Made by a program: the position numbers and the translations under genes | DNA from: Gracilinema caldarium DSM 7334 | Lineage (GTDB): Bacteria > Spirochaetota > Spirochaetia > Treponematales > Breznakiellaceae | NCBI RefSeq assembly: GCF_000219725.1 | Contig: NC_015732.1 | Coordinates: 1,488,001-1,552,000 of the forward strand | Length of the DNA stretch: 64,000 nucleotides | Direction of reading: 5' to 3' | Notes under the pieces: model-generated | The model's database searches: none | What the model saw: only the letters and a program-made list of their open reading frames with translations | Told to the model about the DNA's origin: nothing | In this document: in pieces, positions 1 through 64,000 of the stretch | Layout: the number at the start of each line of letters is the position of its first letter | Numbering within the stretch: the stretch's first letter is position 1

Positions 1-384
1 CGCTCCCTCCATGTGGTCAAGGAACTTCGCCGTATCAATGAAGCTGAAGAGGCCCTGAAAAAGAACGATCTAAATAATTTTGCAAAGGCTATTTATCATT
101 CCCATGAAAGCCTCCGAGACCGTTTGGAAGTGTCCTGTCCTGAAATAGACTGGCTTATCAAGCGGTCCGCTGAAATTCCCGGGGTTCTTTGTTCCCGTAT
201 GACAGGGCAGGGCTTCGGCGGTTGTACCTATTCACTTATCAAAGATGATGCGGTCGAAGAGTACACTCGCCGTATGGAAGATTATGAACGTATTTTCGGC
301 TTTAAGCCTATCGTTCATGAAGTTACCGAATCGGGCCCTGCAATGGTCGTTCATGCTGAGCCATTAGTCTCCAGTACGGAATAG
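1..384 (+). CDS. galK: Galactokinase, C-terminal part (5' end outside window)
   Basis: The reading frame is open from the first base and ends with TAG at 382-384, so 127 residues of the C-terminal half are present. Galactokinase phosphorylates galactose to galactose-1-phosphate in the Leloir pathway (cytosol). The fragment carries the third GHMP-kinase motif, MTGQGFGGCTYSL, near residue 70, and the family-typical helix preceding it (RSLHVVKELRRINEAEEAL at the start). An internal GTG at 13 should not be taken as the start, because the family sequence continues upstream of it. The TPR gene at 388 follows after three bases, so the two are probably co-transcribed. The family assignment is firm; whether the gene is intact cannot be judged here. 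Confidence 0.9.
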   Translation, partial: RSLHVVKELRRINEAEEALKKNDLNNFAKAIYHSHESLRDRLEVSCPEIDWLIKRSAEIPGVLCSRMTGQGFGGCTYSLIKDDAVEEYTRRMEDYERIFGFKPIVHEVTESGPAMVVHAEPLVSSTE

Positions 385-387
385 GGT

Positions 388-1065
388 ATGGCAGGATCTT
401 TACAAACCGGTATTCGCCTGTATCGTTCAAAACGCTGGGATGCGGCATTAAAGGAACTGTTACAGGTCGATGCATCCTACTTTGATACAGAAGAGAATAG
501 AGAGCTAGCCTATTATCTTGGTCTCTGTTATACCAAGCTTGAACAATATGATAATGCTCTCCTGTATCTGGAGCAGGTGGTAACCGGAGGTTCAAATCCC
601 CTCAGGGCATATCAGTGCCGGATGACCTTAGCCTATATTTATTCTGTTACCGGCCGTTCAAAGCTAGCCGAGTTCGAACTTAAGCGGCTCATAGAGCATG
701 GTTTTGAATCGGTGCAGATTTATTCAACCATGGCCTATGCCGCCTACAGCCAGAAACGCTACGATGATGCCATTGAACTGTATCAGAAAGCCCTTGAGTT
801 GGACCGGGAAAGTCCCACAGCTTTGAACGGCCTGGGCTACATCCTTTCAGATACCGAAAAGGATGTCAGGAAAGGGCTTACCTTTTGCAAAAAAGCGATA
901 GAAAAAAAGCCCCAAAACCCTGCCTACATGGACTCCTTAGGTTGGGCATACTTTAAAAACGGGGAAATCCTCGAAGCCCGTACCTGGATTCGACGGGCTC
1001 TGGACTTGCTTCCCCGACATCCAGAAATTATAAGCCATATGCGGACCATTCTTGGAGCAGATTGA
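388..1065 (+). CDS. TPR-repeat protein, 225 aa
   Basis: The protein is almost entirely helical tetratricopeptide repeats. Typical pairs are visible near residues 40-70 (AYYLGLCYTKLEQYDNALLY), 110-140 (AYAAYSQKRYDDAIELYQKA) and 175-205 (LGWAYFKNGEILEARTWIRR). There is no signal peptide or membrane segment, so it is probably a cytoplasmic scaffold. It starts 3 bases after galK and its TGA overlaps the next ATG by one base (TGATG at 1063-1067), so it is translationally coupled to the secreted TPR/NHL protein that follows. The partner and exact role are unknown. Confidence 0.85.
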   Translation: MAGSLQTGIRLYRSKRWDAALKELLQVDASYFDTEENRELAYYLGLCYTKLEQYDNALLYLEQVVTGGSNPLRAYQCRMTLAYIYSVTGRSKLAEFELKRLIEHGFESVQIYSTMAYAAYSQKRYDDAIELYQKALELDRESPTALNGLGYILSDTEKDVRKGLTFCKKAIEKKPQNPAYMDSLGWAYFKNGEILEARTWIRRALDLLPRHPEIISHMRTILGAD

Positions 1066-3119
1066 TGAAAAAAATCCTTGTTCTGTTACTTATAGGACAT
1101 TTTATAAGCCCAGGGATGGCTTTGTTTGGCCAGAATAGTCAGGATGCATCAATTGGTGTGGACCGTAATGCGGTTTTTGCCAGGGAGGAATTCCGCAGGG
1201 GGATATTAGCTTATAATCGTTTTGGATTTAATGAGGCAATCCTTTCCTTTGAGAAAGCCCTCTCCTATAAACCTACGGAACCACTCATTCTGGAATGGCT
1301 CGGACGTTCTTATTATCGATCTGGATTGGAAGAAACGGCTCTCCGTCAATGGCAGGAAGCTATTAAGTTGTATCCTGCTGCATCTAGCCAATTCCTCCTT
1401 CTGACCAGTTACCTCGAAACCATTCGGAACCGGCGGAGCCTTTTTTTCATTACCGAAGACCAGGTCCGCTATGTCGAGTCAGGTCGGTACCCTGCCAAAC
1501 AAAATGGCCAGTTTTTATACCGCCAGCCTTCGTCGGTACTACCCCAGCCGGATGGCTCAATCTGGGTGGTGGCCTATGGTTCAAACGAGATTCTACGCAT
1601 CGATGTTAACGGTATTATTAAACAACGATTGCGGGGGCCTCTGAATGGGTTTGACCGTCCCTACGATATTGCCCAAGCTTCCGATGGCCGCCTCTTTGTA
1701 TCCGAATATCGCGGTGGCAGGGTTAGTGTCCTCGATGGGCGGGGAAACTGGAAGTCCTCTATTGGCAGTAAAGGGAGGGGACCTGGCCAGTTTATCGGTC
1801 CCCAGAATATCTGTATCGATGCAGAGGACTACCTCTATGTGGTAGATTTTGGTTCCCTGCGTATTTCTAAATTCAGCCCCGAGGGTACTTTTCTCTTTTC
1901 TTTTGGTACCAAGGGCCCTGATTTTCCGGGTTTTCGGGCTCCCACGGGGATAGCAGTCATAGACGCTATTGTCTATGTGGCAGACCAAGTGAACCGGGTC
2001 ATCTACAGCTTTGATAAAAACGGAAATTACCTGGGGATTGCAGTACAAGAAGGCTTGAATGCTCCTGAAGGGATGCGTCCCCTCCGGGATGGTAAGCTAC
2101 TTGTAGCCGATGGGAGCAGGATCCTCATGGTTTCCCCTGAGACAGGCAATGTTCAACCTATCGGCTCCCTGGGGAATGCAGGGGGACGCATCCTGACTGC
2201 CGATGTTGACAAGAACGGCTCCATTGCGGCGGCTAACTTCCAGGCGGAGGAGGTAACCATCCTGAACCGCACCGAAGATATGGCCTCGGGGCTTTTTGTT
2301 CAGATTGAACGGGTTATTGCAGACAAATTTCCCCTGGTTACCTTGGAAGTTCAGGTACAGGACCGGCATCGGCGGCCTATTGTTGGGCTCGATGCACGAA
2401 ATTTTCTCATTACCGAGGGGGGTAAACCGGTTTTTGAGCAAACCTTTGGCGGTGCGGCATACCTTTCATCAAGCGCTGCTATCTCCCTTATTTTAGAACG
2501 ATCTCCTGCGACGGTACCACTCCTTACAGAGCTTCGGACTGCTGTTAAGGACTCTGTATCTGCAACAGATCGCCTGGTATCCCTCGTTTCTGCCGGCGAC
2601 ATCCCTGTAAAAGAACGGATCGATTCATCGGTCGCCCTTGAACAGTCTGCCCGGGGAAACCCAGGCTCCTACAGTCCTCGCTGGCGTTTCGACCTTGCAG
2701 TCCGCCTCGCTGCAACAGACCTGCTCCCGGTAGAAAAAAAACGAGCCCTTATCTTTGTCGGTTCAGGCCAATTAGGGCAAAAAGCCTTTGACAGCTACGG
2801 CCTTTCGGAACTGGCTTCCTATATGGCTAACAATGGCATCTACTTTTACGTGGTGCTTATCGGCAATGGCACCGCAGACAAGGAATTGCAATATCTTTGT
2901 GACCAGACCGGAGGTCAAGTTCTCAGACTGTACCAAAACCAGGGCATCGGAGCTTCGATCCGGAAGATCCGACAGAGTCCATCCGGTTCTTATACGCTCC
3001 AGTATCAATCCCAACTGCCCACCGATTTTGGCCGGGCTTTCCTCCCGGTGGAAGCTGAAGTCTACCTCCTGGAACGGTCCGGTCGGGATGCGCTTGGCTA
3101 CTTTGCTCCCCTGCAATAA
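1065..3119 (+). CDS. Secreted TPR + NHL beta-propeller + VWA-like protein, 684 aa
   Basis: I chose ATG 1065, which overlaps the previous stop as TGATG; a TTG three bases earlier adds one residue. The N-terminus is a signal peptide (MKKILVLLLIGHFISPGMAL), so the protein is exported. A short TPR unit follows (about 40-100). Then come NHL-type propeller blades (about 150-400), with recurring segments such as PYDIAQASDGRLFVSEYRGG and PQNICIDAEDYLYVVDFG. The C-terminal third (about 410-684) begins with a beta-sandwich (LVTLEVQVQDRHRRPIVGLD) and resembles the VWA-related domains of secreted bacterial proteins, though I see no full MIDAS motif. It probably acts in periplasmic protein-protein interaction. 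This architecture recurs in treponemes; function is unknown. Confidence 0.8.
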   Translation: MKKILVLLLIGHFISPGMALFGQNSQDASIGVDRNAVFAREEFRRGILAYNRFGFNEAILSFEKALSYKPTEPLILEWLGRSYYRSGLEETALRQWQEAIKLYPAASSQFLLLTSYLETIRNRRSLFFITEDQVRYVESGRYPAKQNGQFLYRQPSSVLPQPDGSIWVVAYGSNEILRIDVNGIIKQRLRGPLNGFDRPYDIAQASDGRLFVSEYRGGRVSVLDGRGNWKSSIGSKGRGPGQFIGPQNICIDAEDYLYVVDFGSLRISKFSPEGTFLFSFGTKGPDFPGFRAPTGIAVIDAIVYVADQVNRVIYSFDKNGNYLGIAVQEGLNAPEGMRPLRDGKLLVADGSRILMVSPETGNVQPIGSLGNAGGRILTADVDKNGSIAAANFQAEEVTILNRTEDMASGLFVQIERVIADKFPLVTLEVQVQDRHRRPIVGLDARNFLITEGGKPVFEQTFGGAAYLSSSAAISLILERSPATVPLLTELRTAVKDSVSATDRLVSLVSAGDIPVKERIDSSVALEQSARGNPGSYSPRWRFDLAVRLAATDLLPVEKKRALIFVGSGQLGQKAFDSYGLSELASYMANNGIYFYVVLIGNGTADKELQYLCDQTGGQVLRLYQNQGIGASIRKIRQSPSGSYTLQYQSQLPTDFGRAFLPVEAEVYLLERSGRDALGYFAPLQ

Positions 3120-3125
3120 AATTGC

Positions 3126-3154
3126 TTGACGATATATAATAAAAATAATATATT
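3126..3154 (+). promoter_or_regulatory. Promoter of trxA
   Basis: A -35 box TTGACG (3126-3131) is followed after 17 bases by -10 TATATT (3149-3154) in an A+T-rich tract. The predicted transcript starts near 3161 and carries a good Shine-Dalgarno (AAGGAG, about 3173-3178) before ATG 3185. Pattern reading only. Confidence 0.6.
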
Positions 3155-3184
3155 AAAAGTATAACATACTTTAAGGAGCGAGCA

Positions 3185-3550
3185 ATGTCCGAAAAAATAA
3201 ATACGGAGCAATTCAAACAAAAGGTTTTTAACTACGAAACCAATACGGAATGGAAATATGAAGGGGATCTGCCTGCCATAGTCGATTTTTATGCCGACTG
3301 GTGCGGTCCCTGTAAAATGGTAAGTCCTGTGCTGGATCAGCTTTCTAAGGAATACGAGGGAAAGATCCGGGTCTATAAGGTTAATACCGATGAAGAACAG
3401 GAACTCTCTGCAGTCTTTGGTATTCAGAGTATTCCTACGATTCTCTTTATTCCCAAAGAAGGCCAGCCTCAGGCGGCTATGGGAGCACTACCCAAGGCTG
3501 CCCTGGAAAAGGCAATTAACGACGTCTTGGGCGTTAAAAAGACTGCCTAA
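3185..3550 (+). CDS. trxA: Thioredoxin, 121 aa
   Basis: Small cytosolic dithiol reductant that keeps protein cysteines reduced and supplies electrons to ribonucleotide reductase and peroxidases. The active site WCGPCK has its cysteines at residues 40 and 43, inside the standard VDFYADWCGPCKM strand-helix, and the cis-proline loop (IQSIPTILF) lies near residue 78. The protein is slightly longer than the usual ~105 residues because of about 20 residues at the N-terminus. A clear Shine-Dalgarno and its own promoter indicate monocistronic expression; the next gene is convergent. Confidence 0.93.
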   Translation: MSEKINTEQFKQKVFNYETNTEWKYEGDLPAIVDFYADWCGPCKMVSPVLDQLSKEYEGKIRVYKVNTDEEQELSAVFGIQSIPTILFIPKEGQPQAAMGALPKAALEKAINDVLGVKKTA

Positions 3551-3564
3551 GAGGCCCTATAATG

Positions 3565-3608
3565 GGGACCTCTACAAATCTACATTTACATGAGTTTTTA
3601 GAGGTCCC
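3565..3608. terminator. Possible bidirectional terminator between trxA and thiI
   Basis: A perfect 10-bp inverted repeat (GGGACCTCTA at 3565-3574, TAGAGGTCCC at 3599-3608) encloses a 24-base loop between two convergent genes. There is no clean U-tract on either side (only TTTT near 3613 and TTTTT inside the loop), so this is a weak intrinsic-terminator call. Confidence 0.35.
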
Positions 3609-3617
3609 TACCGTTTT

Positions 3618-4802
3618 CTACAGCTTACTACCTTCTACGTCATCGGCATTGCATTTTTCAATCCTATCCTGATGCAGTGCTTCTTCTATAATCTCATCAA
3701 GTTCAAGCCCTGAATACAATTCCTGAGCTTCTGCTATGTTTCCATGTAAAATCGGGTGCGCAGGACTAAAGAGCACACAGCAGTCCTCATAGGGCAAAAT
3801 AGATGTATCATAAGTCCCAATGTCCCGGGCTATTCGAATGGTTTCTTCCTTATCGAGTCCGATAAGGGGGCGAAACACAGGTAGTTTTGCGGTGCTCTCG
3901 GTACATTGAATGTTTTCCACGGTCTGGCTTGCTACCTGGCTCAGGCTTTCACCGGTAACAAGACAATGAATTTTATTGCGCCGCGCCAGCCTGCCCGCCG
4001 CATCCATCATGGCCATCCGCAATAACACTGTGGACCATTGTTCAGGAGCACGCTGTTTAATCCGTACCTGTACCTGGGTAAAGGGGATGGTATGCAGTTT
4101 GATCGACAGAGCGTAGCGGCTTACAATGCTCGCCAAACGGTGTACCTTTTTTTGGGCTTCTTCCGAGGTATAGGGGTAGGCATGAAAATAGATTGCCTCA
4201 AGCCGCATGCCCCGGTTGGCCATCAGGTAGCCCGCCACCGGCGAATCGATACCACCCGAAAGGAGGAGGAGACACCGGCCGGCACTGCCCACCGGGAGCC
4301 CCCGCCGTCCCCGATGCGAAAGCCCATAAACATAGGCCCGTTCACGAATCTCTACGGAAATGATCTGCTCAGGATGCTGTACATCAACCTGTAATTCCGG
4401 AACTGCCTCGCATATCCCCTCTCCCGCAGCCCGCATGATGCCATAGGAATCCAAAGGAAAGCCCTTGTCTGCTCTGCGGGCTTCTACCTTAAAGGTTTTT
4501 ACCCCCGCTTCTGCCAGGGCTTTTGCTTCGGCCACACAGGCGGCCACCACCGCATCTACGGTTTTTTCACAGACCCGAGCCTTCGCCCAGCCTGCAATAC
4601 CGATAAGCCGGTCCAGCACAGCCTCTACCTGGGATTCCTTATCCTTTTCACAGTGTACAAAAAATCGTCCCTGGGTACAGTTGATGACCGCCCGGCTTCC
4701 CTTGAGCATGGTGGTTAGGTTTCGCTTTAAAATTTGTTCAAATTCGGTGCGGTTTCCGCCCTTAAGGGTTAATTCGCCAAGTTTTAATAGAAAGGTTGTC
4801 AT
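3618..4802 (-). CDS. thiI: tRNA 4-thiouridine synthase ThiI, 394 aa
   Basis: ThiI adenylates U8 of tRNA and accepts persulfide sulfur to make 4-thiouridine; in many bacteria it also supplies sulfur for thiamine. The order is an N-terminal ferredoxin-like region (MTTFLLKLGELTLKGGNR), a THUMP domain (about 60-165) and a PP-loop ATP-binding domain with SGGIDSP at 182-188. A conserved cysteine pair lies in EDCCVLFSPAHP. The rhodanese domain of E. coli ThiI (482 aa) is absent, as in Firmicute-type ThiI. The start ATG overlaps the desulfurase stop (ATGA at 4799-4802), so the sulfur donor and acceptor are co-translated. Confidence 0.93.
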   Translation of the reverse strand: MTTFLLKLGELTLKGGNRTEFEQILKRNLTTMLKGSRAVINCTQGRFFVHCEKDKESQVEAVLDRLIGIAGWAKARVCEKTVDAVVAACVAEAKALAEAGVKTFKVEARRADKGFPLDSYGIMRAAGEGICEAVPELQVDVQHPEQIISVEIRERAYVYGLSHRGRRGLPVGSAGRCLLLLSGGIDSPVAGYLMANRGMRLEAIYFHAYPYTSEEAQKKVHRLASIVSRYALSIKLHTIPFTQVQVRIKQRAPEQWSTVLLRMAMMDAAGRLARRNKIHCLVTGESLSQVASQTVENIQCTESTAKLPVFRPLIGLDKEETIRIARDIGTYDTSILPYEDCCVLFSPAHPILHGNIAEAQELYSGLELDEIIEEALHQDRIEKCNADDVEGSKL

Positions 4803-5953
4803 AGGGTCTTCCTTATAGTGCTTACCGCATGGAGGAGTGTTTCGATATCCTGCTCTGTAGTGGCCCAGCCCTGAGAAAAGCGGACACTGCAGAATGAGGT
4901 ATCCGCGTCAATTCCCATGGCCTTGAGGACGGGCCGCTCAATTTTTCCGGAAGAACAGGCCGATCCGGTAGAAATGGCAATACCCGCATCGTCCAGAGCC
5001 CGGACCATCACTTCTCCGGGAATGCCCGGGAAGGCTGCCTGAAGAATATAGGGTGAAAACCGGGGGTCCTGTTCCTGGCGATCCTCTGGAATGAGCATAC
5101 AGTTTCCACTTTTTTTTAGCCCGCTGATAAGCTGAGCCATGCGCTGCTGGGCTGCTTCGTAGTGTTTTACAAGCTTATCTGGCGTTGCAAGCTGTTCAAG
5201 GCAGTAGGCCATTGCAAGAGCACCGGCTACATTTTCGGTCCCCGGCCTGAAGCCCCATTCCTGCTCACCGCCTCGGGTTAAGGGGATGAGGGGCCGTTTC
5301 AGATACAGTAAGCCGATACCCCGGGGCCCTCCCAGTTTATGAGCACTTATAGCCGCAGAATCTATACCGCTGCCAGCCAGAGAAAAGGGCACTTTCCCAA
5401 TGGTTTGAACCAGATCCGTATGAATGTGCAGGGCCGGCCCCGGCAGCTGCCGTACGGTCTGGACGATTGTTTCGATATCGGTTATGGCACCGGTCTCATT
5501 GTTTACCGCCATGATAGCCAGCATTCGGACCGGCAGGTTTCGTTCCCGGGCTTTCTCCATCGTTTTGAGAACCGCCTCTATACCTATCCGGCCGTCCCGT
5601 TCTGCCGGTATTGATGCAACCGGAATATAGAGCCGCTGAAGCTGTTCTGCATTTTCCCGGACTGAAGGGTGTTCTGTTGCGCCATACAGGAGTCCTGCAG
5701 TGCTATGGCGTACCAAAAGGGACTGGAGTGCCAAGGCATTGGACTCAGTGCCTCCCGAGGTAAAGATGAGCTGTTCCGGTTTCACCCCTAGAACCTGGGC
5801 GCAGCGGCGGCGGGCATCTTCCAGCGCCTGCCGGGCCTCTCGTCCTTCCCGGTGCCGGGAAGAGGGGTTGCCAAAGGGGGCTTGAGCGAGGATGTTATAG
5901 AGTTCAGGAAAGGGCGGAGTCGTGGCGGCCCAATCAAAATAGGTTCGTGTCAT
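4799..5953 (-). CDS. nifS: Cysteine desulfurase (NifS/IscS-like) partnered with ThiI, 384 aa
   Basis: PLP enzyme that removes sulfur from cysteine to give alanine and an enzyme persulfide, here most likely for ThiI, which overlaps it by four bases. The PLP lysine is K206 in ISAHKLGGPRGIG; the persulfide cysteine is C333 in STGSACSSGK, followed by the family loop. I chose ATG 5953 (MTRTYFDWAATTPP), where family homology begins. The frame stays open upstream to 6223, but that stretch is a GC-rich, Ala/Gly/Arg-rich repeat region and contains the predicted promoter. No Shine-Dalgarno precedes ATG 5953; the -10 box ends 7 bases before it, which suggests a leaderless mRNA. Confidence 0.9.
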   Translation of the reverse strand: MTRTYFDWAATTPPFPELYNILAQAPFGNPSSRHREGREARQALEDARRRCAQVLGVKPEQLIFTSGGTESNALALQSLLVRHSTAGLLYGATEHPSVRENAEQLQRLYIPVASIPAERDGRIGIEAVLKTMEKARERNLPVRMLAIMAVNNETGAITDIETIVQTVRQLPGPALHIHTDLVQTIGKVPFSLAGSGIDSAAISAHKLGGPRGIGLLYLKRPLIPLTRGGEQEWGFRPGTENVAGALAMAYCLEQLATPDKLVKHYEAAQQRMAQLISGLKKSGNCMLIPEDRQEQDPRFSPYILQAAFPGIPGEVMVRALDDAGIAISTGSACSSGKIERPVLKAMGIDADTSFCSVRFSQGWATTEQDIETLLHAVSTIRKTL

Positions 5954-5960
5954 CCGCTGT

Positions 5961-5989
5961 ATAGTATCCAAAGGAGTACCATCGAACAA
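5961..5989 (-). promoter_or_regulatory. Promoter of the desulfurase-thiI operon (leaderless type)
   Basis: On the minus strand TTGTTC (5989-5984) and TACTAT (5966-5961) are separated by 17 bases, and only 7 bases separate the -10 box from ATG 5953. The predicted transcription start is at, or one base before, the A of the start codon. This supports the short start and argues against an N-terminal extension. Confidence 0.55.
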
Positions 5990-6002
5990 GGCCCTGCCCG
6001 GT

Positions 6003-6104
6003 CGCCAGGCCCCACCAGCTGCTACCGCCGGCGCCCAGCCGCCGAATCCGGCCCCGGCGCCCAAGCTACAGCGCCAGGCCTCGCCAGCTGCTGCCGCTGG
6101 CGCC
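6003..6104. repeat. Two 33-bp GC-rich imperfect repeats between nifS and arsR
   Basis: The segments 6003-6035 and 6072-6104 match at 29 of 33 positions and lie in the same orientation 69 bases apart. Each holds an inverted repeat; in the second it is GCCAGC ... GCTGGC. The surrounding stretch, about 5990-6180, is far more GC-rich than its flanks and shows no credible gene. A shorter look-alike (GGCCAGCTATTGCCGG) occurs near 10414-10430. Confidence 0.6.
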
Positions 6105-6206
6105 GGCCCGCTTCCGCGGGAGGCGCTGGCACGCGGGCGCTCTCCAACCTGCCAGCCCGCCCGGTTATCTATCTGTCTTAATATTTTTCCTATATAGAAA
6201 AAACGC

Positions 6207-6235
6207 TTGACGAATCGCATCATTTATGTAATGAT
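6207..6235 (+). promoter_or_regulatory. Promoter and candidate operator of the ArsR gene
   Basis: The -35 box TTGACG (6207-6212) is followed after 16 bases by a weak -10 TAATGA (6229-6234). A perfect dyad, ATCATT-TATGT-AATGAT (6219-6235), overlaps the -10 box and is the natural candidate for autorepression by the ArsR protein encoded 10 bases downstream. No Shine-Dalgarno is present between it and ATG 6245. Confidence 0.5.
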
Positions 6236-6244
6236 TGTCCCACT

Positions 6245-6547
6245 ATGAGCGACGAAAAAGTATGTGCCGATGATATGATCGAAGAAATATCCCGGAAACT
6301 CAAGGTCTGCGGCCACCCGGTCCGGCTTAAGCTTCTCTGCCTTATTCACCACCAGGGAGAACCCTGTGTGACCAACCTCTGGACCTGCCTCGGGGAAAGC
6401 CAGCCCGTCATTAGCCAGCACCTGGCGGTGCTTAAAGAAAACCGTATTGTAGACTCTACCGTCCAGGGGAATAAACGGATTTACACCATCGTCGATCCTT
6501 TCATCCTCAACCTGGTTTCTAAAATCGTAGATACAAAAGAAGTCTAG
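6245..6547 (+). CDS. ArsR-family winged-helix regulator, 100 aa
   Basis: A small dimeric DNA-binding repressor. The winged helix-turn-helix spans about residues 17-85, with the recognition segment SQPVISQHLAVLKENRIV and the wing VQGNKRIYTIVD. Cysteines occur at residues 7, 19, 28, 38 and 47. The canonical arsenic-sensing ELCVCD of ArsR is not present (the equivalent region reads GEPCVTNLWTCLG), so the effector is uncertain: a thiol, redox or metal signal is possible. It is divergent from the desulfurase-thiI operon, making sulfur status one guess. ATG 6245 follows the -10 box by 10 bases without a Shine-Dalgarno. Confidence 0.85.
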   Translation: MSDEKVCADDMIEEISRKLKVCGHPVRLKLLCLIHHQGEPCVTNLWTCLGESQPVISQHLAVLKENRIVDSTVQGNKRIYTIVDPFILNLVSKIVDTKEV

Positions 6548-6609
6548 CAGTTCGTCGGACTTATCCGAAAGGCTCCTGGCCCCAATTGGCATACCCCTCT
6601 TGCAAAAAT

Positions 6610-6638
6610 TTGCAAAAAAAACTATGAATAAGTATTAT
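6610..6638 (+). promoter_or_regulatory. Promoter of thrA
   Basis: TTGCAA (6610-6615), a 17-base spacer and TATTAT (6633-6638) make a good sigma70-like promoter. The region repeats TTTGCA-type words (6601-6615 and 6640-6646), which could be binding sites. A Shine-Dalgarno GGAG (about 6655-6658) precedes ATG 6665. Confidence 0.55.
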
Positions 6639-6664
6639 TTTTGCATAAATATACGGAGTAGGGT

Positions 6665-9118
6665 ATGTTGGTACTGAAATTTGGTGGTACATCGGTCGGG
6701 TCCCCCCAGGCGATCCGCAGTCTCGTTTCAATAGTTCAGGATGCAGAACACTCAGGCCGGGTCCGGCTTGTGGTGGTCTCTGCCTTCTCAAAGGTTACCG
6801 ACACCCTCATCGACATGGCGAAAAAGGCGGAAGCCGGCGACAGAATCTTTACAACTATGGTTTCCGCCCTGAAAAGTCGGCACCTCGATACTGTCTCGGC
6901 TCTCATACCATCCCAGGACCAGCAATCGGTCCAATTATATATTGATGAACAGTGCGCCCACCTGGAGCATATCCTGAATGGTGTAGCCGCCATAGGCGAG
7001 CTTTCGCCAAAAACCCTGGACCTGGTGATGAGTTTTGGGGAACGGCTTTCGGCCTTTATCATTGCCCAGGTCTTTAGTTCCAGCGGTCAGAAGGCAGAAT
7101 ACCTCGACGCCCGTCAAGTGGTTCGCACCGATGACCAGTTTGGTTCAGCCCGTTTTCTACCGGAAGAAACCTATCCCCGGATCCAGGCCTACCTGACAAC
7201 CCATGAAGCCCTCCAGATTGCCACCGGCTTTATCGGATCCACCGCCGATGGCAAAACAACCACCCTCGGCCGCGGCGGTTCGGACCTTTCGGCGGCCATC
7301 TTTGGTGCTGCCATCGGTGCCAAGGAAATAGAAATCTATACCGATGTGGATGGGATCCTCACCAGCGATCCCAAACTTGTCCCCAATGCCTTCCGTATCG
7401 AGTCTATTTCCTACCAGGAAGCCATGGAGTTATCCCACTTCGGCGCCAAGGTACTCCATCCGCCTACGGTGCGGCCCGCCCTGGAAAAGGGCATCCCCAT
7501 CCGGATTCGGAACACCTTTAACCCCTCTTGCCGGGGAACCCTCATCGCAAATCAGGTACCCCCAAGCACCTATCCTGTTCGGGGCATCAGCTCCATGCGG
7601 GATATCGCCCTTATCCGCATTCAGGGATCGGGTATGGTAGGGGTCGCGGGCTTTTCCTCCCGCCTATTCAGCTGCCTCGCCCGCAAAAAAATCAACATCA
7701 TCCTCATAACCCAGGCTTCCAGTGAATATTCCATCTGTTTTGCGGTTCTTCCCAAGGATGCACTGCAGGCCGCCGCGGCAATTAAAGAAGAGTTTGAAGC
7801 GGAAATTGCCCATGGAGCCATCGATGCGCCGGTCATAGAAAAGGACCTTTCCATCGTGGCTGTGGTGGGCGAACGGATGAAGAGCACCCCCGGCATTGCG
7901 GGCAAGGTCTTTCATGCCCTGGGCCGTAATGGCATTAACATCGTTGCCATCGCCCAAGGCTCCTCAGAGTTAAACATTTCAGCGGTCATCTCCCGCCTCG
8001 ATGAAGGCAAGGCTCTGAATGCCATCCATGATGCCTTCTTCCTGGCAGGGCTCCGGACGGTAAACCTCTTCCTGGTGGGAACAGGCCTTATTGGCGGTAC
8101 CCTGCTCCAGCAAATTGCCACCCAGCAGGAAGTCCTGGCCGATGAACACAAGATCCGCATTAACCTTATCGGCGTAGCCAATTCAAAAAAGATGCGCTTC
8201 GATCTCCAGGGCATAGACCCCGCAAAGGTTCAAGAACTGCTTGAGCAGGGTGAACCCATGAACCTGGATGAGTTCATCAACAGAATGAAGCATTTAAATC
8301 TTCCCAACTCGGCCTTCTGCGACTGCACCGCCGCCGACCAGGTTCCAGAGCGCTATCTGGAAATCCTGCAAAGTGCAATCCCCGTGGTCACCCCCAACAA
8401 ACGGGCCAACTCAGGGGCCCTTGCCTATTACCATGCCCTGACAGGTTATTCCCGGGAACGGGGCATCCCCTACCTTTATGAGACCACGGTCTGTGCGGGC
8501 CTCCCGGTTATCTCGACCATCCACGACCTGGCCCTTTCGGGCGACCGGATCCGAAGGCTCGAAGCGGTGCTCTCAGGCACCCTGAGCTATATTTTTAACA
8601 ACTTTGACGGCTCCGTGCCCTTCTCAGCCCTGGTCCGCCAGGCAAAGGAAAAGGGCTACACCGAACCGGATCCACGGGACGACCTGAATGCAATGGATGC
8701 GGCCCGGAAAGCCCTGATTCTCGCCCGGGAATGCGGCATGAACATCGAGTTCGATCAGGTCCATATCGATCCAATCCTCCCCCCATCCTGTCTCGCGGCT
8801 CCCACGGTGGATGCCTTTTTCGCGGAACTCGAGAAGGCCGACAGCCTCTTCGAAGAACGGCGCCAGAAAGCCGCCGCCCAGGGAAAGGCCCTGCGGTATG
8901 TCGCCGTCATAGAGGATGGGAAGGCCCGGCTATCCCTCCGGGAAGAACCGGCCCAGAGTCCCTTCCGTTCCCTGGTCGATGCGGATAATATTGTGGTTAT
9001 TACCAGCGACCGCTACAGTGTACTCCCCATGGTTATCAAAGGCCCCGGTGCAGGTGCCCAGGTAACCGCCGGCGGTGTCTTTGCGGATATCGTCCGTATT
9101 GCCCGGACCCTGGTGTGA
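6665..9118 (+). CDS. thrA: Bifunctional aspartokinase / homoserine dehydrogenase, 817 aa
   Basis: Catalyses the first and third steps from aspartate to homoserine, the branch to threonine and methionine. The aspartokinase domain (about 1-290) opens with VLKFGGTSVGS and contains the GRGGSDLSA and EIYTDVDGILTSDPK motifs. Two ACT domains (about 310-460) provide the usual allosteric site. The homoserine dehydrogenase domain (about 460-817) has the NAD(P)-binding motif LVGTGLIGGTLLQQI, the TPNKRA segment and the catalytic region GYTEPDPRDDLNAMDAARK. The length matches E. coli ThrA (820 aa). It has its own promoter and may be co-transcribed with the aminotransferase 56 bases downstream. Confidence 0.95.
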   Translation: MLVLKFGGTSVGSPQAIRSLVSIVQDAEHSGRVRLVVVSAFSKVTDTLIDMAKKAEAGDRIFTTMVSALKSRHLDTVSALIPSQDQQSVQLYIDEQCAHLEHILNGVAAIGELSPKTLDLVMSFGERLSAFIIAQVFSSSGQKAEYLDARQVVRTDDQFGSARFLPEETYPRIQAYLTTHEALQIATGFIGSTADGKTTTLGRGGSDLSAAIFGAAIGAKEIEIYTDVDGILTSDPKLVPNAFRIESISYQEAMELSHFGAKVLHPPTVRPALEKGIPIRIRNTFNPSCRGTLIANQVPPSTYPVRGISSMRDIALIRIQGSGMVGVAGFSSRLFSCLARKKINIILITQASSEYSICFAVLPKDALQAAAAIKEEFEAEIAHGAIDAPVIEKDLSIVAVVGERMKSTPGIAGKVFHALGRNGINIVAIAQGSSELNISAVISRLDEGKALNAIHDAFFLAGLRTVNLFLVGTGLIGGTLLQQIATQQEVLADEHKIRINLIGVANSKKMRFDLQGIDPAKVQELLEQGEPMNLDEFINRMKHLNLPNSAFCDCTAADQVPERYLEILQSAIPVVTPNKRANSGALAYYHALTGYSRERGIPYLYETTVCAGLPVISTIHDLALSGDRIRRLEAVLSGTLSYIFNNFDGSVPFSALVRQAKEKGYTEPDPRDDLNAMDAARKALILARECGMNIEFDQVHIDPILPPSCLAAPTVDAFFAELEKADSLFEERRQKAAAQGKALRYVAVIEDGKARLSLREEPAQSPFRSLVDADNIVVITSDRYSVLPMVIKGPGAGAQVTAGGVFADIVRIARTLV

Positions 9119-9174
9119 ACCCTGGTCTGTTCTAGCATGATGTAGCATATAACCAAGGCCAAAGGAGGAGCCCT

Positions 9175-10392
9175 ATGCCGATTGCCGATGCCATAAAAAA
9201 AGCCCAGGAATCCGGTTCCTGGATCCGAAAAATGTTCGAAGAAGGCGCAGCCCTCAAAAAGCAGTATGGAGCCGATAAGGTCTTTGATTTTTCCATCGGC
9301 AATCCCGATATTGAGCCTCCGCCGGCCTTTCATACCACCCTGGTCGAGCTCGCCACCGAGGATGCCCCGGGCTCCCACGGCTACATGCCTAACCCAGGTT
9401 TTACTGAGGTACGGGAAGCCATGGCACGAAAAGCCAGCCAGGATCATCACGTTCAGATTGATGGATCCCATGTAGTGATGTGCGTAGGTGCTGCGGGAGG
9501 GCTTAATGTAGTCCTTAAGGCAATTCTTAATCCTGGCGACGAAGTAGTGGTATCAAAGCCCTATTTTGTAGAATATGGCTCCTATATCAGTAACCACGGC
9601 GGCAGGATGGTCCTCGTACCTGCAAGGGCCGACTTTGACCTCGATGTAAACGCCATAGCCGCTGTATTAACCGAAAAAACCGCTGCGGTGCTCATCAACT
9701 CACCCCATAATCCCACAGGCCGCATATATCCTGCCAGCACCATTCACGCCCTGGCAGAAGCACTCCGCCTGCATGGGAAAAAGACTGGTCGCTATCCCTA
9801 CCTGATCGCCGATGAGCCATACCGGGAAATTGTCTATGAAAACCTGGAGGTAGCACCGGTGTTGTCTGCCTATGAAGAATCCATCGTGGTGACGAGCTTT
9901 TCCAAGACCCTCTCCCTGCCCGGCGAACGGATTGGCTATATTGCCCTGGGACCGAATCTTGCCAACAAACAGGAGATGGCCGGAGCTCTGGCCTATGCTA
10001 CCCGGGTCCTCGGCTTTGTGAATGCCCCGGCGCTCATGCAGCGAATCGTGGCCCAACTCACTACTGCGCAGGTTGATGTATCGGTCTACGCCCGGCGGCG
10101 GGACGCCTTTAAGCAGGTCCTCGACGCCGCAGGTATCCCCTATATCGAGCCCGAAGGTGCCTTCTACCTCTTCTGCCAGGTCCCGGCCCGGCGTCACGGT
10201 CCTGCCGTTGCCGCAGACAGCGCCACCCCCATCGATGTACAGTTTGTGAACCACCTGAAGGACCACCTCATCCTGGCTGTCCCCGGCACCGGCTTCGGCG
10301 CGAGCGGCTATTTCCGCCTGGCCTACTGTGTTGACGAAAGCATCATCCGCAATTCAGCCGGTGCTTTTAAAAAAGCCATGGAGCGCTGGTAG
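9175..10392 (+). CDS. PLP-dependent class I aminotransferase (aspartate aminotransferase-like), 405 aa
   Basis: A fold-type I aminotransferase of the AspB/AlaA-like group. Diagnostic segments are FDFSIGNPDIEPPP near residue 40, the PLP-contacting INSPHNPTGRIY (about 177), the Asp-containing LIADEPYRE, the Schiff-base lysine in TSFSKTLSLPGERIGY (about 245) and the substrate-binding arginine in YFRLAYCV near the C-terminus. A strong Shine-Dalgarno (AAAGGAGGAG) precedes ATG 9175. Its position after thrA suggests a role in aspartate-family metabolism, but exact substrate specificity cannot be read from sequence. Confidence 0.88.
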   Translation: MPIADAIKKAQESGSWIRKMFEEGAALKKQYGADKVFDFSIGNPDIEPPPAFHTTLVELATEDAPGSHGYMPNPGFTEVREAMARKASQDHHVQIDGSHVVMCVGAAGGLNVVLKAILNPGDEVVVSKPYFVEYGSYISNHGGRMVLVPARADFDLDVNAIAAVLTEKTAAVLINSPHNPTGRIYPASTIHALAEALRLHGKKTGRYPYLIADEPYREIVYENLEVAPVLSAYEESIVVTSFSKTLSLPGERIGYIALGPNLANKQEMAGALAYATRVLGFVNAPALMQRIVAQLTTAQVDVSVYARRRDAFKQVLDAAGIPYIEPEGAFYLFCQVPARRHGPAVAADSATPIDVQFVNHLKDHLILAVPGTGFGASGYFRLAYCVDESIIRNSAGAFKKAMERW

Positions 10393-10435
10393 GGCAGGGT
10401 AGGCCGCGCCTGCGGGCCAGCTATTGCCGGAATCA

Positions 10436-10465
10436 TTGTGCTTGCCCCTTGGATAATGCTATAAT
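10436..10465 (+). promoter_or_regulatory. Relic promoter in front of decayed MNT genes
   Basis: TTGTGC (10436-10441), 18 bases, then a perfect TATAAT (10460-10465). An ATG at 10483 follows, but its frame encodes only 43 unrelated residues. This is probably the former promoter of the nucleotidyltransferase gene whose 3' fragment lies just downstream. Confidence 0.4.
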
Positions 10466-10492
10466 GATTCTGAGAAATAGCTATGCGTATAA

Positions 10493-10603
10493 CCGATTTT
10501 ACTGAAACAGCGCATTGGAGACCAAAAAATAGATGTGGTTCTGTCGAGAAATCCGAATCGGCTCATAGAACAGGAAGCCTTACGTACAGGAGTGAAAGTA
10601 TAA
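10493..10603 (+). pseudogene. 3' fragment of a nucleotidyltransferase (MNT-like) gene
   Basis: In frame with TAA 10601-10603 the sequence reads KIDVVLSRNPNRLIEQEAL followed by RTGVKV. This resembles the last strand and helix of small MNT-fold nucleotidyltransferases of toxin-antitoxin pairs. A stop codon at 10490-10492 closes the frame upstream and no start or GSxDxD motif remains, so the gene is broken. The family call is by motif resemblance only. Confidence 0.5.
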
Positions 10604-10607
10604 ACCT

Positions 10608-10841
10608 ATGGTAAGCCCTAGGGATGCAGCAAAGACTATATGTGCAAAGAATGAAGCTGAGCTTGCTCGGATTACCCAACGGAGGGAACAAGCCCAGGCA
10701 GAGGGAAAAAGACTGGCAGAGAAGCTGTTACATGAATACCCAAACGCCCAGCGAGTGTGGGGGTTTGGATCAACCTATATGAAACAGACCCTTCTATACC
10801 GTTATAAACAGCTTTTCCTTATCTATCCCCTTGTCCCTTGA
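10608..10841 (+). pseudogene. 5' fragment of a nucleotidyltransferase gene, 77 aa
   Basis: The reading frame starts with an N-terminal helix and then RVWGFGSTY (about residues 49-57), the strand and Gly-Ser of the MNT nucleotide-binding motif. The aspartates that should follow are missing; the frame instead runs into about 20 unrelated residues and ends inside the 3' end of the convergent wecA gene (23-base overlap). It is therefore truncated and presumably inactive. Together with the preceding fragment it looks like the remains of an MNT gene pair. Confidence 0.5.
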
Positions 10842-11898
10842 GCATATGGCCCTTATGCATATAGTGCAGGACCGTAAAAAAGGCTATTCCCACGATATAA
10901 GCCGCTAGGAGCAGTATATACCGATAGTTTTGGGCCACCGTCAGGGCCAGGATCACCGCAATACCGATAAGTGTTTGGACTCCATATAAGAGGGCATCGA
11001 GCTGAGGGGCTGTTAATCCCAGGTTGATGAGCTTATGGTGGGTGTGTTCCCGGTCAGGAGTATAGATGGACCGGCCATCCCGGATCCGGCGCCACATGGC
11101 CGCAAAGGTATCAAAAATTGGGATCAGGGTCAGAGCCGCCGCAAAAGGGAGACCCACACCACGACCGGGCAATTCGTAGTTAAAGCCCATAAGGGGCATG
11201 AGAGCAATAATAAAGCCTAAAAACTGACTCCCCGTATCCCCCATAAAAATTTTTGCCCGCGGTGTAGGTGCATTAAAGACAAGAAAGCCCCCAATACCGG
11301 CGATAAGGAGGAGACAGAGCATTACCGCCTGCATATTTCCCTGATATGCATAAATAACCGCATAAGAGAGGAGAATAATAGATGAAACGCCGCCAGCTAG
11401 CCCATCAACCCCATCGATAAGATTAATAGCATTAATAATACCCACAATCCAGATAACAGAAATAAGAGGACCCGCAACACCTAAATTTAATTGTCCCCCT
11501 GTCCAGGGAAGTCCAATTATACGGAATTGGTACCCTGCAAAAACGACCAACAAAGCCGCAATCATCTGCACCAGTGCCTTATAGCGGGCTCGGAGGGGTT
11601 TAAAATCGTCCCAGATACCAAAGATAACGATAAATACCATAGCTACGAGCACCAGCACAAAGGAACCAGTTACCTGTTCCTTCCAGACTTCCATAACAGT
11701 AAGGATAATGATTACCATGAGATAGGCCGGAATAAAGGCTACGCCGCCCAAACGGGGAACCTGCCCGGTATGGATTTTCCGTTCATCAATATGATCAAAC
11801 CAGAAATACCGATGAGCCAGTTTGATAATAAGCTTTACCAGAAAGGCGGAAAATATAAAAGTTATGGCACATAAGCTGAGTACAAACAACAGGGTCAT
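10819..11898 (-). CDS. WecA/MraY-family glycosyl-1-phosphate transferase, 359 aa
   Basis: A polytopic membrane protein that transfers a sugar-1-phosphate from a UDP-sugar to undecaprenyl phosphate, starting a surface polysaccharide or teichoic-acid-like chain on the inner face of the cytoplasmic membrane. About ten hydrophobic segments are evident. Family motifs are NLIDGVDGLAGGVSS (about 160) and KIFMGDTGSQFLGF (about 215), plus the cytoplasmic loop RIRDGRSIYTPDREHTHHKL that marks the WecA/TagO subgroup rather than MraY. It neighbours the wzz remnant and the rhamnose genes, so an O-antigen-like role is likely. The predicted -10 box ends 6 bases before ATG 11898, suggesting a leaderless mRNA. 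Confidence 0.85.
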   Translation of the reverse strand: MTLLFVLSLCAITFIFSAFLVKLIIKLAHRYFWFDHIDERKIHTGQVPRLGGVAFIPAYLMVIIILTVMEVWKEQVTGSFVLVLVAMVFIVIFGIWDDFKPLRARYKALVQMIAALLVVFAGYQFRIIGLPWTGGQLNLGVAGPLISVIWIVGIINAINLIDGVDGLAGGVSSIILLSYAVIYAYQGNMQAVMLCLLLIAGIGGFLVFNAPTPRAKIFMGDTGSQFLGFIIALMPLMGFNYELPGRGVGLPFAAALTLIPIFDTFAAMWRRIRDGRSIYTPDREHTHHKLINLGLTAPQLDALLYGVQTLIGIAVILALTVAQNYRYILLLAAYIVGIAFFTVLHYMHKGHMLKGQGDR

Positions 11899-11904
11899 GT
11901 TTAT

Positions 11905-11932
11905 ATTCTACCCCTTTATGAATTTGTTTCAA
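11905..11932 (-). promoter_or_regulatory. Promoter of the wecA-like gene (leaderless type)
   Basis: On the minus strand TTGAAA (11932-11927), a 16-base spacer and TAGAAT (11910-11905), with 6 bases to ATG 11898. An AAGGGG about 12 bases before the ATG is a possible but distant Shine-Dalgarno, so the leaderless reading is less certain here. Confidence 0.5.
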
Positions 11933-11970
11933 GGGGAAGATTGCTTAAAATGCAGATCTCCCCCAACGCA

Positions 11971-12115
11971 TTAGGCTTTCTTGGCGTGGGCCAGGGCCTC
12001 CCGAATTTTAGCCATGGCTTCCGGATCCTTGCGGATAGACTCAATCCATTCAAGCACAAAAGCTATAAACATCGCCAGGAAAAGAGCGCCAAAGGTTATA
12101 ATGAGCCCTGGAAAC
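11971..12115 (-). pseudogene. wzz: 3' remnant of a Wzz/GumC-type chain-length gene
   Basis: Read on the minus strand from the IS edge, the frame gives FPGLIITFGALFLAMFIAFV followed by LEWIESIRKDPEAMAKIREA and TAA at 11973-11971. A C-terminal membrane helix followed by a short charged cytoplasmic tail is how Wzz-family polysaccharide chain-length regulators end. Everything upstream, including the periplasmic domain and first membrane helix, is missing: the insertion element begins at about 12116. The family call is moderate because only ~47 residues remain; truncation at the IS edge is clear. Confidence 0.55.
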
Positions 12116-12188
12116 TGGGCCAAAAAAATGTAAAAATAAGGTGGTAGGAGTACAGAAATAACCTGCCTAACAGGAGGAAACTACCAAC

Positions 12189-12491
12189 ATGAGGAAACGA
12201 TACGATAAGGCATTTAAAGCGAAGGTGGCTCTCGAAGCCCTTCGCGGTGATAAAACGGTCCAGGAACTGGCAGCTCTTTATGAGGTTCATCCAAACATGG
12301 TGACCCTCTGGAAGAAACAGCTTCTTGAAGGAGCTGAAGTGCTCTTTGAAAAGCCAGGGAAGGATACGGAACGGCACGAGCTGGAGCAGAAACAGGATGA
12401 ACTGTATAAACAAATCGGTAAGCTCCAGATAGAGAACGAATTCTTAAAAAAAAAGTACAAACAATTGTACGGGACCGAACCGCCGCTATAG
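12189..12491 (+). CDS. IS3-family OrfA (helix-turn-helix), 100 aa
   Basis: The N-terminal DNA-binding part of the transposase. An HTH spans about residues 8-45 (YDKAFKAKVALEAL, then VQELAALYEVHPNMVTLWKK), followed by a leucine-zipper-like coiled coil (about 60-92) used for multimerisation. A Shine-Dalgarno (AGGAGG, about 12172-12177) precedes ATG 12189. Near the end of orfA lies A AAA AAG (12449-12455), the canonical -1 frameshift heptamer of IS3 elements; slippage yields the OrfAB transposase, while unshifted translation stops at 12491. Confidence 0.88.
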   Translation: MRKRYDKAFKAKVALEALRGDKTVQELAALYEVHPNMVTLWKKQLLEGAEVLFEKPGKDTERHELEQKQDELYKQIGKLQIENEFLKKKYKQLYGTEPPL

Positions 12492-13333
12492 AACCAGAAC
12501 ACCCGGTTTTATCGATACGAGACCAATGTCGAATACTAGGAATAAGTCGAGCGAGTTACTATTACAAAGCCGTAGAAAAGGACGAGGATAAAGACCTTGC
12601 CATTTTGAAGGCCATTCTGGAAGAGCTCAAAGTTCACCCGTTTTATGGGTATCGCAAAATAGCTCGTGCCTTAGCAGATATGGGGGTAACACGGAAACAG
12701 GTGCGTCGTATCATGCATAAAGCTGGTTTACGGGCCATATATCCCAAAAAACGGACCAATATGCAAGCAAAGGGCCACAAAAAGTACCCTTATTTGCTGA
12801 AAAACATGGTACTGTGGGTGCCTAACCAGGTATGGGCAACGGATAATATTACCTACCTTAAGCTTGGTAAGGGTTTTGTCTATCTCGTGGTCATACTTGA
12901 CCTGTATTCTCGTAAAATATTGTCCTGGAAAGTATCAAATACGATGGATACGGAGTTTTGTGTAGCAGCCCTTGAAGCAGCAATTACCCAATGGGGAATC
13001 CCTGCCATCTTCAATACTGATCAGGGTAGTCAGTTTACCAGCGATGCATTTATATCAGTCCTTGAATCCTACGGCATTCGTATCAGCATGGATAGCAAAA
13101 ACAGAGCCTTGGACAATATCTACATGGAACGGGTCTGGCGTACTATCAAGTACGAAGACATATATATCAAAGACTATCAGACTATGACAGAACTGAAGGA
13201 GGGCTTAGAAACCTATGTAACCTTTTACAACAGTAAACGGTATCATCAATCGTTGGACTATGCTACCCCAGATGAAATCTATGAACAGGCATTTAAGCGT
13301 ACTCAACCAATAGAGGAGGCTCTATCTGCCTAG
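12446..13333 (+). CDS. IS3-family OrfB, DDE transposase domain (made by -1 frameshift)
   Basis: The frame is open from the slippery A-run and has no credible start of its own; a TTG at 12605 is internal. The protein has the HTH_21-like segment (LKVHPFYGYRKIARALADMG) and then the rve integrase core. The catalytic residues are all present: D in VWATDNITYLKL, D in FNTDQGSQFTSD, and E in DNIYMERVWRTIKYE, with YHQSLDYATPDE at the C-terminus. No stop or frameshift disrupts the core, so the element may be active. The fused OrfAB would span 12189-13333. Confidence 0.88.
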   Translation, partial: KKKVQTIVRDRTAAIEPEHPVLSIRDQCRILGISRASYYYKAVEKDEDKDLAILKAILEELKVHPFYGYRKIARALADMGVTRKQVRRIMHKAGLRAIYPKKRTNMQAKGHKKYPYLLKNMVLWVPNQVWATDNITYLKLGKGFVYLVVILDLYSRKILSWKVSNTMDTEFCVAALEAAITQWGIPAIFNTDQGSQFTSDAFISVLESYGIRISMDSKNRALDNIYMERVWRTIKYEDIYIKDYQTMTELKEGLETYVTFYNSKRYHQSLDYATPDEIYEQAFKRTQPIEEALSA

Positions 13334-13382
13334 AACCCCTTACTCCTATCCACTTTATTTTTTCTTTAAAATGGTCTTGACA

Positions 13383-13478
13383 GCTGGGCTCACTATAAGC
13401 CGGGATGCGCTCATCAACCTGGCCCAGAGCTTTAAAACCGATTACGGCGCATATCTGCGCTATGTGGCGGAGCAGTAA
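13383..13478 (+). pseudogene. rfbA: 3' remnant of rfbA (glucose-1-phosphate thymidylyltransferase)
   Basis: Directly after the IS right end the plus-strand frame reads AGLTISRDALINLAQSFKTD followed by YGAYLRYVAEQ and TAA. This matches the C-terminal end of RfbA (helix ISREAL...LA, then a Y-G-x-Y-L tail). It is placed 2 bases before rfbC, exactly where rfbA would sit in an rfbACDB operon. About 90% of the gene is missing. The family call combines the motif and position, and I consider it likely. Confidence 0.65.
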
Positions 13479-13480
13479 CC

Positions 13481-14029
13481 ATGCCCATTACCGTAACCAG
13501 GCTCCCTATAGAAGGCCTCTTTATCATCCAACCAAAAGTCTTTGGTGATGCGAGGGGCTATTTTTTAGAGTCCTTCAATGAACGGGACTTTCACGACGCA
13601 GGCCTTACCATGCGCTTTGTGCAGGATAACCAATCCTTTTCCCGTAAAGGAGTCCTCCGAGGCCTTCATTTTCAGAAAAAGCATCCCCAGGGTAAACTGG
13701 TCAGGGTAATTCAAGGGGAAGTTTATGATGTAGCCGTCGATATAAGACCCGGTTCATCAACCTTTGGTCACTACTATGGCCTCATCCTGAGCGGTGAACA
13801 GCATAACCAGTTTTATATACCCCCAGGCTTTGCCCACGGCTTTGTGGTCCTTTCCGAAACTGCCCTATTTGCCTATAAATGTACCGACTACTACCACCCG
13901 GAAGACGAAGGGGGTATCCGCTGGAATGACCCTGAGTTAGCCATACCCTGGCCCCTCACCGATGTCCAAGTTTCCGCCAAGGATGCACAACTGCCATATT
14001 TTACAGCCCTACAAAAGGAACAACTATGA
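13481..14029 (+). CDS. rfbC: dTDP-4-dehydrorhamnose 3,5-epimerase, 182 aa
   Basis: Third enzyme of dTDP-L-rhamnose synthesis: it epimerises C3 and C5 of dTDP-4-keto-6-deoxyglucose. The cupin fold is recognisable from RGYFLESFNERDF, the catalytic-histidine segment GVLRGLHFQ, the strand KLVRVIQGEVYDVAVDIR and the C-terminal FAHGFVVLSETALFAYKCTDYY. Length is standard. The stop overlaps the rfbD start by four bases (ATGA). The upstream rfbA is only a remnant behind an insertion element, so its present promoter is unclear. Confidence 0.93.
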   Translation: MPITVTRLPIEGLFIIQPKVFGDARGYFLESFNERDFHDAGLTMRFVQDNQSFSRKGVLRGLHFQKKHPQGKLVRVIQGEVYDVAVDIRPGSSTFGHYYGLILSGEQHNQFYIPPGFAHGFVVLSETALFAYKCTDYYHPEDEGGIRWNDPELAIPWPLTDVQVSAKDAQLPYFTALQKEQL

Positions 14030-14898
14030 TTTGGATTGTTGGAAACCGGGGGATGCTCGGGACCGAGCTTACCCGATATCTCGAAGCCCAAGGGCTTCCT
14101 GTTGTTGGCACCGATCGGGAAGTGAGCTTTCTCGACACCGCCGCCCTCGAGACCTTTGTTCGCGATAAACCCATTACATGGATTATCAATTGTGCGGCCT
14201 ATACGGCGGTAGATAAAGCAGAAGACGAAGAAGACCTTGCCCTGCGCCTCAATGCCGAAGGCCCTGAAAACCTGGTACGCCTTGCAGCATCTCAGGGTGC
14301 CCGGCTCCTCCATATTTCTACGGACTATGTTTTTTCCGGTGTGCCTTATATAATTAATGGCAAGCCCCGCCCCTATGAGGTTGATGACCCTACAGGTCCT
14401 ACGGGCGCCTATGGGCGGACGAAGGAAGCCGGGGAGCGCCGAGTTATGAGTGCCGCGCCAGATTCCATCGTCCTTCGTACCGCCTGGCTTTACGGAGCCC
14501 ATGGCCCGAACTTTGTCTTTACCATGCTCCGCCTCATGAAAGAACGGGACAGCATCGGTGTTGTTGCAGACCAGCAGGGGAGTCCCACCTGGGCACGGGA
14601 CCTCGCCGCCGCGATCTATGGGCTCATCACAAAACCAGATGTACCAGCCGGCATTTACCACTTTACAAACGACGGCGAATGCTCCTGGTACGAGTTTGCC
14701 CTCGCCATCCATGACGAAGCCCGGAAGCTCGGCCTCCTTACAAAGGACTGCACCGTCCGCCCCCTCACCACCGACCAGTATCCTACTAAAGCCCGCCGCC
14801 CCGCCTATTCAGTCCTTTCCAAAGCAAAAATCAAATCCTTCGGCATCCCTGTCCCCGCCTGGCGGGAGAGCCTCGTGGAGTTTTTAAAGACACTATAA
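14026..14898 (+). CDS. rfbD: dTDP-4-dehydrorhamnose reductase, 290 aa
   Basis: Last enzyme of dTDP-L-rhamnose synthesis; it reduces the 4-keto group with NAD(P)H. A Rossmann motif GNRGMLGTELTRYL starts at residue 5, the short-chain dehydrogenase YxxxK is in GAYGRTKEAGE (about 127), and the family segments INCAAYTAVDKAEDEE and STDYVFSG are present. Length matches RmlD. It is translationally coupled to rfbC by an ATGA overlap, and rfbB follows after 24 bases. Confidence 0.93.
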   Translation: MIWIVGNRGMLGTELTRYLEAQGLPVVGTDREVSFLDTAALETFVRDKPITWIINCAAYTAVDKAEDEEDLALRLNAEGPENLVRLAASQGARLLHISTDYVFSGVPYIINGKPRPYEVDDPTGPTGAYGRTKEAGERRVMSAAPDSIVLRTAWLYGAHGPNFVFTMLRLMKERDSIGVVADQQGSPTWARDLAAAIYGLITKPDVPAGIYHFTNDGECSWYEFALAIHDEARKLGLLTKDCTVRPLTTDQYPTKARRPAYSVLSKAKIKSFGIPVPAWRESLVEFLKTL

Positions 14899-14922
14899 CT
14901 ACAATATCATAAGGACAACCCC

Positions 14923-16041
14923 ATGCGCACGTTTAAGAACCTTTTAGTAACCGGTGGTGCTGGCTTTATCGGTTCTAACATGATCCGCTACCTTCTTACC
15001 GGGCCCTCAGGCTTTGCTGGCCGTATCATCAATCTGGACCTTCTTACCTATGCGGGCAACCCCGAAAGCCTTGCTGATATTGCTGAGCAGTATGGCAAAG
15101 GCACGAATCCACGTTATGTGTTTGTGCAGGGCGATATCTGCGACCGCGCCTTGGTGGAACGCATCTTTAAAGACTACGAGATTGATGGAGTGATCCACTT
15201 TGCGGCCGAAAGTCACGTGGACCGGTCTATTCTCGGGCCAGAGGCCTTTGTCCGCACCAACGTCATGGGCACCTTTGCGCTCCTCGATGTAGCCCGCACT
15301 GCCTGGGCTGGCCGCTATAGCCCCCACCATGGCTCCGCCTCTGCAGACAACAGCCCTGTGCTCTTCCATCATATTTCCACCGACGAAGTCTATGGGAGCC
15401 TTGGAGAAACGGGCTACTTTACCGAAACAACCCCCTACGATCCCCGCTCGCCCTATTCAGCAAGCAAAGCTGGAAGCGATCACCTTGTCATGGCCTATTG
15501 CCACACCTATGGGCTCCCGGTAACCCTCACGAATTGCTCTAATAACTATGGCCCCTATCAATTCCCGGAAAAACTTATCCCCCTCATGATTATGAACATG
15601 AACGAAGGGAAACCCCTCCCAGTCTATGGGGATGGCAAAAACATCCGGGACTGGCTCTATGTAGAGGACCACAATAGCGCGGTCTGGCTTGTGATGCAAA
15701 AGGGCAGGGTAGGGGAAAAATACAACATCGGCGGCGAAAACGAGTGGCAGAACATCGAACTCCTCCAGGAGCTCATCAATATAGTAGCCGAAGAAACCGG
15801 CAAACCCGCCGATAGCCTTCGCGCACTCATCACCTATGTCAAAGACCGCCCCGGTCATGACCGCCGCTATGCCATCGACTGCACGAAGCTCAAAACTGAA
15901 CTTGGCTGGAAACAGTCAGTAAGCTTCTCCGAAGGCCTCCGCCGCACCGTCCGCTGGTACCTCACGAACCCCACCTGGGTCGAGCATGTCCGCAGTGGTT
16001 CCTACCGCGACTGGATCGAAAAGAATTACGAGAAGCGGTGA
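14923..16041 (+). CDS. rfbB: dTDP-glucose 4,6-dehydratase, 372 aa
   Basis: Second enzyme of dTDP-L-rhamnose synthesis. The NAD-binding motif TGGAGFIGSN is near residue 10, the catalytic Thr/Asp/Glu segment is HISTDEVYGSLGE, and the YxxxK motif is in SPYSASKAGSDH. NCSNNYGPYQFPEKLIPLMI and GDGKNIRDWLYVEDH are further family signatures. The protein is about 15-20 residues longer than E. coli RfbB because of an insertion before HISTDEVYG (around AGRYSPHHGSASADN). It ends the rfb cluster; the ~110 bases after it hold only the hepT promoter. Confidence 0.94.
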   Translation: MRTFKNLLVTGGAGFIGSNMIRYLLTGPSGFAGRIINLDLLTYAGNPESLADIAEQYGKGTNPRYVFVQGDICDRALVERIFKDYEIDGVIHFAAESHVDRSILGPEAFVRTNVMGTFALLDVARTAWAGRYSPHHGSASADNSPVLFHHISTDEVYGSLGETGYFTETTPYDPRSPYSASKAGSDHLVMAYCHTYGLPVTLTNCSNNYGPYQFPEKLIPLMIMNMNEGKPLPVYGDGKNIRDWLYVEDHNSAVWLVMQKGRVGEKYNIGGENEWQNIELLQELINIVAEETGKPADSLRALITYVKDRPGHDRRYAIDCTKLKTELGWKQSVSFSEGLRRTVRWYLTNPTWVEHVRSGSYRDWIEKNYEKR

Positions 16042-16115
16042 TTTTCCCGCTGGACTATAGAACATTCCTGTACCCTGCTTGAGCAAGTCTGTCAGCGTTT
16101 TACAAAAAATAAAGG

Positions 16116-16144
16116 TTGACAAGACCAGCGATTGCAGATACCTT
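16116..16144 (+). promoter_or_regulatory. Promoter of the HEPN/MNT pair (leaderless type)
   Basis: A consensus TTGACA (16116-16121), a 17-base spacer and a weak TACCTT (16139-16144) stand 7 bases before ATG 16152. No Shine-Dalgarno is present. The TTG of the -35 box is in frame with the gene and could be mistaken for a start codon. Confidence 0.45.
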
Positions 16145-16151
16145 TCCAAGT

Positions 16152-16646
16152 ATGATCGATATTGAGCATATCGTAGCTGAGCGTATTGCTAAACTCGACC
16201 GCCACATTACTGCTTTTACAGCCTACAAAAAGCTCATAGATCAGCTAATGCTTGAAAAACCGGTGTTTCAGCCCGATCTGTTCGAACAGCTTAAGCCCGA
16301 AGAAAAGGCAATTTTCGATGCCTATCTTAAACGGTTTGCATCAATTCAGGATTATCTTGGTGCTAAAATCTTTCCGGCTATCTTGGATCTGGCAGGTATT
16401 GGCGCTCAATCGCTCAGTGAGGTGCTTGCAATCATTGAAAAAGAGGGGATTATTGATAACCTGGAGACCTGGATAGGATTACGAGAAGCAAGAAACCATT
16501 TGGAACATGATTATCCTGCAGAAATGGAACAGGCCCTTCTGGACTTACAGTTCTGCATAAACCATTATACCACAATCATGAATTACTACAATAACGTAAA
16601 ACAGTTTATCGCAAAATACGGATTCGGTAACCATGCGGATTCCTGA
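16152..16646 (+). CDS. hepT: HEPN-domain toxin (HepT-like), 164 aa
   Basis: A four-helix HEPN protein, the probable RNase toxin of a type VII HEPN/MNT toxin-antitoxin pair. The signature Rx4HxY is intact: R114, H119 and Y121 in REARNHLEHDYP. In the characterised HepT/MntA system the antitoxin AMPylates that tyrosine; transfer of the mechanism here is inference. I start at ATG 16152 because the upstream in-frame TTG belongs to the promoter. Its end overlaps the MNT start by 14 bases, the usual arrangement. The pair lies just before the phosphonate cassette, and may stabilise this island or act in phage defence. Confidence 0.8.
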   Translation: MIDIEHIVAERIAKLDRHITAFTAYKKLIDQLMLEKPVFQPDLFEQLKPEEKAIFDAYLKRFASIQDYLGAKIFPAILDLAGIGAQSLSEVLAIIEKEGIIDNLETWIGLREARNHLEHDYPAEMEQALLDLQFCINHYTTIMNYYNNVKQFIAKYGFGNHADS

Positions 16647-16980
16647 ATCGTTAAAACGAGAGCTTGTTGCATCAATACATAGGTTTTTTGGTCCAGTTCC
16701 TATTATTATCTTTGGTAGCCGGGTTCATGACGAAAAACGTGGGGGGGATATCGATATTGCTCTTAAAATTGATATACCCCCTGCAGAATTTGAACAGAAA
16801 CGGATAGAACTTCTTGCTCATCTTACCAGAAAGAGCTTTCCCCTGCCGTTAGATCTGGTCCAGTATGGTCCCTCCCTGCCACCCCTCCTGCGTCAGGAAA
16901 TTGACCGGGAAGGGGTCCTGCTGAATCCACTTTACTGTGGCAGAGACGGATTGGCTGAAAATACATTACATATAAATTGA
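16633..16980 (+). CDS. mntA: MNT-fold nucleotidyltransferase antitoxin (MntA-like), 115 aa
   Basis: A minimal nucleotidyltransferase. The active-site motif is FGSRVHDEKRGGDIDIAL: Gly-Ser at 28-29 and the metal-binding aspartates at 39 and 41, with nine residues between (one fewer than the common GSx10DxD). The C-terminal strand and helix (LDLVQYGPSLPPLLRQEIDR) complete the fold. It overlaps hepT by 14 bases and its TGA overlaps the -35 box of the phosphonate promoter. A diverged copy of its 3' end (about 60 bp) recurs at 21355-21420, on the other side of the phosphonate cassette. Confidence 0.82.
   Translation: MRIPESLKRELVASIHRFFGPVPIIIFGSRVHDEKRGGDIDIALKIDIPPAEFEQKRIELLAHLTRKSFPLPLDLVQYGPSLPPLLRQEIDREGVLLNPLYCGRDGLAENTLHIN
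16856..16915 (+). repeat. Direct repeat copy A (mntA 3' end), left of phosphonate cassette
   Basis: Bases 16861-16910 match 21361-21410 at 42 of 50 positions, in the same orientation exactly 4500 bases apart. Copy A is coding within mntA; copy B is a relic. The two bracket the three phosphonate genes. Confidence 0.75.
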
Positions 16981-17005
16981 CCATAAAGGTGTTATTCTAT
17001 AAAAT
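16977..17005 (+). promoter_or_regulatory. Promoter of the phosphonate operon
   Basis: TTGACC (16977-16982), a 17-base spacer and TAAAAT (17000-17005) give a good sigma70-like promoter that begins inside the last codons of mntA. The predicted leader is about 50 bases with a Shine-Dalgarno GAGGAG (17051-17056). Confidence 0.6.
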
Positions 17006-17063
17006 ATGGCCCATATGTGAAAACCCCATTACTGTATAGAAATGGGAAAACGAGGAGTTTCAT

Positions 17064-18361
17064 GTGCCAATTGTCTATTTAGGAATGATAGGTGATATTA
17101 TTCATCCTGGGATTGTTAATATTGTAAGAGAAGCATCAAAACACGGAGACGTGCTCGTGGGGCTTTTCACCGACAAGGCTATTGCCAGCCATAAGCGATT
17201 ACCCTATTTAAGTTATGAACAACGTCGTGAGGTTGTAGAGAACTTAAAAGGAGTTTCCAGGGTTGTTCCTCAGGATGAATGGTCCTATGTTCCCAACTTA
17301 CGTAAATATCGTCCTGATTTTATTATTCATGGGGATGATTGGAAAAATGGTCCTGAAAGCTCTCTCCGGGAAGAAGTCTTTGCAGTTATGGCTGAACTCG
17401 GGGGGAGTGTTATTGAAATACCTTACACAAAGGGGATTAACTCGAGTGCCCTTAATGAAAGTCTCAAAGCCATTGGGACTACGCCTGAAATACGCATGAA
17501 GACCCTCAGGCGACTTTTAGCCGCAAAACCTATCGTACGAGTTCTAGAAGCCCATTCAGGTTTGTCCGGGCTTATTGTAGAAAATATCGAATTCGAGGCC
17601 CCCGATGGTAAGCGATTCTTCGATGCCATGTGGTCATCCAGTTTAACCGATTCTACCGTAAAGGGTAAGCCGGATATAGAAGCGGTAGATTTGACATCAC
17701 GGCTACAGAATTTAACCGACATATTAGAATGTACAACAAAACCTATTATTTTTGATGGAGATACCGGTGGGCTCGAAGAACACTTTGTGTTTACTGTCCG
17801 CACCCTTGAACGTCATGGAGTTTCAGCGGTAATTATTGAAGATAAGGTTGGCCTCAAGAAAAACTCCCTTTTTGGGACTGAAGTTAAACAGGAATTAGCT
17901 CCAATTGATGAATTTTGTTCTAAAATTAGTGCCGGAAAACGTGCACAGGTAACAAAAGACTTTATGATTATTGCCCGCATCGAAAGCCTTATTGCCGGAA
18001 GGGATGTGAATGAGGCACTTACCCGGGCCAGGTCCTATGTTGCCGCCGGTGCTGATGGTATTATGATACATAGTAAAGAAAAATCGGGTAATGACATTAA
18101 GGAATTCTGTCTATCCTTTAGGAAAGACTATCCTCATGTTCCGCTCGTATTGGTACCTACGACCTATAATCGTTTTACCGAAGATGAACTAGCATCCTGG
18201 GGGGCAAGCATTATAATTTATGCAAATCATTTACTTCGTGCTTCCTACCCTGCTATGGTAAAAGCAGCAGAGCTAATTCTTGCCAATAAACGATCCCTCG
18301 AAGCTGATGAAATTTGTATGCCTATAAAAGAAATTCTAGAATTAATTCCGGAGACAAAATA

Positions 18362-18362
<1 letters not shown>
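17064..18362 (+). CDS. pepM: Phosphoenolpyruvate mutase with N-terminal nucleotidyltransferase-like domain, 432 aa
   Basis: Forms the C-P bond: it rearranges phosphoenolpyruvate to phosphonopyruvate, the entry step of phosphonate biosynthesis. The C-terminal PepM domain (about 135-432, isocitrate-lyase superfamily) has the diagnostic EDKxGxKxNS as EDKVGLKKNS (about 259-268), the metal-binding FDGDTGG segment and IARIESLIAGRDVNEAL. The N-terminal ~130 residues resemble glycerol-3-phosphate cytidylyltransferases (VYLGMIGDIIHPGIVNIV), but the catalytic HxGH reads HPGI, so this domain may be inactive. GTG 17064 follows GAGGAG by 7 bases; the out-of-frame ATG at 17062 is a decoy. The stop overlaps the next ATG (TAATG). 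Confidence 0.93.
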
Positions 18363-21305
<2,943 letters not shown>

Positions 21306-21354
21306 CAACGTAGTGTTATGATCGGGATACAAAAAGGGGCGTATACTGAACATC

Positions 21355-21420
21355 ATGGTCCAGTATGGTCCTTTCCTACCGCCCCTCCTGCGGCAAGAAA
21401 TTGACCGTGCGGGAGGGGGC
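21355..21420 (+). pseudogene. Relic 3' end of an mntA-like gene (direct repeat copy B)
   Basis: The plus-strand frame reads VQYGPFLPPLLRQEIDRAGG, nearly the same as the C-terminus of MntA (VQYGPSLPPLLRQEIDREG). Nothing upstream of about 21350 resembles the rest of the gene, and the relic runs into the 3' end of hisS. It lies 50 bases after the last phosphonate gene. Confidence 0.7.
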
Positions 21421-21433
21421 TGGATGAATCTCT

Positions 21434-22738
21434 CTAAGCTATAGTCGTTGAAATAATATCCGAAATAGTCAGCCCTTCGGTATCTGTGCGGGTAGCCAGT
21501 TCCCGCAGGGTAAACCGATAGGGTTCCCTCGTAAAGGCGTCCTCTGGGCAAACAATGACCCAGCGGGCGCCTTTTTTTTCGGCCAGCGCGTACTGCTGGG
21601 TCAGCTTTTTCGGTTCTGTAAAAACTTCACAGGCAATGCCCGCCCTGCGGAGCTCGAGCGCCAGAGCCTGGTATTTGCCCTGTAGTGTTTCATCGGTGCA
21701 GGCTATGGCAACCTGGGCATAGCCCGGACGAGCCTGGGTTCTACCTAAAGCTTCCAACGCAGCGATGAGCCGGTCAAGCCCTATAGAGGCTCCAACACCG
21801 GGAAGCTGTTCCTTGGAATAGAGGGCCGCCAGGTTATCATAGCGGCCGCCGGAACAGACTGAACCGATCTCTGGAAGGTCGTTCAGAAAGGTCTCATAGA
21901 CAACACCGGTGTAATAATCGAGTCCCCGGGTAATGGATGGATCCAGCACAAAGATATCGGCAATGCCCGCATCCTCCATAAACCGGTAGAGCACCTCTAG
22001 CCGCTCCGTATCAGGCCCGGGACCGCCAGCGGCTTCTGTCATTGCCGCTAGTGTTTCTTTATAAGTATTCTTAGGTTGTATATATTGCAATACGCTTTCT
22101 GCTTTTTCAGTACCAATAAGCTCAGAAAGTTGCAATAAAGTAGACTCTTTACCAATCTTTATGAGCTTATCAACGGTCCGCAGGATCTCTACCGATTTGT
22201 CTTCTATCCCGAGACAGCGGAGAAAGCGGTTAAAAACCCCCCGGTGGTTCATCCGAATCGTCACATCCCCCACGCCGATAGCCTGTAAGGTTTCCCGCAT
22301 CATGAGCAGTATCTCAAAATCTGCTCCCGAACTTTCACTTCCCACTATATCAAAATCACACTGGGTAAACTCCCGGTAACGGCCCCGCTGGGTGTTTTCG
22401 CCCCGCCATACCTTGGCAATATGGTAACGCTTAAAGGGCAGGGGCAGTTCAGCTCGATGCTCTGCCATAAAACGGGCAAAGGGCACTGTCAGGTCAAATC
22501 GGAGGGCCACATCCCGGTCCCCATGGTCTTTAAATCGATATACCTGCTTTTCCGTTTCGCCGCCTCCCTTGCCAAGGAGAATCTCCGTATATTCCAGGGC
22601 CGGCGTATCAATAGGGACAAATCCAAAAGAACGGAAGGATTGTTCAATTATTTCTGTTAACTGTCGCCGCTTAATTTCTGCGGCAGGTAAAAAATCTCGG
22701 AATCCCTTAAGGACCCGGGGTTCAATAAGTGGGGCCAT
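21434..22738 (-). CDS. hisS: Histidyl-tRNA synthetase, 434 aa
   Basis: Class II aminoacyl-tRNA synthetase that charges tRNA-His. I chose ATG 22738 (MAPLIEPRVLKGFRDFLPAA), where family homology starts and a Shine-Dalgarno (GGAG, 8 bases before) is present, although the frame remains open further upstream. Motif 2 is in RYHIAKVWRGENTQRGRYRE, the histidine-specific signatures are LRFDLTVPFARF and SITRGLDYYTGVVYE, and motif 3 is in GASIGLDRLIAAL. The C-terminal anticodon-binding domain begins about residue 340. It is convergent with the phosphonate cassette and divergent from coaX. Confidence 0.95.
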   Translation of the reverse strand: MAPLIEPRVLKGFRDFLPAAEIKRRQLTEIIEQSFRSFGFVPIDTPALEYTEILLGKGGGETEKQVYRFKDHGDRDVALRFDLTVPFARFMAEHRAELPLPFKRYHIAKVWRGENTQRGRYREFTQCDFDIVGSESSGADFEILLMMRETLQAIGVGDVTIRMNHRGVFNRFLRCLGIEDKSVEILRTVDKLIKIGKESTLLQLSELIGTEKAESVLQYIQPKNTYKETLAAMTEAAGGPGPDTERLEVLYRFMEDAGIADIFVLDPSITRGLDYYTGVVYETFLNDLPEIGSVCSGGRYDNLAALYSKEQLPGVGASIGLDRLIAALEALGRTQARPGYAQVAIACTDETLQGKYQALALELRRAGIACEVFTEPKKLTQQYALAEKKGARWVIVCPEDAFTREPYRFTLRELATRTDTEGLTISDIISTTIA

Positions 22739-22844
22739 GGTCTTGCTCCAATGCTGATAATATGTCAGCATAATGCCATACATGCCATCTGTTGGCAAGG
22801 TCTGACAGAACAATGCTGATAAATCTATCGGTAAAGGAACGAAT

Positions 22845-23606
22845 ATGCTTTTAACTATTGATATAGGAAATTCCAATATAGTAGCCGGTGTCTGGAAAGG
22901 AGATACACTTCTTTACAGTTGGCGCATTCATACGGTGGCAAAAAAAACAGAAGATGAATACGGTACCCTTTTTAGAGCCCTTTTTCAGGATAAGGGCCTG
23001 GACCCGAAACAGCTCCGAAAAATCTGTCTTTCGTCAGTAGTGCCTTCTTTGACGACCCCAATGATTACCATGGTAGAAGGTTTTACCGGCCAGTCACCGG
23101 TGGTTGTTGGCCCCAGCATATATGATAAACTGCCAATCCATGTTGTAAACCCCTATGAGGTGGGAGCAGACCTTGTGGCCGATGCGATGGCAGCCTATGC
23201 CAAATGCAGGGGCGCCTGTGTGGTGGTGGATTTTGGTACTGCCCTTACCTTTACCATTGTAGATGCCTCTGGTACCATGCAAGGGGTTGCTATTGCGCCG
23301 GGCCTGGGAACCGCGGTAAATGCCCTTTCACGGGATACAGCCCAGCTTCCCTATGTGCAGCTGGCAGTGCCCCCGGCCCCCTATGGCAAGAACACCCTCC
23401 ACGCTATACAGGCCGGTGTCGTCTACGGCTATACGGGCCTTGTGGAATACATGATTGCCCGTATTAAAGAGGATTTACAGGTAGATTTACAGGTAATTGC
23501 CACCGGTGGCCTCTGTGATGTTATTGCACCCCTCACCAGGGTCTTTTCCTTTGTTGATAAGGACCTCACCCTCCGGGGGCTTAAGCTTATTGCTGAACAT
23601 TGTTAA
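22845..23606 (+). CDS. coaX: Type III pantothenate kinase, 253 aa
   Basis: Phosphorylates pantothenate, the first step of coenzyme A synthesis. The ASKHA-fold signatures are LLTIDIGNSNIVAGVW at the N-terminus (phosphate 1 loop), the NPYEVGADLVADAMAA segment, and VVVDFGTALTFTIVD (phosphate 2). The glycine-rich VIATGGLCDVI lies near the C-terminus. A Shine-Dalgarno AAGGAACG precedes ATG 22845. The last 20 bases overlap the convergent gene at 23587. Confidence 0.94.
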   Translation: MLLTIDIGNSNIVAGVWKGDTLLYSWRIHTVAKKTEDEYGTLFRALFQDKGLDPKQLRKICLSSVVPSLTTPMITMVEGFTGQSPVVVGPSIYDKLPIHVVNPYEVGADLVADAMAAYAKCRGACVVVDFGTALTFTIVDASGTMQGVAIAPGLGTAVNALSRDTAQLPYVQLAVPPAPYGKNTLHAIQAGVVYGYTGLVEYMIARIKEDLQVDLQVIATGGLCDVIAPLTRVFSFVDKDLTLRGLKLIAEHC

Positions 23607-24399
23607 GCCGCTTTGCCCGTTCGGCAAAGTGATAGTCGTCGAAAATTTCAACCAGTTCGGGACTGAAGGCTAAACTCGCCTGGGTTCGCACAATCCCGGT
23701 AGGGAGCCTGGTAGCACTCTCTATGGTGCCCCCGACGGCGATACGGTATTTCCGGAAATAGAGCTGGTAGGCTACTGCGGTTCCAACGGCCCGTTCGGGG
23801 CTGTTCATCGATTCCAGGTGCTCAATCTTCTGTGAACTCAGGGCAAATACCTGTATTCTGCTCCCCCCCTTATTAGGCTCTGTAATGGTGGCATACATAT
23901 TATACCCCATGAGCTGGGCTGTATCGGGGGTCATTTTAATCATCGTTTTACCAAAATCTTCCCACTTAAGCCGGAGCAGTTCCATATATTCCAGATGGGT
24001 GCCCAGAATGGTAACATAGTCATCGGGGGAGTTTTTGTAATCTACCACGAGAAGCCCCACGTTATCCTTCCCCTTCATGGGCCCGATAGCTGCGAGGCTT
24101 CCCCGGATAAAGAGTTTGAGCGGTTCCTTCCGGTTTGCCTGGTTAAAAACCATGGAAACACCCACAATGCCATTTAGATACCGCTGAAAAAAGGTCATTT
24201 CCTGTTTCGAAAGGGATGCTAAAAATATACCCCGTTTAAAACCAAGCTGAAAGGGCGCACAGAGAATCATATATTCATCAATCTTGATGAAGGAACTGGT
24301 TTTATCGACACCCATTTTCTGAAGCGCATATTGACTGCAGTTCACCTGCTGTTCTGCAAAGCGTTCTAGATATTGAGCTGGACCTGTTGGTATGTTCAT
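23587..24399 (-). CDS. Conserved spirochaete protein of unknown function, 270 aa
   Basis: I do not recognise this family with certainty. It has no signal peptide or membrane helix. The middle (about 95-130: PLKLFIRGSLAAIGPMKGKD, then NVGLLVVDYKNSPDDYVTIL) alternates beta-strands in a way that recalls a PilZ-like cyclic-di-GMP barrel, but the RxxxR and D/NxSxxG motifs are not clear. ATG 24399 is favoured by a Shine-Dalgarno (AAGGAAG) five bases away; a GTG one codon earlier is possible. It overlaps coaX by 20 bases at its 3' end. Neighbouring neuB is on the same strand, ending just 23 bases away. Confidence 0.7.
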   Translation of the reverse strand: MNIPTGPAQYLERFAEQQVNCSQYALQKMGVDKTSSFIKIDEYMILCAPFQLGFKRGIFLASLSKQEMTFFQRYLNGIVGVSMVFNQANRKEPLKLFIRGSLAAIGPMKGKDNVGLLVVDYKNSPDDYVTILGTHLEYMELLRLKWEDFGKTMIKMTPDTAQLMGYNMYATITEPNKGGSRIQVFALSSQKIEHLESMNSPERAVGTAVAYQLYFRKYRIAVGGTIESATRLPTGIVRTQASLAFSPELVEIFDDYHFAERAKRLNNVQQ

Positions 24400-24421
24400 C
24401 ACTACTTCCTTTACTTATACT

Positions 24422-25663
24422 TTAAATATCCTCGAATCGTATGCCCTCTCCGGCCGGTATCATGGTTCGGGCAGTCCTCCCAATGACCTGATGCAGCCAA
24501 CGGGGATGCAGGCCTGGCCGGAGCACCTTCTCGGTCCTGAGAATGGCCACATCCGCTTCTTCAATGACCTTCCCTGCCGGAATATCCCGGACTGCATGGA
24601 GGGACCGGTTAGTTCTATCATAATTTGCCTTTTCCGATGGCGCAAGTCGTTTTACCCCATCGCCGAGTATTGCCTCGATGAAAGCCGCCCCCCGCTCATG
24701 TTGTAACTGGGTCAGGATGTCCTGCCGTTTCTGGATAAAAGCAGGAGCTTCCATCAGGTTTCGGTATGATGCAAGGCTTGCTTCATAGGAGGATCCGCCG
24801 GCAGCACCGCCGGTAGTACCGCCGGCAGCACCGCCGGTAGTACCGCCGGGGGCCAGGCCTTGTACCGTCAGGAGTGGTTCCAGTTCAGCTGCTGCCGCCC
24901 GCACGTCCCGGACCATCCGGGAAAAATCCTCTGGGGGCAGGGCAATAGGGTCATCGAGCCCGGGATCATTGCGGGAGAGGCAGAAATGTTTTTCTATGAC
25001 GCTTGCCCCAAACAGGGTTGCCAGCACCGGTACCAGTACCGGGTCCATGCTGTGGTCGCTTACCCCCAGGGGAATGCCAAAAACCTGCTGAAGGTTTTCT
25101 AAGACCCGCAGGTTGTAATCCCTTTCCGGAGCGGGGTAGGCGGTTACACAATGCAAGAGACAGACCGGAGCTTTTCCGGAAAAAAAGGATAAGGCATATT
25201 CAATATCTGCTAATAATGAAACACCGCTCGAAAGGATGGTAGGCACCTCGTATGCCGCAATGGCCTTAAGCAGGGGCACATGGTTTAACTCAGGGGATGC
25301 TATTTTCATCAATCTGGGCTTTAAGGACGCCACTTCCTGAGCACTGCGGAGGCCGAAGGGGGTACAGAGAAAGAGCTTCCCCTGCTGTTCTATGTAGGCT
25401 TTCAGGTCAGCAAAAAATGCTAATGGCATTTCCAGAGCCTTAAACCGGTCATAGAGCCGGATGTTTCCGCCGGGGAGGGGAACTACCCCCGTGTTAGGGT
25501 GGAGTATTTCATCCGCATAGACCAGCTGGAACTTAATGCAATCCGCACCGGCTTCCAGGGCGGCATCCACCAGTTCCTTGGCTTTACTGAGACTCCCCCC
25601 GTGTCCGGTACCCAGTTCGGCAATGATGAGGGGACGCAGGGGGATAAAAGGTAAATCGTGCAT
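24422..25663 (-). CDS. neuB: NeuB-family sialic/nonulosonic acid synthase with SAF domain, 413 aa
   Basis: Condenses phosphoenolpyruvate with an N-acyl-hexosamine to give a nine-carbon sugar acid for surface glycans. The TIM-barrel domain (about 1-270) begins with PLIIAELGTGHGGSLSKAKE and includes KFQLVYADEIL, LLHCVTAYPAP, GVSDHSMDP and VIEKHFCLSRNDPGLDDPIA. A C-terminal antifreeze/SAF domain (about 345-413, RSLHAVRDIPAGKVIEEADV) completes the family layout. Between them is a Gly/Thr/Ala repeat (about 273-290) encoded by tandem 24-bp units. No nonulosonate activation gene (neuA) is nearby, so the exact sugar is unknown. No clear Shine-Dalgarno precedes ATG 25663. Confidence 0.85.
   Translation of the reverse strand: MHDLPFIPLRPLIIAELGTGHGGSLSKAKELVDAALEAGADCIKFQLVYADEILHPNTGVVPLPGGNIRLYDRFKALEMPLAFFADLKAYIEQQGKLFLCTPFGLRSAQEVASLKPRLMKIASPELNHVPLLKAIAAYEVPTILSSGVSLLADIEYALSFFSGKAPVCLLHCVTAYPAPERDYNLRVLENLQQVFGIPLGVSDHSMDPVLVPVLATLFGASVIEKHFCLSRNDPGLDDPIALPPEDFSRMVRDVRAAAAELEPLLTVQGLAPGGTTGGAAGGTTGGAAGGSSYEASLASYRNLMEAPAFIQKRQDILTQLQHERGAAFIEAILGDGVKRLAPSEKANYDRTNRSLHAVRDIPAGKVIEEADVAILRTEKVLRPGLHPRWLHQVIGRTARTMIPAGEGIRFEDI
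24797..24844 (-). repeat. Tandem repeat inside neuB (2 x 24 bp, or 4 x 12 bp degenerate)
   Basis: A 24-base unit occurs twice back to back without a mismatch (24797-24820, 24821-24844). Each unit is itself two similar 12-mers beginning GCCGG. It encodes the peptide repeat GGTTGGAA twice between the two domains of NeuB and keeps the frame. Confidence 0.85.
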
Positions 25664-25681
25664 AAATCTATCATTTCATAC

Positions 25682-25755
25682 TTGTATTTTTCATGCAATA
25701 GAGTATTATTTATATGCTACATAGGGCTTCCTGCTCTTGCAGTTTTACGAAGCCC
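25682..25755 (+). promoter_or_regulatory. Promoter and leader hairpin of the 77-aa zinc-ribbon gene
   Basis: TTGTAT (25682-25687), 16 bases, TATTAT (25704-25709). The leader then folds into a hairpin with GGGCTTC (25724-25730) paired to GAAGCCC (25749-25755) and an inner CTGC-TCTT-GCAG stem. A strong Shine-Dalgarno (AAAGGAG, 25768-25774) lies 6 bases before ATG 25781, outside the hairpin. Confidence 0.5.
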
Positions 25756-25780
25756 ACCATATTGATGAAAGGAGTTTGCT

Positions 25781-26014
25781 ATGAAGACCCTTGTGTGCGA
25801 TGTATGCAAACGCGTTATCCAGAACCCAATCAAGGATCGGAATTATTTCCATATTAAAGACCGGGATCTCTGCGAGCCTTGCAAGGATCAGCTAGAGCTA
25901 GTGCTGAAGCCCGTAGTCCGAAACAAGCATCCCTTTAATTATGATTGGTATGAACGGCTAATGGTCGAATCCATCGAAAAGGCTGTCCAGAAGGGCAAGT
26001 TCGAGGCTGTCTAA
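25781..26014 (+). CDS. Small zinc-ribbon-like protein, 77 aa
   Basis: A short cytosolic protein with two CxxC knuckles: C6-C9 in VCDVCKR and C31-C34 in LCEPCKD, spaced like a zinc ribbon. The C-terminal half is helical and charged. I do not recognise the family; it looks like the small conserved zinc-ribbon proteins of treponemes. It has its own promoter, a hairpin-bearing leader and a strong Shine-Dalgarno, implying it is a real, well-expressed gene. Function unknown. Confidence 0.75.
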   Translation: MKTLVCDVCKRVIQNPIKDRNYFHIKDRDLCEPCKDQLELVLKPVVRNKHPFNYDWYERLMVESIEKAVQKGKFEAV

Positions 26015-26053
26015 AGGCGACTTTTTAGAGGTGCCCTAAATCCTCTTTGTAAA

Positions 26054-26125
26054 ACTGTTCCGTTATTTTGCAAGGAACCGTAAAATACGGGACAGTTGAC
26101 AACGTTTTCCCCCCTATGGTATCAC
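26054..26125 (+). promoter_or_regulatory. yebC promoter with overlapping imperfect inverted repeat
   Basis: TTGACA (26096-26101), an 18-base spacer and TATCAC (26120-26125) lie about 40 bases before ATG 26164. A long imperfect inverted repeat (26054-26069 against 26082-26096, one bulge and one mismatch) ends on the first base of the -35 box. It could be an operator, or a factor-independent terminator without a U-tract for the gene upstream. Confidence 0.45.
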
Positions 26126-26163
26126 TATACATCGTTACATTCCCCCCAATATAAGGAGTTATC

Positions 26164-26904
26164 ATGTCCGGTCACAGTAAATGGGCCACTATAAAACACA
26201 AGAAAGGTGCCGCCGACGCAAAGCGCGGCCAGATGTTTACCAAACTGATTAAGGAAATTTCTATTGCTGCCCGTATGGGTGGTGGTGATCCCGATGCCAA
26301 TCCCCGGCTCCGCACGGCTATTCTTAAGGCTAAGGCCGCTAACATGCCCAAGGACAACGTCGAACGGGCTATTAAAAAGGGTACCGGTGAACTGGAAGGG
26401 GTTAACTACGAAGAACTGACCTACGAAGCCTATGCTCCCGGGGGTGTGGCGGTACTGATCGAAGTACTTACCGATAACAAAAACCGGGCCGCTGCGGATG
26501 TCCGCAACATTCTGAACAAGGCTGGTGGTTCCCTCGCTACCGCTGGTGCTGTTTCCCGGCTCTTTAAGCGCAAGGGTATCATCACTTTTGACGGTGAAAA
26601 ATACACCGAAGACCAGATTATGGAAGCTGCCCTCGAAGGTGGCGCTGAAGATGTTACCGCTTCCGATGGTATTATCGAAGTAAGTACCGCACCAGAAGAC
26701 TTCGAAGCCGTACTGAACGCCCTGAATGCCAAGAATTTTGAATCCATGAGTGCTGAAATCAGTATGGTTCCCGATGCAGAGGTTTCCCTGGATAAGGATG
26801 CCACCAGCAAGGTCATGAAGATGATCGACCGGCTCGAAGAAAACGACGACGTTCAGAACGTATACCACAACCTTGAGATCCCCGAAGATTACGAAGAAGA
26901 ATAA
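26164..26904 (+). CDS. yebC: YebC/PmpR-family protein, 246 aa
   Basis: Member of the YebC family, known as a transcriptional regulator in some bacteria and recently as a translation factor that eases ribosome stalling at proline runs. The N-terminus MSGHSKWATIKHKKGAADAK is the family signature; KEISIAARMGGGDPDANPRL and the KAKAANMPKDNVERAIKKGTG segment follow. Length is standard. A good Shine-Dalgarno (AAGGAG) precedes ATG 26164. It lies directly before ruvC, a conserved arrangement in many bacteria. Confidence 0.95.
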   Translation: MSGHSKWATIKHKKGAADAKRGQMFTKLIKEISIAARMGGGDPDANPRLRTAILKAKAANMPKDNVERAIKKGTGELEGVNYEELTYEAYAPGGVAVLIEVLTDNKNRAAADVRNILNKAGGSLATAGAVSRLFKRKGIITFDGEKYTEDQIMEAALEGGAEDVTASDGIIEVSTAPEDFEAVLNALNAKNFESMSAEISMVPDAEVSLDKDATSKVMKMIDRLEENDDVQNVYHNLEIPEDYEEE

Positions 26905-27412
26905 TAGCAAAGAGGAGTCCGGGGTTAGGCGCATTATTGGCGTTGACCCCGGCCTTGCGTCTACCGGTTGGGGGGTGGTAGAACAGCAGGGCCAGCGGAT
27001 TTTGCACATTGCCCATGGCAGTATCGAGACAGAAGCTAAACTGGCGCGGCCAGAGCGTCTTTTTATCATCTATACCCAATTTAAAAACCTTTTAGACCTC
27101 TATCAGCCCGACGAAGGGGCTATCGAAACCCTTTATTTTGCAAAAAATGTCACCAGTGCTTTACCTGTAGCAGAAGCCCGTGGTGTGGTCTCCATGGCCA
27201 TGGCCGAGCGGGGGCTCCCGGTGAGGGAATTTACACCGCTGGCCATAAAACAGGCTGTGGTAGGCCGGGGAAGTGCAGGCAAGGAGCAGGTTCAGGAACT
27301 GGTCAGGCTCATCCTCGGGCTCGACAGTATTCCGCGGCCAGACCATGCGGCGGACGCCCTCGGGGCTGCCCTCTGCAGTGCCCACACACCGAATTTTATA
27401 AACCTCCTGTAA
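26873..27412 (+). CDS. ruvC: Holliday junction resolvase RuvC (start codon problematic)
   Basis: Endonuclease that cuts Holliday junctions after RuvAB branch migration. Catalytic residues are visible in RRIIGVDPGLASTGWG (Asp), EGAIETLYFAKN (Glu) and RPDHAADALGAAL (His/Asp). The only ordinary start codon is TTG 26873, inside yebC, without a Shine-Dalgarno, adding 17 residues not found in the family. A strong GAGGAG at 26912-26917 instead points, with ideal 6-base spacing, to codon 26924, which is GTT and immediately precedes RRIIGVDPG. Either a GTG start has mutated to GTT, or initiation occurs at GTT or a nearby ATT. I give the longer coordinates; the mature protein is probably ~162 aa. Confidence 0.88.
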   Translation: MRSPKITKKNNSKEESGVRRIIGVDPGLASTGWGVVEQQGQRILHIAHGSIETEAKLARPERLFIIYTQFKNLLDLYQPDEGAIETLYFAKNVTSALPVAEARGVVSMAMAERGLPVREFTPLAIKQAVVGRGSAGKEQVQELVRLILGLDSIPRPDHAADALGAALCSAHTPNFINLL

Positions 27413-27430
27413 ACGCCCGCCCGCCTTTCA

Positions 27431-27460
27431 TAGACGCAAAGCCCGCCTTTCGGCTATACT
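27431..27460 (+). promoter_or_regulatory. Promoter of ruvA (leaderless type)
   Basis: A weak TAGACG (27431-27436), an 18-base spacer and TATACT (27455-27460), with only 7 bases to ATG 27468. No Shine-Dalgarno precedes the ATG. Confidence 0.4.
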
Positions 27461-27467
27461 CAATACC

Positions 27468-28166
27468 ATGTTTAACAGTCTTCGCGGCATGATTACCGAA
27501 AAACGGCTGGATTCCCTCTGTATTGCCACTGGCGGCATTGAGTGGGAAGTCTCGGTGCCCCTTTTGGATATGGAACAGCTTCCTCCGGTTGGGGAGGAAG
27601 GGCGGGTCCTGGTGTGGCTCTACCACCGGGAGGACCAGATGCGGCTCTTTGGTTTTGTCACAGAAGAACGGCGGAATACCTTTTTAGAGCTTATTAAAGT
27701 GGAAGGTATCGGTCCCCGGCAGGCAGTGAAAATTTTAAGCGGTATCAGCCAGGATGACCTGGAAACAGCCCTGGAAAACGAGGATATTGCCCGGCTCGAG
27801 GCAGTGCCCGGCCTCGGTAAAAAGACTGCCCAGAAGATGATCCTGGCTCTGAAGGGCAAACTGGCCCATCCAGTGTCTGCCGCCGTTGCTGGTTCGGCCT
27901 ATGAAGAACTGGTTAATGCCCTGGCCGATATGGGCTACGACCGGAAAACCGCCGCTGAGGCTGTCGAACGGGCGGCCCGGCTTGTCAACGCTGAGGCCGT
28001 CGATCGGGCGGCCCTGCATGGGGCTTCCGCGGCTTCCGCGGCCCGGGCCGTCAGTACCGAGGCTCTCGCCGGTCTGTCTGCGGCTTCAGGAACTGCCACC
28101 CTCTCTCAGGCAGAGCGGGAAAAGCGGATCTTTAAGCAGGCAATCGTCATTTTAAGCAGTCAGTAA
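27468..28166 (+). CDS. ruvA: Holliday junction DNA helicase subunit RuvA, 232 aa
   Basis: Binds Holliday junctions as a tetramer and loads RuvB. The N-terminal OB domain starts MFNSLRGMITEKRLDSLCIA; the two helix-hairpin-helix motifs are VEGIGPRQAVKILSG and VPGLGKKTAQKMILALKGKL. The C-terminal RuvB-interacting domain (YEELVNALADMGYDRKTAAE) carries an Ala/Ser-rich insert of about 35 residues (around HGASAASAARAV), making the protein longer than the usual ~200 residues. ruvB follows after 19 bases. ATG 27468 has no Shine-Dalgarno and stands 7 bases after a TATACT box. Confidence 0.94.
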   Translation: MFNSLRGMITEKRLDSLCIATGGIEWEVSVPLLDMEQLPPVGEEGRVLVWLYHREDQMRLFGFVTEERRNTFLELIKVEGIGPRQAVKILSGISQDDLETALENEDIARLEAVPGLGKKTAQKMILALKGKLAHPVSAAVAGSAYEELVNALADMGYDRKTAAEAVERAARLVNAEAVDRAALHGASAASAARAVSTEALAGLSAASGTATLSQAEREKRIFKQAIVILSSQ

Positions 28167-28185
28167 GGGCGAGGAGTGACCGAAC

Positions 28186-29343
28186 ATGGCAAACAAGAAG
28201 GGACTGACCCCTGCATCATCAAGATCCCCTGCCACTGGATCACCCGCGCCCTCAGGGGCAACCAGGCCGACGACAACGGGCGCTGGTACTACAAGCGGAT
28301 CACCTGCGCCTTCAGGGGCAACCACTGCATCCATCGTGCATCCTGAAACACCCCTGGAAGAGGATAGAGGGGACCTTTCCCTGCGGCCCCGGTATCTGCA
28401 GGAGTTTCTCGGCCAGGCGGCCATGAAGGAAAACCTGTCGGTTTTTATTTCCGCGGCAAAACAGCGGAAGGAAAGCCTGGACCACCTCTTTCTCATCGGG
28501 CCACCGGGTCTGGGCAAAACCACCCTAGCCCAGGTGGTGGCTAATGAGCTTGGGGTAGACTTTAAGGTGACCAGTGCCCCCGCCCTGGATAAACCGAAGG
28601 ACCTGGCGGGGATCCTGACCACCGTTACGGAAGGAACGGTCTTTTTTATTGATGAAATTCACCGGCTCAAGCCCACGATCGAGGAGATGCTCTATATCGC
28701 CATGGAGGATTATGAGCTCGACTGGATAATCGGCCAGGGCCCCAGTGCCCGGACGATCCGGATTCCCATTCCGCCCTTTACCCTGGTGGGGGCCACCACC
28801 AAGGCCGGCATGGTTTCGAGCCCCCTCATCAGCCGCTTCGGCATTACCTGCCGTTTTTCCTTTTACGAGCAGGCCGATATGGAAGCCATTGTGCACCGCT
28901 CTGCGGGGATCCTCAAAGTATCTATCGACGATGATGCGGCAGCCCTCATCGCTTCCTCAAGCCGGGGTACCCCCCGGGTGGCAAACCGGCTCCTCAGGCG
29001 GATGCGGGACTTTGCCCAGGTCCTGGAACAGGGACATATCAGCCGCCGGGTGGTGCAGGAGGGCCTGAAACGGCTCGAAATTGATTCCCTGGGCCTGGAA
29101 CGCTATGACCGGGAGATTTTAAAGATCATTATAGAACGGTATAACGGCGGCCCCGTGGGGGCCGAAACCCTGGCTATTTCGGTGGGCGAAGCGGTGGATA
29201 CCCTGGAAGACTACTATGAGCCCTACCTCATTCAGGCAGGGCTCCTCCAGCGGACTCCCCGGGGCCGGATGGTCACCCCCTTTGCCTACGAACACCTTAA
29301 CCTTGAACGGAACAGCAATGGAAACAACGGACTTCTCTTTTGA
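28186..29343 (+). CDS. ruvB: Holliday junction branch-migration ATPase RuvB, 385 aa
   Basis: Hexameric AAA+ motor of the RuvAB complex. Walker A is [15 protein letters not shown] (about 104-115), Walker B is [10 protein letters not shown], and the sensor and arginine-finger regions are [19 protein letters not shown] and [14 protein letters not shown]. The winged-helix C-terminus ends with [15 protein letters not shown]. About 50 residues at the N-terminus are a low-complexity Ser/Pro/Thr/Gly extension absent from typical RuvB (~335-345 aa). It contains the duplicated peptide [15 protein letters not shown] gives a Shine-Dalgarno before ATG 28186. Its end overlaps queA by 26 bases. Confidence 0.95.
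28237..28324 (+). repeat. 28-bp direct repeat in the RuvB N-terminal extension
   Basis: Segments 28237-28264 and 28297-28324 begin GGATCACC and differ only at C/T positions; they are 60 bases (20 codons) apart and encode GSPAPSGAT twice. The region lies in a Ser/Pro/Thr/Gly-rich tail before the conserved RuvB core. Confidence 0.75.
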
Positions 29344-30337
29344 ACTTCCCCCCGAACTGATCGCTCAGCATCCTCCGGCGGAGCGGGGGAAGAGCCGGCT
29401 CCTCGTCCTGGACCGGCGGACGGGGCGGCGGCGGCACCTCATGGTGGCGGACCTTCCGGACCTGGTGCCCGAAGGGGCCCTCATGGTCTTTAACGATTCC
29501 CGGGTCCGAAAGGCCCGCCTCTTTGCCCGCTCCCTTGATACGGGGGCCGAGGTGGAGTTTCTCCTGACCCGCTTTATTGGGGGAAGTCGGTGGGAGGTCA
29601 TGGTTAAGCGGGCAAAGCGCCGCCGCCCCGGAAGCCGCTACCAGTTCCCCGACGGCACCACCGTGCTCATCGAAGCGGAAGCGGGGGAACTACGGATCAT
29701 CAACTTTGACCACCCCATCGATGATGCCTGGCTCGACACCTATGGCCATATCCCTCTGCCGCCCTATATCAAGCGTTCTGACGAGGCTGAGGATAGCGAG
29801 CGCTACCAGACGGTCTATGCCCGAACTCCCGGTTCCAGTGCCGCCCCGACGGCGGGGCTCCACTTTACCGATGAAATTCTTACGCGCCTCGATGCCCGGG
29901 GTATTGAACGGGTCTTTGTTACCCTCCATGTGGGACTGGGGACCTTTATGCCGGTCCGCACGAGCCGAATCGAAGACCATGTGATGCACGAGGAGACCTA
30001 TTCGGTGAGCGAGGAAACCGCTGCAGCGGTGGAACGGGCGAAGCGGGAAAAACGGCCTGTTCTTGCGGTGGGGACCACCAGTGTCCGGACCCTGGAATCG
30101 GCATGGAAAGGGGACCACCTGGAGCGGGGTTCCAGCTCGACATCAATCTTTATCTATCCGCCCTACCGGTTTAAGGTGGTGGACCAGCTCTTTACCAATT
30201 TTCATACCCCCGAATCGACTCTGCTCATGCTGGTAAGCGCCTTTGCGGGCCGGGAGCTTATTCTGGAAAGCTATGCCGAGGCAGTCCGGGAGCGGTACCG
30301 GTTTTTCAGCTACGGCGATGCCATGTATATTCAGTAG
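29318..30337 (+). CDS. queA: S-adenosylmethionine:tRNA ribosyltransferase-isomerase QueA, 339 aa
   Basis: Transfers and isomerises the ribosyl group of SAM onto 7-aminomethyl-7-deazaguanine in tRNA to make epoxyqueuosine. Start ATG 29318 ([19 protein letters not shown]) lies inside the end of ruvB, so the genes are coupled. Family segments are [50 protein letters not shown] and [12 protein letters not shown]. The last stretch [18 protein letters not shown] is also diagnostic. Together with tgt at 55.9 kb it shows a queuosine pathway. Its 3' end overlaps the convergent gene by 7 bases. Confidence 0.95.
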
Positions 30338-30945
30338 GTGTTTTCGTCCATAGCCTGGAATTTCTGCCGGACCTTTTCCAGGAGGTCCAGTTCCCGGCCG
30401 ATAATTTTTTCGTAGTTCAGGGTGCCATCGGCAATCCGGCCTGCCTCATCTTCCCAATTCTGTACCCGTTCCAGGTTGATGAACCGGAACCGCTTGTCCA
30501 GGGCTTTGTCGGCCCATTCCTTGGCATCCTTCCAGTAGTAGAGGGCTGTTTTATAGCAGGTTTCGGCGGTTTTTAGGCTTTCCAGGTTCTGTTCCTTCCA
30601 AGGGGCGTTGTAAAAGTAGGCATTCCGTTTATTCCATTTATTGCCAAGGTAGAGGTACTGTTCGATGAGTTTCAGGTTGATGTGCATCATAAAAAGGTAA
30701 CGGTATTTTTCCCATTGTGTTTTGTCTTCTATGAGTGCCAGGGCATAGAGGGGATTGGCAAAATCAGCCTTCAGGGCTTTTTCGAGCCAGTAGATATTTT
30801 CCATGGTGTCATCGGGATACTGGATATAATGGAGATGGTATAGTTTGTAGTACTGTTCCTTGTACTGGACATAGTAGGCCCCCCCGCTCAGGGCGGGGAG
30901 GCTGAGGAGGAGGACCATGAAAACTGCGCTAAGCCGTAGGTTCAC
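30331..30945 (-). CDS. Secreted/membrane-anchored hypothetical protein, 204 aa
   Basis: Unrecognised family with a predicted signal peptide or anchor (MNLRLSAVFMVLLLSLPALS). The mature part is helical and very rich in Tyr, Trp and Lys (YYVQYKEQYYKLYHLHYIQY; TAETCYKTALYYWKDAKEWA), and may fold as TPR-like helices in the periplasm. I prefer GTG 30945, which has an AGGTGA Shine-Dalgarno 8 bases upstream; GTG 30957 overlaps the tmk stop (GTGA) and is an alternative. It follows tmk in an operon. Function unknown. Confidence 0.7.
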   Translation of the reverse strand: MNLRLSAVFMVLLLSLPALSGGAYYVQYKEQYYKLYHLHYIQYPDDTMENIYWLEKALKADFANPLYALALIEDKTQWEKYRYLFMMHINLKLIEQYLYLGNKWNKRNAYFYNAPWKEQNLESLKTAETCYKTALYYWKDAKEWADKALDKRFRFINLERVQNWEDEAGRIADGTLNYEKIIGRELDLLEKVRQKFQAMDENTY

Positions 30946-30953
30946 TGGGTACT

Positions 30954-31610
30954 TCACCTTTTGAATATCGGCAGATTCTGCAAAGCACTCCATACCTGTT
31001 CTGCGACTTCATCGATACTTTTTGCCGCATCGATACGGACCAGGGTAGTGCCCTGGGCGCAGTAGGCAGGCAGTATCCGCTCATAGGCTTCATGGACCTG
31101 TTTCTGAAAGGCTAGGTGTTCAAACATGTCCTGTGTATCACGCCTTTTGTACCGTTGTTCTGCTACCTCCGGGTCCAGTTCAAAGAAAAGTATGAGTTCA
31201 GGGCAGGGAAAGCGGCTGTTCAGGTATGCGGGGGTATCATCTCCGCAGGCAAGACCCTGGTATACAAGAGAGGAAGGAACATAGCGGTCGCAGATGACCA
31301 GTTCTCCCCGATGGCACCGAGCCACAATACCCGATTCATTGTAGAGGTGTTCATACCGGTCTGCGGCAAAGAGATGTGCTATAGTATGATGCTGGAGGGC
31401 TGGAGAACGGTGCAGGGCCTGCCGGATGAGGGTGCCGATGGGGCCATCGGTGGGCTCAAAGGTAAAATGAGTGGCAGGATTTTGTTGTCCGCTGGAAGAA
31501 TTCCCTTCCTTACTGGCAAAGCTCGCAAGACGGTTCTGTAAAATCTGTAATTGAGTCGAAGTTCCGGTCCCGTCACCACCTTCCAGGACCACAAAGTTTT
31601 GTAGTATCAT
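30954..31610 (-). CDS. tmk: Thymidylate kinase with altered P-loop, 218 aa
   Basis: Phosphorylates dTMP to dTDP. The N-terminal P-loop reads FVVLEGGDGTGTSTQLQ: the usual GKS/T lysine is replaced by threonine. The remaining signatures are present: ADRYEHLYNES, VICDRYVPSSLVYQG (DR[YH] motif) and the LID region PEVAEQRYKRRDTQDMFEHL. Length is standard. ATG 31610 stands 8 bases after a -10 box and has no Shine-Dalgarno; the promoter is interleaved with that of divergent tamB. Confidence 0.9.
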   Translation of the reverse strand: MILQNFVVLEGGDGTGTSTQLQILQNRLASFASKEGNSSSGQQNPATHFTFEPTDGPIGTLIRQALHRSPALQHHTIAHLFAADRYEHLYNESGIVARCHRGELVICDRYVPSSLVYQGLACGDDTPAYLNSRFPCPELILFFELDPEVAEQRYKRRDTQDMFEHLAFQKQVHEAYERILPAYCAQGTTLVRIDAAKSIDEVAEQVWSALQNLPIFKR

Positions 31611-31626
31611 AGAGTATTGTTATAGT
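31598..31626 (+). promoter_or_regulatory. Promoter of tamB (leaderless type, -35 inside tmk)
   Basis: TTTGTA (31598-31603) with a 17-base spacer, or TTGTAG (31599-31604) with 16, is followed by TATAGT (31621-31626). ATG 31635 comes 8 bases later, without a Shine-Dalgarno. The -35 box lies within the first codons of tmk on the opposite strand. Confidence 0.5.
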
Positions 31627-31647
31627 GTTTAAATATGGAGTCAGCAA
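31619..31647 (-). promoter_or_regulatory. Promoter of tmk (leaderless type, -35 inside tamB)
   Basis: On the minus strand TTGCTG (31647-31642), a 17-base spacer and TATAAC (31624-31619), 8 bases before ATG 31610. Its -35 box overlaps codons 3-5 of tamB, and its -10 box overlaps the tamB -10 box. Confidence 0.5.
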
Positions 31648-34600
31648 GAGTGGTAGCAACAGGTAAAATAAGAAAACTATTAACTGAGTTTTTCCTCTTT
31701 TTCATAGTTCTTATTTTGCTGATATTTTTTGTTTTTTTGGTCAAACAAGGGTTAATGCAGCTTTCAAAAGAAATACAAAATTCAATTCTTGAGCAACTAG
31801 AACAGCAATATACCATACATCTATCCTATCGATCTTTGGGTCCATCACTGTTTGCAACCATAGATATACGGGATTTAGAGATTCGATCAAAAGAAGATAA
31901 TCATCCTATAATCAAGGTTAAACGGATAAGAATTGGCTATTCCTTATTCCAATTAGTACGGGGCAACGTTATTGAAAGTTTTCAGTCTTTACGCTTGGAA
32001 AAGCCGCTTATTGCAATCGATATGGAAAGAGATCAGTTCTTATTACAGAGGGTGTTTAAAACCCAAAACAATCAAAAAAGTAGTCCCCCCTCTCTTATTA
32101 AATTATTGAGTGAAATTTCTTTTAAAAAAGGGATTCAAATTCGGTTGATAAATGGAGAATTGCATTTTTCCTCTGCAACAACAGATTTCAAAGTACAACA
32201 AATATCGCTTAATGGAAGGGTTCTGAAAGATGAATTTCAGGTTAAAAGTAAACTTACTATGGTTATGCTTTGTCCAGAATTATCCACAGAACAAATAAGC
32301 AGTTCCTTAGAGATTCAGGGTGCTCTTTCATTACGAACCCTATCTGGCTCCTTACAAGCCAGACTTGCACAGCTAAAGACTACGTTATTTACGATAAAAA
32401 CCATAGGAATACAGGCTAATTTTACCAGTGAAAAGCTTAATTTATATAAACTGAGGGATTTTCTTCCCTATAATTTTGAGATTATATATAATGTAAACGA
32501 AAAAAAAATTGAAGGTAGTGTTGAATTTGCAGATTTTACTCCAAACATGTTGATAAATGGGGCTTCTGCATGGACTCATGTTGCACCCTGGTTAACTGCA
32601 ACGTGTTCAGGTTCAATACAATTTAATTATACTTTAGGGAATGATGTCCATTATAAAGTGTCTGTTAACGCTCTAACTCCTTTTCCTTGGGTGGATACTA
32701 GGGCTCAGATTAATATCTCTGGAATTGGATCCCAGATACATATCCAGGATATAACATTACATTCCAATAGGGGTACTATCAAGTATTCTGGAGATATAAA
32801 TCTGCAAATGAAAAATATTACTGGAAATGTTACAATTCAAAAAGTCCTCAGTCCTACCAATATTCCTATCGATGGAACCTTTACCATTACTACACAGGGA
32901 TCGGATTACTATATTTTTGGCGAATCCTTAACGCTCGGAGAAGCTCAATTTTCTGCTGTAGATGCTCATATCAATCAGAATGGCAAATACTATACCTGGG
33001 ATATTTCGGCTCTTCATTTTATCGATGAAACATCCTACGAAAATGTACGGGTTGCGAGAATATTCTCTGATGGTATTTTTGATCCTTCAGATTTTTTATT
33101 TCAGGGTACTTTTAAAATTGATGGTTTAGAACTATCAGTTATATATAACGATATTGTACAAGCTTTTATTGGTAGTTTACCACAGATTTCCAAAGAAAGC
33201 TTAGAGCCATGGGCTGCTACAACAGAATTATTTGTAACTTATAATGGCAAACATATTTCTTACTCATCCCCACGACTTATTCTTTATAATCAAAACGACA
33301 ATATGGCTGCTATTATCGCCTCTATTGCCGGGACTGAACACCAAATTAATATTCAAAATGGACAAATTTTGTTAAAGCAATTGCAGTTGTATTTTAACAG
33401 TAACCTAGACTTTACAGATATCAATTCAATTAAAATTGATACAAACCTAACCTATGAAAAAGTAGTCTATTCGGTATTGATTGAGGTATTAGACCTAAAT
33501 ACCATTACATTACAGGGTTCTTATGGTCTAACAGGGTCTTTTATACGTATTACCGATGGTTCGTGGTCTGGATTTTGCAAATCTGATACCATTCCAATTC
33601 CTATAGAATCATACCGGATGCTGCTGTCTTTTGATATAGACTTTAAATTTCTTGATCCAAAACAGTGGAATTTACAATTACATAAGTTGGTCCTCTCAGA
33701 TATACCCAATTTTAACAAACAACCTTTTTCAGTAAGTTGCACCGGGGAAGCTAATCCTCAAGGGATCCAACTTCAAAATGTTACATATCAAGATAGTGGT
33801 GGTATATTATCGGGAATATTTACAGCATCATGGGAACACAATTTTACCAACATTGTTATAATATCTCGTCTATCGGATATACAAAATAGTGAGCGGTATG
33901 AAATTACTCTAAAAGGCTTAGCTTCTGGTGAATTGGAAGGGCGTTTTTATGTTTCGCGAGCAAATTTAAATCGATTTTACGTAACCTCTTTTAACCCAAT
34001 CTTCACCGGTGAACTACGGTTTATTTGGAGTTCCATAGATAATTTCAGTATAGATTGGAAAATTGCCTCTTTAAAAGCACGACTGTTTGATCAGGATACT
34101 CTTGTTTCATCTTCTGGATCTTTAAGTCCCGAGGGGTTAGAAATATCTAATACAACTATTGCCTATGGGGATTTACAAGTTGATATTAATAATCTTGAAC
34201 TTAACAGAATACAAAAGACCTTAAGTATGAACTCTCGTATAAGAGGTATTTTATTATCCCGATCAATAGATATTTATAATAAGGTGGATTTACATTTTTC
34301 TGACGTGCCCACAGTACAAGCATTATTGCAACAACCATTGCAACCCTTATCTTATGAGGGGTCGATAGTCGTTACACAGGGTTTTTATGATCGTTGGCAT
34401 ATCGATCAGCCAATTCCCTTAGCAGTAACTGCTCAAGGTGGGGCTTTTTCATTTCGAGGCGGACAAAATAATGCAATACGAGCTGAATTAGGTACCGATG
34501 GCGCATTTTATCTCGCCTTTTCACAGCCTTTACCATTACGAGGAGCTATAACTGGCTCATTAAACAAGGGGATGATTGATGCAAAAACTAATAAATTATA

Positions 34601-36017
34601 TGTAGATGTGAGCGCCCTTTGGGGATTACTGCCTAAGAACTTTCCACTTCAGATAACTAGTGGTTTTGCAACGGTTACAGTAGATATAAAAGGGCCAATT
34701 ACTGATCCCTTATTATATGGTACTGCCTCAGCATCGAGTGTTCGCATGGCAATACCTGATTGGATTCAAGAAGAATTGGGGCCTACGGATGTAACCATCA
34801 CCTTTCAAGATACTAGTATGAATTTCACACCCGTCCTTTTACCTGTTGGTAAAGGAAAAGCATCAGTAAAGGGATCGATGATTTTTGAACGCTGGTTACC
34901 GAGTAATTATTTCTTTCAGATTGCCGTAAAAGAGCCGGAAGCAATCTTGTTTAAAACGGATCTTTTGGGTATTAAAGCCAAAGGTAAAACCTGGGGAATT
35001 CTTGATATAAAGTCTGAAGATGGGCTGTTTTCTGTGACAGGTGATCTAGCAGTTTCTGAAACTCTTATTATGTACTCAGGGAATCAGTCTACTGAAAACT
35101 TGGATATCGCTAGTCCCTTTGCAATCGAATCTTTGATTACATTAAGAACTGGCAAAAAAGTAGAATTTATATGGCCAAATACCAATTTCCCAATACTTCG
35201 CGCCTATAGTGATTTAGGTTCAATAATCCAAATTAAAAGCAATTCAGAAACAAGAAAATATTCTGTTAAAGGAAATGTAAACTTAAGGGGAGGTGAAGTT
35301 TTTTATTTCCAACGTAGTTTTTATATACGTAGTGGTCAACTTACATTTAATGAAAATGAAATCCGTTTTGATCCTCGTGTAGCTCTTCGAGCAGAAATAA
35401 GAGATAGACTTAACAGCAGTCCAGTCATAATTTCATTAATCATTGATAATGCACCCTTAAGTAACTTTTCACCTCGCTTTTTATCAGATCCACCCCTATC
35501 TCAGGTTGATATTTTTGCCTTGTTAGGTCAAAATGTGACTGGTACTTCTATTAATAATCAAGAGAAAAGCTTCCAAGATGCGGTTCTTAATGCCTCATCG
35601 GATGTTATTGCTCAATTTAACGTGGTACGTTCCTTTGAGCAGGATATACGTGAATCTTTAAATCTAGATATGTTTTCAATTAGAACCCAAATTCTTCAAA
35701 ACACTATTTTACAGGCCTCAGGACTCGTAGACAGGCCTGTTGACAGGACAAGCAGCCTAGGCAACTATTTTGATAATACTACATTATATGTAGGAAAATA
35801 CTTTGGACCTGATTTTTTTGTTCATTCTATGGTATCTTTACGGTATAATTCAGATAATGAAAATACGTTACTAGGGGGATTAACAATAGAACCGGAAATT
35901 GGAGCTGAGTTACGCAGTCCCTTGTTTACAATAAATTGGAATTTTGTACCCAAAGAGGGGGATCGTTTGTTTATAAACAGCCAGTCAGTTACTATAAGTT
36001 GGAAATGGTCATTTTAA
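31635..36017 (+). CDS. tamB: TamB-like translocation/assembly protein, 1460 aa
   Basis: A very long envelope protein of the TamB/AsmA-like (bridge-type lipid transfer) group, anchored by one N-terminal helix (FFLFFIVLILLIFFVFLVKQ, about 19-38). It probably spans the periplasm as a beta-helical groove, moving lipids or assisting outer-membrane protein insertion with BamA. The bulk is repetitive beta-strands. The C-terminal TamB (DUF490) domain is recognisable from about residue 1150: GNVNLRGGEVFYFQRSFYIR, LTFNENEIRFDPRVALRAEI and PPLSQVDIFALLGQNV. It heads the tamB-bamA-skp order known as TP0325-TP0327 in T. pallidum. No Shine-Dalgarno precedes ATG 31635. Confidence 0.85.
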   Translation: MESARVVATGKIRKLLTEFFLFFIVLILLIFFVFLVKQGLMQLSKEIQNSILEQLEQQYTIHLSYRSLGPSLFATIDIRDLEIRSKEDNHPIIKVKRIRIGYSLFQLVRGNVIESFQSLRLEKPLIAIDMERDQFLLQRVFKTQNNQKSSPPSLIKLLSEISFKKGIQIRLINGELHFSSATTDFKVQQISLNGRVLKDEFQVKSKLTMVMLCPELSTEQISSSLEIQGALSLRTLSGSLQARLAQLKTTLFTIKTIGIQANFTSEKLNLYKLRDFLPYNFEIIYNVNEKKIEGSVEFADFTPNMLINGASAWTHVAPWLTATCSGSIQFNYTLGNDVHYKVSVNALTPFPWVDTRAQINISGIGSQIHIQDITLHSNRGTIKYSGDINLQMKNITGNVTIQKVLSPTNIPIDGTFTITTQGSDYYIFGESLTLGEAQFSAVDAHINQNGKYYTWDISALHFIDETSYENVRVARIFSDGIFDPSDFLFQGTFKIDGLELSVIYNDIVQAFIGSLPQISKESLEPWAATTELFVTYNGKHISYSSPRLILYNQNDNMAAIIASIAGTEHQINIQNGQILLKQLQLYFNSNLDFTDINSIKIDTNLTYEKVVYSVLIEVLDLNTITLQGSYGLTGSFIRITDGSWSGFCKSDTIPIPIESYRMLLSFDIDFKFLDPKQWNLQLHKLVLSDIPNFNKQPFSVSCTGEANPQGIQLQNVTYQDSGGILSGIFTASWEHNFTNIVIISRLSDIQNSERYEITLKGLASGELEGRFYVSRANLNRFYVTSFNPIFTGELRFIWSSIDNFSIDWKIASLKARLFDQDTLVSSSGSLSPEGLEISNTTIAYGDLQVDINNLELNRIQKTLSMNSRIRGILLSRSIDIYNKVDLHFSDVPTVQALLQQPLQPLSYEGSIVVTQGFYDRWHIDQPIPLAVTAQGGAFSFRGGQNNAIRAELGTDGAFYLAFSQPLPLRGAITGSLNKGMIDAKTNKLYVDVSALWGLLPKNFPLQITSGFATVTVDIKGPITDPLLYGTASASSVRMAIPDWIQEELGPTDVTITFQDTSMNFTPVLLPVGKGKASVKGSMIFERWLPSNYFFQIAVKEPEAILFKTDLLGIKAKGKTWGILDIKSEDGLFSVTGDLAVSETLIMYSGNQSTENLDIASPFAIESLITLRTGKKVEFIWPNTNFPILRAYSDLGSIIQIKSNSETRKYSVKGNVNLRGGEVFYFQRSFYIRSGQLTFNENEIRFDPRVALRAEIRDRLNSSPVIISLIIDNAPLSNFSPRFLSDPPLSQVDIFALLGQNVTGTSINNQEKSFQDAVLNASSDVIAQFNVVRSFEQDIRESLNLDMFSIRTQILQNTILQASGLVDRPVDRTSSLGNYFDNTTLYVGKYFGPDFFVHSMVSLRYNSDNENTLLGGLTIEPEIGAELRSPLFTINWNFVPKEGDRLFINSQSVTISWKWSF

Positions 36018-36035
36018 TATTTATAAGGAGCATCG

Positions 36036-38516
36036 ATGCGTAAACAAATCATTGTAGTATTACTCACCATCTTGGCCATGTTTGCTTTTGGTCAACAGAC
36101 CGAAGATTGGTATGTAGGAAAACCTATAAAAAACATCACCTTTGAAGGGCTTAGACATGTAAAAACTACTGAATTAGAGGGTATTACCGACCCCTATATT
36201 GGAAGAATTTTCACTGATGCGTTGTTTTGGGAATTACAAGGTCGCTTATATGCACTAGAATACTTTGATATGATTTCCCCAAGTGCTATACCAGTCGATC
36301 AGACTGGTTCTGCAGTCATTTTAAAATTCAAAGTTAAGGAAAAGCCGGTTATTAGTCGCATAGATTTTGAAGGTAACAATGGTATTCGGCGAAATGAATT
36401 GCTAGATGTTATATCGACAAAAACAGATGATGTTGTCAGTCAAATAAAAATTAGAGCTGATGAACAGGCTATTAAAAATAAATATCTAGAAAAAGGATTT
36501 CCTGATGTAAAAGTTTCTAGTCATACAAGTGAAGGAAAGGATGCAACGGTAAAATTAACCTTTACCATTGATGAAGGTGAAAAAATCGCTCTTGAATCTA
36601 TCCAATTCGAAGGGAATACGGTCTTTTCTGAACGAACGCTCAGAAGTGTTCTTTCGTTAAAAACAAAATCCCTTTTAAATGATGGTGCATTTCAAGAAGC
36701 AAAACTTCTAGCAGATCAACAGGCCCTTGTACAATATTATCAAGACCGTGGTTATATTGATGCACGGATTATCGATACGGTTCGCCAGATTCGTAAGGAT
36801 GAACAGAACCGAAACCTTATGAGTATTACCTTTAAGATCTTTGAAGGGAAGGCTTATACCTTAGGTACGATAGAGTTTGAAGGGAATAAGATATTTCCAA
36901 CAAGCCAATTGGAGAAACTCATTTATTCAAAAAAAGGTCAAGTCGTAAGTATTAAAAAGCTAGAAGCAGATTTACAGCGGGTTGCAGATCTTTATTATGA
37001 AAATGGCTATATATTTAATACGATAAGTAGAAAGGAAATTCGTGATGAGAATACTGGCACTATTTCTTATAAAGTAAGTATTATTGAACGAACTCGAGCA
37101 CATATAGAGAATATCATTATTAGAGGAAATAAAAAAACCAAAGAGTCAGTTATATTGCGAGAGATTCCCCTTGAACCTGGTGATATCTTTTCTAAAACAA
37201 AAGTTATGGATGGGCTTCGCAACCTCTATAATTTACAATATTTTTCTGCAATTACTCCCGAAACACCTCCAGGTAGTGCGGATAACCTGATGAATCTGGT
37301 ATTCAATGTCGAAGAACAGCCTACCGCGGATATACAATTTGGGCTTACTTTTTCTGGATCCTCAGACCCTAATGCCTTTCCCATTTCTGGCTTGATTAAG
37401 CTCAATGATCGCAATTTTATGGGTAACGGCGACCAGGCAAGTTTTGAGCTTAATGGATCACCGGATACTCAAAGTGTTTCTCTTTCTTATTCAAAACGTT
37501 GGCTCTTTGGATTACCTCTTTCTGGAAGTTTTGACTTGAGTCTTAGTCATGCTCAGAAGACCGCTCTCATGGATAATTTCGCTCCCTATTTTAATGGTGA
37601 TGAATCCTATGCATTTCCCGATGGTTTTGAATCTTATGAAGACTATATAGACGCTAATAAAGTAGCTCCAAAAAGTTATCAAATGAAATATGACCAATGG
37701 AAAATTTCTCTAGGATTCTCTACGGGTTATCGTTTTAGTACCCTTGCTGGAATCCTTGGTGTTGGTGGCGGTATGCGTATTGGCTTGGTGCAAAATACCT
37801 ATGATAGTGACTTATATCGCCCCTTTGATCCTGTATTACGGGAGTTGAATAATAAATGGACTCCGTCGAATGTACTATGGGGGACGGTATCCCTTGACCA
37901 GCGAGATATTTATTATGACCCTTCAAAGGGGTATTATGCAATGCAGCGCCTTGGCATATATGGCATTTTACCTATAGAACAGGAACATTATCTTCGTACC
38001 GATACCAAAGCCGAGGTCTTTACCACATTGTTTGCTCTTCCTGTTTCAGATTCCTTTACCTTTAAGACTGTCTTCGGTATTCACTCTGGATTGTCCTTCA
38101 TTTTACCGCAACAGTTTAATCAAGAACCGGTTGTTCAGGATTCTAATAAATTAGTTATTGATGGAATGTTTACTGCCCGTGGTTGGTATAGTATGAGGTA
38201 CAGCTATGGCTTAGCCCTTTGGGAAAACTGGGCAGAACTTCGGATTCCCCTTGCGGCAAATATACTTGCCTGGGACTGGTTTATAGATGCGGCGGCGGTT
38301 AAAGATGATTGGTATGCATTGATGAACGACCTTTCCATCGAAGATTTCCGTTTTAGTTTAGGTGGTGGACTTCGCTTTACTATTCCCCAATTTCCCTTCC
38401 GTTTTAGTTTAGCAAAGCGTTTCCAAGTCGTAGATAATAAGATCCAATGGATTGACGGTGGTATTGGCAGTTGGGGACTCGATTTTGTAATTTCCTTTGC
38501 CCTATCAACCTATTAA
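36036..38516 (+). CDS. bamA: Outer-membrane assembly factor BamA, 826 aa
   Basis: Omp85-family protein that folds and inserts beta-barrels into the outer membrane. It has a signal peptide (MRKQIIVVLLTILAMFAFGQ), then POTRA domains over about residues 25-430; repeated starts are IKNITFEGLRHVKTTELEG, ISRIDFEGNNGIRRNE, LESIQFEGNTVFSERTL, LGTIEFEGNKIFP and IENIIIRGNKKTKESVI, i.e. five. The C-terminal 16-stranded barrel (about 440-826) ends in an aromatic residue (SFALSTY) rather than the Phe usual in proteobacteria. AAGGAG precedes ATG 36036, 18 bases after tamB. Confidence 0.95.
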   Translation: MRKQIIVVLLTILAMFAFGQQTEDWYVGKPIKNITFEGLRHVKTTELEGITDPYIGRIFTDALFWELQGRLYALEYFDMISPSAIPVDQTGSAVILKFKVKEKPVISRIDFEGNNGIRRNELLDVISTKTDDVVSQIKIRADEQAIKNKYLEKGFPDVKVSSHTSEGKDATVKLTFTIDEGEKIALESIQFEGNTVFSERTLRSVLSLKTKSLLNDGAFQEAKLLADQQALVQYYQDRGYIDARIIDTVRQIRKDEQNRNLMSITFKIFEGKAYTLGTIEFEGNKIFPTSQLEKLIYSKKGQVVSIKKLEADLQRVADLYYENGYIFNTISRKEIRDENTGTISYKVSIIERTRAHIENIIIRGNKKTKESVILREIPLEPGDIFSKTKVMDGLRNLYNLQYFSAITPETPPGSADNLMNLVFNVEEQPTADIQFGLTFSGSSDPNAFPISGLIKLNDRNFMGNGDQASFELNGSPDTQSVSLSYSKRWLFGLPLSGSFDLSLSHAQKTALMDNFAPYFNGDESYAFPDGFESYEDYIDANKVAPKSYQMKYDQWKISLGFSTGYRFSTLAGILGVGGGMRIGLVQNTYDSDLYRPFDPVLRELNNKWTPSNVLWGTVSLDQRDIYYDPSKGYYAMQRLGIYGILPIEQEHYLRTDTKAEVFTTLFALPVSDSFTFKTVFGIHSGLSFILPQQFNQEPVVQDSNKLVIDGMFTARGWYSMRYSYGLALWENWAELRIPLAANILAWDWFIDAAAVKDDWYALMNDLSIEDFRFSLGGGLRFTIPQFPFRFSLAKRFQVVDNKIQWIDGGIGSWGLDFVISFALSTY

Positions 38517-38533
38517 TAAAGGAGACCAATGAA

Positions 38534-39067
38534 ATGGAAAAAAAACATATTTTACCATGTGTTGTCTTGTTGTTAATAGCAACAATGGGGGTCTCAGCTC
38601 AGCAATTAACACGGTTTGCTGTGGTGGATCTTCCTAAAATTTATACTGTTTTTTTTAAAGATTCCAAAGCGGTTCGAGACTTTGAAGAACGAAGTGCCCG
38701 TGTACAGGCTGACATTGATAAAATGAATAATGAAATACAGACTCTGCAAAAAAATCGTTTAGATGCAGTTAATGCCGGTGATCAGCAAAAAGTTCTGTCC
38801 CTCGATAACGAAATTTATAAGAAAACAGAATATCTTAAAGAGTATTATCGTATTAAAACCGCTGAGCTCGAAGAGCAACGAAAAAAACTAACCCAATCGG
38901 ATAGCTTTTTAAAACAGGTTTACGATGAAATTCGAATTGTTGCAGAAAGTGATGGCTATAGCATGGTGTTAAATCTTAAAGAGTCAAGTGGTATCCTTTG
39001 GTACAGCCCTACGGTAGATATAACCGATAAGGTTATCAATAACCTTCTCACCAAGGCTGGCCGATAG
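38534..39067 (+). CDS. skp: Periplasmic chaperone Skp/OmpH-like, 177 aa
   Basis: Holdase for unfolded outer-membrane proteins en route to BamA. A signal peptide (KKHILPCVVLLLIATMGVSA) is followed by a short beta-start (RFAVVDLPKIYTVFFKDSKA) and a long coiled coil (about 45-125) forming the tentacle arms, then the C-terminal strand-helix (GYSMVLNLKESSGILWY). ATG 38534 is in frame; an ATG at 38529 is closer to the Shine-Dalgarno (AAGGAG, about 38518-38523) but opens only a 15-codon frame. It ends the tamB-bamA-skp operon at a strong terminator. Confidence 0.9.
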   Translation: MEKKHILPCVVLLLIATMGVSAQQLTRFAVVDLPKIYTVFFKDSKAVRDFEERSARVQADIDKMNNEIQTLQKNRLDAVNAGDQQKVLSLDNEIYKKTEYLKEYYRIKTAELEEQRKKLTQSDSFLKQVYDEIRIVAESDGYSMVLNLKESSGILWYSPTVDITDKVINNLLTKAGR

Positions 39068-39110
39068 ATTATTACAACAGTTCTTCTGAACTTTTTTGTT
39101 TATTAAAAAA

Positions 39111-39135
39111 GCCCAGCAACAAGCTGGGCTTTTTT
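39111..39135. terminator. Strong intrinsic terminator, bidirectional, skp / STAS gene
   Basis: GCCCAGC (39111-39117) and GCTGGGC (39123-39129) form a 7-bp GC stem with a 5-base loop, flanked by AAAAAA on the left and TTTTTT on the right. It can terminate both the skp transcript and the convergent STAS transcript. Confidence 0.9.
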
Positions 39136-39140
39136 CTTGT

Positions 39141-39629
39141 TTATGGTTCCTGTTCTTTCTGATTTTTTAGCACCGAGTGGAGGGCCGCAAATTTTTTCTT
39201 GTTCTCTTCTGAGAGTTCCATGAGATTTTCATGGCTGTGTAATAACAAATCTACATTAGCAGTTTTTGTTTGGTTTATGTTTATCATATCTTTTGGGAAG
39301 GGTACCGGATCTTCAAGAATATCTACCAAAGAAGTCAGGCCTAACCCTTCCATTAACCCCTTTGCAGTGGAAGAGGGGCACACAATGGTAATCCGCTTTT
39401 TCATTAACTTAAGCATCCGTTTATTAAACCCTACAAGGAGTCCCATGAATGTGGAATCCATATAATCACATGCAGAAAGATCTATATAAAAGGCTTCTAA
39501 AGGGTGTCCCTGTTCAAAGCGGTTAAATATTAATTCTCTAAGGTCTGCACAGAGTATAGCCGTAATATGTCCTTCGCCCTTGAGATAGAGGCGCTGATTT
39601 TCCTCTTTGTAGTATAACGCTTCTGCCAC
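39141..39629 (-). CDS. STAS-domain anti-anti-sigma-type protein, 162 aa
   Basis: A SpoIIAA/RsbV-like STAS domain (about 1-110). The conserved serine is in the loop DYMDSTFMGLLVGF (about residue 59), the usual phosphorylation site in anti-sigma antagonists. The C-terminal ~50 residues are a helical tail not found in minimal STAS proteins. The start is GTG 39629, preceded by AAAGGAG 9 bases upstream. Which kinase or sigma factor it acts with cannot be seen here. It separates skp from mutS, which are adjacent in T. pallidum. Confidence 0.82.
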   Translation of the reverse strand: MAEALYYKEENQRLYLKGEGHITAILCADLRELIFNRFEQGHPLEAFYIDLSACDYMDSTFMGLLVGFNKRMLKLMKKRITIVCPSSTAKGLMEGLGLTSLVDILEDPVPFPKDMININQTKTANVDLLLHSHENLMELSEENKKKFAALHSVLKNQKEQEP

Positions 39630-39672
39630 CGTGTGCTCCTTTTCTTACACAAAAAATCACAATCACTCCATG

Positions 39673-39701
39673 TTGTACTTTAAAGCATAGTGCTCTATAA
39701 T
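39673..39701 (+). promoter_or_regulatory. Promoter of mutS (leaderless type)
   Basis: TTGTAC (39673-39678), a 17-base spacer and a perfect TATAAT (39696-39701) stand 9 bases before ATG 39711. No Shine-Dalgarno exists in the interval. The in-frame GTG at 39690 lies within the promoter and is not the start. Confidence 0.6.
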
Positions 39702-39710
39702 GCAACTCCC

Positions 39711-42383
39711 ATGGCAGAATCTAGTCCTATGATTGAACAATATCGCCGTATCAAAAAAGAGTACCGAGAAATGGTGCTTTTTTTCAGACTTGGCGATTTT
39801 TATGAGATGTTTGCCGAGGATGCTCTAGAAGTATCCTCCCTGCTCAATTTAACCCTTACAAGCCGTAATGGATTACCTATGTGTGGTGTGCCCTACCATG
39901 CCTCTCGCAGTTATATTGCACGACTACTTAGATTGGGAAAAAAAATCGCTATCTGTGAACAACTTACAGAACCTGGCCGTGGCAGAGGGCTTATTGAACG
40001 TCAAGTTGTAGAGGTAATTACACCTGGTACTACCGTAGATGATGACTTTCTCGAAAAAGGAGCTGCCAATTATCTCGCGGCCCTTGCTCAATATGGTACT
40101 TTTTTTTCTTTTGCTTATATCGATATATCTACTGCAGATTTTTGGGCTACATCATTCCCATCTGAAGGTGCCGAAGAACGGATACGTCGTGAAATTGAAC
40201 GGGTACAGCCTAAGGAAATAATTGTTCAGGAATCCCTGCTTGAATCTCACCGGTATGTACAGGAATCAATTCTTGAACGTCCTGGATTAGTGGTAAACCG
40301 ATGGGCCGATTGGCTCTTTGACCTGGACCGAAGCCGAAAACGGCTAGAACAACAGTTTGGAACTGCAAATCTTAAGGCATTTAATCTCCTGGACAAGTCT
40401 CCTGAAATTATCTCCGCTGGTGTACTTCTCGTATATATTGATGATACAGCTCGAAGTGTGTTACCCCATCTTAAACAGCTGCATCGATATGGTGATGAAG
40501 AATTTGTTGGTATTGATGAGGCCTCCCAGAAAAACCTAGAATTGGTACGGAATATGCGGGATGGGGACGTGCATTTTTCGCTTGTTGAAGTCATGGACCA
40601 TACAAAGACCTCCATGGGTCGTAGGCTTCTATATTGGCGAATCCTACATCCTATTCGAAATGTAATGGCTATAGAAAAGCGACTTTCAATGGTCGAGATG
40701 CTCTATCATCGTCAAGATCTCCTATCTAAAATTAGGGAATACCTTAGTCATGCCTCAGATCTAGAACGACTTGCTTCGCGGCTTGCTATGGACAAGGCCC
40801 ATGGTAAAGATTTAGTAGCCCTCCGTACTTCTTTATCAGTATTTGAGAACTTGTCCCAATTATTAAAGGAGTGTCAGATCCCAAGTGAATATGGGGATGC
40901 TCCTGATAACACAGCACTGCAGAAACTGATAGCTCTTAAGAATGAATTGGAGCAGGCTATCCTCGATGACCCATCAATTCTTCTTACCGAAGGGAATCTT
41001 ATCAGGCCAGGCTACAGTAAGGAGCTTGATGAGCTGCAAAACCTTAAAAATAATGGACGCCAGATGCTTGAAGCCTACCTAGAAGAAGAGCGGCAGATTA
41101 CCGGCATTAACACCTTAAAAATAAAATATAACCGTCTTATTGGTTATTATTTTGAAGTAACAAAATCTAATCTTTCCCTTGTACCACCCCATTTTATTCG
41201 TCGACAGGGTGTTGTGGGGGGGGAACGATACACCACTGACCGTCTTGCAGCTCTGGAGGCCGAAATTAATGGTGCGTCTGACCGTATTATCGAGCTGGAA
41301 AAAAAACTTTTTCTCGAAATTCGCCAGCGTGCAAAAACATTGATAAATGAGTTAGGTGCTGCAGGTCGAAGAATGGCTGAGCTTGACGTATGTCAAAGCT
41401 TAGCTCGAGCTGCCACTGCCTATGGTTGGACTCGACCTCAGGTCACCTATGAACAAAAACTTCATATTATCGAGGGGCGTCATCCAGTGGTTGAGGCACA
41501 TCTGCCCCGAGGCGAATTTATTCCCAATGACATCATATTGGATACGAAAGGAATCGCCTTTGCTCTTATAACCGGTCCTAACATGGCTGGTAAATCTACC
41601 TATCTTCGGCAGACCGCCCTGATTACTCTAATGGCCCAGATAGGCAGTTTTGTACCAGCCCGAGAAGCTCACATCGGTATTGTAGATAAAATATTCTGTA
41701 GGGTTGGAGCTTCGGATAATGTAGCCCGGGGTGAATCTACTTTCCTGGTAGAAATGAATGAAACCGCTAATATCCTTCATGGAGCAACCACTCAGAGTCT
41801 TGTTATTATGGATGAAGTAGGCCGTGGTACGGGCACAAATGACGGTCTTTCTATTGCTTGGGCAGTATGTGAAGAACTACTAGAACATATTCAGTGTAGA
41901 ACCCTCTTTGCCACTCATTACCATGAACTTTCCCGGATTGAGCATCCACGGCTTGCCAATCGTTCAATGGAAGTTCTAGAACAGGATGGTAGGATTTTGT
42001 TTCTCAGAAAGCTAAAAGAGGGGGCTACTGAAGAATCTTATGGTCTTTTTGTTGCTCAGCTAGCAGGTCTTCCTGAACGGGTCCTTACAAGGGCTGCCCA
42101 GATTATGGATCGACTTCGTCGACAGGAGAGTGAATTAAAAATTCAGCTAGCGACTATGACCTTACCACTACCAGAAACCCTTCAGAAATCGTCAGCCGAA
42201 CCCCCAAGTCCCGATAACAATGTGACAATTATCAAAGAGCTTCTTAATCTCGATCTTGACCGTATAACGCCCCTCGAAGCGTTGGCCCGTCTATATACTT
42301 GGAAAGAAAACCTAGTATCTGCTTCCAATAGACCAAAAAAACAAAAAGCAGCCAGCCGCTCACTCTTCGGAGAGGATCTGTGA
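39711..42383 (+). CDS. mutS: DNA mismatch repair protein MutS, 890 aa
   Basis: Recognises mismatches and small loops and starts mismatch repair. The mismatch-binding domain I starts MIEQYRRIKKEYREMVLFFR and includes the FYEMF wedge motif (LGDFYEMFAEDA). The ATPase domain has Walker A TGPNMAGKSTYLRQ, Walker B LVIMDEVGRGTGTNDG and the signature LFATHYHEL. The C-terminus contains the dimerisation tail ending in SLFGEDL. The start is ATG 39711; the predicted transcript begins about 3 bases earlier, so translation is probably leaderless, unless the second Met (39729) is used. Confidence 0.95.
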   Translation: MAESSPMIEQYRRIKKEYREMVLFFRLGDFYEMFAEDALEVSSLLNLTLTSRNGLPMCGVPYHASRSYIARLLRLGKKIAICEQLTEPGRGRGLIERQVVEVITPGTTVDDDFLEKGAANYLAALAQYGTFFSFAYIDISTADFWATSFPSEGAEERIRREIERVQPKEIIVQESLLESHRYVQESILERPGLVVNRWADWLFDLDRSRKRLEQQFGTANLKAFNLLDKSPEIISAGVLLVYIDDTARSVLPHLKQLHRYGDEEFVGIDEASQKNLELVRNMRDGDVHFSLVEVMDHTKTSMGRRLLYWRILHPIRNVMAIEKRLSMVEMLYHRQDLLSKIREYLSHASDLERLASRLAMDKAHGKDLVALRTSLSVFENLSQLLKECQIPSEYGDAPDNTALQKLIALKNELEQAILDDPSILLTEGNLIRPGYSKELDELQNLKNNGRQMLEAYLEEERQITGINTLKIKYNRLIGYYFEVTKSNLSLVPPHFIRRQGVVGGERYTTDRLAALEAEINGASDRIIELEKKLFLEIRQRAKTLINELGAAGRRMAELDVCQSLARAATAYGWTRPQVTYEQKLHIIEGRHPVVEAHLPRGEFIPNDIILDTKGIAFALITGPNMAGKSTYLRQTALITLMAQIGSFVPAREAHIGIVDKIFCRVGASDNVARGESTFLVEMNETANILHGATTQSLVIMDEVGRGTGTNDGLSIAWAVCEELLEHIQCRTLFATHYHELSRIEHPRLANRSMEVLEQDGRILFLRKLKEGATEESYGLFVAQLAGLPERVLTRAAQIMDRLRRQESELKIQLATMTLPLPETLQKSSAEPPSPDNNVTIIKELLNLDLDRITPLEALARLYTWKENLVSASNRPKKQKAASRSLFGEDL

Positions 42384-42454
42384 TGATACTGTAATATAGA
42401 GAGCTTGCATATATGATGTTTCTAAGGCCTTGAAATTTCTTTTAATGGGAATCC

Positions 42455-43264
42455 ATGTATAAGCAATATCTCACATTTCTCTGTACTGGGTGTATGAATA
42501 AATATATTGAGATCTTAGGTGCATTATTACGGGAGTTATGTTTTGAAAGGGGCTGTGTGCTTTGTGATCGTCCCCTTGTAGAACAAGGAGAATATTTATA
42601 TGGACTCTGTCTCGATTGTCAAAAGGAATTGACATTAGATTTCACCATAGATTCCCGCTGTCCCCATTGTGGTAGGCCCCTCATTTCAGAGCAAACAAGT
42701 TGTATGACCTGTAGACAGCATGAATCACCTCCACAGGACATAGCATTAGCCTTGTATCCGTATCTTGGAAAAGCAAAGAAGATGCTCGAGTCCTACAAGT
42801 TCAATAAAAACATTCAATTAGCATGGTTTCTAGTTAATTGCCTTGATCAGGCTGTTCAATATCTTGCTGGAATTGGCTATCATTTCGATGCTTGGGTTCC
42901 CGTCCCATCAAGTCCTGGTAAACTTAAACAAAAGGGTTGGGATCACATCATTACCCTGTCATTATATCTTGATAAACTGAGAAAACAAAAGTTACATCGT
43001 GCCACGGGTGCAAATCCCCCGGAACAAAACATGCCTGTTATTACATGTCTGGAACGGCTTCCCTCAGAAAGTCAAAAAAAACTACATCGAACAGAACGGA
43101 CTATCAATCTAAATGGTAAAATTCGTTGTATTGATGTAGTTCCAAAGCGAGTCCTTTTGTTTGACGATGTTATGACCACAGGTAGCACACTGAGAGTCTG
43201 TGCAAAGGCTCTAAAAGAGGGGGGTGCAGAATTAGTAGGAACTGTTGTACTGTTTTATGATTAG
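42455..43264 (+). CDS. comF: ComF-family phosphoribosyltransferase-like protein, 269 aa
   Basis: Homologue of ComFC/GntX, linked in other bacteria to DNA uptake; its biochemical substrate is uncertain. The N-terminal region has zinc-knuckle cysteines (CVLCDRP, CLDCQ, CPHCGRP, CMTCRQ). The PRTase motif is RVLLFDDVMTTGSTLRVCAKAL near the C-terminus. Start choice is open: ATG 42455 and ATG 42494 (MNKYIEILGALL) both lack a good Shine-Dalgarno, and family length slightly favours the latter. Confidence 0.85.
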   Translation: MYKQYLTFLCTGCMNKYIEILGALLRELCFERGCVLCDRPLVEQGEYLYGLCLDCQKELTLDFTIDSRCPHCGRPLISEQTSCMTCRQHESPPQDIALALYPYLGKAKKMLESYKFNKNIQLAWFLVNCLDQAVQYLAGIGYHFDAWVPVPSSPGKLKQKGWDHIITLSLYLDKLRKQKLHRATGANPPEQNMPVITCLERLPSESQKKLHRTERTINLNGKIRCIDVVPKRVLLFDDVMTTGSTLRVCAKALKEGGAELVGTVVLFYD

Positions 43265-43285
43265 TTTTGATATTAGGTGCGATAG

Positions 43286-43314
43286 TTGACAAAGAATATA
43301 GGAAAAGGTACATT
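43286..43314 (+). promoter_or_regulatory. Promoter of the rimP-nusA-infB operon
   Basis: A consensus TTGACA (43286-43291), a 17-base spacer and TACATT (43309-43314). The predicted transcript starts near 43321 and immediately contains the hairpin-terminator at 43349-43374 before reaching rimP. Confidence 0.55.
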
Positions 43315-43348
43315 AGAACCGTCATTCGACCAATTATATAGAAAAAAA

Positions 43349-43374
43349 GGAGTCGTTCGAACGACTCCTTTTTT
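43349..43374. terminator. Terminator in the nusA-operon leader (attenuator candidate)
   Basis: A perfect 20-base palindrome (GGAGTCGTTC at 43349-43358 and its complement at 43359-43368) is followed by TTTTTT (43369-43374) and preceded by AAAAAAA. It ends comF transcripts, but it also lies between the predicted operon promoter and the rimP Shine-Dalgarno (GGTGGAG, about 43378-43384), so it may attenuate rimP-nusA-infB. Confidence 0.85.
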
Positions 43375-43386
43375 GTAGGTGGAGCC

Positions 43387-43851
43387 GTGCATTATAGTCC
43401 GAGAAAGGAAGATCCCCTCTTTGATGCTTTAAATCCTGTTGTTCAGGGTCTTGGTATGTCCATCGTAGAACTTTCTGTGTCAAAACAACGGGGTAAAACC
43501 CAAATTCGGCTTACGGTTACGAAAAAAGGTGTGGTCGGTGTGGGTGATTGTTCCCGGGTTCATCATGCGATTGTGCCCCGGCTGGAACTGGCCTTTCCCG
43601 GGGAGGATCTCTATATCGAAGTGGCTTCCCCTGGTATAGATAGAACCATTAAAGATGCCTCCGAATTCCAATTATACATTGGTCGGGGTGTACGGTGTTA
43701 TCGTACTGATATATCAGATTGGACCGCAGGAATTATCCTGGAAGCGGACGATCATCACCTGGTGTTACGAGGAGCAAAGGGTACTGTGGAACTATCCTAT
43801 GATAGTATTGCAAAGGCAAAATTAGATTATTCGCAGGAGGTTGAAGACTGA
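43387..43851 (+). CDS. rimP: Ribosome maturation factor RimP, 154 aa
   Basis: Assists late 30S subunit maturation. The alpha/beta N-terminal domain (about 10-88) contains DALNPVVQGLGMSIVELSVS and GDCSRVHHAIVPRLELAFPG, then the family signature YIEVASPGIDRTIKDASEFQ. The C-terminal SH3-like barrel (about 92-154) follows. GTG 43387 has a Shine-Dalgarno (GGTGGAG). The stop overlaps nusA (TGATG), starting the conserved rimP-nusA-infB-rbfA-truB operon. Confidence 0.92.
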   Translation: MHYSPRKEDPLFDALNPVVQGLGMSIVELSVSKQRGKTQIRLTVTKKGVVGVGDCSRVHHAIVPRLELAFPGEDLYIEVASPGIDRTIKDASEFQLYIGRGVRCYRTDISDWTAGIILEADDHHLVLRGAKGTVELSYDSIAKAKLDYSQEVED

Positions 43852-45323
43852 TGGCATCGGATATGTCCGAAGCGATCCGCCAACTGGTTCAGGATCGTGG
43901 TATTTCAGAGGAGTTGGTCCTTAAAACCATCGAGAACACCCTCCTGGCAGCATACAAACGCCGGTTTGGTACTGCTGACAATGCGGTTGTTCGATTTAAT
44001 GACGATTATACAAAGGTTTCAATTTTTGCAAAGAAAAAGATTGTAGACGGTGTGTACGATCCGGTTTGTGAAATTGACCTGGAAGAAGCCCGGGAACTGG
44101 ATCCGGAAGCAGAAATTGGAGATGAACTGCTCATCGAAATTGATCCTAAAGAATTCGACCGGATTGCGGTGCAAAGCGCAAAACAGACCGCCCATCAATC
44201 TATCCGGGAAATCCAGAAGGACAGCCTCTATTCAGAATTCAAGGATAAGGTTGGTGAAATCATCATCGGCTATTATCAGCGGGAACGGAATGGGACCATT
44301 TATGTAGATCTTGGCAAGGTAGAAGGCATTCTTCCGAAGAAATATCAGTCACCCCGGGAAGTATACCGGGTTAATGACCGCATCAAGGCCCTGATTGTAG
44401 AAGTCTCCAAGGGCCCAACGGGACTCCAGGTAGTTCTATCCCGAACTCATACGGACTTTGTAAAGGCCATATTTGAACTTGAAGTTCCCGAAATCTACGA
44501 CAAGACTGTGGAAATTCACAAGATTGTACGGGAACCTGGGTATCGGACCAAGATTGCGGTGTATTCAAACCGGGATGATGTCGACCCTGTGGGAGCCTGT
44601 GTAGGACTCAAGGGCGTACGTATTCAGGCTATCATTAAAGAACTGGAAGGCGAAAAAATTGATATTCTGAAATACGATCCGGATCCGCGGCGTTTCATTA
44701 AAAATGCCCTCTCTCCTGCAGAAGTTAAGGATGTCATTATCCTTGATGAGGCAAAACGTCAGGCTCTGGCCATCGTGGCCGATTCCCAGTTCTCCCTTGC
44801 GATCGGCAAAACGGGACAGAATGTCCGTCTGGCCAACCGTCTTGTAGACTGGAATATCGATGTCAAAACCGAATCCCAGTACGAGGAAATGGATATTTCC
44901 TCTGAATCCCGCAGGGCTGTGTCACAGCTCTTCGGTGAAGAATCAGCTTATGAAGAGGAATTCAGCCGGATTGCCGATCTTCCTGGGGTTAAACCGGAAG
45001 TGGTCAATCTGCTCTTGGAAAATGATATTGAGTATATCGAAGACTTCCTTGAACTGTCTGATGAACAGCTTGCAAATATCAAGGGACTTTCAGAACAAGA
45101 TCTGGCAGACTTACGCAGAATAATTGAAGAAAACGTAGAAATCATCGAAGAAGATGAAAACTACGAAGAAGATATTGTTCAGGAAGAGGCTCAGGAAGCT
45201 TCTCCTGAAGAAGTAGAAGAAGAGTATCAGTGTCCCGAATGCGGAGCAAAAATAACTCTTGATATGACCAGTTGTCCTAACTGTGGTATCGGGTTAAGCT
45301 TCGAATACGAGGATCAAGAGTAA
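43851..45323 (+). CDS. nusA: Transcription factor NusA with C-terminal zinc ribbon, 490 aa
   Basis: Modulates pausing, termination and antitermination of RNA polymerase. The layout is an N-terminal polymerase-binding domain (about 1-130), S1 (about 135-200), KH1/KH2 (about 230-350; [20 protein letters not shown] and [17 protein letters not shown]), then a helix-hairpin-helix-like region ([20 protein letters not shown]). After a very acidic linker (about 425-455) the protein ends in a zinc ribbon with two CPxC knuckles ([10 protein letters not shown] and [10 protein letters not shown]), not part of the classic NusA. The Shine-Dalgarno is AGGAGG, inside rimP. Confidence 0.93.
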
Positions 45324-45333
45324 AAGGTGGAAT

Positions 45334-48156
45334 ATGGCTGAGGAATTGGACGGAACGCAGAAACCAAAGGTTGAATTAATTAAACATAAAACTTCTCATG
45401 CACAGCCTGAACAGGAACAGGCAAAATCATCGGAGTCTTTAGCTGGAACGAGCTCTTCAGCGTCTGGGGTTGAGCATGGTGAAAAGAAAAAAGTTGTTGT
45501 TGTGAAGAAAAAGCCCCAGGCGGTTTCTGGCGGACAACCAGGAGGACAGCAAGGTTCAGGTACTGGTTCTTCATCAGAATCCTCTTCAAATGCGCCCAAT
45601 ATACCTAAAAAAACTCAAGCTAAGGTTGTGGTAGTTCCGTCTTCTGCCCAGCATACTAAGGAACAAGCTCCTCATAATTTCCAAGCACCGGTACAACAAA
45701 AAGTACAAGAAGAACGGTCAGTACAGCAAGAAGCAGTAAAACCAAAAACGGAAGAAAAAGGTGCTGACTTAGCAGAAACTCAGAAAGCTCAAACTACGAA
45801 ACCTACATCCATGCCTAATACCCAAAGACCAGCGGTTGCTGCAGGCCGGGTAGGGGGGCGTTTTGTTGGTGGTCAGCCTTCCGGAAATAGAGAAAGTTCT
45901 GATCATAATCGTTCGACTGTACCTCCCTTCCCCCAGCGGCCTGCGTCTGCGGCTGGTCGAGTAGGGGGACGTCCCGTTGGTAATACCGGCCGAGGTCCTT
46001 CAGGATCTTCTCAGGGAGCACCCTCTGGCCAGGGATACCAGGGTAACAGACCACAGGTTCCCCGTCCTATAGGGGCACAGAATCGGGATAGTACAGGTGG
46101 TTCTGGACAACGCGGACAAGCTCCACGAGGACAAAGATCTGGCGGGGCCCCAGGCCAAAGATCCCAGGGACAGGGTGGACGAGCCGGTTTTGGTCCCCGT
46201 CCCGGTGGTTCTGTCCGTCCAACTATGGGACCACCGCCACCTCCCTTAGCTGAAGGAAAGGGGCCGTCTAAGAAGTCCTTTAAGGCTAAAAAAACAGTTT
46301 ACCAGCGGAAAGAAGAAGAGATGGAGGAAAAACTCCTTCAAATAAAGAAAAAGACCACCAAGATGACCAATCCGGTTCCTAAATCGATTGACATCATGGA
46401 GGTTATTTCGGTTTCTGAACTGGCTAGAAAAATGAACCTGAAGGCGTCAGACCTTATCCAGAAACTCATGTCCATGGGGATGATGGTAACTATTAACCAG
46501 CAGATTGATGCAGAAACAGCAACTTTGCTGGCCGCCGAGTATGGTTGTGATGTGAATATCGTGAGCCTCTATGATGAAACGGTTATCGAAAGTCAAAAGG
46601 ATAATGAGGAATCTTTACAACCACGGCCACCTGTAGTTACTGTCATGGGCCATGTCGACCATGGTAAAACCAAACTGCTCGATGCAATCCGTAGTGCCGA
46701 TGTCGCATCCGGTGAATTTGGAGGTATTACCCAACATATTGGGGCTTATATGGTCGAAACCCCCCATGGTTCAATTACCTTCCTCGATACACCAGGCCAT
46801 GAAGCCTTTACCAGAATGCGTGCCCGGGGTGCCCAAGTTACAGATATTGTAGTCTTGGTGGTTGCTGCTGATGATGGTGTTATGCCTCAAACGATCGAAG
46901 CTTTAAACCATGCAAAGGAAGCAAAGGTACCGATTATTGTCGCCATCAACAAGATTGATAAACCTGAAGCTAACCCTGATCGTATAAAGACCCAGCTTTC
47001 TGAACTGGGGCTTATGCCCGAAGATTGGGGCGGCCAGACAATGTACGTTGAAATTTCTGCCCTTAAAAAGTTGGGTATCGATAAACTTATCGATGCAATA
47101 CTGCTGCAAGCTGAAATTCTAGAGCTTAAAGCTAATTATGATTGCCGTGCAGAGGGAAAGGTGCTCGAATCCCGAATCGATCATGGCCGAGGTGTCGTTT
47201 CTACGGTAATCGTACAACGGGGGACTCTCAGGGTGGGAGATTCCTTTGTAGCCGGTATTTGGCCTGGAAAGGTGAGAGCCCTCTTTAATGACAAGGGCGA
47301 ACGGATTGATGAGGCGACTCCCTCAATGCCGGTTGAGGTCCTCGGTTTTGAGGGTATACCCAACGCTGGAGATCCGCTTCAGGTGGTAGAAGATGAAAAG
47401 ACTGCCCGGGCAATTTCCATGAAGCGTCAGGAACTGAAGCGTTTTGAAGATGCTAAGAATCTTAAAAAGATAACCCTGGATAATCTCTATGATACCATTA
47501 GTGACGGTGAAATCCAGGAACTCAAGGTTATCATTAAAGGTGATGTGCAGGGGTCGGTAGAAGCCTTACGTTCAAGCCTTGAAAAACTTTCCACCAAAGA
47601 AGTGCGGCTGAATGTTATTCAGGCCTTACCTGGCGCTATCAATGAAGGGGACGTAGACCTGGCTGCTGCTTCCAATGCTATCATCATTGGCTTTAACGTC
47701 CGTCCGACTCCTCAGGCTAAGGCCCTTGCGGAACAGGAAAAGGTTGATATCCGCAAATACAATATCATCTATAAGGCTGTCGAAGAAATTCAGCAGGCTA
47801 TGGAAGGTATGTTAAAGCCGGATGTGAAAGAAGAGGTTATCGGCACCGTAGAAGTTCGGGAGACCTTCAAGGTTCCCAAGGTTGGTACCATTGCAGGTTG
47901 TTATGTGCTGACCGGTGTTGTTAAACGCAGTGCAAGCGTCAACGTCATTCGCGAAGGTATTGTTGTTCATACTGGAAAAATTGCCTCCCTTAAGCGGTTT
48001 AAAGATGATGCCCGGGAAGTATCTGCAGGGTATGAATGTGGTATAGGTCTTGATGGTTTTGATGATATTAAAGTGGGTGACCAGTTCGAAGTCTTTGAAA
48101 TGGTAGAGATTGCCCGAAAGTTAAGCAGCAACACCCAACAGCCAAAGGATAAGTGA
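45334..48156 (+). CDS. infB: Translation initiation factor IF-2, 940 aa
   Basis: GTPase that places fMet-tRNA on the 30S subunit and promotes subunit joining. The first ~330 residues are a low-complexity Gly/Pro/Gln/Arg/Ser region with duplicated motifs ([15 protein letters not shown] and [15 protein letters not shown]). The IF2_N helical domain follows (about 350-400; [20 protein letters not shown]). The G-domain motifs are [24 protein letters not shown] and NKIDKP, and domains II, III and C2 complete the protein. It lies 10 bases after nusA, with GGTGG before ATG 45334, and overlaps rbfA by one base. Confidence 0.95.
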
Positions 48157-48515
48157 TGTCCGAATATCGGTTGGAACGATTAAATCATCTGATACAGGAA
48201 AAAGTGGGCGCCTTGATTGTAGAAGGTAAAATCAAGGATCCCCGAGTTGGTCCTTTCCTCTCCATCACAAGGGTTGATATTTCGCGGGATCTTTCCTATG
48301 CAGACCTCTATGTATCTAGTTTCGAAAGCGAATCGCGGCTTAAAAAGGGTGTTCTTGGTCTGCAAAGCGCTGCAGGGTTTATTCAGGCTCAATTGAATCT
48401 TACTATGCATATACGACAAACTCCTAAACTGCGTTTTCATGAAGATCACAGCCTTAAAGAAGGCTTTGAAATTGTTAAGAAGATTGAGGATCTGAATGCC
48501 GAAAGCGGCCAGTAA
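48156..48515 (+). CDS. rbfA: Ribosome-binding factor A, 119 aa
   Basis: Cold-associated 30S maturation factor with a KH-like fold. [20 protein letters not shown] starts the protein, and IKDPRVGPFLSITRVDISRD and LRFHEDHSLKEGFEI are family segments. ATG 48156 overlaps the infB stop (TGATG); a GTG one codon earlier is possible. It overlaps truB by 20 bases. Confidence 0.93.
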   Translation: MSEYRLERLNHLIQEKVGALIVEGKIKDPRVGPFLSITRVDISRDLSYADLYVSSFESESRLKKGVLGLQSAAGFIQAQLNLTMHIRQTPKLRFHEDHSLKEGFEIVKKIEDLNAESGQ

Positions 48516-49416
48516 TGCCGATGGATACCTTTTATTACATAAAAACTCAGGGCTTACCTCTTTTGATGCTCTTTATCAGGTAAAACGAGCCTTAAAAACA
48601 GGGAAGGTCGGTCATACGGGGACTTTAGACAAGTTTGCCGAAGGCTTATTAGTGCTTGTGATTGGAAAATATACATCCCTTGTTCCCATTTTTAATGAGT
48701 TGGATAAAGTATATATTGGTACCATTCATTTTGGTAAAGAAACCGATACGCTAGACCCAGAAGGTACGGTTGTTTGCACCGCCCCTGTACCCCTACGAGA
48801 TCGAATTTTCGCAGTACTCCCTTCATTTTTGGGAACCCAGATACAAATTCCTCCTGCATATTCGGCAATTCATATCAACGGTCAACGGGCCTCTGAACGG
48901 ATGAGGGCAGGTCAAGCGGTCGAGATGCAGGGCCGGGAAATTAGGATACATGAACTCGAAGTGCTGCATTATGAAGAACCGCGGCTTACCCTGAGAGTCC
49001 ATTGTTCAAAGGGGACCTATATTCGTGCCTTAGCCCGGGATATCGGCAGAGCGGCGGAATCCTGTGCCTACCTTGAGACCCTGCATCGTGTGGCAGTAGG
49101 CCCCTTTACCGATACCGATGCGGTGGATCCAGAATCTGGAGATAGGGGGGTGACACAGCTACAGGAAGCTCTTAAGCCAATAACCCCTGAGCTCTTTCAT
49201 CAACTTAATATTCCAATAGTACTTCTCGATAGAGTTGACAAAACCTATGTTCTGCAGGGTAGGCCTTTAGATCCCCTCCTTAAGGACCATGCACTGCCTC
49301 AAAGTAGTACTCTGCTTGGCCTTTTTTCTTCTGAGCATAAGTTGCTCGCTCTTATCGAGAAAGCCAGCCAGGGTAGAACCGGAGCATGGAGCTACAAACA
49401 TGTATATCCACATTGA
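48496..49416 (+). CDS. truB: tRNA pseudouridine-55 synthase TruB, 306 aa
   Basis: Converts U55 of the T-loop of tRNAs to pseudouridine. The start region LLLHKNSGLTSFDALYQVKR and the catalytic-aspartate motif VGHTGTLDKFAEGLLVLVIG (Asp near residue 45) are diagnostic, as are VYIGTIHFGKETDTLDPEG and CSKGTYIRALARDIG. Start ATG 48496 is in the end of rbfA with GAGGAT as Shine-Dalgarno. It ends the operon on its own; the TTGACT promoter for the following region overlaps its last codons. Confidence 0.94.
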   Translation: MPKAASNADGYLLLHKNSGLTSFDALYQVKRALKTGKVGHTGTLDKFAEGLLVLVIGKYTSLVPIFNELDKVYIGTIHFGKETDTLDPEGTVVCTAPVPLRDRIFAVLPSFLGTQIQIPPAYSAIHINGQRASERMRAGQAVEMQGREIRIHELEVLHYEEPRLTLRVHCSKGTYIRALARDIGRAAESCAYLETLHRVAVGPFTDTDAVDPESGDRGVTQLQEALKPITPELFHQLNIPIVLLDRVDKTYVLQGRPLDPLLKDHALPQSSTLLGLFSSEHKLLALIEKASQGRTGAWSYKHVYPH

Positions 49417-49440
49417 CTTTTCTATAAAATTCGGTAAACT
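49413..49440 (+). promoter_or_regulatory. Promoter upstream of the structured RNA candidate
   Basis: TTGACT (49413-49418), a 16-base spacer and TAAACT (49435-49440). A transcript would start near 49447 and run into the multi-helix region. Confidence 0.45.
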
Positions 49441-49446
49441 AGTCAG

Positions 49447-49690
49447 GAAGTAATCTTTAGATTTTCTAAAGGACATAAAGATCTGCAATATCTGTCAATT
49501 GCGTAGGTTATTCCGCGGTAGTTTGTGAAACTGCACCGGTTTAATGATGCTTAACTCGTCGAGGATGCATTATTGAACGGGCGGAACCTGCAGATAGTAC
49601 AAGGGCTTTGCCTCAAACCCCGGGAAAGCTTTGCAGTACTACTGCACGGTACTTGTCGCACAGATATTGTCGCCTGAAGGCCGGTACAAT
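49447..49690 (+). ncRNA. Candidate structured RNA (or rpsO leader) of unknown type
   Basis: This is the only ~300-base gap without a gene, and it folds extensively. CTTTAG/CTAAAG (49455-49460/49466-49471) form a first hairpin. TTCCGC/GCGGAA (49511-49516/49581-49586) enclose two hairpins: AGTTT/AAACT (49520-49524/49528-49532) and a 12-bp stem (49539-49550 with 49567-49578). A second multi-helix block has ACAAG/CTTGT (49599-49603/49652-49656) enclosing GCTTT/AAAGC and GCAGT/ACTGC. No RNase P, tmRNA or SRP signature is present. It could be an autoregulatory S15 leader or an independent small RNA, since rpsO seems to have its own downstream promoter. Pairings were found by eye. Confidence 0.45.
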
Positions 49691-49695
49691 ATAGT
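49667..49695 (+). promoter_or_regulatory. Promoter of rpsO
   Basis: TTGTCG (49667-49672), a 17-base spacer and TATAGT (49690-49695). The predicted start near 49702 lies directly before the Shine-Dalgarno AAGGAG (49703-49708) of rpsO. Confidence 0.5.
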
Positions 49696-49716
49696 AGTTT
49701 GCAAGGAGATTTGTAT

Positions 49717-49986
49717 ATGGCATTAACAAAGCAGGACACCGTATCGATTATTACCAAATTTGGTAAATCTGAAAAGGATACGGGTGCCACAGCAGTTCAG
49801 ATTGCGCTTTTAACCGAACGGATCAATCAGCTTACAGAACACTGTAAACAATTCAAGAAGGATAAATCCGGTCAGCGAGGCCTTCTCGTGCTGGTTGGTC
49901 AGCGCCGGCGCATGCTCAAGTATATGCAGCGGACCAATTTAGAAGGGTATCGTTCTTTGATTAAGGAATTAGGAATCCGAAAATAA
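49717..49986 (+). CDS. rpsO: 30S ribosomal protein S15, 89 aa
   Basis: Primary 16S rRNA-binding protein of the 30S platform. The sequence has the standard length and family segments: GATAVQIALLTERINQLTEH and QRGLLVLVGQRRRMLKYMQR. ATG 49717 has AAGGAG 8 bases upstream; an in-frame ATG 18 bases earlier is inconsistent with the family. It is followed by a terminator and then pnp, the common rpsO-pnp order. Confidence 0.96.
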   Translation: MALTKQDTVSIITKFGKSEKDTGATAVQIALLTERINQLTEHCKQFKKDKSGQRGLLVLVGQRRRMLKYMQRTNLEGYRSLIKELGIRK

Positions 49987-49995
49987 GGCTGCATA

Positions 49996-50047
49996 AAGCC
50001 CGGTTCTGTCGGAAAGGCGCGGTGCCCAGCCGACGCCGGGCTTTTTT
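49996..50047 (+). terminator. Intrinsic terminator after rpsO
   Basis: GCCCGG (49998-50003) pairs with CCGGGC (50036-50041), with an inner GTCGG/CCGAC stem, and TTTTTT follows (50042-50047). It lies 10 bases after the rpsO stop. Confidence 0.85.
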
Positions 50048-50052
50048 CATCC

Positions 50053-50096
50053 ATAGGGTATAAAAATAAGTATTTCTGCTTATTTTTATACCCTAT
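50053..50096. repeat. Perfect 18-bp inverted repeat upstream of pnp
   Basis: The arm ATAGGGTATAAAAATAAG (50053-50070) is exactly complementary to 50079-50096, with an 8-base loop. It is A+T-rich and lacks a U-tract, so it is not a classical terminator. It stands in the position of the RNase III hairpin of the E. coli pnp leader. Confidence 0.85.
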
Positions 50097-50175
50097 TGTA
50101 AGGGATTTTAAACCAAGCTGGGTTTGAATTATCAGAGGACAGATGCATCATCTGTTGAAAGAAGTTAGGAAGTAT

Positions 50176-52287
50176 ATGGTACAGAGAGTTTCAATGCAAA
50201 TTGGTGGAGAGGAATTGGTCCTTGAAACCGGAAAAATGGCAAAACAGGCAAACGGTGCTGTTTTTGCTCAGTATGCAGGAGCGGCAGTTATTGCTACAGT
50301 CTGTGCATCGAGCAGTGGCGAAGAAGATTTGGATTACGTCCCACTCACCGTCGATTACAATGAAAAATATTATGCAGCAGGCAAGATTCCCGGTGGTTTT
50401 ATTAAACGGGAAGGCCGGCCCAAGGACAAGGAAATCCTGGTATCCCGTCTTATCGATCGGCCAATGCGTCCTCTTTTTGATAAACGTTTTGGGAGAGATA
50501 TTCAGGTTGTACCTACCACGGTTTCTGCAGACCAGGTAAACCCCCCGGACATTCTTGCGATTTTAGCATCTTCTGCAGCGGTACATATTTCCGATATCCC
50601 CTTTAATGGCCCTATTGCAGGGGTACGGGTTTGTGCTATAGGAAATGAGCTGATTGTAAACCCCACCTATGATCAGATCGATAAGGCGGATTTAGAAATT
50701 GTGGTAGCAGGAACCCGAGATGGCATTACTATGGTAGAAGGGGGCGGAAAGGAAGTATCGGAAGATCTTATGATTGCCGCCCTTGAGAAGGCCCATCAGG
50801 TGATTATCCAGTTCTGTGATTTGCAGGAAAAACTGCGGGAACTTGCAGGAAAGGAAAAACTACCGCTTCTTGAATCCCAGACGGTACTCCAGAACCGGGA
50901 TGCAATTCGGCAGGCAGCCTATCCCAGGATGCAGGAAGCCTGTTTTGTCAAGGGAAAGCATGAGCGTTCTGCTGCGATCAAAGCAGTGAAGGACGATCTT
51001 GCAGCCCAATATGCGGAACAGCTGACCGATGAAAAACAGCTGAAACAGTTTAATGCCCTCTTCGAAGAACTGGAGTATGAAATTCTTAGAACCTCCATTC
51101 TAGAACGGGGTATCCGTGTTGATGGTCGGGGAACTGAGGATATTCGCCCTATTACCTGTGAAATTGGCGTTTTGCCCCGCACCCATGGTTCAGCCCTCTT
51201 TACCCGGGGTGAAACACAAGCATTGGCAGTAACCACCTTAGGGACCGTATTTGATGAACAGATTTTTGATGATATTGATGGAGATAAGCGGGAACGTTTT
51301 ATCCTTCATTACAATTTCCCTCCCTTCTCGGTAGGTGAAGTAGGCCGCCTTGGTACGGGCCGTCGGGAAATCGGTCACGGGAACCTGGCTCGTCGGTCTC
51401 TGGAAGCCATGGTTCCTTCAAAAGAGGAATTCCCCTATACCATTCGGGTGGTTTCTGAAATCCTGGAATCCAATGGGTCCTCATCTATGGCTACGGTCTG
51501 TGGCGGTACCCTTTCTATGCTGCATGCAGGGGTTCCCATGAAGAAACCCGTTGCAGGTATTGCCATGGGACTCATTACCGACGGTAACAGGTACGCGGTT
51601 CTTTCAGATATTCTCGGTGAGGAAGATCATCTCGGCGATATGGACTTTAAGGTTGCCGGTACTGAGGATGGTATAACGGGCTTCCAGATGGATATTAAGA
51701 TTGCCGGGGTAAGCCCTGAAATCATGCGGAAAGCCCTGGATCAGGCAAAACGTGGGCGGCTTCATATCCTCTCCATCATGAACCAAACCCTCAATAAGCC
51801 CACCGAAAAGATCAGTGAATTCGCACCAAAAATTGTTTCTCTTAAAATAGATACCGACAAAATCGGTGCACTCATCGGTCCCGGCGGTAAGACTATAAAA
51901 GCTCTCTGCGAACAGTACGGTGTTACCATCAATACTGAAAACGATGGTACCGTTACCATTTATGGTAAGAATGCTAAAAATGCAGAGGATGCCCGTGCTG
52001 CGGTTATTGGTATCGTCGAAGATCCTGAAGTGGGGCGTATCTATGATGGTGTTGTAAAACGGATCATGGAATTTGGTGCCTTTGTAGAAATCCTGCCCGG
52101 GAAAGAGGGTCTGTGCCATATTTCGAAACTTTCACGTCAGCGGATCGCCAATGTAACCGATGTCGTCAAGGAAGGACAGCGCATACCGGTTAAACTGCTG
52201 GAAATTGATAAAATGGGACGATTAAATCTGTCCTATATTGACGCCATCGAAGCTGCTGAGGATGAAAAACAGGGCCGGAGAGGTTAG
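50176..52287 (+). CDS. pnp: Polynucleotide phosphorylase, 703 aa
   Basis: 3'-5' phosphorolytic exoribonuclease of RNA turnover. Two RNase PH domains ([40 protein letters not shown]) flank a helical domain. KH ([20 protein letters not shown], about 575) and S1 ([20 protein letters not shown], about 630) domains end the protein. I chose ATG 50176, preceded by AGGAAG, as the family begins there; ATG 50143 in the same frame also has a GAGGA nearby and would add 11 residues. The stop is followed directly by the TTG of the M16 peptidase. Confidence 0.95.
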
Positions 52288-53589
52288 TTGATTTTTGATA
52301 CAACCTTTAACGGGGGGCTACGGCTCCTCGTTGAATCAACGGCCGCAACTGATGTTGCGGCCGTTGGTGTCTGGTACAACCGTGGTTCCCGTGATGAGCC
52401 GGCACATCTTGCCGGTGCTACCCATATTATTGAACACATGCTCTTTAAGGGCACTGAAAGGTTATCTGCTTCCCAGATTGCACGCCGTTTTGATGCGATG
52501 GGCGGTCTGATAAACGCCTTTACCGAACGGGAAACTATGGGTATTCATGCAACTATCCCTATGAGCGGTTTTATAGAAGCGGCTCATATCCTTACGGATA
52601 TGATTACCGCTGCTCGTTTTGATCCAGAAGAGTTTAAACGTGAGATCCTTGTCATCGAGAATGAAATCACTGCTTCGCTCGATGATGTAGAAGAGGTTGC
52701 AGCGGATGCGTTTGCCCAACGATATTGGGGTTCTCATCCTCTCGGAAGATCTATCGGAGGAACTCCAGAGGATGTAAAAAACAAGGATAGAGACCAGGTC
52801 TTTTCTTTTTATCAAAATCATTTTCAGGGAAAACCCCATCTTATTACTATTGCAGGGGGCTTAACGCCGGATCTGATCATGCAGGCCTTTGAGCCGTTAC
52901 TCAATGTTACCACCGAATACCCTCAAAATGTTAAACCAAATACGCCCTTGTTGCATGGTCCATCCTACCATGGACTTTCATCACAGTATGTCCAGGTATA
53001 TTATGCATTGCCTGGGCCTGATCATATAAACGATAACGACTATTATGCCCTCGAAGTTGCAAATGCAGCCCTTGGAGACGCCATGGGGTCTCGGCTTTTT
53101 CAAAAATTACGGGAGGAATTAGGACTCTGCTATACTATTTATAGCAGTCCCAATCTTTTCAGGGATTGTTCATTGTTTTCTGTATATGGGACCTGTGCTG
53201 TTACCCATGCAGAAGAACTTATTAAACGTATTCATGAAGAAATTACTACTATAAAGATAAAGGGTTTAACCGAAGAAGAAATACAACATGCAAAGTCTCA
53301 TGTTGCAGGAATGATTACCATCGCTGCTCAGGATGTGGAATACAAAATGCGGCGCTTAGCCCGACAAGCACTTTATAAAAGTACTATAATGACCACTCAA
53401 GAATCAATTCAAAAAATTGATGCAATAGAATTGTCGGATATACAAAAAAGCATGGATCTTTTTTTCCAATCATCACCGGTCCTTTTTAGTGCGGGGCCAA
53501 AGAGCGCTGAGAAACGAATCACACGATGTATTGAGCAGATTCTTCATTCCAATAGAGAAAACAAACGGACCGCTCACTATGACAAATAA
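52288..53589 (+). CDS. M16-family zinc peptidase, 433 aa
   Basis: Pitrilysin/processing-peptidase family member with the inverted zinc motif HxxEH at residues 46-50 (ATHIIEHMLFKGTE) and the downstream zinc glutamate in VIENEITASLDDVEE. The inactive C-terminal M16_C half contains PGPDHINDNDYYALEVANAA and LGLCYTIYSS. TTG 52288 starts directly after the pnp stop with GGAGAGG as Shine-Dalgarno, so the genes are co-transcribed, as in other bacteria (pnp with an M16 peptidase). No signal peptide, hence cytosolic. It overlaps lptF by 11 bases. Confidence 0.92.
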   Translation: MIFDTTFNGGLRLLVESTAATDVAAVGVWYNRGSRDEPAHLAGATHIIEHMLFKGTERLSASQIARRFDAMGGLINAFTERETMGIHATIPMSGFIEAAHILTDMITAARFDPEEFKREILVIENEITASLDDVEEVAADAFAQRYWGSHPLGRSIGGTPEDVKNKDRDQVFSFYQNHFQGKPHLITIAGGLTPDLIMQAFEPLLNVTTEYPQNVKPNTPLLHGPSYHGLSSQYVQVYYALPGPDHINDNDYYALEVANAALGDAMGSRLFQKLREELGLCYTIYSSPNLFRDCSLFSVYGTCAVTHAEELIKRIHEEITTIKIKGLTEEEIQHAKSHVAGMITIAAQDVEYKMRRLARQALYKSTIMTTQESIQKIDAIELSDIQKSMDLFFQSSPVLFSAGPKSAEKRITRCIEQILHSNRENKRTAHYDK

Positions 53590-54856
53590 TGATCGCGGTC
53601 TTTCAATAACTCTGTTTCGCTATATATTTACTGAAGCCGCGTTTTCCTTTCTTGTTGCCTTTCTTTTTTTCTTTTTTATTTTTTTTATTAACCAGCTACT
53701 GCTCATGGCTGAAGAAATCCTTTCGAAAAGAGTACCATTTAATCAAGTTATGCTATTGCTTCTCTATTCCCTACCTGCTATCGTAGCTATGGCAGCTCCT
53801 TTTGCAGCTTTGGTGGGCATTCTCATGGCCATTGGACGTCTTTCGTCAGATAATGAAGTATTAGTACTCCTGGCCTCCGGATTCTCATATAAGGCTCTCT
53901 ATCTTCCTGTTATTGTTCTTGGTTTAGGAATTTCCTTACTTTCTTTTATTGCCAATGATATTTTACTCCCTATAGGTACCCTTGAATTTGGAAAGCTTTA
54001 CCGTAAAATTCTGATTGCGAGCCCCGCTTTGGAACTCGAATCTAATACTGTAAAACGCTTTAAGGATACCATGATTATTACCGGAGAAGCATCGGGCAAA
54101 AATATTGATCATGTTATTATTGTCGATAGGACAAGTGATGGTGAACGGCGCATAATTATTGCAAAATATGCAGAATTACGTATTAATCAAATATACGGTA
54201 ATTTTACTATTAATCTATATAATTCTTTTATGCAGACTTTCAAAGATAGTAATCCTATGGATTATGACTATGTTCGTTCTAAGTTGTTACAATATTCAAT
54301 TTCACAGAATAGTCTAAGCCAGGTATTTGGTTCTTTAGGACCTCGGGAAATGAGTTCCGCTGATGTTTGGAAAGAAATTAAAAAGAAGCAAAATATAATT
54401 AATAACAAAATAGAAAATAAACAAATGTCGCTTTTTGAAATTGTTTTATCTATGGAAAATATATTACGACAAGGTGACATAGAACAGCCTAATAGGGATA
54501 AACTATATCAAAAAGCTTCTCTTTTTAATAAAGAGGTAAATAGTCTAAAGGATATTATAGAAGATCGGAATCTTAAACTCTATAAACTTGAGTTTTATAA
54601 AAAATTTTCTATTCCCTTTGGAGCTCTTTCTTTTGTATTTCTTGCTATTCCTCTGGGTTTGTTTGCACGCAAAAGTGGTCAAACTGTAGGTTTTGGTTTT
54701 GGGCTTCTTATTGCTGTTGTATACTGGGCATTACTTATTGGAGGCCAGACCCTTGGTAGCCGGCTTGGTTATTCGCCATTCTGGGCTATGTGGCTTCCCA
54801 ATATTATGGCAATTGTGATTGGTACTTTGTTGGGATTGGAGCGGATTCGGCAATGA
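53579..54856 (+). CDS. lptF: LptF/LptG-family permease (first of pair), 425 aa
   Basis: Membrane subunit of the LPS-type lipid export ABC transporter. It has three membrane segments at the N-terminus (about 15-120) and three at the C-terminus (about 335-420), around a periplasmic beta-jellyroll. The N-terminal ITLFRYIFTEAAFSFLVAFL and the FAALVGILMAIGRLSSDNE helix are typical of YjgP/YjgQ. A long helical stretch (about 255-335) is inserted before the last membrane helices. Start ATG 53579 lies in the end of the peptidase gene. Assignment as F rather than G rests on order only. Confidence 0.88.
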   Translation: MTNNDRGLSITLFRYIFTEAAFSFLVAFLFFFFIFFINQLLLMAEEILSKRVPFNQVMLLLLYSLPAIVAMAAPFAALVGILMAIGRLSSDNEVLVLLASGFSYKALYLPVIVLGLGISLLSFIANDILLPIGTLEFGKLYRKILIASPALELESNTVKRFKDTMIITGEASGKNIDHVIIVDRTSDGERRIIIAKYAELRINQIYGNFTINLYNSFMQTFKDSNPMDYDYVRSKLLQYSISQNSLSQVFGSLGPREMSSADVWKEIKKKQNIINNKIENKQMSLFEIVLSMENILRQGDIEQPNRDKLYQKASLFNKEVNSLKDIIEDRNLKLYKLEFYKKFSIPFGALSFVFLAIPLGLFARKSGQTVGFGFGLLIAVVYWALLIGGQTLGSRLGYSPFWAMWLPNIMAIVIGTLLGLERIRQ

Positions 54857-55917
54857 TCCTTTATAAGTATATAATACGTCAAATTATTCCCATTTTTATC
54901 GGGGCCCTCCTTTTTTTTGTTTTATTACTTTCTTTAATAGATTTATTTGCTAACCTCTGGAAATATCTAACCTATGAAGCTCCCTTTCGTTCGATTGGTA
55001 TGGTGATGCTCCTTTATATTCCAAAATGCATTTCCTATGCGTTACCTATTTCGTTATTGTTTTCGATCGCCTATGCTTTTGGCGATCTCTATTCTAAAAA
55101 TGAATTGACCATCATCTTTACTTCAGGCATTCCACTCTGGAAAGTTTCAGTACCTGTTATTGTATTAGGCATAGGACTCTCTGTATTTTCTTTTTTCTTT
55201 GAAGATATGATAGTGTTGCCTACGCTCAAAGCAAAAAAGGCTTTATCTAGAACCATCTTACATCAGCAGACTTCAGGCAGCAATTCAGAGGTTGTAGTAA
55301 AAACAGAAGAAGGCCGGCTCGTGTATTTGGTCGATTTTTATAATGATGAAGAAAAAAGTCTTAATGGTATCATCATTATTGAACGAAAATCTGATGGGAA
55401 TTTGGCAAGTATTATTCGATCTCGGAAAGCCTTGTGGAATGGTTCTGAATGGTTGCTTGAAAATCCACTTATGTATCATTGGAACGGCGATGTTTATGTA
55501 GCATCAAATATACAAGACTCGTTACATTTTTCTGAACAACCAGATACCTTTCGCCGCAGTACTATCGATGTGGAAGAACTCTCTGCAATTCAAGCTCAAT
55601 TATACATTCAAGATTTAAAACGAGCAGGGTTGCCGATTATTTCTGCCCTTACCGATCTCTATAAACGATATGCCTTTGCCCTTACACCCCTCATTGTTAT
55701 TTTACTTTCTTTATCTTTAGGAGGATTCTTTAAGAAAAATGTTTTATTGATGAGTCTCCTTTCCAGCCTTATTTCTGCGGTACTATTTTATGTAGCCCAG
55801 ATGCTTTTTACCATGCTGGCAAAACTTTCATATATTTCACCTTTTGCTGGAGCCTGGTCCCCTGTTTTTATGTTTTTATTATTTGGTATAATTATGATAC
55901 GATTTGCACGTACATAA
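54853..55917 (+). CDS. lptG: LptF/LptG-family permease (second of pair), 354 aa
   Basis: Partner of the preceding permease. ILYKYIIRQIIPIFIGALLF starts the first membrane helix, and CISYALPISLLFSIAYAFGD with the following TIIFTSGIPLWKVSVPV is the family signature in helices 2-3. The periplasmic domain and three C-terminal helices follow. The ATG overlaps the lptF stop (ATGA at 54853-54856), so the subunits are co-translated. The ATPase LptB is not in the window. What lipid a treponeme exports by this system is an open question. Confidence 0.88.
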   Translation: MILYKYIIRQIIPIFIGALLFFVLLLSLIDLFANLWKYLTYEAPFRSIGMVMLLYIPKCISYALPISLLFSIAYAFGDLYSKNELTIIFTSGIPLWKVSVPVIVLGIGLSVFSFFFEDMIVLPTLKAKKALSRTILHQQTSGSNSEVVVKTEEGRLVYLVDFYNDEEKSLNGIIIIERKSDGNLASIIRSRKALWNGSEWLLENPLMYHWNGDVYVASNIQDSLHFSEQPDTFRRSTIDVEELSAIQAQLYIQDLKRAGLPIISALTDLYKRYAFALTPLIVILLSLSLGGFFKKNVLLMSLLSSLISAVLFYVAQMLFTMLAKLSYISPFAGAWSPVFMFLLFGIIMIRFART

Positions 55918-55930
55918 TGAAGGATACAAT

Positions 55931-57079
55931 ATGTCTGAAACGATTTTTTCAGTAGTACACAAAGATGCATCGAGCAAAGCAAGAACCGGTATCATACAGT
56001 TACCCCATGGGCCAGTTGAAACACCGGTGTTTATGCCCGTCGGAACCAATGGTACTGTTAAGGCTATAACGGTGGATGATCTTCATGAAATAGGATTTCA
56101 AATCATTCTCTCAAACACCTACCATCTTTATTTACGGCCGGGAACCGGGGTTATCGATGCGGCGGGTGGTCTGCATCGTTTTATACACTGGGATAAAAAT
56201 ATTCTCACCGATTCAGGGGGGTTTCAGGTTTTCTCTTTAGCCCCATTTCGTAAGATTACCGAAGGGGGAGCAAAATTCCGTTCTCATATTGATGGGTCAT
56301 ATCATTTGCTTAGTCCAGAACGGGTGGTGGAGATTCAAAGTATTCTTGGAAGTGATATACAGATGCAATTGGACGTCTGTACCAGCTATGGAACCAATTA
56401 CAAGGATGCAGAGAAAGCTTTAATAATTACTGACAAATGGCTCAAACGGGCCAAGTCTGCCTGGGAAGCTGTTACCGATGATGGTATCTATCAAGGGAAA
56501 CTCTTTGCTATTGTGCAGGGCAATTTTTATAAAGATCTTCGCCAGCGTAGTGCAGAATTGGTTGTTGCTGCTGATACTCCAGGAATAGCAATTGGTGGAC
56601 TTTCGGTTGGAGAGCCCTTTGAAGTTTTTACGGAATATCTTCAATATACCACAGCACTCCTACCAGAGCATAAGCCCCGTTATGTCATGGGCATTGGTAC
56701 ACCGGAATTTATACTCGAAGCTATCGAACAGGGTGTTGATATGTTTGACTGTGTTTTCCCGACCAGGACTGGAAGAAATGGACTGCTCTTTACTCGACAA
56801 GGGCCGATTACCATTAAAAAGGGAAAATATGAATATGATTTTAATCCGATTGATGAAGAATGTACCTGTAAAGTATGTCGTAATTATAGTCGTTCCTATT
56901 TACGGCATCTTTATCGTACCGGAGAAATCCTTTCATCAATATTAGCTTCCTATCATAATTTATATTTTCTTCATGATCTTGTCCGTTCAGCCCGTAGAGC
57001 AATTCAAGAAAACAGATATACTAGTTTTAAGAAGGATTTCTTGTACTCTTATAAATCTGGGACCTCGAAAAACGAATAG
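55931..57079 (+). CDS. tgt: tRNA-guanine transglycosylase (bacterial Tgt), 382 aa
   Basis: Exchanges guanine-34 of GUN-anticodon tRNAs for preQ1 in queuosine synthesis; QueA (29.3 kb) acts next. The nucleophile-bearing region and signatures are LTDSGGFQVFSLA, VQGNFYKDLRQRSAE, GGLSVGEP and DMFDCVFPTRTGRNG. The zinc site is CTCKVCRNYSRSYLRHL. Length is standard. ATG 55931 has AAGGAT as Shine-Dalgarno; an in-frame start at 55904 inside lptG is less likely. Confidence 0.95.
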   Translation: MSETIFSVVHKDASSKARTGIIQLPHGPVETPVFMPVGTNGTVKAITVDDLHEIGFQIILSNTYHLYLRPGTGVIDAAGGLHRFIHWDKNILTDSGGFQVFSLAPFRKITEGGAKFRSHIDGSYHLLSPERVVEIQSILGSDIQMQLDVCTSYGTNYKDAEKALIITDKWLKRAKSAWEAVTDDGIYQGKLFAIVQGNFYKDLRQRSAELVVAADTPGIAIGGLSVGEPFEVFTEYLQYTTALLPEHKPRYVMGIGTPEFILEAIEQGVDMFDCVFPTRTGRNGLLFTRQGPITIKKGKYEYDFNPIDEECTCKVCRNYSRSYLRHLYRTGEILSSILASYHNLYFLHDLVRSARRAIQENRYTSFKKDFLYSYKSGTSKNE

Positions 57080-57121
57080 GGTTTTTACGAGAAACACCGA
57101 GCTGCAAGAAGGTGTGATGCA

Positions 57122-58480
57122 ATGAGACAAAAGCTGTATTTTTTTATATCCATTTTTATACTGTTTTTTCCCAGGCTATTCATGTTTGCCCAGGAAACTT
57201 CTATTATAGACAAACAACGGGATATTATCAGATATGGTACGGAAACAGAGATTGCTAACCTTATTGCAACGCTGAGAAAGGATAATGCAACCTACCTTAA
57301 TGATGAACTAATTACAATTGCAAATATAACAAAAAATGTGAAAATATTGACCGGTGTTTTTTCTTTTTTTACCGAACAAAATAAATCAGGTTTGGAACAA
57401 AAAGCTATAGAGATCATTCAAAACCGTTATGATGAACAGAAAGAAACGGTAAGAAGTGCTATCGAATATGTAGGTGCCATAAAAGCTCAGGCGGCTCTTA
57501 AATCTTTACAGGATATTTTAAATACTGAGGATAAGTCATTTATAAATTCTGCAATTCGGTCAATAGGGAAAATTGCAAGCAGCAGTAGTGCTCACCAAAA
57601 AAAGGACATTGCAGATTTTTTAATCAACTTTTATAAAACAAAAGAGCTTTCTGATGATGATAAGAATGCAATAATCTATGCTCTAGGAGAGACCGGTGTA
57701 TCTGAGACAATTGATTTTATTGCTGATATTGCAACAAATCCTGATGAACGGCCTTTCCGTAAAATGACAGCCCTCGAAGCTCTCGGTAAAATTAGGGATG
57801 AAAAAGGACTCAATGCAATCATACAAGGGGCACAAGACTCTGACCCTAATGTGCGGGCTAGTGCAATTTCTTCTTTAGGTTCCTTTTCTGATAAAAAGGT
57901 GGAACCCCTTATTCTCGAAGCTTTTCGAGACTCCTTTTATAAGACAAGACTTGCGGCTGCCAAGGCCGCGGAAGAACGAGCACTTGCTAGTGCTATTCCG
58001 TATTTAAAATTTAGAGCTGCAAATGACGAAGTGGCCGCAGTAAAAGAAGCTTCGGTAAAAGCTTTGGGTAAAATTGCCAATAACGAGGCTATAGCTGCGC
58101 TCGTAGAATTATTTTCAAAGAAAAACAGCCCCGATACCATAAAAATTATGGCAGCTCAAATGCTGATGTCAATTGATGCTACCAAATACGGGCCTGATAT
58201 CATAAAGTCATATCAGGAAGCAAAACAACAGAAGCAAAAGACCCTTCAGGCAGGTCTTGCAAAGGTTTTAGGGGAGGGGAAATCCAGTAATTTAAAAAAT
58301 CTTGCTCAGGAACTCTTACGGTCTACCGACGTGGTAGAACTATCCTATGGACTCCAATTGGTAAAGAATAATCAATTTACCGATCTAGAAGAATTGATAC
58401 GCCCCTTACTTGATGAAAAAAAATATGGCTCCCTCGCTATAAAAGCGAAGGAGACCTTAGAGGCGATGAATCTTAAATGA
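57122..58480 (+). CDS. Secreted HEAT-repeat protein, 452 aa
   Basis: A signal peptide (LYFFISIFILFFPRLFMFAQ) leads into a repeat protein of paired helices. HEAT/PBS-lyase-like units are plain around residues 180-400, e.g. MTALEALGKIRDEKGLNAII, DPNVRASAISSLGSFSDKKV and VKEASVKALGKIANNEAIAA. It probably acts as a periplasmic or surface scaffold. AAGAAGGTG precedes ATG 57122. It is convergent with the VWA gene, with only 10 bases between stops and no terminator visible. The repeat type is clear; function unknown. Confidence 0.82.
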   Translation: MRQKLYFFISIFILFFPRLFMFAQETSIIDKQRDIIRYGTETEIANLIATLRKDNATYLNDELITIANITKNVKILTGVFSFFTEQNKSGLEQKAIEIIQNRYDEQKETVRSAIEYVGAIKAQAALKSLQDILNTEDKSFINSAIRSIGKIASSSSAHQKKDIADFLINFYKTKELSDDDKNAIIYALGETGVSETIDFIADIATNPDERPFRKMTALEALGKIRDEKGLNAIIQGAQDSDPNVRASAISSLGSFSDKKVEPLILEAFRDSFYKTRLAAAKAAEERALASAIPYLKFRAANDEVAAVKEASVKALGKIANNEAIAALVELFSKKNSPDTIKIMAAQMLMSIDATKYGPDIIKSYQEAKQQKQKTLQAGLAKVLGEGKSSNLKNLAQELLRSTDVVELSYGLQLVKNNQFTDLEELIRPLLDEKKYGSLAIKAKETLEAMNLK

Positions 58481-58490
58481 GATGCTTACT

Positions 58491-60572
58491 TTAATGGATC
58501 CTTGTACCGGGCATTTCTACAGATTTTAAAAAGCTATTGAGTGTTTGCAGAGGATCCTGGTACTTTTCAAAACGGATATACAAATCATACCCTTTTGCCG
58601 ACTTTATATGAATCAATGTATCTACACAGTTATAGAGTGGTTCAGATCCAGTTTCTGGGAAAAATTCTGGACGCCTAGGAATCAGGGTAAGTTGTTCTCC
58701 GTCAAAATACACATCCGCAATACGATGGGGAAGAGGAACAAGGAATATTAAAAAGTCGGAATTGTGTCCCCCAAGAGTCAAACGATGGCCAGCCTTCATA
58801 AAGTGCACATTTCGTTTCCCAATTGCGGTATTCTGATCCTGAACAAAGAGATTCAGCATTATCCGGCCTGTAGGACGACGAATTGCAAGTTGTGGTTCAC
58901 TAAAGAGATCTGGTTTAGTAGCAATTCCTGCACTGGAACTCTCTTGGAAAGCTGAGAAAGCTGGTAACAGCGCTGATGTTTTGATAGCATCTTTTTTAGG
59001 CAATTCTGACTGTACAGGGCTTGTTACTTGGGTGTGTTGCAGTGGAAGATTTGGCCCTTGCTGTTTTTCTGCAGCCTTCTTTTTAGCAAATGCAGCCATA
59101 AGTTCGACTGTACTGGTGTCTTTCTCTGGGTAGATTGCCTGTTGTAATGTATGATTGAAGTTTACGGCAGATCTTCCAGCTGGTCTAAGTCCTGGATCAA
59201 GTTTTTCCGCTGGTGTAGTTTGACCAGAGGCTGATACTGATGCAGCTGCTTCCTTGGTTGTATGTAAGGCTTCTGCCATCGCCAATCCAGGGTTTTTTTG
59301 TAGTTTTCGTAAAACCGCTATGATGATAATCGCTAATATTCCTGCAAACAGTATTCCCCCAATGAGGAACAGTAAGGGGGCTATTTTAAATACCAAGCTT
59401 GATAAAGTATTCTCAACCAGATCGGCTCTAATGAGAGCACTCGATGGATTTATTCTGATAGCACCAGCAAACTGTGGTTCAATGTTAAGTAGTATCGATC
59501 CAGGTTTATATGATTCAGGCAGACCAACATATAAATCGATAACCGATTCAGAACGGGGCATTATTTCTTTAAAAGATTTCCTTTTAAGCCGATCTATACC
59601 TTCGACCAAAATTGCCTGAGTTTCAAGATATACAGAATGTGATGAAGGATTATTAACTCTGATGGGAATAGAAAAGTCCCTTGTTACTTTACCCACCGAT
59701 TCTGGAAAAATAACAGAGATCGCCCCAATGGTGGTACTGATAATTTCTGAGCCCTGTTCAGGATTCAGCTCCGTTATAGGGATATTGAGTTCCTGAGTAA
59801 CTAAATCCGAGACATCCTCAGTCGCTGAAGCCGAATCTACAGGTTTTCCTTTTTCTCCCTGCTCACTGAGAGCTTTAGCATTACTATCTGTTTTAACTTC
59901 TGAATTTTGAGCTTCAGTACTGTTAGCCTTGTTTGAACCTTCTCCGGTCTTACCGATCCCTGTATCAGTTCTACCGGTTTTCTCCTTTCCCTGTATAGGT
60001 TTCCGTATCTCATTGCTTCTAAAGCTTAAGTCCTGAGGTACTCTAATATAATAGAATTTCCATCCATTTCCTTTTAATATACTAGCAGCCTCGCCAATAG
60101 CTTTCTCAAGATCTTCCTTGCTTAATCCTTTATTAGGGCTTGTAGGACTGGGGTTTTGATCACCATCGGTAATGAAAACCACTGTTTTTAATCTATTTTC
60201 TGGTAAATCACGTAGATAACGTCCGGTATACTGAAGTGCAGCCACAATATCAGAATATTTATCTAAAGGATATAATAAAAGAAGTCGTCCAATAACGGTT
60301 TCAATATCACCAATGCCTTCAATTTTACGGGAAATTTCAGTTTTAGCAGTGGAAGAAAAAGAAATGAGGTGAAATGTATCACCATAACGAAGAAAGTCTT
60401 TTAACAAAGGACCAATAACAAATTCAGAAACTTCCTTATTATGGACATACATACTGGCGGAAGTATCTAAAACCACAACAAGGTCAATAGAACTTTGCTC
60501 ATTGGCAAAGGTAATACTATTGATACTACCGATGAAAAAGGCTAATAAGACTGCTATATGATGCTTTCTCAT
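58491..60572 (-). CDS. VWA-domain membrane protein, 693 aa
   Basis: A signal peptide (RKHHIAVLLAFFIGSINSIT) is followed by a von Willebrand A domain (about 28-195) with the MIDAS motif DTSASM and the metal-site segment FITDGDQNP. Next come a Ser/Asn/Glu-rich linker (about 205-270), beta-sandwich domains, a membrane helix (LLFLIGGILFAGILAIIIIA, about 400-420) and a cytoplasmic Pro/Ala-rich region of about 270 residues with a beta-rich end, possibly FHA-like (KAGHRLTLGGHNSDFLIFLV). ATG 60572 has GGGAAG as Shine-Dalgarno; ten upstream in-frame residues are unlikely. It could link an extracytoplasmic adhesion/binding domain to a cytoplasmic one. Function unknown. Confidence 0.82.
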   Translation of the reverse strand: MRKHHIAVLLAFFIGSINSITFANEQSSIDLVVVLDTSASMYVHNKEVSEFVIGPLLKDFLRYGDTFHLISFSSTAKTEISRKIEGIGDIETVIGRLLLLYPLDKYSDIVAALQYTGRYLRDLPENRLKTVVFITDGDQNPSPTSPNKGLSKEDLEKAIGEAASILKGNGWKFYYIRVPQDLSFRSNEIRKPIQGKEKTGRTDTGIGKTGEGSNKANSTEAQNSEVKTDSNAKALSEQGEKGKPVDSASATEDVSDLVTQELNIPITELNPEQGSEIISTTIGAISVIFPESVGKVTRDFSIPIRVNNPSSHSVYLETQAILVEGIDRLKRKSFKEIMPRSESVIDLYVGLPESYKPGSILLNIEPQFAGAIRINPSSALIRADLVENTLSSLVFKIAPLLFLIGGILFAGILAIIIIAVLRKLQKNPGLAMAEALHTTKEAAASVSASGQTTPAEKLDPGLRPAGRSAVNFNHTLQQAIYPEKDTSTVELMAAFAKKKAAEKQQGPNLPLQHTQVTSPVQSELPKKDAIKTSALLPAFSAFQESSSAGIATKPDLFSEPQLAIRRPTGRIMLNLFVQDQNTAIGKRNVHFMKAGHRLTLGGHNSDFLIFLVPLPHRIADVYFDGEQLTLIPRRPEFFPETGSEPLYNCVDTLIHIKSAKGYDLYIRFEKYQDPLQTLNSFLKSVEMPGTRIH

Positions 60573-60600
60573 ATTACTTCCCACTTTTAAAATTAAAGAC

Positions 60601-60630
60601 ATTATAGCACCTCGTTTTAAAACACAACAA
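60601..60630 (-). promoter_or_regulatory. Promoter of the VWA gene
   Basis: On the minus strand TTGTTG (60630-60625), 18 bases, and a perfect TATAAT (60606-60601), with a leader of about 20 bases before ATG 60572. Confidence 0.5.
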
Positions 60631-60637
60631 CCGAACT

Positions 60638-60688
60638 AACTGCACCAAACTGTACTGTAATACAACAGTCTTGCGTTCAGGTGCAGTT
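60638..60688. repeat. 9-bp inverted repeat between the VWA gene and greA
   Basis: AACTGCACC (60638-60646) is complementary to GGTGCAGTT (60680-60688), followed on the plus strand by TTTAA. The U-tract faces the plus direction, whereas greA is transcribed on the minus strand, so its role as greA terminator is doubtful. Confidence 0.5.
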
Positions 60689-60694
60689 TTTAAT

Positions 60695-63391
60695 TTAACC
60701 TAAATTTGCAGCCGTAATAGATTTCACAATATATTTTATTCTAGTATCATTAATGGAAAATTCAAAATGCTCGCCAACTTTACGATTAAGAATACTACCA
60801 CCAAATGGTGAGAGATAGGATATGATATTATTATCCGGATCAGATTCCCAAGGACCAAGGATCGTATAGATTTCCTCAATGCCCTGGGTTTCATTATGAA
60901 GTACGACCTTTGTACCAAAAGATACCCTATTGGTGTTAACCGTAGAAGGATCGAATATTTGGGCCCGCTCAATTTCATCCTTCAGTTTTGCCACAGTGGC
61001 ATTAAGAATTTCCTGCTTTTCTTTTGCAGCTTTATATTCGGCATTTTCCCGAAGGTCACCCAACGAAAGGGCAAAACTGATTTCCCGAGAGTTGGCAGGA
61101 ACTTCAACTTCCATAATATGCTGCAATTGCCGTTGTTTTTCCTGGTATTTGCTGGCAGTAACCATAAGCCCTCTTGTAATGACTGTTTTCTCTTCAGAAC
61201 CAAAAAATTTAAAGGAAGGATCTTTGTTGAGAATTCGATTACGGAGTTTCATCTTAAGGGCGGGATCCAGATCCTTCACATCATCAATTAAGGTGTAGAT
61301 GCGGGTTATGGTATCCCTATCAGCTCGATCAATAAATGTATCCAGGACTTCATCCTTAAAGAGGATAGTATGAACCTGCTTATTTATCTTTCGGTTTTCC
61401 GTTGTATCACGATGATTTTCAATTTCCCGATAGGTTACATCGAGTATATGGATGAGCGTAATGAGTTGTTTTTCATAACTAAGGCCTGTTTTTTCAAACC
61501 AGTCATCCTCTCGTACATTTTTAAAGAGCCATACTACCGCTTCCCGGTTATTAAGATCCCGATAGTTTTCAAAAATGTTTACTGTCATGGCAACCAGTTT
61601 TTGCTCATATCCTTCCTTTTTAAGGGTAGTGACAATTGAACTGGATAGTGCATAGGGGAAAAGCTGAATATAGATATCCGCCCAATTAGGAATAAAGAGT
61701 TTAATATGATGGAGAAATTCTTCCTTTAGTCTTGTATCTTTAAGCGCATTAAAGATGCCGGGAAGATCTTCAATGTCTTCAAAAAGCTCCGCAAAATTAA
61801 AATGCAAGCCCGTATTCAAATAGGGGAACCGGCCTATAAGATCCTTTACAAATAAATATGATGCAATAACCTGTTCATTCACCTGATTGTAGGATTTAAG
61901 ATATCCGGCAAAATAGTTGAACATTTCAGAAAAATATTCCGAATCCGGTTCAGCATCAGTTACATTCAGGAAGTCTCTCAGGGTTTGCAGGCGGTCAAAG
62001 AAATTCCGTTCAGCCTTAAACTGATTAAACAGCTTCTCTTCCACACTGATAGGCCGTTCACGAACGATATATTCATCAATTTTATCCGGATTCACCCCGA
62101 AGTTTGGATCCGACTTTAAAATATCCCGGGCTTTGGTACTCCAGGTGGTCCACTCTCCTGTGGAAAGTATTCCAGGTACCAACTCTGCCTTGATCCGTTT
62201 CATGTCACAGGAATTATCAAAACTGCGAATGATCGTTTTCAGTGTCCATGCAGGGTCATCTTTAACCTTCTCATGCAGTTTTTCTTTTTTCTGTGTGGCC
62301 TTGAGAACCCAGATATGATCCTTTGCGAGGGTCTGCAGGGCACTTACTGCCATTTTAAGGGACATGGTGTGGCCCCGCTTCTTTGCAAAGTCAATGGTAA
62401 TCTCATCACCTTCTACCTTTCCAATCCGTCCAACACCCCAGGTCCGATGGAATACAAAGTTACCCGTATCAAAGGCAATGTGTTTTTCAAAATCTGCTAT
62501 AGCTTCATGGACATTTCGCCAGCTTTGAGCCAGGTTGGACATTTTAATATATTCTTCCAGCTGACTATGTTTTGCATATTTTTCCCGAACACATTCAACC
62601 AATTCTTTTCTGGCTAGCGAATCCCGTTCATCATAGGTAAGTATAATCTTTAAAATTTCAATGGCTGTATCAATTTTCTTTTGTTTTCTGTAAACCTGGT
62701 ACAGTTCCTGAAGCAATAGGGCCGCCTTATCTTCGCTGATGTTTTTTGCGACCTTTTTCTGAACATGGAGAAAGAAATCCAGATCTTCAGGACAGAGCTC
62801 GAGAAGTTTTGCCCAGATTTCGCGGATATTTATTAATAATTTTTTGTTAACATATCGATGAAGCGCCTTTTTATAATAATCTATCGTTTCTTCAGTTTTT
62901 CCTTGCTTTTCATAATATTCGGCTAATTCTTTCGCAATATCCGCTTCTTCATAGTCTACCTTAACGAGCCGTTCCCAGACGCCATATATCGCTTCCTGAT
63001 TCTCTTCGTTTTGGTAACATTCAGCCAGCATTCGCAAGGCGTATTTAGATTCGCCATAATCAAGCATTCGTTCACAGAGATACTTCACAATAGGCCATTT
63101 GTGGTTATCAACAAAGATAGTAATGAGAGATACCAGAGCAGCATCATCAATGAGCTGATAGGAAATGGCGATCATTCCCGAAAGGTACAGGGCGATAATA
63201 CTGTTTTTCGTATGACTTAAATGCTCGTCACAAAGTTTCTTCAAATCTTCGTTGGCCCGTTTCTCCTTGGCTTCCTTTAAAATCTGATCCAATTCTTTGA
63301 ATTGGGTTGTTGAATAGTTGCTTAAAGTGGCCCGGGTCCACTTCTCTTCGTTTAATAGTTCCTGCACATGCTTGAGGAGGGCTTCTGACAT
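60695..63391 (-). CDS. greA: Transcript cleavage factor GreA fused to a long helical N-terminal region, 898 aa
   Basis: The last ~155 residues are a complete GreA: the coiled coil with tip motif LGDLRENAEYKAAKEKQEIL (acidic residues that enter the polymerase secondary channel) and the C-terminal FKBP-like domain (VSFGTKVVLHNETQ, YLSPFGGSILNRKVGEHFEF). The first ~740 residues are helical repeats, partly TPR-like (about 120-290; LAEYYEKQGKTEETIDYYKK), with a small beta insert containing HRTWGVGRIGKVEGDEITID (about 310-350). GreA proteins of about 900 residues are known from spirochaetes such as Borrelia and Treponema. AGGAG precedes ATG 63391. It is followed by the VWA gene. Confidence 0.9.
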   Translation of the reverse strand: MSEALLKHVQELLNEEKWTRATLSNYSTTQFKELDQILKEAKEKRANEDLKKLCDEHLSHTKNSIIALYLSGMIAISYQLIDDAALVSLITIFVDNHKWPIVKYLCERMLDYGESKYALRMLAECYQNEENQEAIYGVWERLVKVDYEEADIAKELAEYYEKQGKTEETIDYYKKALHRYVNKKLLINIREIWAKLLELCPEDLDFFLHVQKKVAKNISEDKAALLLQELYQVYRKQKKIDTAIEILKIILTYDERDSLARKELVECVREKYAKHSQLEEYIKMSNLAQSWRNVHEAIADFEKHIAFDTGNFVFHRTWGVGRIGKVEGDEITIDFAKKRGHTMSLKMAVSALQTLAKDHIWVLKATQKKEKLHEKVKDDPAWTLKTIIRSFDNSCDMKRIKAELVPGILSTGEWTTWSTKARDILKSDPNFGVNPDKIDEYIVRERPISVEEKLFNQFKAERNFFDRLQTLRDFLNVTDAEPDSEYFSEMFNYFAGYLKSYNQVNEQVIASYLFVKDLIGRFPYLNTGLHFNFAELFEDIEDLPGIFNALKDTRLKEEFLHHIKLFIPNWADIYIQLFPYALSSSIVTTLKKEGYEQKLVAMTVNIFENYRDLNNREAVVWLFKNVREDDWFEKTGLSYEKQLITLIHILDVTYREIENHRDTTENRKINKQVHTILFKDEVLDTFIDRADRDTITRIYTLIDDVKDLDPALKMKLRNRILNKDPSFKFFGSEEKTVITRGLMVTASKYQEKQRQLQHIMEVEVPANSREISFALSLGDLRENAEYKAAKEKQEILNATVAKLKDEIERAQIFDPSTVNTNRVSFGTKVVLHNETQGIEEIYTILGPWESDPDNNIISYLSPFGGSILNRKVGEHFEFSINDTRIKYIVKSITAANLG

Positions 63392-63453
63392 TCTCTAACT
63401 CCTATCCCTATCGGGAATTCTATCTTAATCGTCTGCTCTATATCAGACGAAAA

Positions 63454-64000
63454 TTAATTGATGTATCGTTCGTAAATCGATGCATCGAGAACTCTTATTT
63501 TAAGTAGGAGTTCATCAATGCGGGATGCATCTTCACCGGCTCTGATATAATGATCGATGAGCCAGAAATACCGATTAATGAGCCTCGGTATCAGTATGTT
63601 CTGCCGTTCAGGTCTGTCCCGTAATTCGTTCTCCAGGGTAAATATGGATTGCTTAAGTTTACCCAGTTCAATTGCTCTCAGTTCCCGTTTGACATTCAAC
63701 ACTCCAAATAACACTCCATATACGGGAATCCATTCCTCCAGTTCAGGGCTTTTATGACCTAAATCCTGAACCTTTTGCTGCAATCGTAGAATAAGATCCG
63801 ATTCCATAGAACGAAGGTCAATCCGTTGGGGATTTATAAAAAAGGCCTCTCGAAAGAGCACCTTTGCAAGCCGAACTTCATCAACCAGTGCATAAACATC
63901 AGCCAATTCTGATATGGTTTCCGCATCATCCTTTTTAGATGCCGCCGCTTCTTCCAGATAGTGCAGGGCTTGTTCAAAGTTTCCCACCCCTTTATAGCAA
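63454..64000 (-). CDS. TPR-containing protein, C-terminal part (5' end outside window)
   Basis: The frame stays open through the right edge of the window; a GTG at 63987 is internal to a TPR helix (the preceding codons read CYKG). About 182 residues are visible: two TPR units (VGNFEQALHYLEEAAASKKD; ISELADVYALVDEVRLAKVL) and then a helical tail. It lies 62 bases upstream of greA on the same strand, probably in the same operon. The role is unknown; TPR proteins next to greA occur in other treponemes. Confidence 0.75.
   Translation of the reverse strand, partial: CYKGVGNFEQALHYLEEAAASKKDDAETISELADVYALVDEVRLAKVLFREAFFINPQRIDLRSMESDLILRLQQKVQDLGHKSPELEEWIPVYGVLFGVLNVKRELRAIELGKLKQSIFTLENELRDRPERQNILIPRLINRYFWLIDHYIRAGEDASRIDELLLKIRVLDASIYERYIN

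Follow-up and report, generated by a model that had tools for sequence, protein, structure and literature searches.

Deletions associated with insertion sequences (IS) have been described in three populations of the E. coli long-term evolution lines, where 14 of the 14 cases examined involve IS150, a member of the IS3 family; these deletions are without target duplications and are explained as adjacent deletions (PMC11708052). The locus described here lies in a 64,000-nucleotide stretch of DNA (the window), corresponding to positions 1,488,001-1,552,000 of the single-contig genome of Gracilinema caldarium DSM 7334 (3,239,340 bases). As in the IS150 deletions, an IS3-family element stands in the center, a duplication is lacking and genes are cut on both sides. 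In contrast, a hybrid IS of diverged subtypes is not described in the sections of that report drawn on here (PMC11708052), whereas the IS in the window has a structure suggestive of two recombined copies. With regard to gene content, the surface-glycan clusters of related genomes of the spirochaete order (for example L174, L182 and L183) likewise combine wzz, wecA and rfbA-rfbC-rfbD-rfbB; in the window, however, wzz and rfbA are present as 3' ends only, which diverge from the IS, and the genome keeps a second complete rfb locus.

Gene fragments on either side of the IS

The gene order is wecA (minus strand), wzz remnant (minus), IS3-family element, rfbA remnant and rfbC-rfbD-rfbB (plus), with the following features:

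10819-11898, minus strand: intact wecA-like gene of glycosyltransferase family 4, situated downstream of the wzz remnant (PF00953, 140 bits)
11971-12096, minus strand: wzz remnant comprising the final 41 codons and the stop (C-terminus of a same-genus Wzz ORF matched at 67% over 36 aa)
12097-13397, plus strand: IS3-family element, hybrid of two subtypes, with ends TATAATGAGCCC and GGGCTCACTATA (compared with two complete copies that have 3-bp target duplications)
12189-12491, plus strand: IS orfA (PF01527 HTH_Tnp_1, 34.9 bits)
12422-13333, plus strand: IS orfB open frame (PF00665 rve, 90.8 bits; NCBIfam NF033516 IS3 transposase, 234.5 bits, cut-off 160)
13398-13478, plus strand: rfbA remnant comprising the final 26 codons and the stop (similarity to intact RfbA, score 108; synteny with rfbC)
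13481-14029, plus strand: rfbC, intact (PF00908, 247.8 bits)
14026-14898, plus strand: rfbD, intact (PF04321, 321.7 bits)
14923-16041, plus strand: rfbB, intact (PF16363, 318.4 bits)
Within 17064-21305: phosphoenolpyruvate (PEP) mutase carrying a cytidylyltransferase-like domain at its N-terminus
Within 17064-21305: phosphonopyruvate decarboxylase
Within 17064-21305: nucleotidyltransferase fused to aminoethylphosphonate (AEP) aminotransferase

A preliminary description of this DNA had placed an IS3 element between two 5'-truncated genes, and this arrangement is borne out by the families of orfA and orfB and by the direct junction of the element to the 3' ends of wzz and rfbA. Since Pfam gave no informative match for the wzz and rfbA fragments alone, their identities rest on relatives.

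The left fragment had been taken for a minus-strand wzz-like gene reduced to its C-terminal helix and tail, an assignment with which our comparisons agree. Its translation, TFGALFLAMFIAFVLEWIESIRKDPEAMAKIREALAHAKKA followed by a stop, consists of a hydrophobic helix and then RKDPEAMAKIREAL. Among 197 genomes of the order, it matches the C-terminal ends of ORFs about 300-400 aa in length, best (E 3e-11) that of the same-genus ORF, the N-terminus of which lies above the cut-off for Wzz (PF02706, 34.6 bits). A Wzz profile of length 323, built from nine such proteins, found a sole match in the genome, namely the window fragment at profile positions 279-322; the search recovered the 5' part of wzz nowhere in the genome, and an intact wzz was likewise not found there. 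Of the features of Wzz (PF02706), the C-terminal tail alone remains, matching the corresponding region of ORFs in which the N-terminal domain is present. These matches identify the left fragment as the probable 3' end of a wzz. Genome position 2010597 gave another, weak match to the tail, which was rejected as Wzz, as it is situated among housekeeping genes and was missed by the profile. In two congeners, wzz belongs to an operon of ABC permeases, a LolA-like protein, an outer-membrane protein and wzz; the LolA-like protein has only one relative in the present genome, at 29%.

On the right, the rfbA remnant reads SRDALINLAQSFKTDYGAYLRYVAEQ up to its stop. Alignment with the C-terminus of the intact RfbA encoded at 572.7 kb gave the score of 108 listed above, compared with at most 58 in 500 shuffles, and the fragment ends 2 bp before rfbC, the same spacing as at the intact locus. 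The earlier reading of an rfbA remnant before rfbC is correct as to identity and not as to length: instead of 31 codons, it has 26 plus the stop, the rest being part of the IS. With these 26 C-terminal codons left, the nucleotidyltransferase domain of RfbA/RmlA is missing, and the window rfbA is a pseudogene remnant rather than a working member of the family. Its 5' part was not found elsewhere in the 3.24-Mb genome and is gone, because the sole close RfbA in the genome is the intact one (RmlA equivalog, 478 bits).

The best NCBIfam match of the wecA-like gene is TIGR02380 ECA_wecA, the score of 153.5 bits being below that model's cut-off, and a scan of genome contigs for wecA gave matches from other phyla only. 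Beside its 3' end, a nucleotidyltransferase-like gene start at 10608-10841 breaks off; it resembles over 57 aa an intact 126-aa protein of a relative (G018), and the break is a possible second scar. At the other side of the rfb genes, an overlapping pair at 16116-16980, between rfbB and the phosphonate genes, encodes a 176-aa protein, which had no match in a Pfam search, and a nucleotidyltransferase (PF18765), in a layout resembling that of HEPN/MNT toxin-antitoxin pairs. The AEP gene set of 17064-21305, directly past the rfb genes, resembles the phosphonate tailoring of cell surfaces reported in PMC6697681.

Structure and sister copies of the IS3-family element

The gene content of the element is that of the IS3 family, with an HTH-type orfA and an orfB that carries the rve integrase core and lies in the -1 frame relative to orfA, with a slippery A9-G run at 12446. 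The related ends TATAATGAGCCC/TACGGTGAGCCC and the 3-bp duplications of two sister copies likewise agree with this family. A search for additional copies, proposed in the preliminary description, was successful in that two complete type A copies and one degraded type B copy were found. The former two and the segments into which the window copy can be divided are:

Genome 1049.4-1050.7 and 2455.6-2456.9 kb: L010 and L011, complete type A copies with perfect 3-bp target duplications (GGC, ATA)
12097-12495, plus strand: type A segment (2 mismatches in 399 positions to the complete copies)
12496-12616 (IS bases 400-520): diverged segment (19 differences from type A)
12617-12758 (IS bases 521-662): type A patch within the B part (0 differences from type A)
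12759-13397, plus strand (IS bases 663-1301): diverged, type B-like segment (94 differences from type A)

The identity of L010 and L011 to each other over 1298 bp, together with their intact target duplications, suggests that they moved by recent transposition. The ends of the element, TATAATGAGCCC...GGGCTCACCGTA, were fixed from the target duplications of both copies, and the same rule delimits a window copy of 1301 bp, the right end of which is uncertain by up to 3 bases because the final IS bases also suit the rfbA codon expected there. TATAA on either side of a shorter-defined element was rejected as a target duplication: copies with unrelated flanks likewise start with TATAATGAGCCC, so TATAA belongs to the end of the IS. 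The window copy is flanked by GGT and AGC, in accordance with the earlier statement that it lacks a target duplication. Among the three complete copies it is the only one without such a duplication and also the only mosaic.

Divergence of the window copy from the two other complete copies is about 9%; over the right 639 bp, identity to type A falls to 85%. The reference for type B is L012, the degraded copy (786.6-787.3 kb), from which alone this type is known; its divergence from type A is roughly equal in the two parts it retains, and a survey of 100 genomes of the family yielded no clean type B IS. At sites informative for the two types, the left part of the window copy is type A in 15 of 15 cases and the right part is type B in 69 of 90 (16 A, 5 neither). 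A single-breakpoint model improved the log likelihood by 36 units, compared with at most 9 in 500 shuffles. The left and right parts of the element match different subtypes, as recombination between two such copies would produce, the right part being judged by the degraded L012. The A-like patch at 12617-12758 exceeds the pattern of one crossover, and gene conversion has therefore acted on this IS at least once.

Origin of the junction and size of the loss

The wzz-IS-rfbA junction is probably a deletion scar that arose by recombination between two IS3-type copies. In an O-antigen-like gene cluster, wzz would have received a type A copy and rfbA a type B copy in the same orientation; homologous recombination between the two would have removed all intervening DNA, and the surviving element would be a hybrid, its left end (in wzz) from type A and its right end (in rfbA) from type B, without a target duplication. 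We infer the two parental insertions, their direct orientation, the single deletion step and what was lost with it. Directly visible in the DNA are both truncations, the lack of a duplication and the A/B mosaic, and the lost 5' parts were not found in the genome; a single IS with different genes cut on its two sides is what two-copy recombination should leave. A deletion scar rather than a single insertion had been proposed before, and with good reason: after a simple insertion, the halves of a single target should flank the IS, together with a duplication, whereas the two flanks of this IS belong to different genes, the missing parts of which were not found elsewhere in the single-contig genome and hence were deleted rather than moved. 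Between the two mechanisms named at that time, recombination of two IS copies and IS-adjacent deletion, the former is favored by the mosaic of diverged subtypes in the IS.

IS-adjacent deletion is the main rival, albeit an unlikely one. One IS would have resided in wzz or rfbA and its transposase would have removed flanking DNA up to the other gene, the mosaic being older or stemming from later gene conversion with other copies. Such deletions are documented for IS150 and likewise leave no duplication (PMC11708052); moreover, the A-like patch in the B part shows that conversion occurs, and we keep this explanation since conversion could have made the hybrid later. It predicts, however, neither a hybrid nor that the sole duplication-less copy of three should be the mosaic. 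The arrangement of the genes speaks against two-copy recombination to some extent, as do the A-like patch and the degraded state of the sole type B reference. In relatives, wzz occurs in clusters that contain wecA or rfbA, in some cases immediately preceding rfbA, and in the cases inspected these genes share one strand; the window layout is divergent, and its only parallel is the placement of wecA and rfbA at the second locus. The same divergence, together with the presence of several IS copies in the genome, would suit an inversion or translocation between IS copies, with the missing gene parts now residing elsewhere. This is highly improbable and largely refuted by the genome-wide absence of the 5' parts of wzz and rfbA, and both other complete IS copies keep intact target duplications. 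An assembly misjoin is barely credible: IS copies are classic points of misassembly, yet in that event the remaining halves of both genes should be present at another site, and neither was found; in addition, the genome is a single contig in which divergence from the other complete copies aids placement of this one.

An intact wzz-...-rfbA segment, for which comparison with relatives had been recommended, did not turn up in the genomes searched (one genome per species). Recombination between two IS copies would account for the loss of rfbA and of most of wzz, as had been stated; the extent of the loss may have been understated. At the paralogous locus, about 24 kb separate rfbA (572.7 kb) from a truncated wecA that retains its 5' part (547.9 kb, 78%), and this stretch mostly contains sugar-synthesis, transferase-like and transport-like genes (named by eye, partly Pfam-checked). 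As this locus and relatives suggest, the loss may have included other glycan genes beyond rfbA and wzz.

The second glycan locus and consequences for the cell

The search for another rfbA, suggested in the preliminary description, revealed one intact copy at 572.7 kb. It is part of a complete rfbA-rfbC-rfbD-rfbB set (572.7-577.4 kb) in which all genes are open and which shares 80-82% DNA identity with the rfb block of the window where alignable. When L009:4729-6143 is set against L180:66-1501 from a genome of another family of the order, the RfbA encoded at the second locus is 89% identical to its counterpart and the adjacent RfbC only about 57% to its neighbor in L180, a comparison for which the RfbC paralog of the window was used; from this contrast, the second rfb operon looks as if it were itself mosaic.

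The second glycan locus is damaged as well. Its wecA (L077:11849-12262; about 547.85-548.26 kb) is reduced to the 5' third, with 78% identity over residues 5-126, and the cut end adjoins an SNF2/helicase-like reading frame. In addition, two overlapping hydrophobic frames (L078:7223-8529), without match in a Pfam search, resemble one membrane protein broken by a frameshift, perhaps a Wzy-type polymerase.

The window locus keeps wecA, rfbCDB and the aminoethylphosphonate set and is without intact rfbA or wzz. The preliminary description left two alternatives for rhamnose synthesis, reliance on an rfbA at another site or loss of the pathway. The first alternative applies, as the intact set at 572.7-577.4 kb shows, and for this reason loss is not expected: as far as gene content tells, the pathway can probably be completed by the rfbA of the second locus. 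The effect of the missing intact Wzz depends on whether the cell polymerizes the window glycan. A rather doubtful but conceivable reading is that a polymerized surface glycan has been dismantled piecemeal and that the cell may make only short glycans from parts of both loci, given that the window cluster lost wzz and rfbA by the scar and the other has a truncated wecA and an apparently frameshifted polymerase-like gene.

For the interpretation of such loci, a missing pathway gene calls for a genome-wide check: rhamnose is covered by the second set, and no intact Wzz was found. The event belongs to an ordinary class of genome decay, for which the evidence on the recombination route is better than usual. 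The locus offers a clean natural example in which two diverged copies of one IS would have deleted part of a glycan cluster, the crossover being recorded in the surviving element.

Follow-up and report, generated by a model that had tools for sequence, protein, structure and literature searches.

A probable rpsO leader RNA formed from the remains of ribF in Gracilinema

Introduction

Structured RNAs directly upstream of rpsO, the gene of ribosomal protein S15, are known from E. coli, Thermus, Geobacillus and others. Passages of PMC7247131 describe a three-stem junction as one of the two rRNA sites imitated by such S15 leaders, and according to PMC5100602 S15 regulators arise easily. A term search of the main texts of PMC4137082 and PMC7247131 found no mention of spirochaetes or Treponema. 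Two further kinds of system are close to the case described here. In operons with internal promoters, a sigma-70 type promoter within an upstream gene feeds the downstream gene; among transcribed pseudogenes and functional spacers, former coding sequence comes under noncoding constraint, a theme of PMC2753554 and PMC3164680.

Here we analysed the gap between truB and rpsO in Gracilinema caldarium DSM 7334 and its relatives. Similar to the S15 leaders, the Gracilinema element is a structured RNA directly upstream of rpsO and contains a three-stem junction, but it has neither an Rfam match nor a constant G-C/G-U stack, lies for the most part far from the Shine-Dalgarno sequence, derives from a dead gene, and has S15 only as a candidate target. 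Its putative promoter, of the sigma-70 type, also lies within an upstream gene, ribF; in contrast to other internal operon promoters, it is fixed at single synonymous codons in five families and outlives its host gene. The ribF relic resembles transcribed pseudogenes in being ex-coding sequence under noncoding constraint, and differs in that it is a candidate leader acting in cis on the essential gene beside it, with a structure of its own that possibly pre-dates the death of ribF. In the open-licence literature we found no report of a ribF-internal rpsO promoter or of a pseudogene-derived rpsO leader; the main text of the T. pallidum transcriptome paper PMC12223175 names neither ribF nor rpsO.

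The truB-rpsO gap holds a ribF pseudogene

The window, that is, the whole analysed stretch of 64,000 nucleotides (NC_015732.1, positions 1,488,001 to 1,552,000, numbered below from its first base), sits in a 3.24-Mb single-contig genome. Its gene order is infB-rbfA-truB-gap-rpsO-pnp, in which TruB, S15 and RbfA were confirmed by Pfam, and infB and pnp are presumed from their recognised translations. The features of the gap are listed in Table 1. No protein gene was detected in the interval 49441-49720, which agrees with the gene-free gap reported by the first-pass annotation of this sequence. The same annotation had seen no likeness to RNase P RNA, tmRNA or SRP RNA, and indeed no Rfam family matched the window or the interval, in the latter case even at E<=1. 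The size and multi-helix shape of the element might suit a diverged housekeeping RNA (6S, RNase P, tmRNA or SRP), all the more as no 6S RNA was found in this genome; given the lack of an Rfam match at E<=1, the ribF ancestry described below and an RNase P RNA elsewhere in the genome (271.6 bits), this identity is highly improbable, with tmRNA and SRP covered by the Rfam scan of the window only.

Table 1. Features of the truB-rpsO gap, in window coordinates
Feature	Position	Strand	Remarks
ribF relic	49410-49690	+	second half with internal deletion, shifted frames and stops; aligned to the intact ribF of G017
Putative promoter TTGACT-N16-TAAACT	49413-49440	+	9/12 match; in the former ribF frame; activity inferred
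rpsO 5' leader (inferred)	49447-49716	+	start set about 7 nt past the -10 box; no + strand terminator from promoter to rpsO
P1, 5' strand	49486-49495	+	pairs with 49660-49669 and closes the fold; two-sided changes in 2/10 pairs
P2, 5' strand (AGG, 3-nt bulge, TTCCGC)	49505-49516	+	two-sided changes in 3/9 pairs
P3 hairpin	49518-49534	+	site of the internal ribF deletion; no two-sided changes, covariation support weak
P4, 5' strand (12-bp stem)	49539-49550	+	pairs with 49567-49578; two-sided changes in 5/12 pairs
P4 tip CTCGTCGAG	49555-49563	+	from ribF codons
P4, 3' strand	49567-49578	+	hand alignment, ribF alignment
P2, 3' strand (GCGGAA, CCT)	49581-49589	+	final base shared with the foot of P5
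P5, 5' strand	49589-49600	+	pairs with 49636-49646; two-sided changes in 2/11 pairs, L002 left out
P5 loop segment AACCCCGG	49616-49623	+	invariant in four species; from ribF codons
P5, 3' strand	49636-49646	+	arm-swap test, hand alignment
P1, 3' strand	49660-49669	+	hand alignment
Conserved tail GTCGCCTNAANNCCGGT	49669-49685	+	from the codons for ribF PPPGRY
Shine-Dalgarno AAGGAG of rpsO	49703-49708	+	sequence
rpsO (ribosomal protein S15)	49717-49986	+	Pfam PF00312, E 4.5e-33

In most relatives, the gap holds ribF, which encodes FAD synthetase; an open ribF frame lies upstream of rpsO at 48 of the 82 loci compared (L001-L082), as well as in genomes G017 and G245. The gap of Gracilinema can be aligned with the second half of this gene, from DFS..FSKLSGK to PPPGRY, an ancestry overlooked in the first reading. 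The catalytic half has been deleted, a further deletion lies inside the remainder, and stops and frames that shift between lineages interrupt what is left. With homology to ribF in the position of ribF and the coding capacity lost, the interval is a ribF pseudogene. The same search for FAD_syn (PF06574) gave a match above cut-off in none of the four Gracilinema genomes and in 13 of 15 other genomes; the sole weak match in Gracilinema is one that we take to be a NadR-like protein. Flavokinase (PF01687) was uninformative, as it matched in none of 19 relatives and scored nothing even where ribF is intact. In all four Gracilinema genomes, truB ends on the TGA of TTGACT. Given this common junction and the lack of FAD_syn in each of the four, the ribF deletion most likely occurred once, in the ancestor of the genus. 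Separately, FAD_syn above cut-off is also missing from two genomes of another genus (G038 and G043, 98-99% complete).

Comparison of the relic between lineages revealed a pattern unlike that of a coding gene. Across the codon positions of ribF, identity is flat (65/74/71% between L001 and L002) versus 73/85/43% in truB. A diverged RibF fragment that is still translated would account for open stretches of 79 codons in L003 and 69 codons in L004; yet the stops, the lineage-shifting frames, the flat codon-position identity and the loss of the catalytic half leave it scarcely any likelihood. Identity in the core amounts to 63-71% between lineages, whereas the shuffled mean is 45-47%; at fourfold sites, identity is 26-51% for truB, rbfA and pnp and 55-66% for rpsO, the last being not far below the relic, which counts against the leader reading. 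The flat codon positions and the core identity above fourfold sites, combined with the compensatory changes described below, point to an interval still under selection, on RNA rather than protein.

A putative rpsO promoter lies within ribF codons

The promoter-like pair that had been noted ahead of the gap is present, as TTGACT and TAAACT, and conserved in all four Gracilinema genomes. Its hexamers, with a spacer inside the 16-18 nt range, have the make-up expected of a sigma-70 type promoter, and the truB stop TGA (49414-49416) falls within the -35 box. A second rpsO promoter, proposed at 49667-49695, is a 9/12 match in the window only, and scans of L002 and L003 did not return it; it is not conserved.

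In all 49 ribF-bearing loci, the promoter segment lies within the ribF frame. In loci that encode the common amino acid, the codons are frozen, namely ATT (48/48), GAC (49/49), TTT (49/49), AAT (26/26), AGT (48/48) and AAA (37/37), and, two SSS-motif serines and one GxFDG aspartate excepted, the promoter codons have the highest codon-conservation scores of the gene. The SSS motif of intact ribF (alignment columns 214-216) forms a second conservation peak (AGT 45/49, AGC 47/49), which may need no nucleotide function because two steps separate AGY from TCN serine codons. Furthermore, TTGACTTT is found at 28 of 28 rpsO-linked ribF loci from five families, a set not to be summed with the 49 loci, as some genomes repeat (e.g. 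L110, L033). It is weakened in L130, altered at the ribF site of L132, which has a different site further down the locus, and missing from a second ribF copy with no rpsO nearby. A search of 56 genomes for the promoter 24-mer with one mismatch allowed gave matches in 37, a single one in each except G017, which has two, and did not find the reversed pattern at all; G000 differs by more than one mismatch. The corresponding segments of the putative promoter in intact Breznakiella ribF are TTGACTTTTC and TTCAGTAAA. Among loci without ribF, L007 and L031 retain the promoter, L061 and L064 have a similar one, and others carry a TTGACA-type promoter near rpsO (e.g. L015, L030, L045, L069). Given its linkage to rpsO across the order and its survival after independent ribF loss, we infer that the ribF-internal pair serves as the rpsO promoter.

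Fold of the interval and its covariation

The interval 49441-49720 folds to -89.8 kcal/mol, where its shuffles average -72.6 (z -3.5; 1 of 200 as good), and its opposite strand folds at z -1.1. The 12-bp stem of the first-pass annotation was recovered exactly in place as P4, and its TTCCGC/GCGGAA pair at 49511-49516/49581-49586, within P2; together with P3, these helices form the three-stem junction. For the block that had been drawn as three helices (49599-49656), a single long hairpin, P5 (49589-49646), is the better reading because relatives keep that form, and the closing helix P1 had been overlooked.

The element lies between truB and rpsO in four of four Gracilinema genomes. Since the cores of L003 and L004 share 93% identity and L002 and L005 are one contig (L005 was dropped before counting), only three lineages are independent. 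Single sequences of the four species fold at z -4.8, -2.3, -5.5 and -3.5; the modest value belongs to L002, the reverse strand of which reaches z -2.5, and this counts against the leader reading. Under RNAalifold, plain MAFFT alignments not fitted to the structure gave -49.2 kcal/mol for L001, L002 and L004 versus -19.9 +/- 3.5 for column shuffles (z -8.4, 0/200), and z -6.7 (0/200) when L003 replaced L004. The reverse strands of the alignments also beat their shuffles (z -5.5 and -5.1), an excess that mirrored helices would give. In arm-swap comparisons, arms of P4 and P5 from the same lineage pair better than arms swapped between lineages; P1 has this advantage for L003 and L004, P2 just for L001, and P3 for no lineage. 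In a hand-made alignment fitted to the structure, which underlies all pair-change counts, 186 of 197 cells pair, with two-sided changes in 12 of 52 pairs and one-sided changes in 8 of 52. Such two-sided changes occur in P1, P2, P4 and P5 (Table 1). The small number of lineages, the reverse-strand excess, the missing arm-swap advantage of P3 and the hand fitting behind the pair counts weigh against the leader reading. Taken together, these data support a conserved structured RNA upstream of rpsO with compensatory changes.

The fold might still be the by-product of a decaying pseudogene in which only the promoter is functional, as the ribF ancestry with its stops and frameshifts is clear, and the blocks CTCGTCGAGG, AACCCCGG and CCGGT come from conserved ribF codons. 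We consider this unlikely, given that identity, after a common ancestral deletion, still clearly exceeds the shuffled and fourfold levels, that 12 pairs changed on both sides, and that none of 200 shuffles matched the consensus fold.

The length of the fold is constant, about 250 nt up to the CCGGT block, and the spacer to rpsO is variable. In L002, an additional stretch of about 100 bases separates the fold from rpsO, another point against the leader reading. This compact fold of constant length with a promoter of its own could also be an independent, trans-acting small RNA that lies upstream of rpsO by chance. However, scans of the window, L002 and L003 showed no + strand intrinsic terminator separating the RNA from rpsO, the link between promoter and rpsO holds across the whole order, and within the genus the element always lies directly 5' of rpsO, so that such an RNA is quite improbable. 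Of the two readings offered at first, a new small RNA or an rpsO leader, the leader is the better one.

Two side observations concern the sequences next to rpsO. A GTACCCAA or GTTCCCAA block stands just ahead of AGGAG, in the last 25 bases before rpsO, in many relatives (e.g. L007, L045, L069) and is missing from the window; it is possibly a short translational operator. Downstream, an 18-bp perfect inverted repeat with an 8-nt loop (50053-50096) lies between the terminator-like repeat of rpsO (49987-50052) and pnp; in each of the four species, segments around it fold at z of about -5 to -7, and it presumably resembles the RNase III-type pnp leader hairpin of E. coli.

Possible traces of the fold in intact ribF

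Model R1, from which L003 was left out as it was from the sequence-only model R2, was run as a covariance search on 390 genomes of the order and returned matches at E<=1 in 15 of them. Outside the genus, only G017 (2.9e-6) and G245 (0.002) matched between truB and rpsO, both inside an intact ribF; in the remaining nine genomes, and for a second match in G017, neither truB nor rpsO is present at the matched site. These off-site matches, mostly short ones to the P5 loop segment, were taken as chance. The label 'spirochaete-specific' proved too wide, as among these genomes the complete fold was found in the four of Gracilinema only, and the widespread part is the promoter.

Some signals of structure were nevertheless seen in intact ribF. 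Over 49 loci, ribF folds at z -1.30 past the promoter versus -0.37 and -0.20 ahead of it, and the intact ribF of G017 alone folds at z -4.7. R1 aligns over its full length to L075 and L079; with filters off, the long matches vanish, and R2 gives L059 and L073 higher scores than R1 does. L073, a MAG labelled Treponema denticola, also has a very stable fold (z -8.1) in the ribF-rpsO spacer just before rpsO. For helix tests, eight near loci picked by eye were enlarged to 12 beforehand. In fixed register, 9.25 of 12 are paired for P1 in this near set versus 7.05 after synonymous shuffling, with six of the 12 loci at p<=0.05 and at most one of 12 in slid registers; the register itself was derived from the R1 alignment of some of the tested loci, among which L067, L075 and L079 are closely related. 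Over 36 testable loci, the same six are the only significant ones. An unbiased scan of the near set ranked P3-like pairing first and third among 6555 window pairs; over all 49 loci, unrelated segments also score, and in fixed register P3 is not significant. A label-swap scan placed the box minima of P1 and P5 only near the 5% level. In other families, P1 gave no signal (mean z 0.21, n 20; P3 -0.40), and P5 gave none in intact ribF.

These results are no more than suggestive of a fold that predates the loss of ribF. It is conceivable, though we hold it tentatively, that the rpsO leader was an RNA hidden in ribF, its bases also coding for the second half of FAD synthetase and its promoter likewise lying in ribF codons. 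If so, loss of the RibF protein in Gracilinema left the RNA and the promoter under selection, exposing an overlapping function.

Putative model of the rpsO leader

We consider it likely that rpsO has this interval as its 5' leader, that the leader arose from what remained of ribF, and that it is transcribed from the ribF-internal promoter and acts in cis. Initially, a truB-ribF-rpsO arrangement, common across the order, would have had rpsO transcribed from the sigma-70 type promoter within ribF. In the Gracilinema ancestor, deletion of the catalytic half of ribF would then have fused truB to this promoter, leaving truB to end on a TGA within the -35 box. Afterwards, with the reading frame and a portion of the middle gone, the remaining ribF was presumably retained as a noncoding RNA, with P1 closing the fold around the P2/P3/P4 three-way junction and the long hairpin P5. 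Transcription would start near 49447 and yield a leader of about 270 nt acting in cis on rpsO.

What such a leader would do can be framed in three ways. It may bind S15 and thereby throttle S15 synthesis; with equal and still limited likelihood, it may shield the untranslated RNA from RNase and Rho or keep the start site or Shine-Dalgarno sequence accessible, for which no ligand would be needed; some other leader role is a little less likely than either. S15 autoregulation is a plausible candidate role, and is favoured by the position, the three-stem junction and the ease with which S15 regulators originate. It is disfavoured because no stacked G-C/G-U pair keeps a constant place, no helix position being G-U in all species, and because ribF-less relatives manage with short rpsO leaders, a finding that counts against the leader reading as well.

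Conclusion

In summary, the interval provides a traceable case in which a protein gene dies and the regulatory information written in it persists. Retention of the promoter would explain the continued expression of rpsO after ribF loss, and the relic adds a new candidate to the diverse leaders known for S15. The ribF-internal promoter, present at every sampled rpsO-linked ribF locus in five families, offers a test bed for overlapping coding and regulatory selection, and a warning that conservation at the codon level need not reflect the protein.
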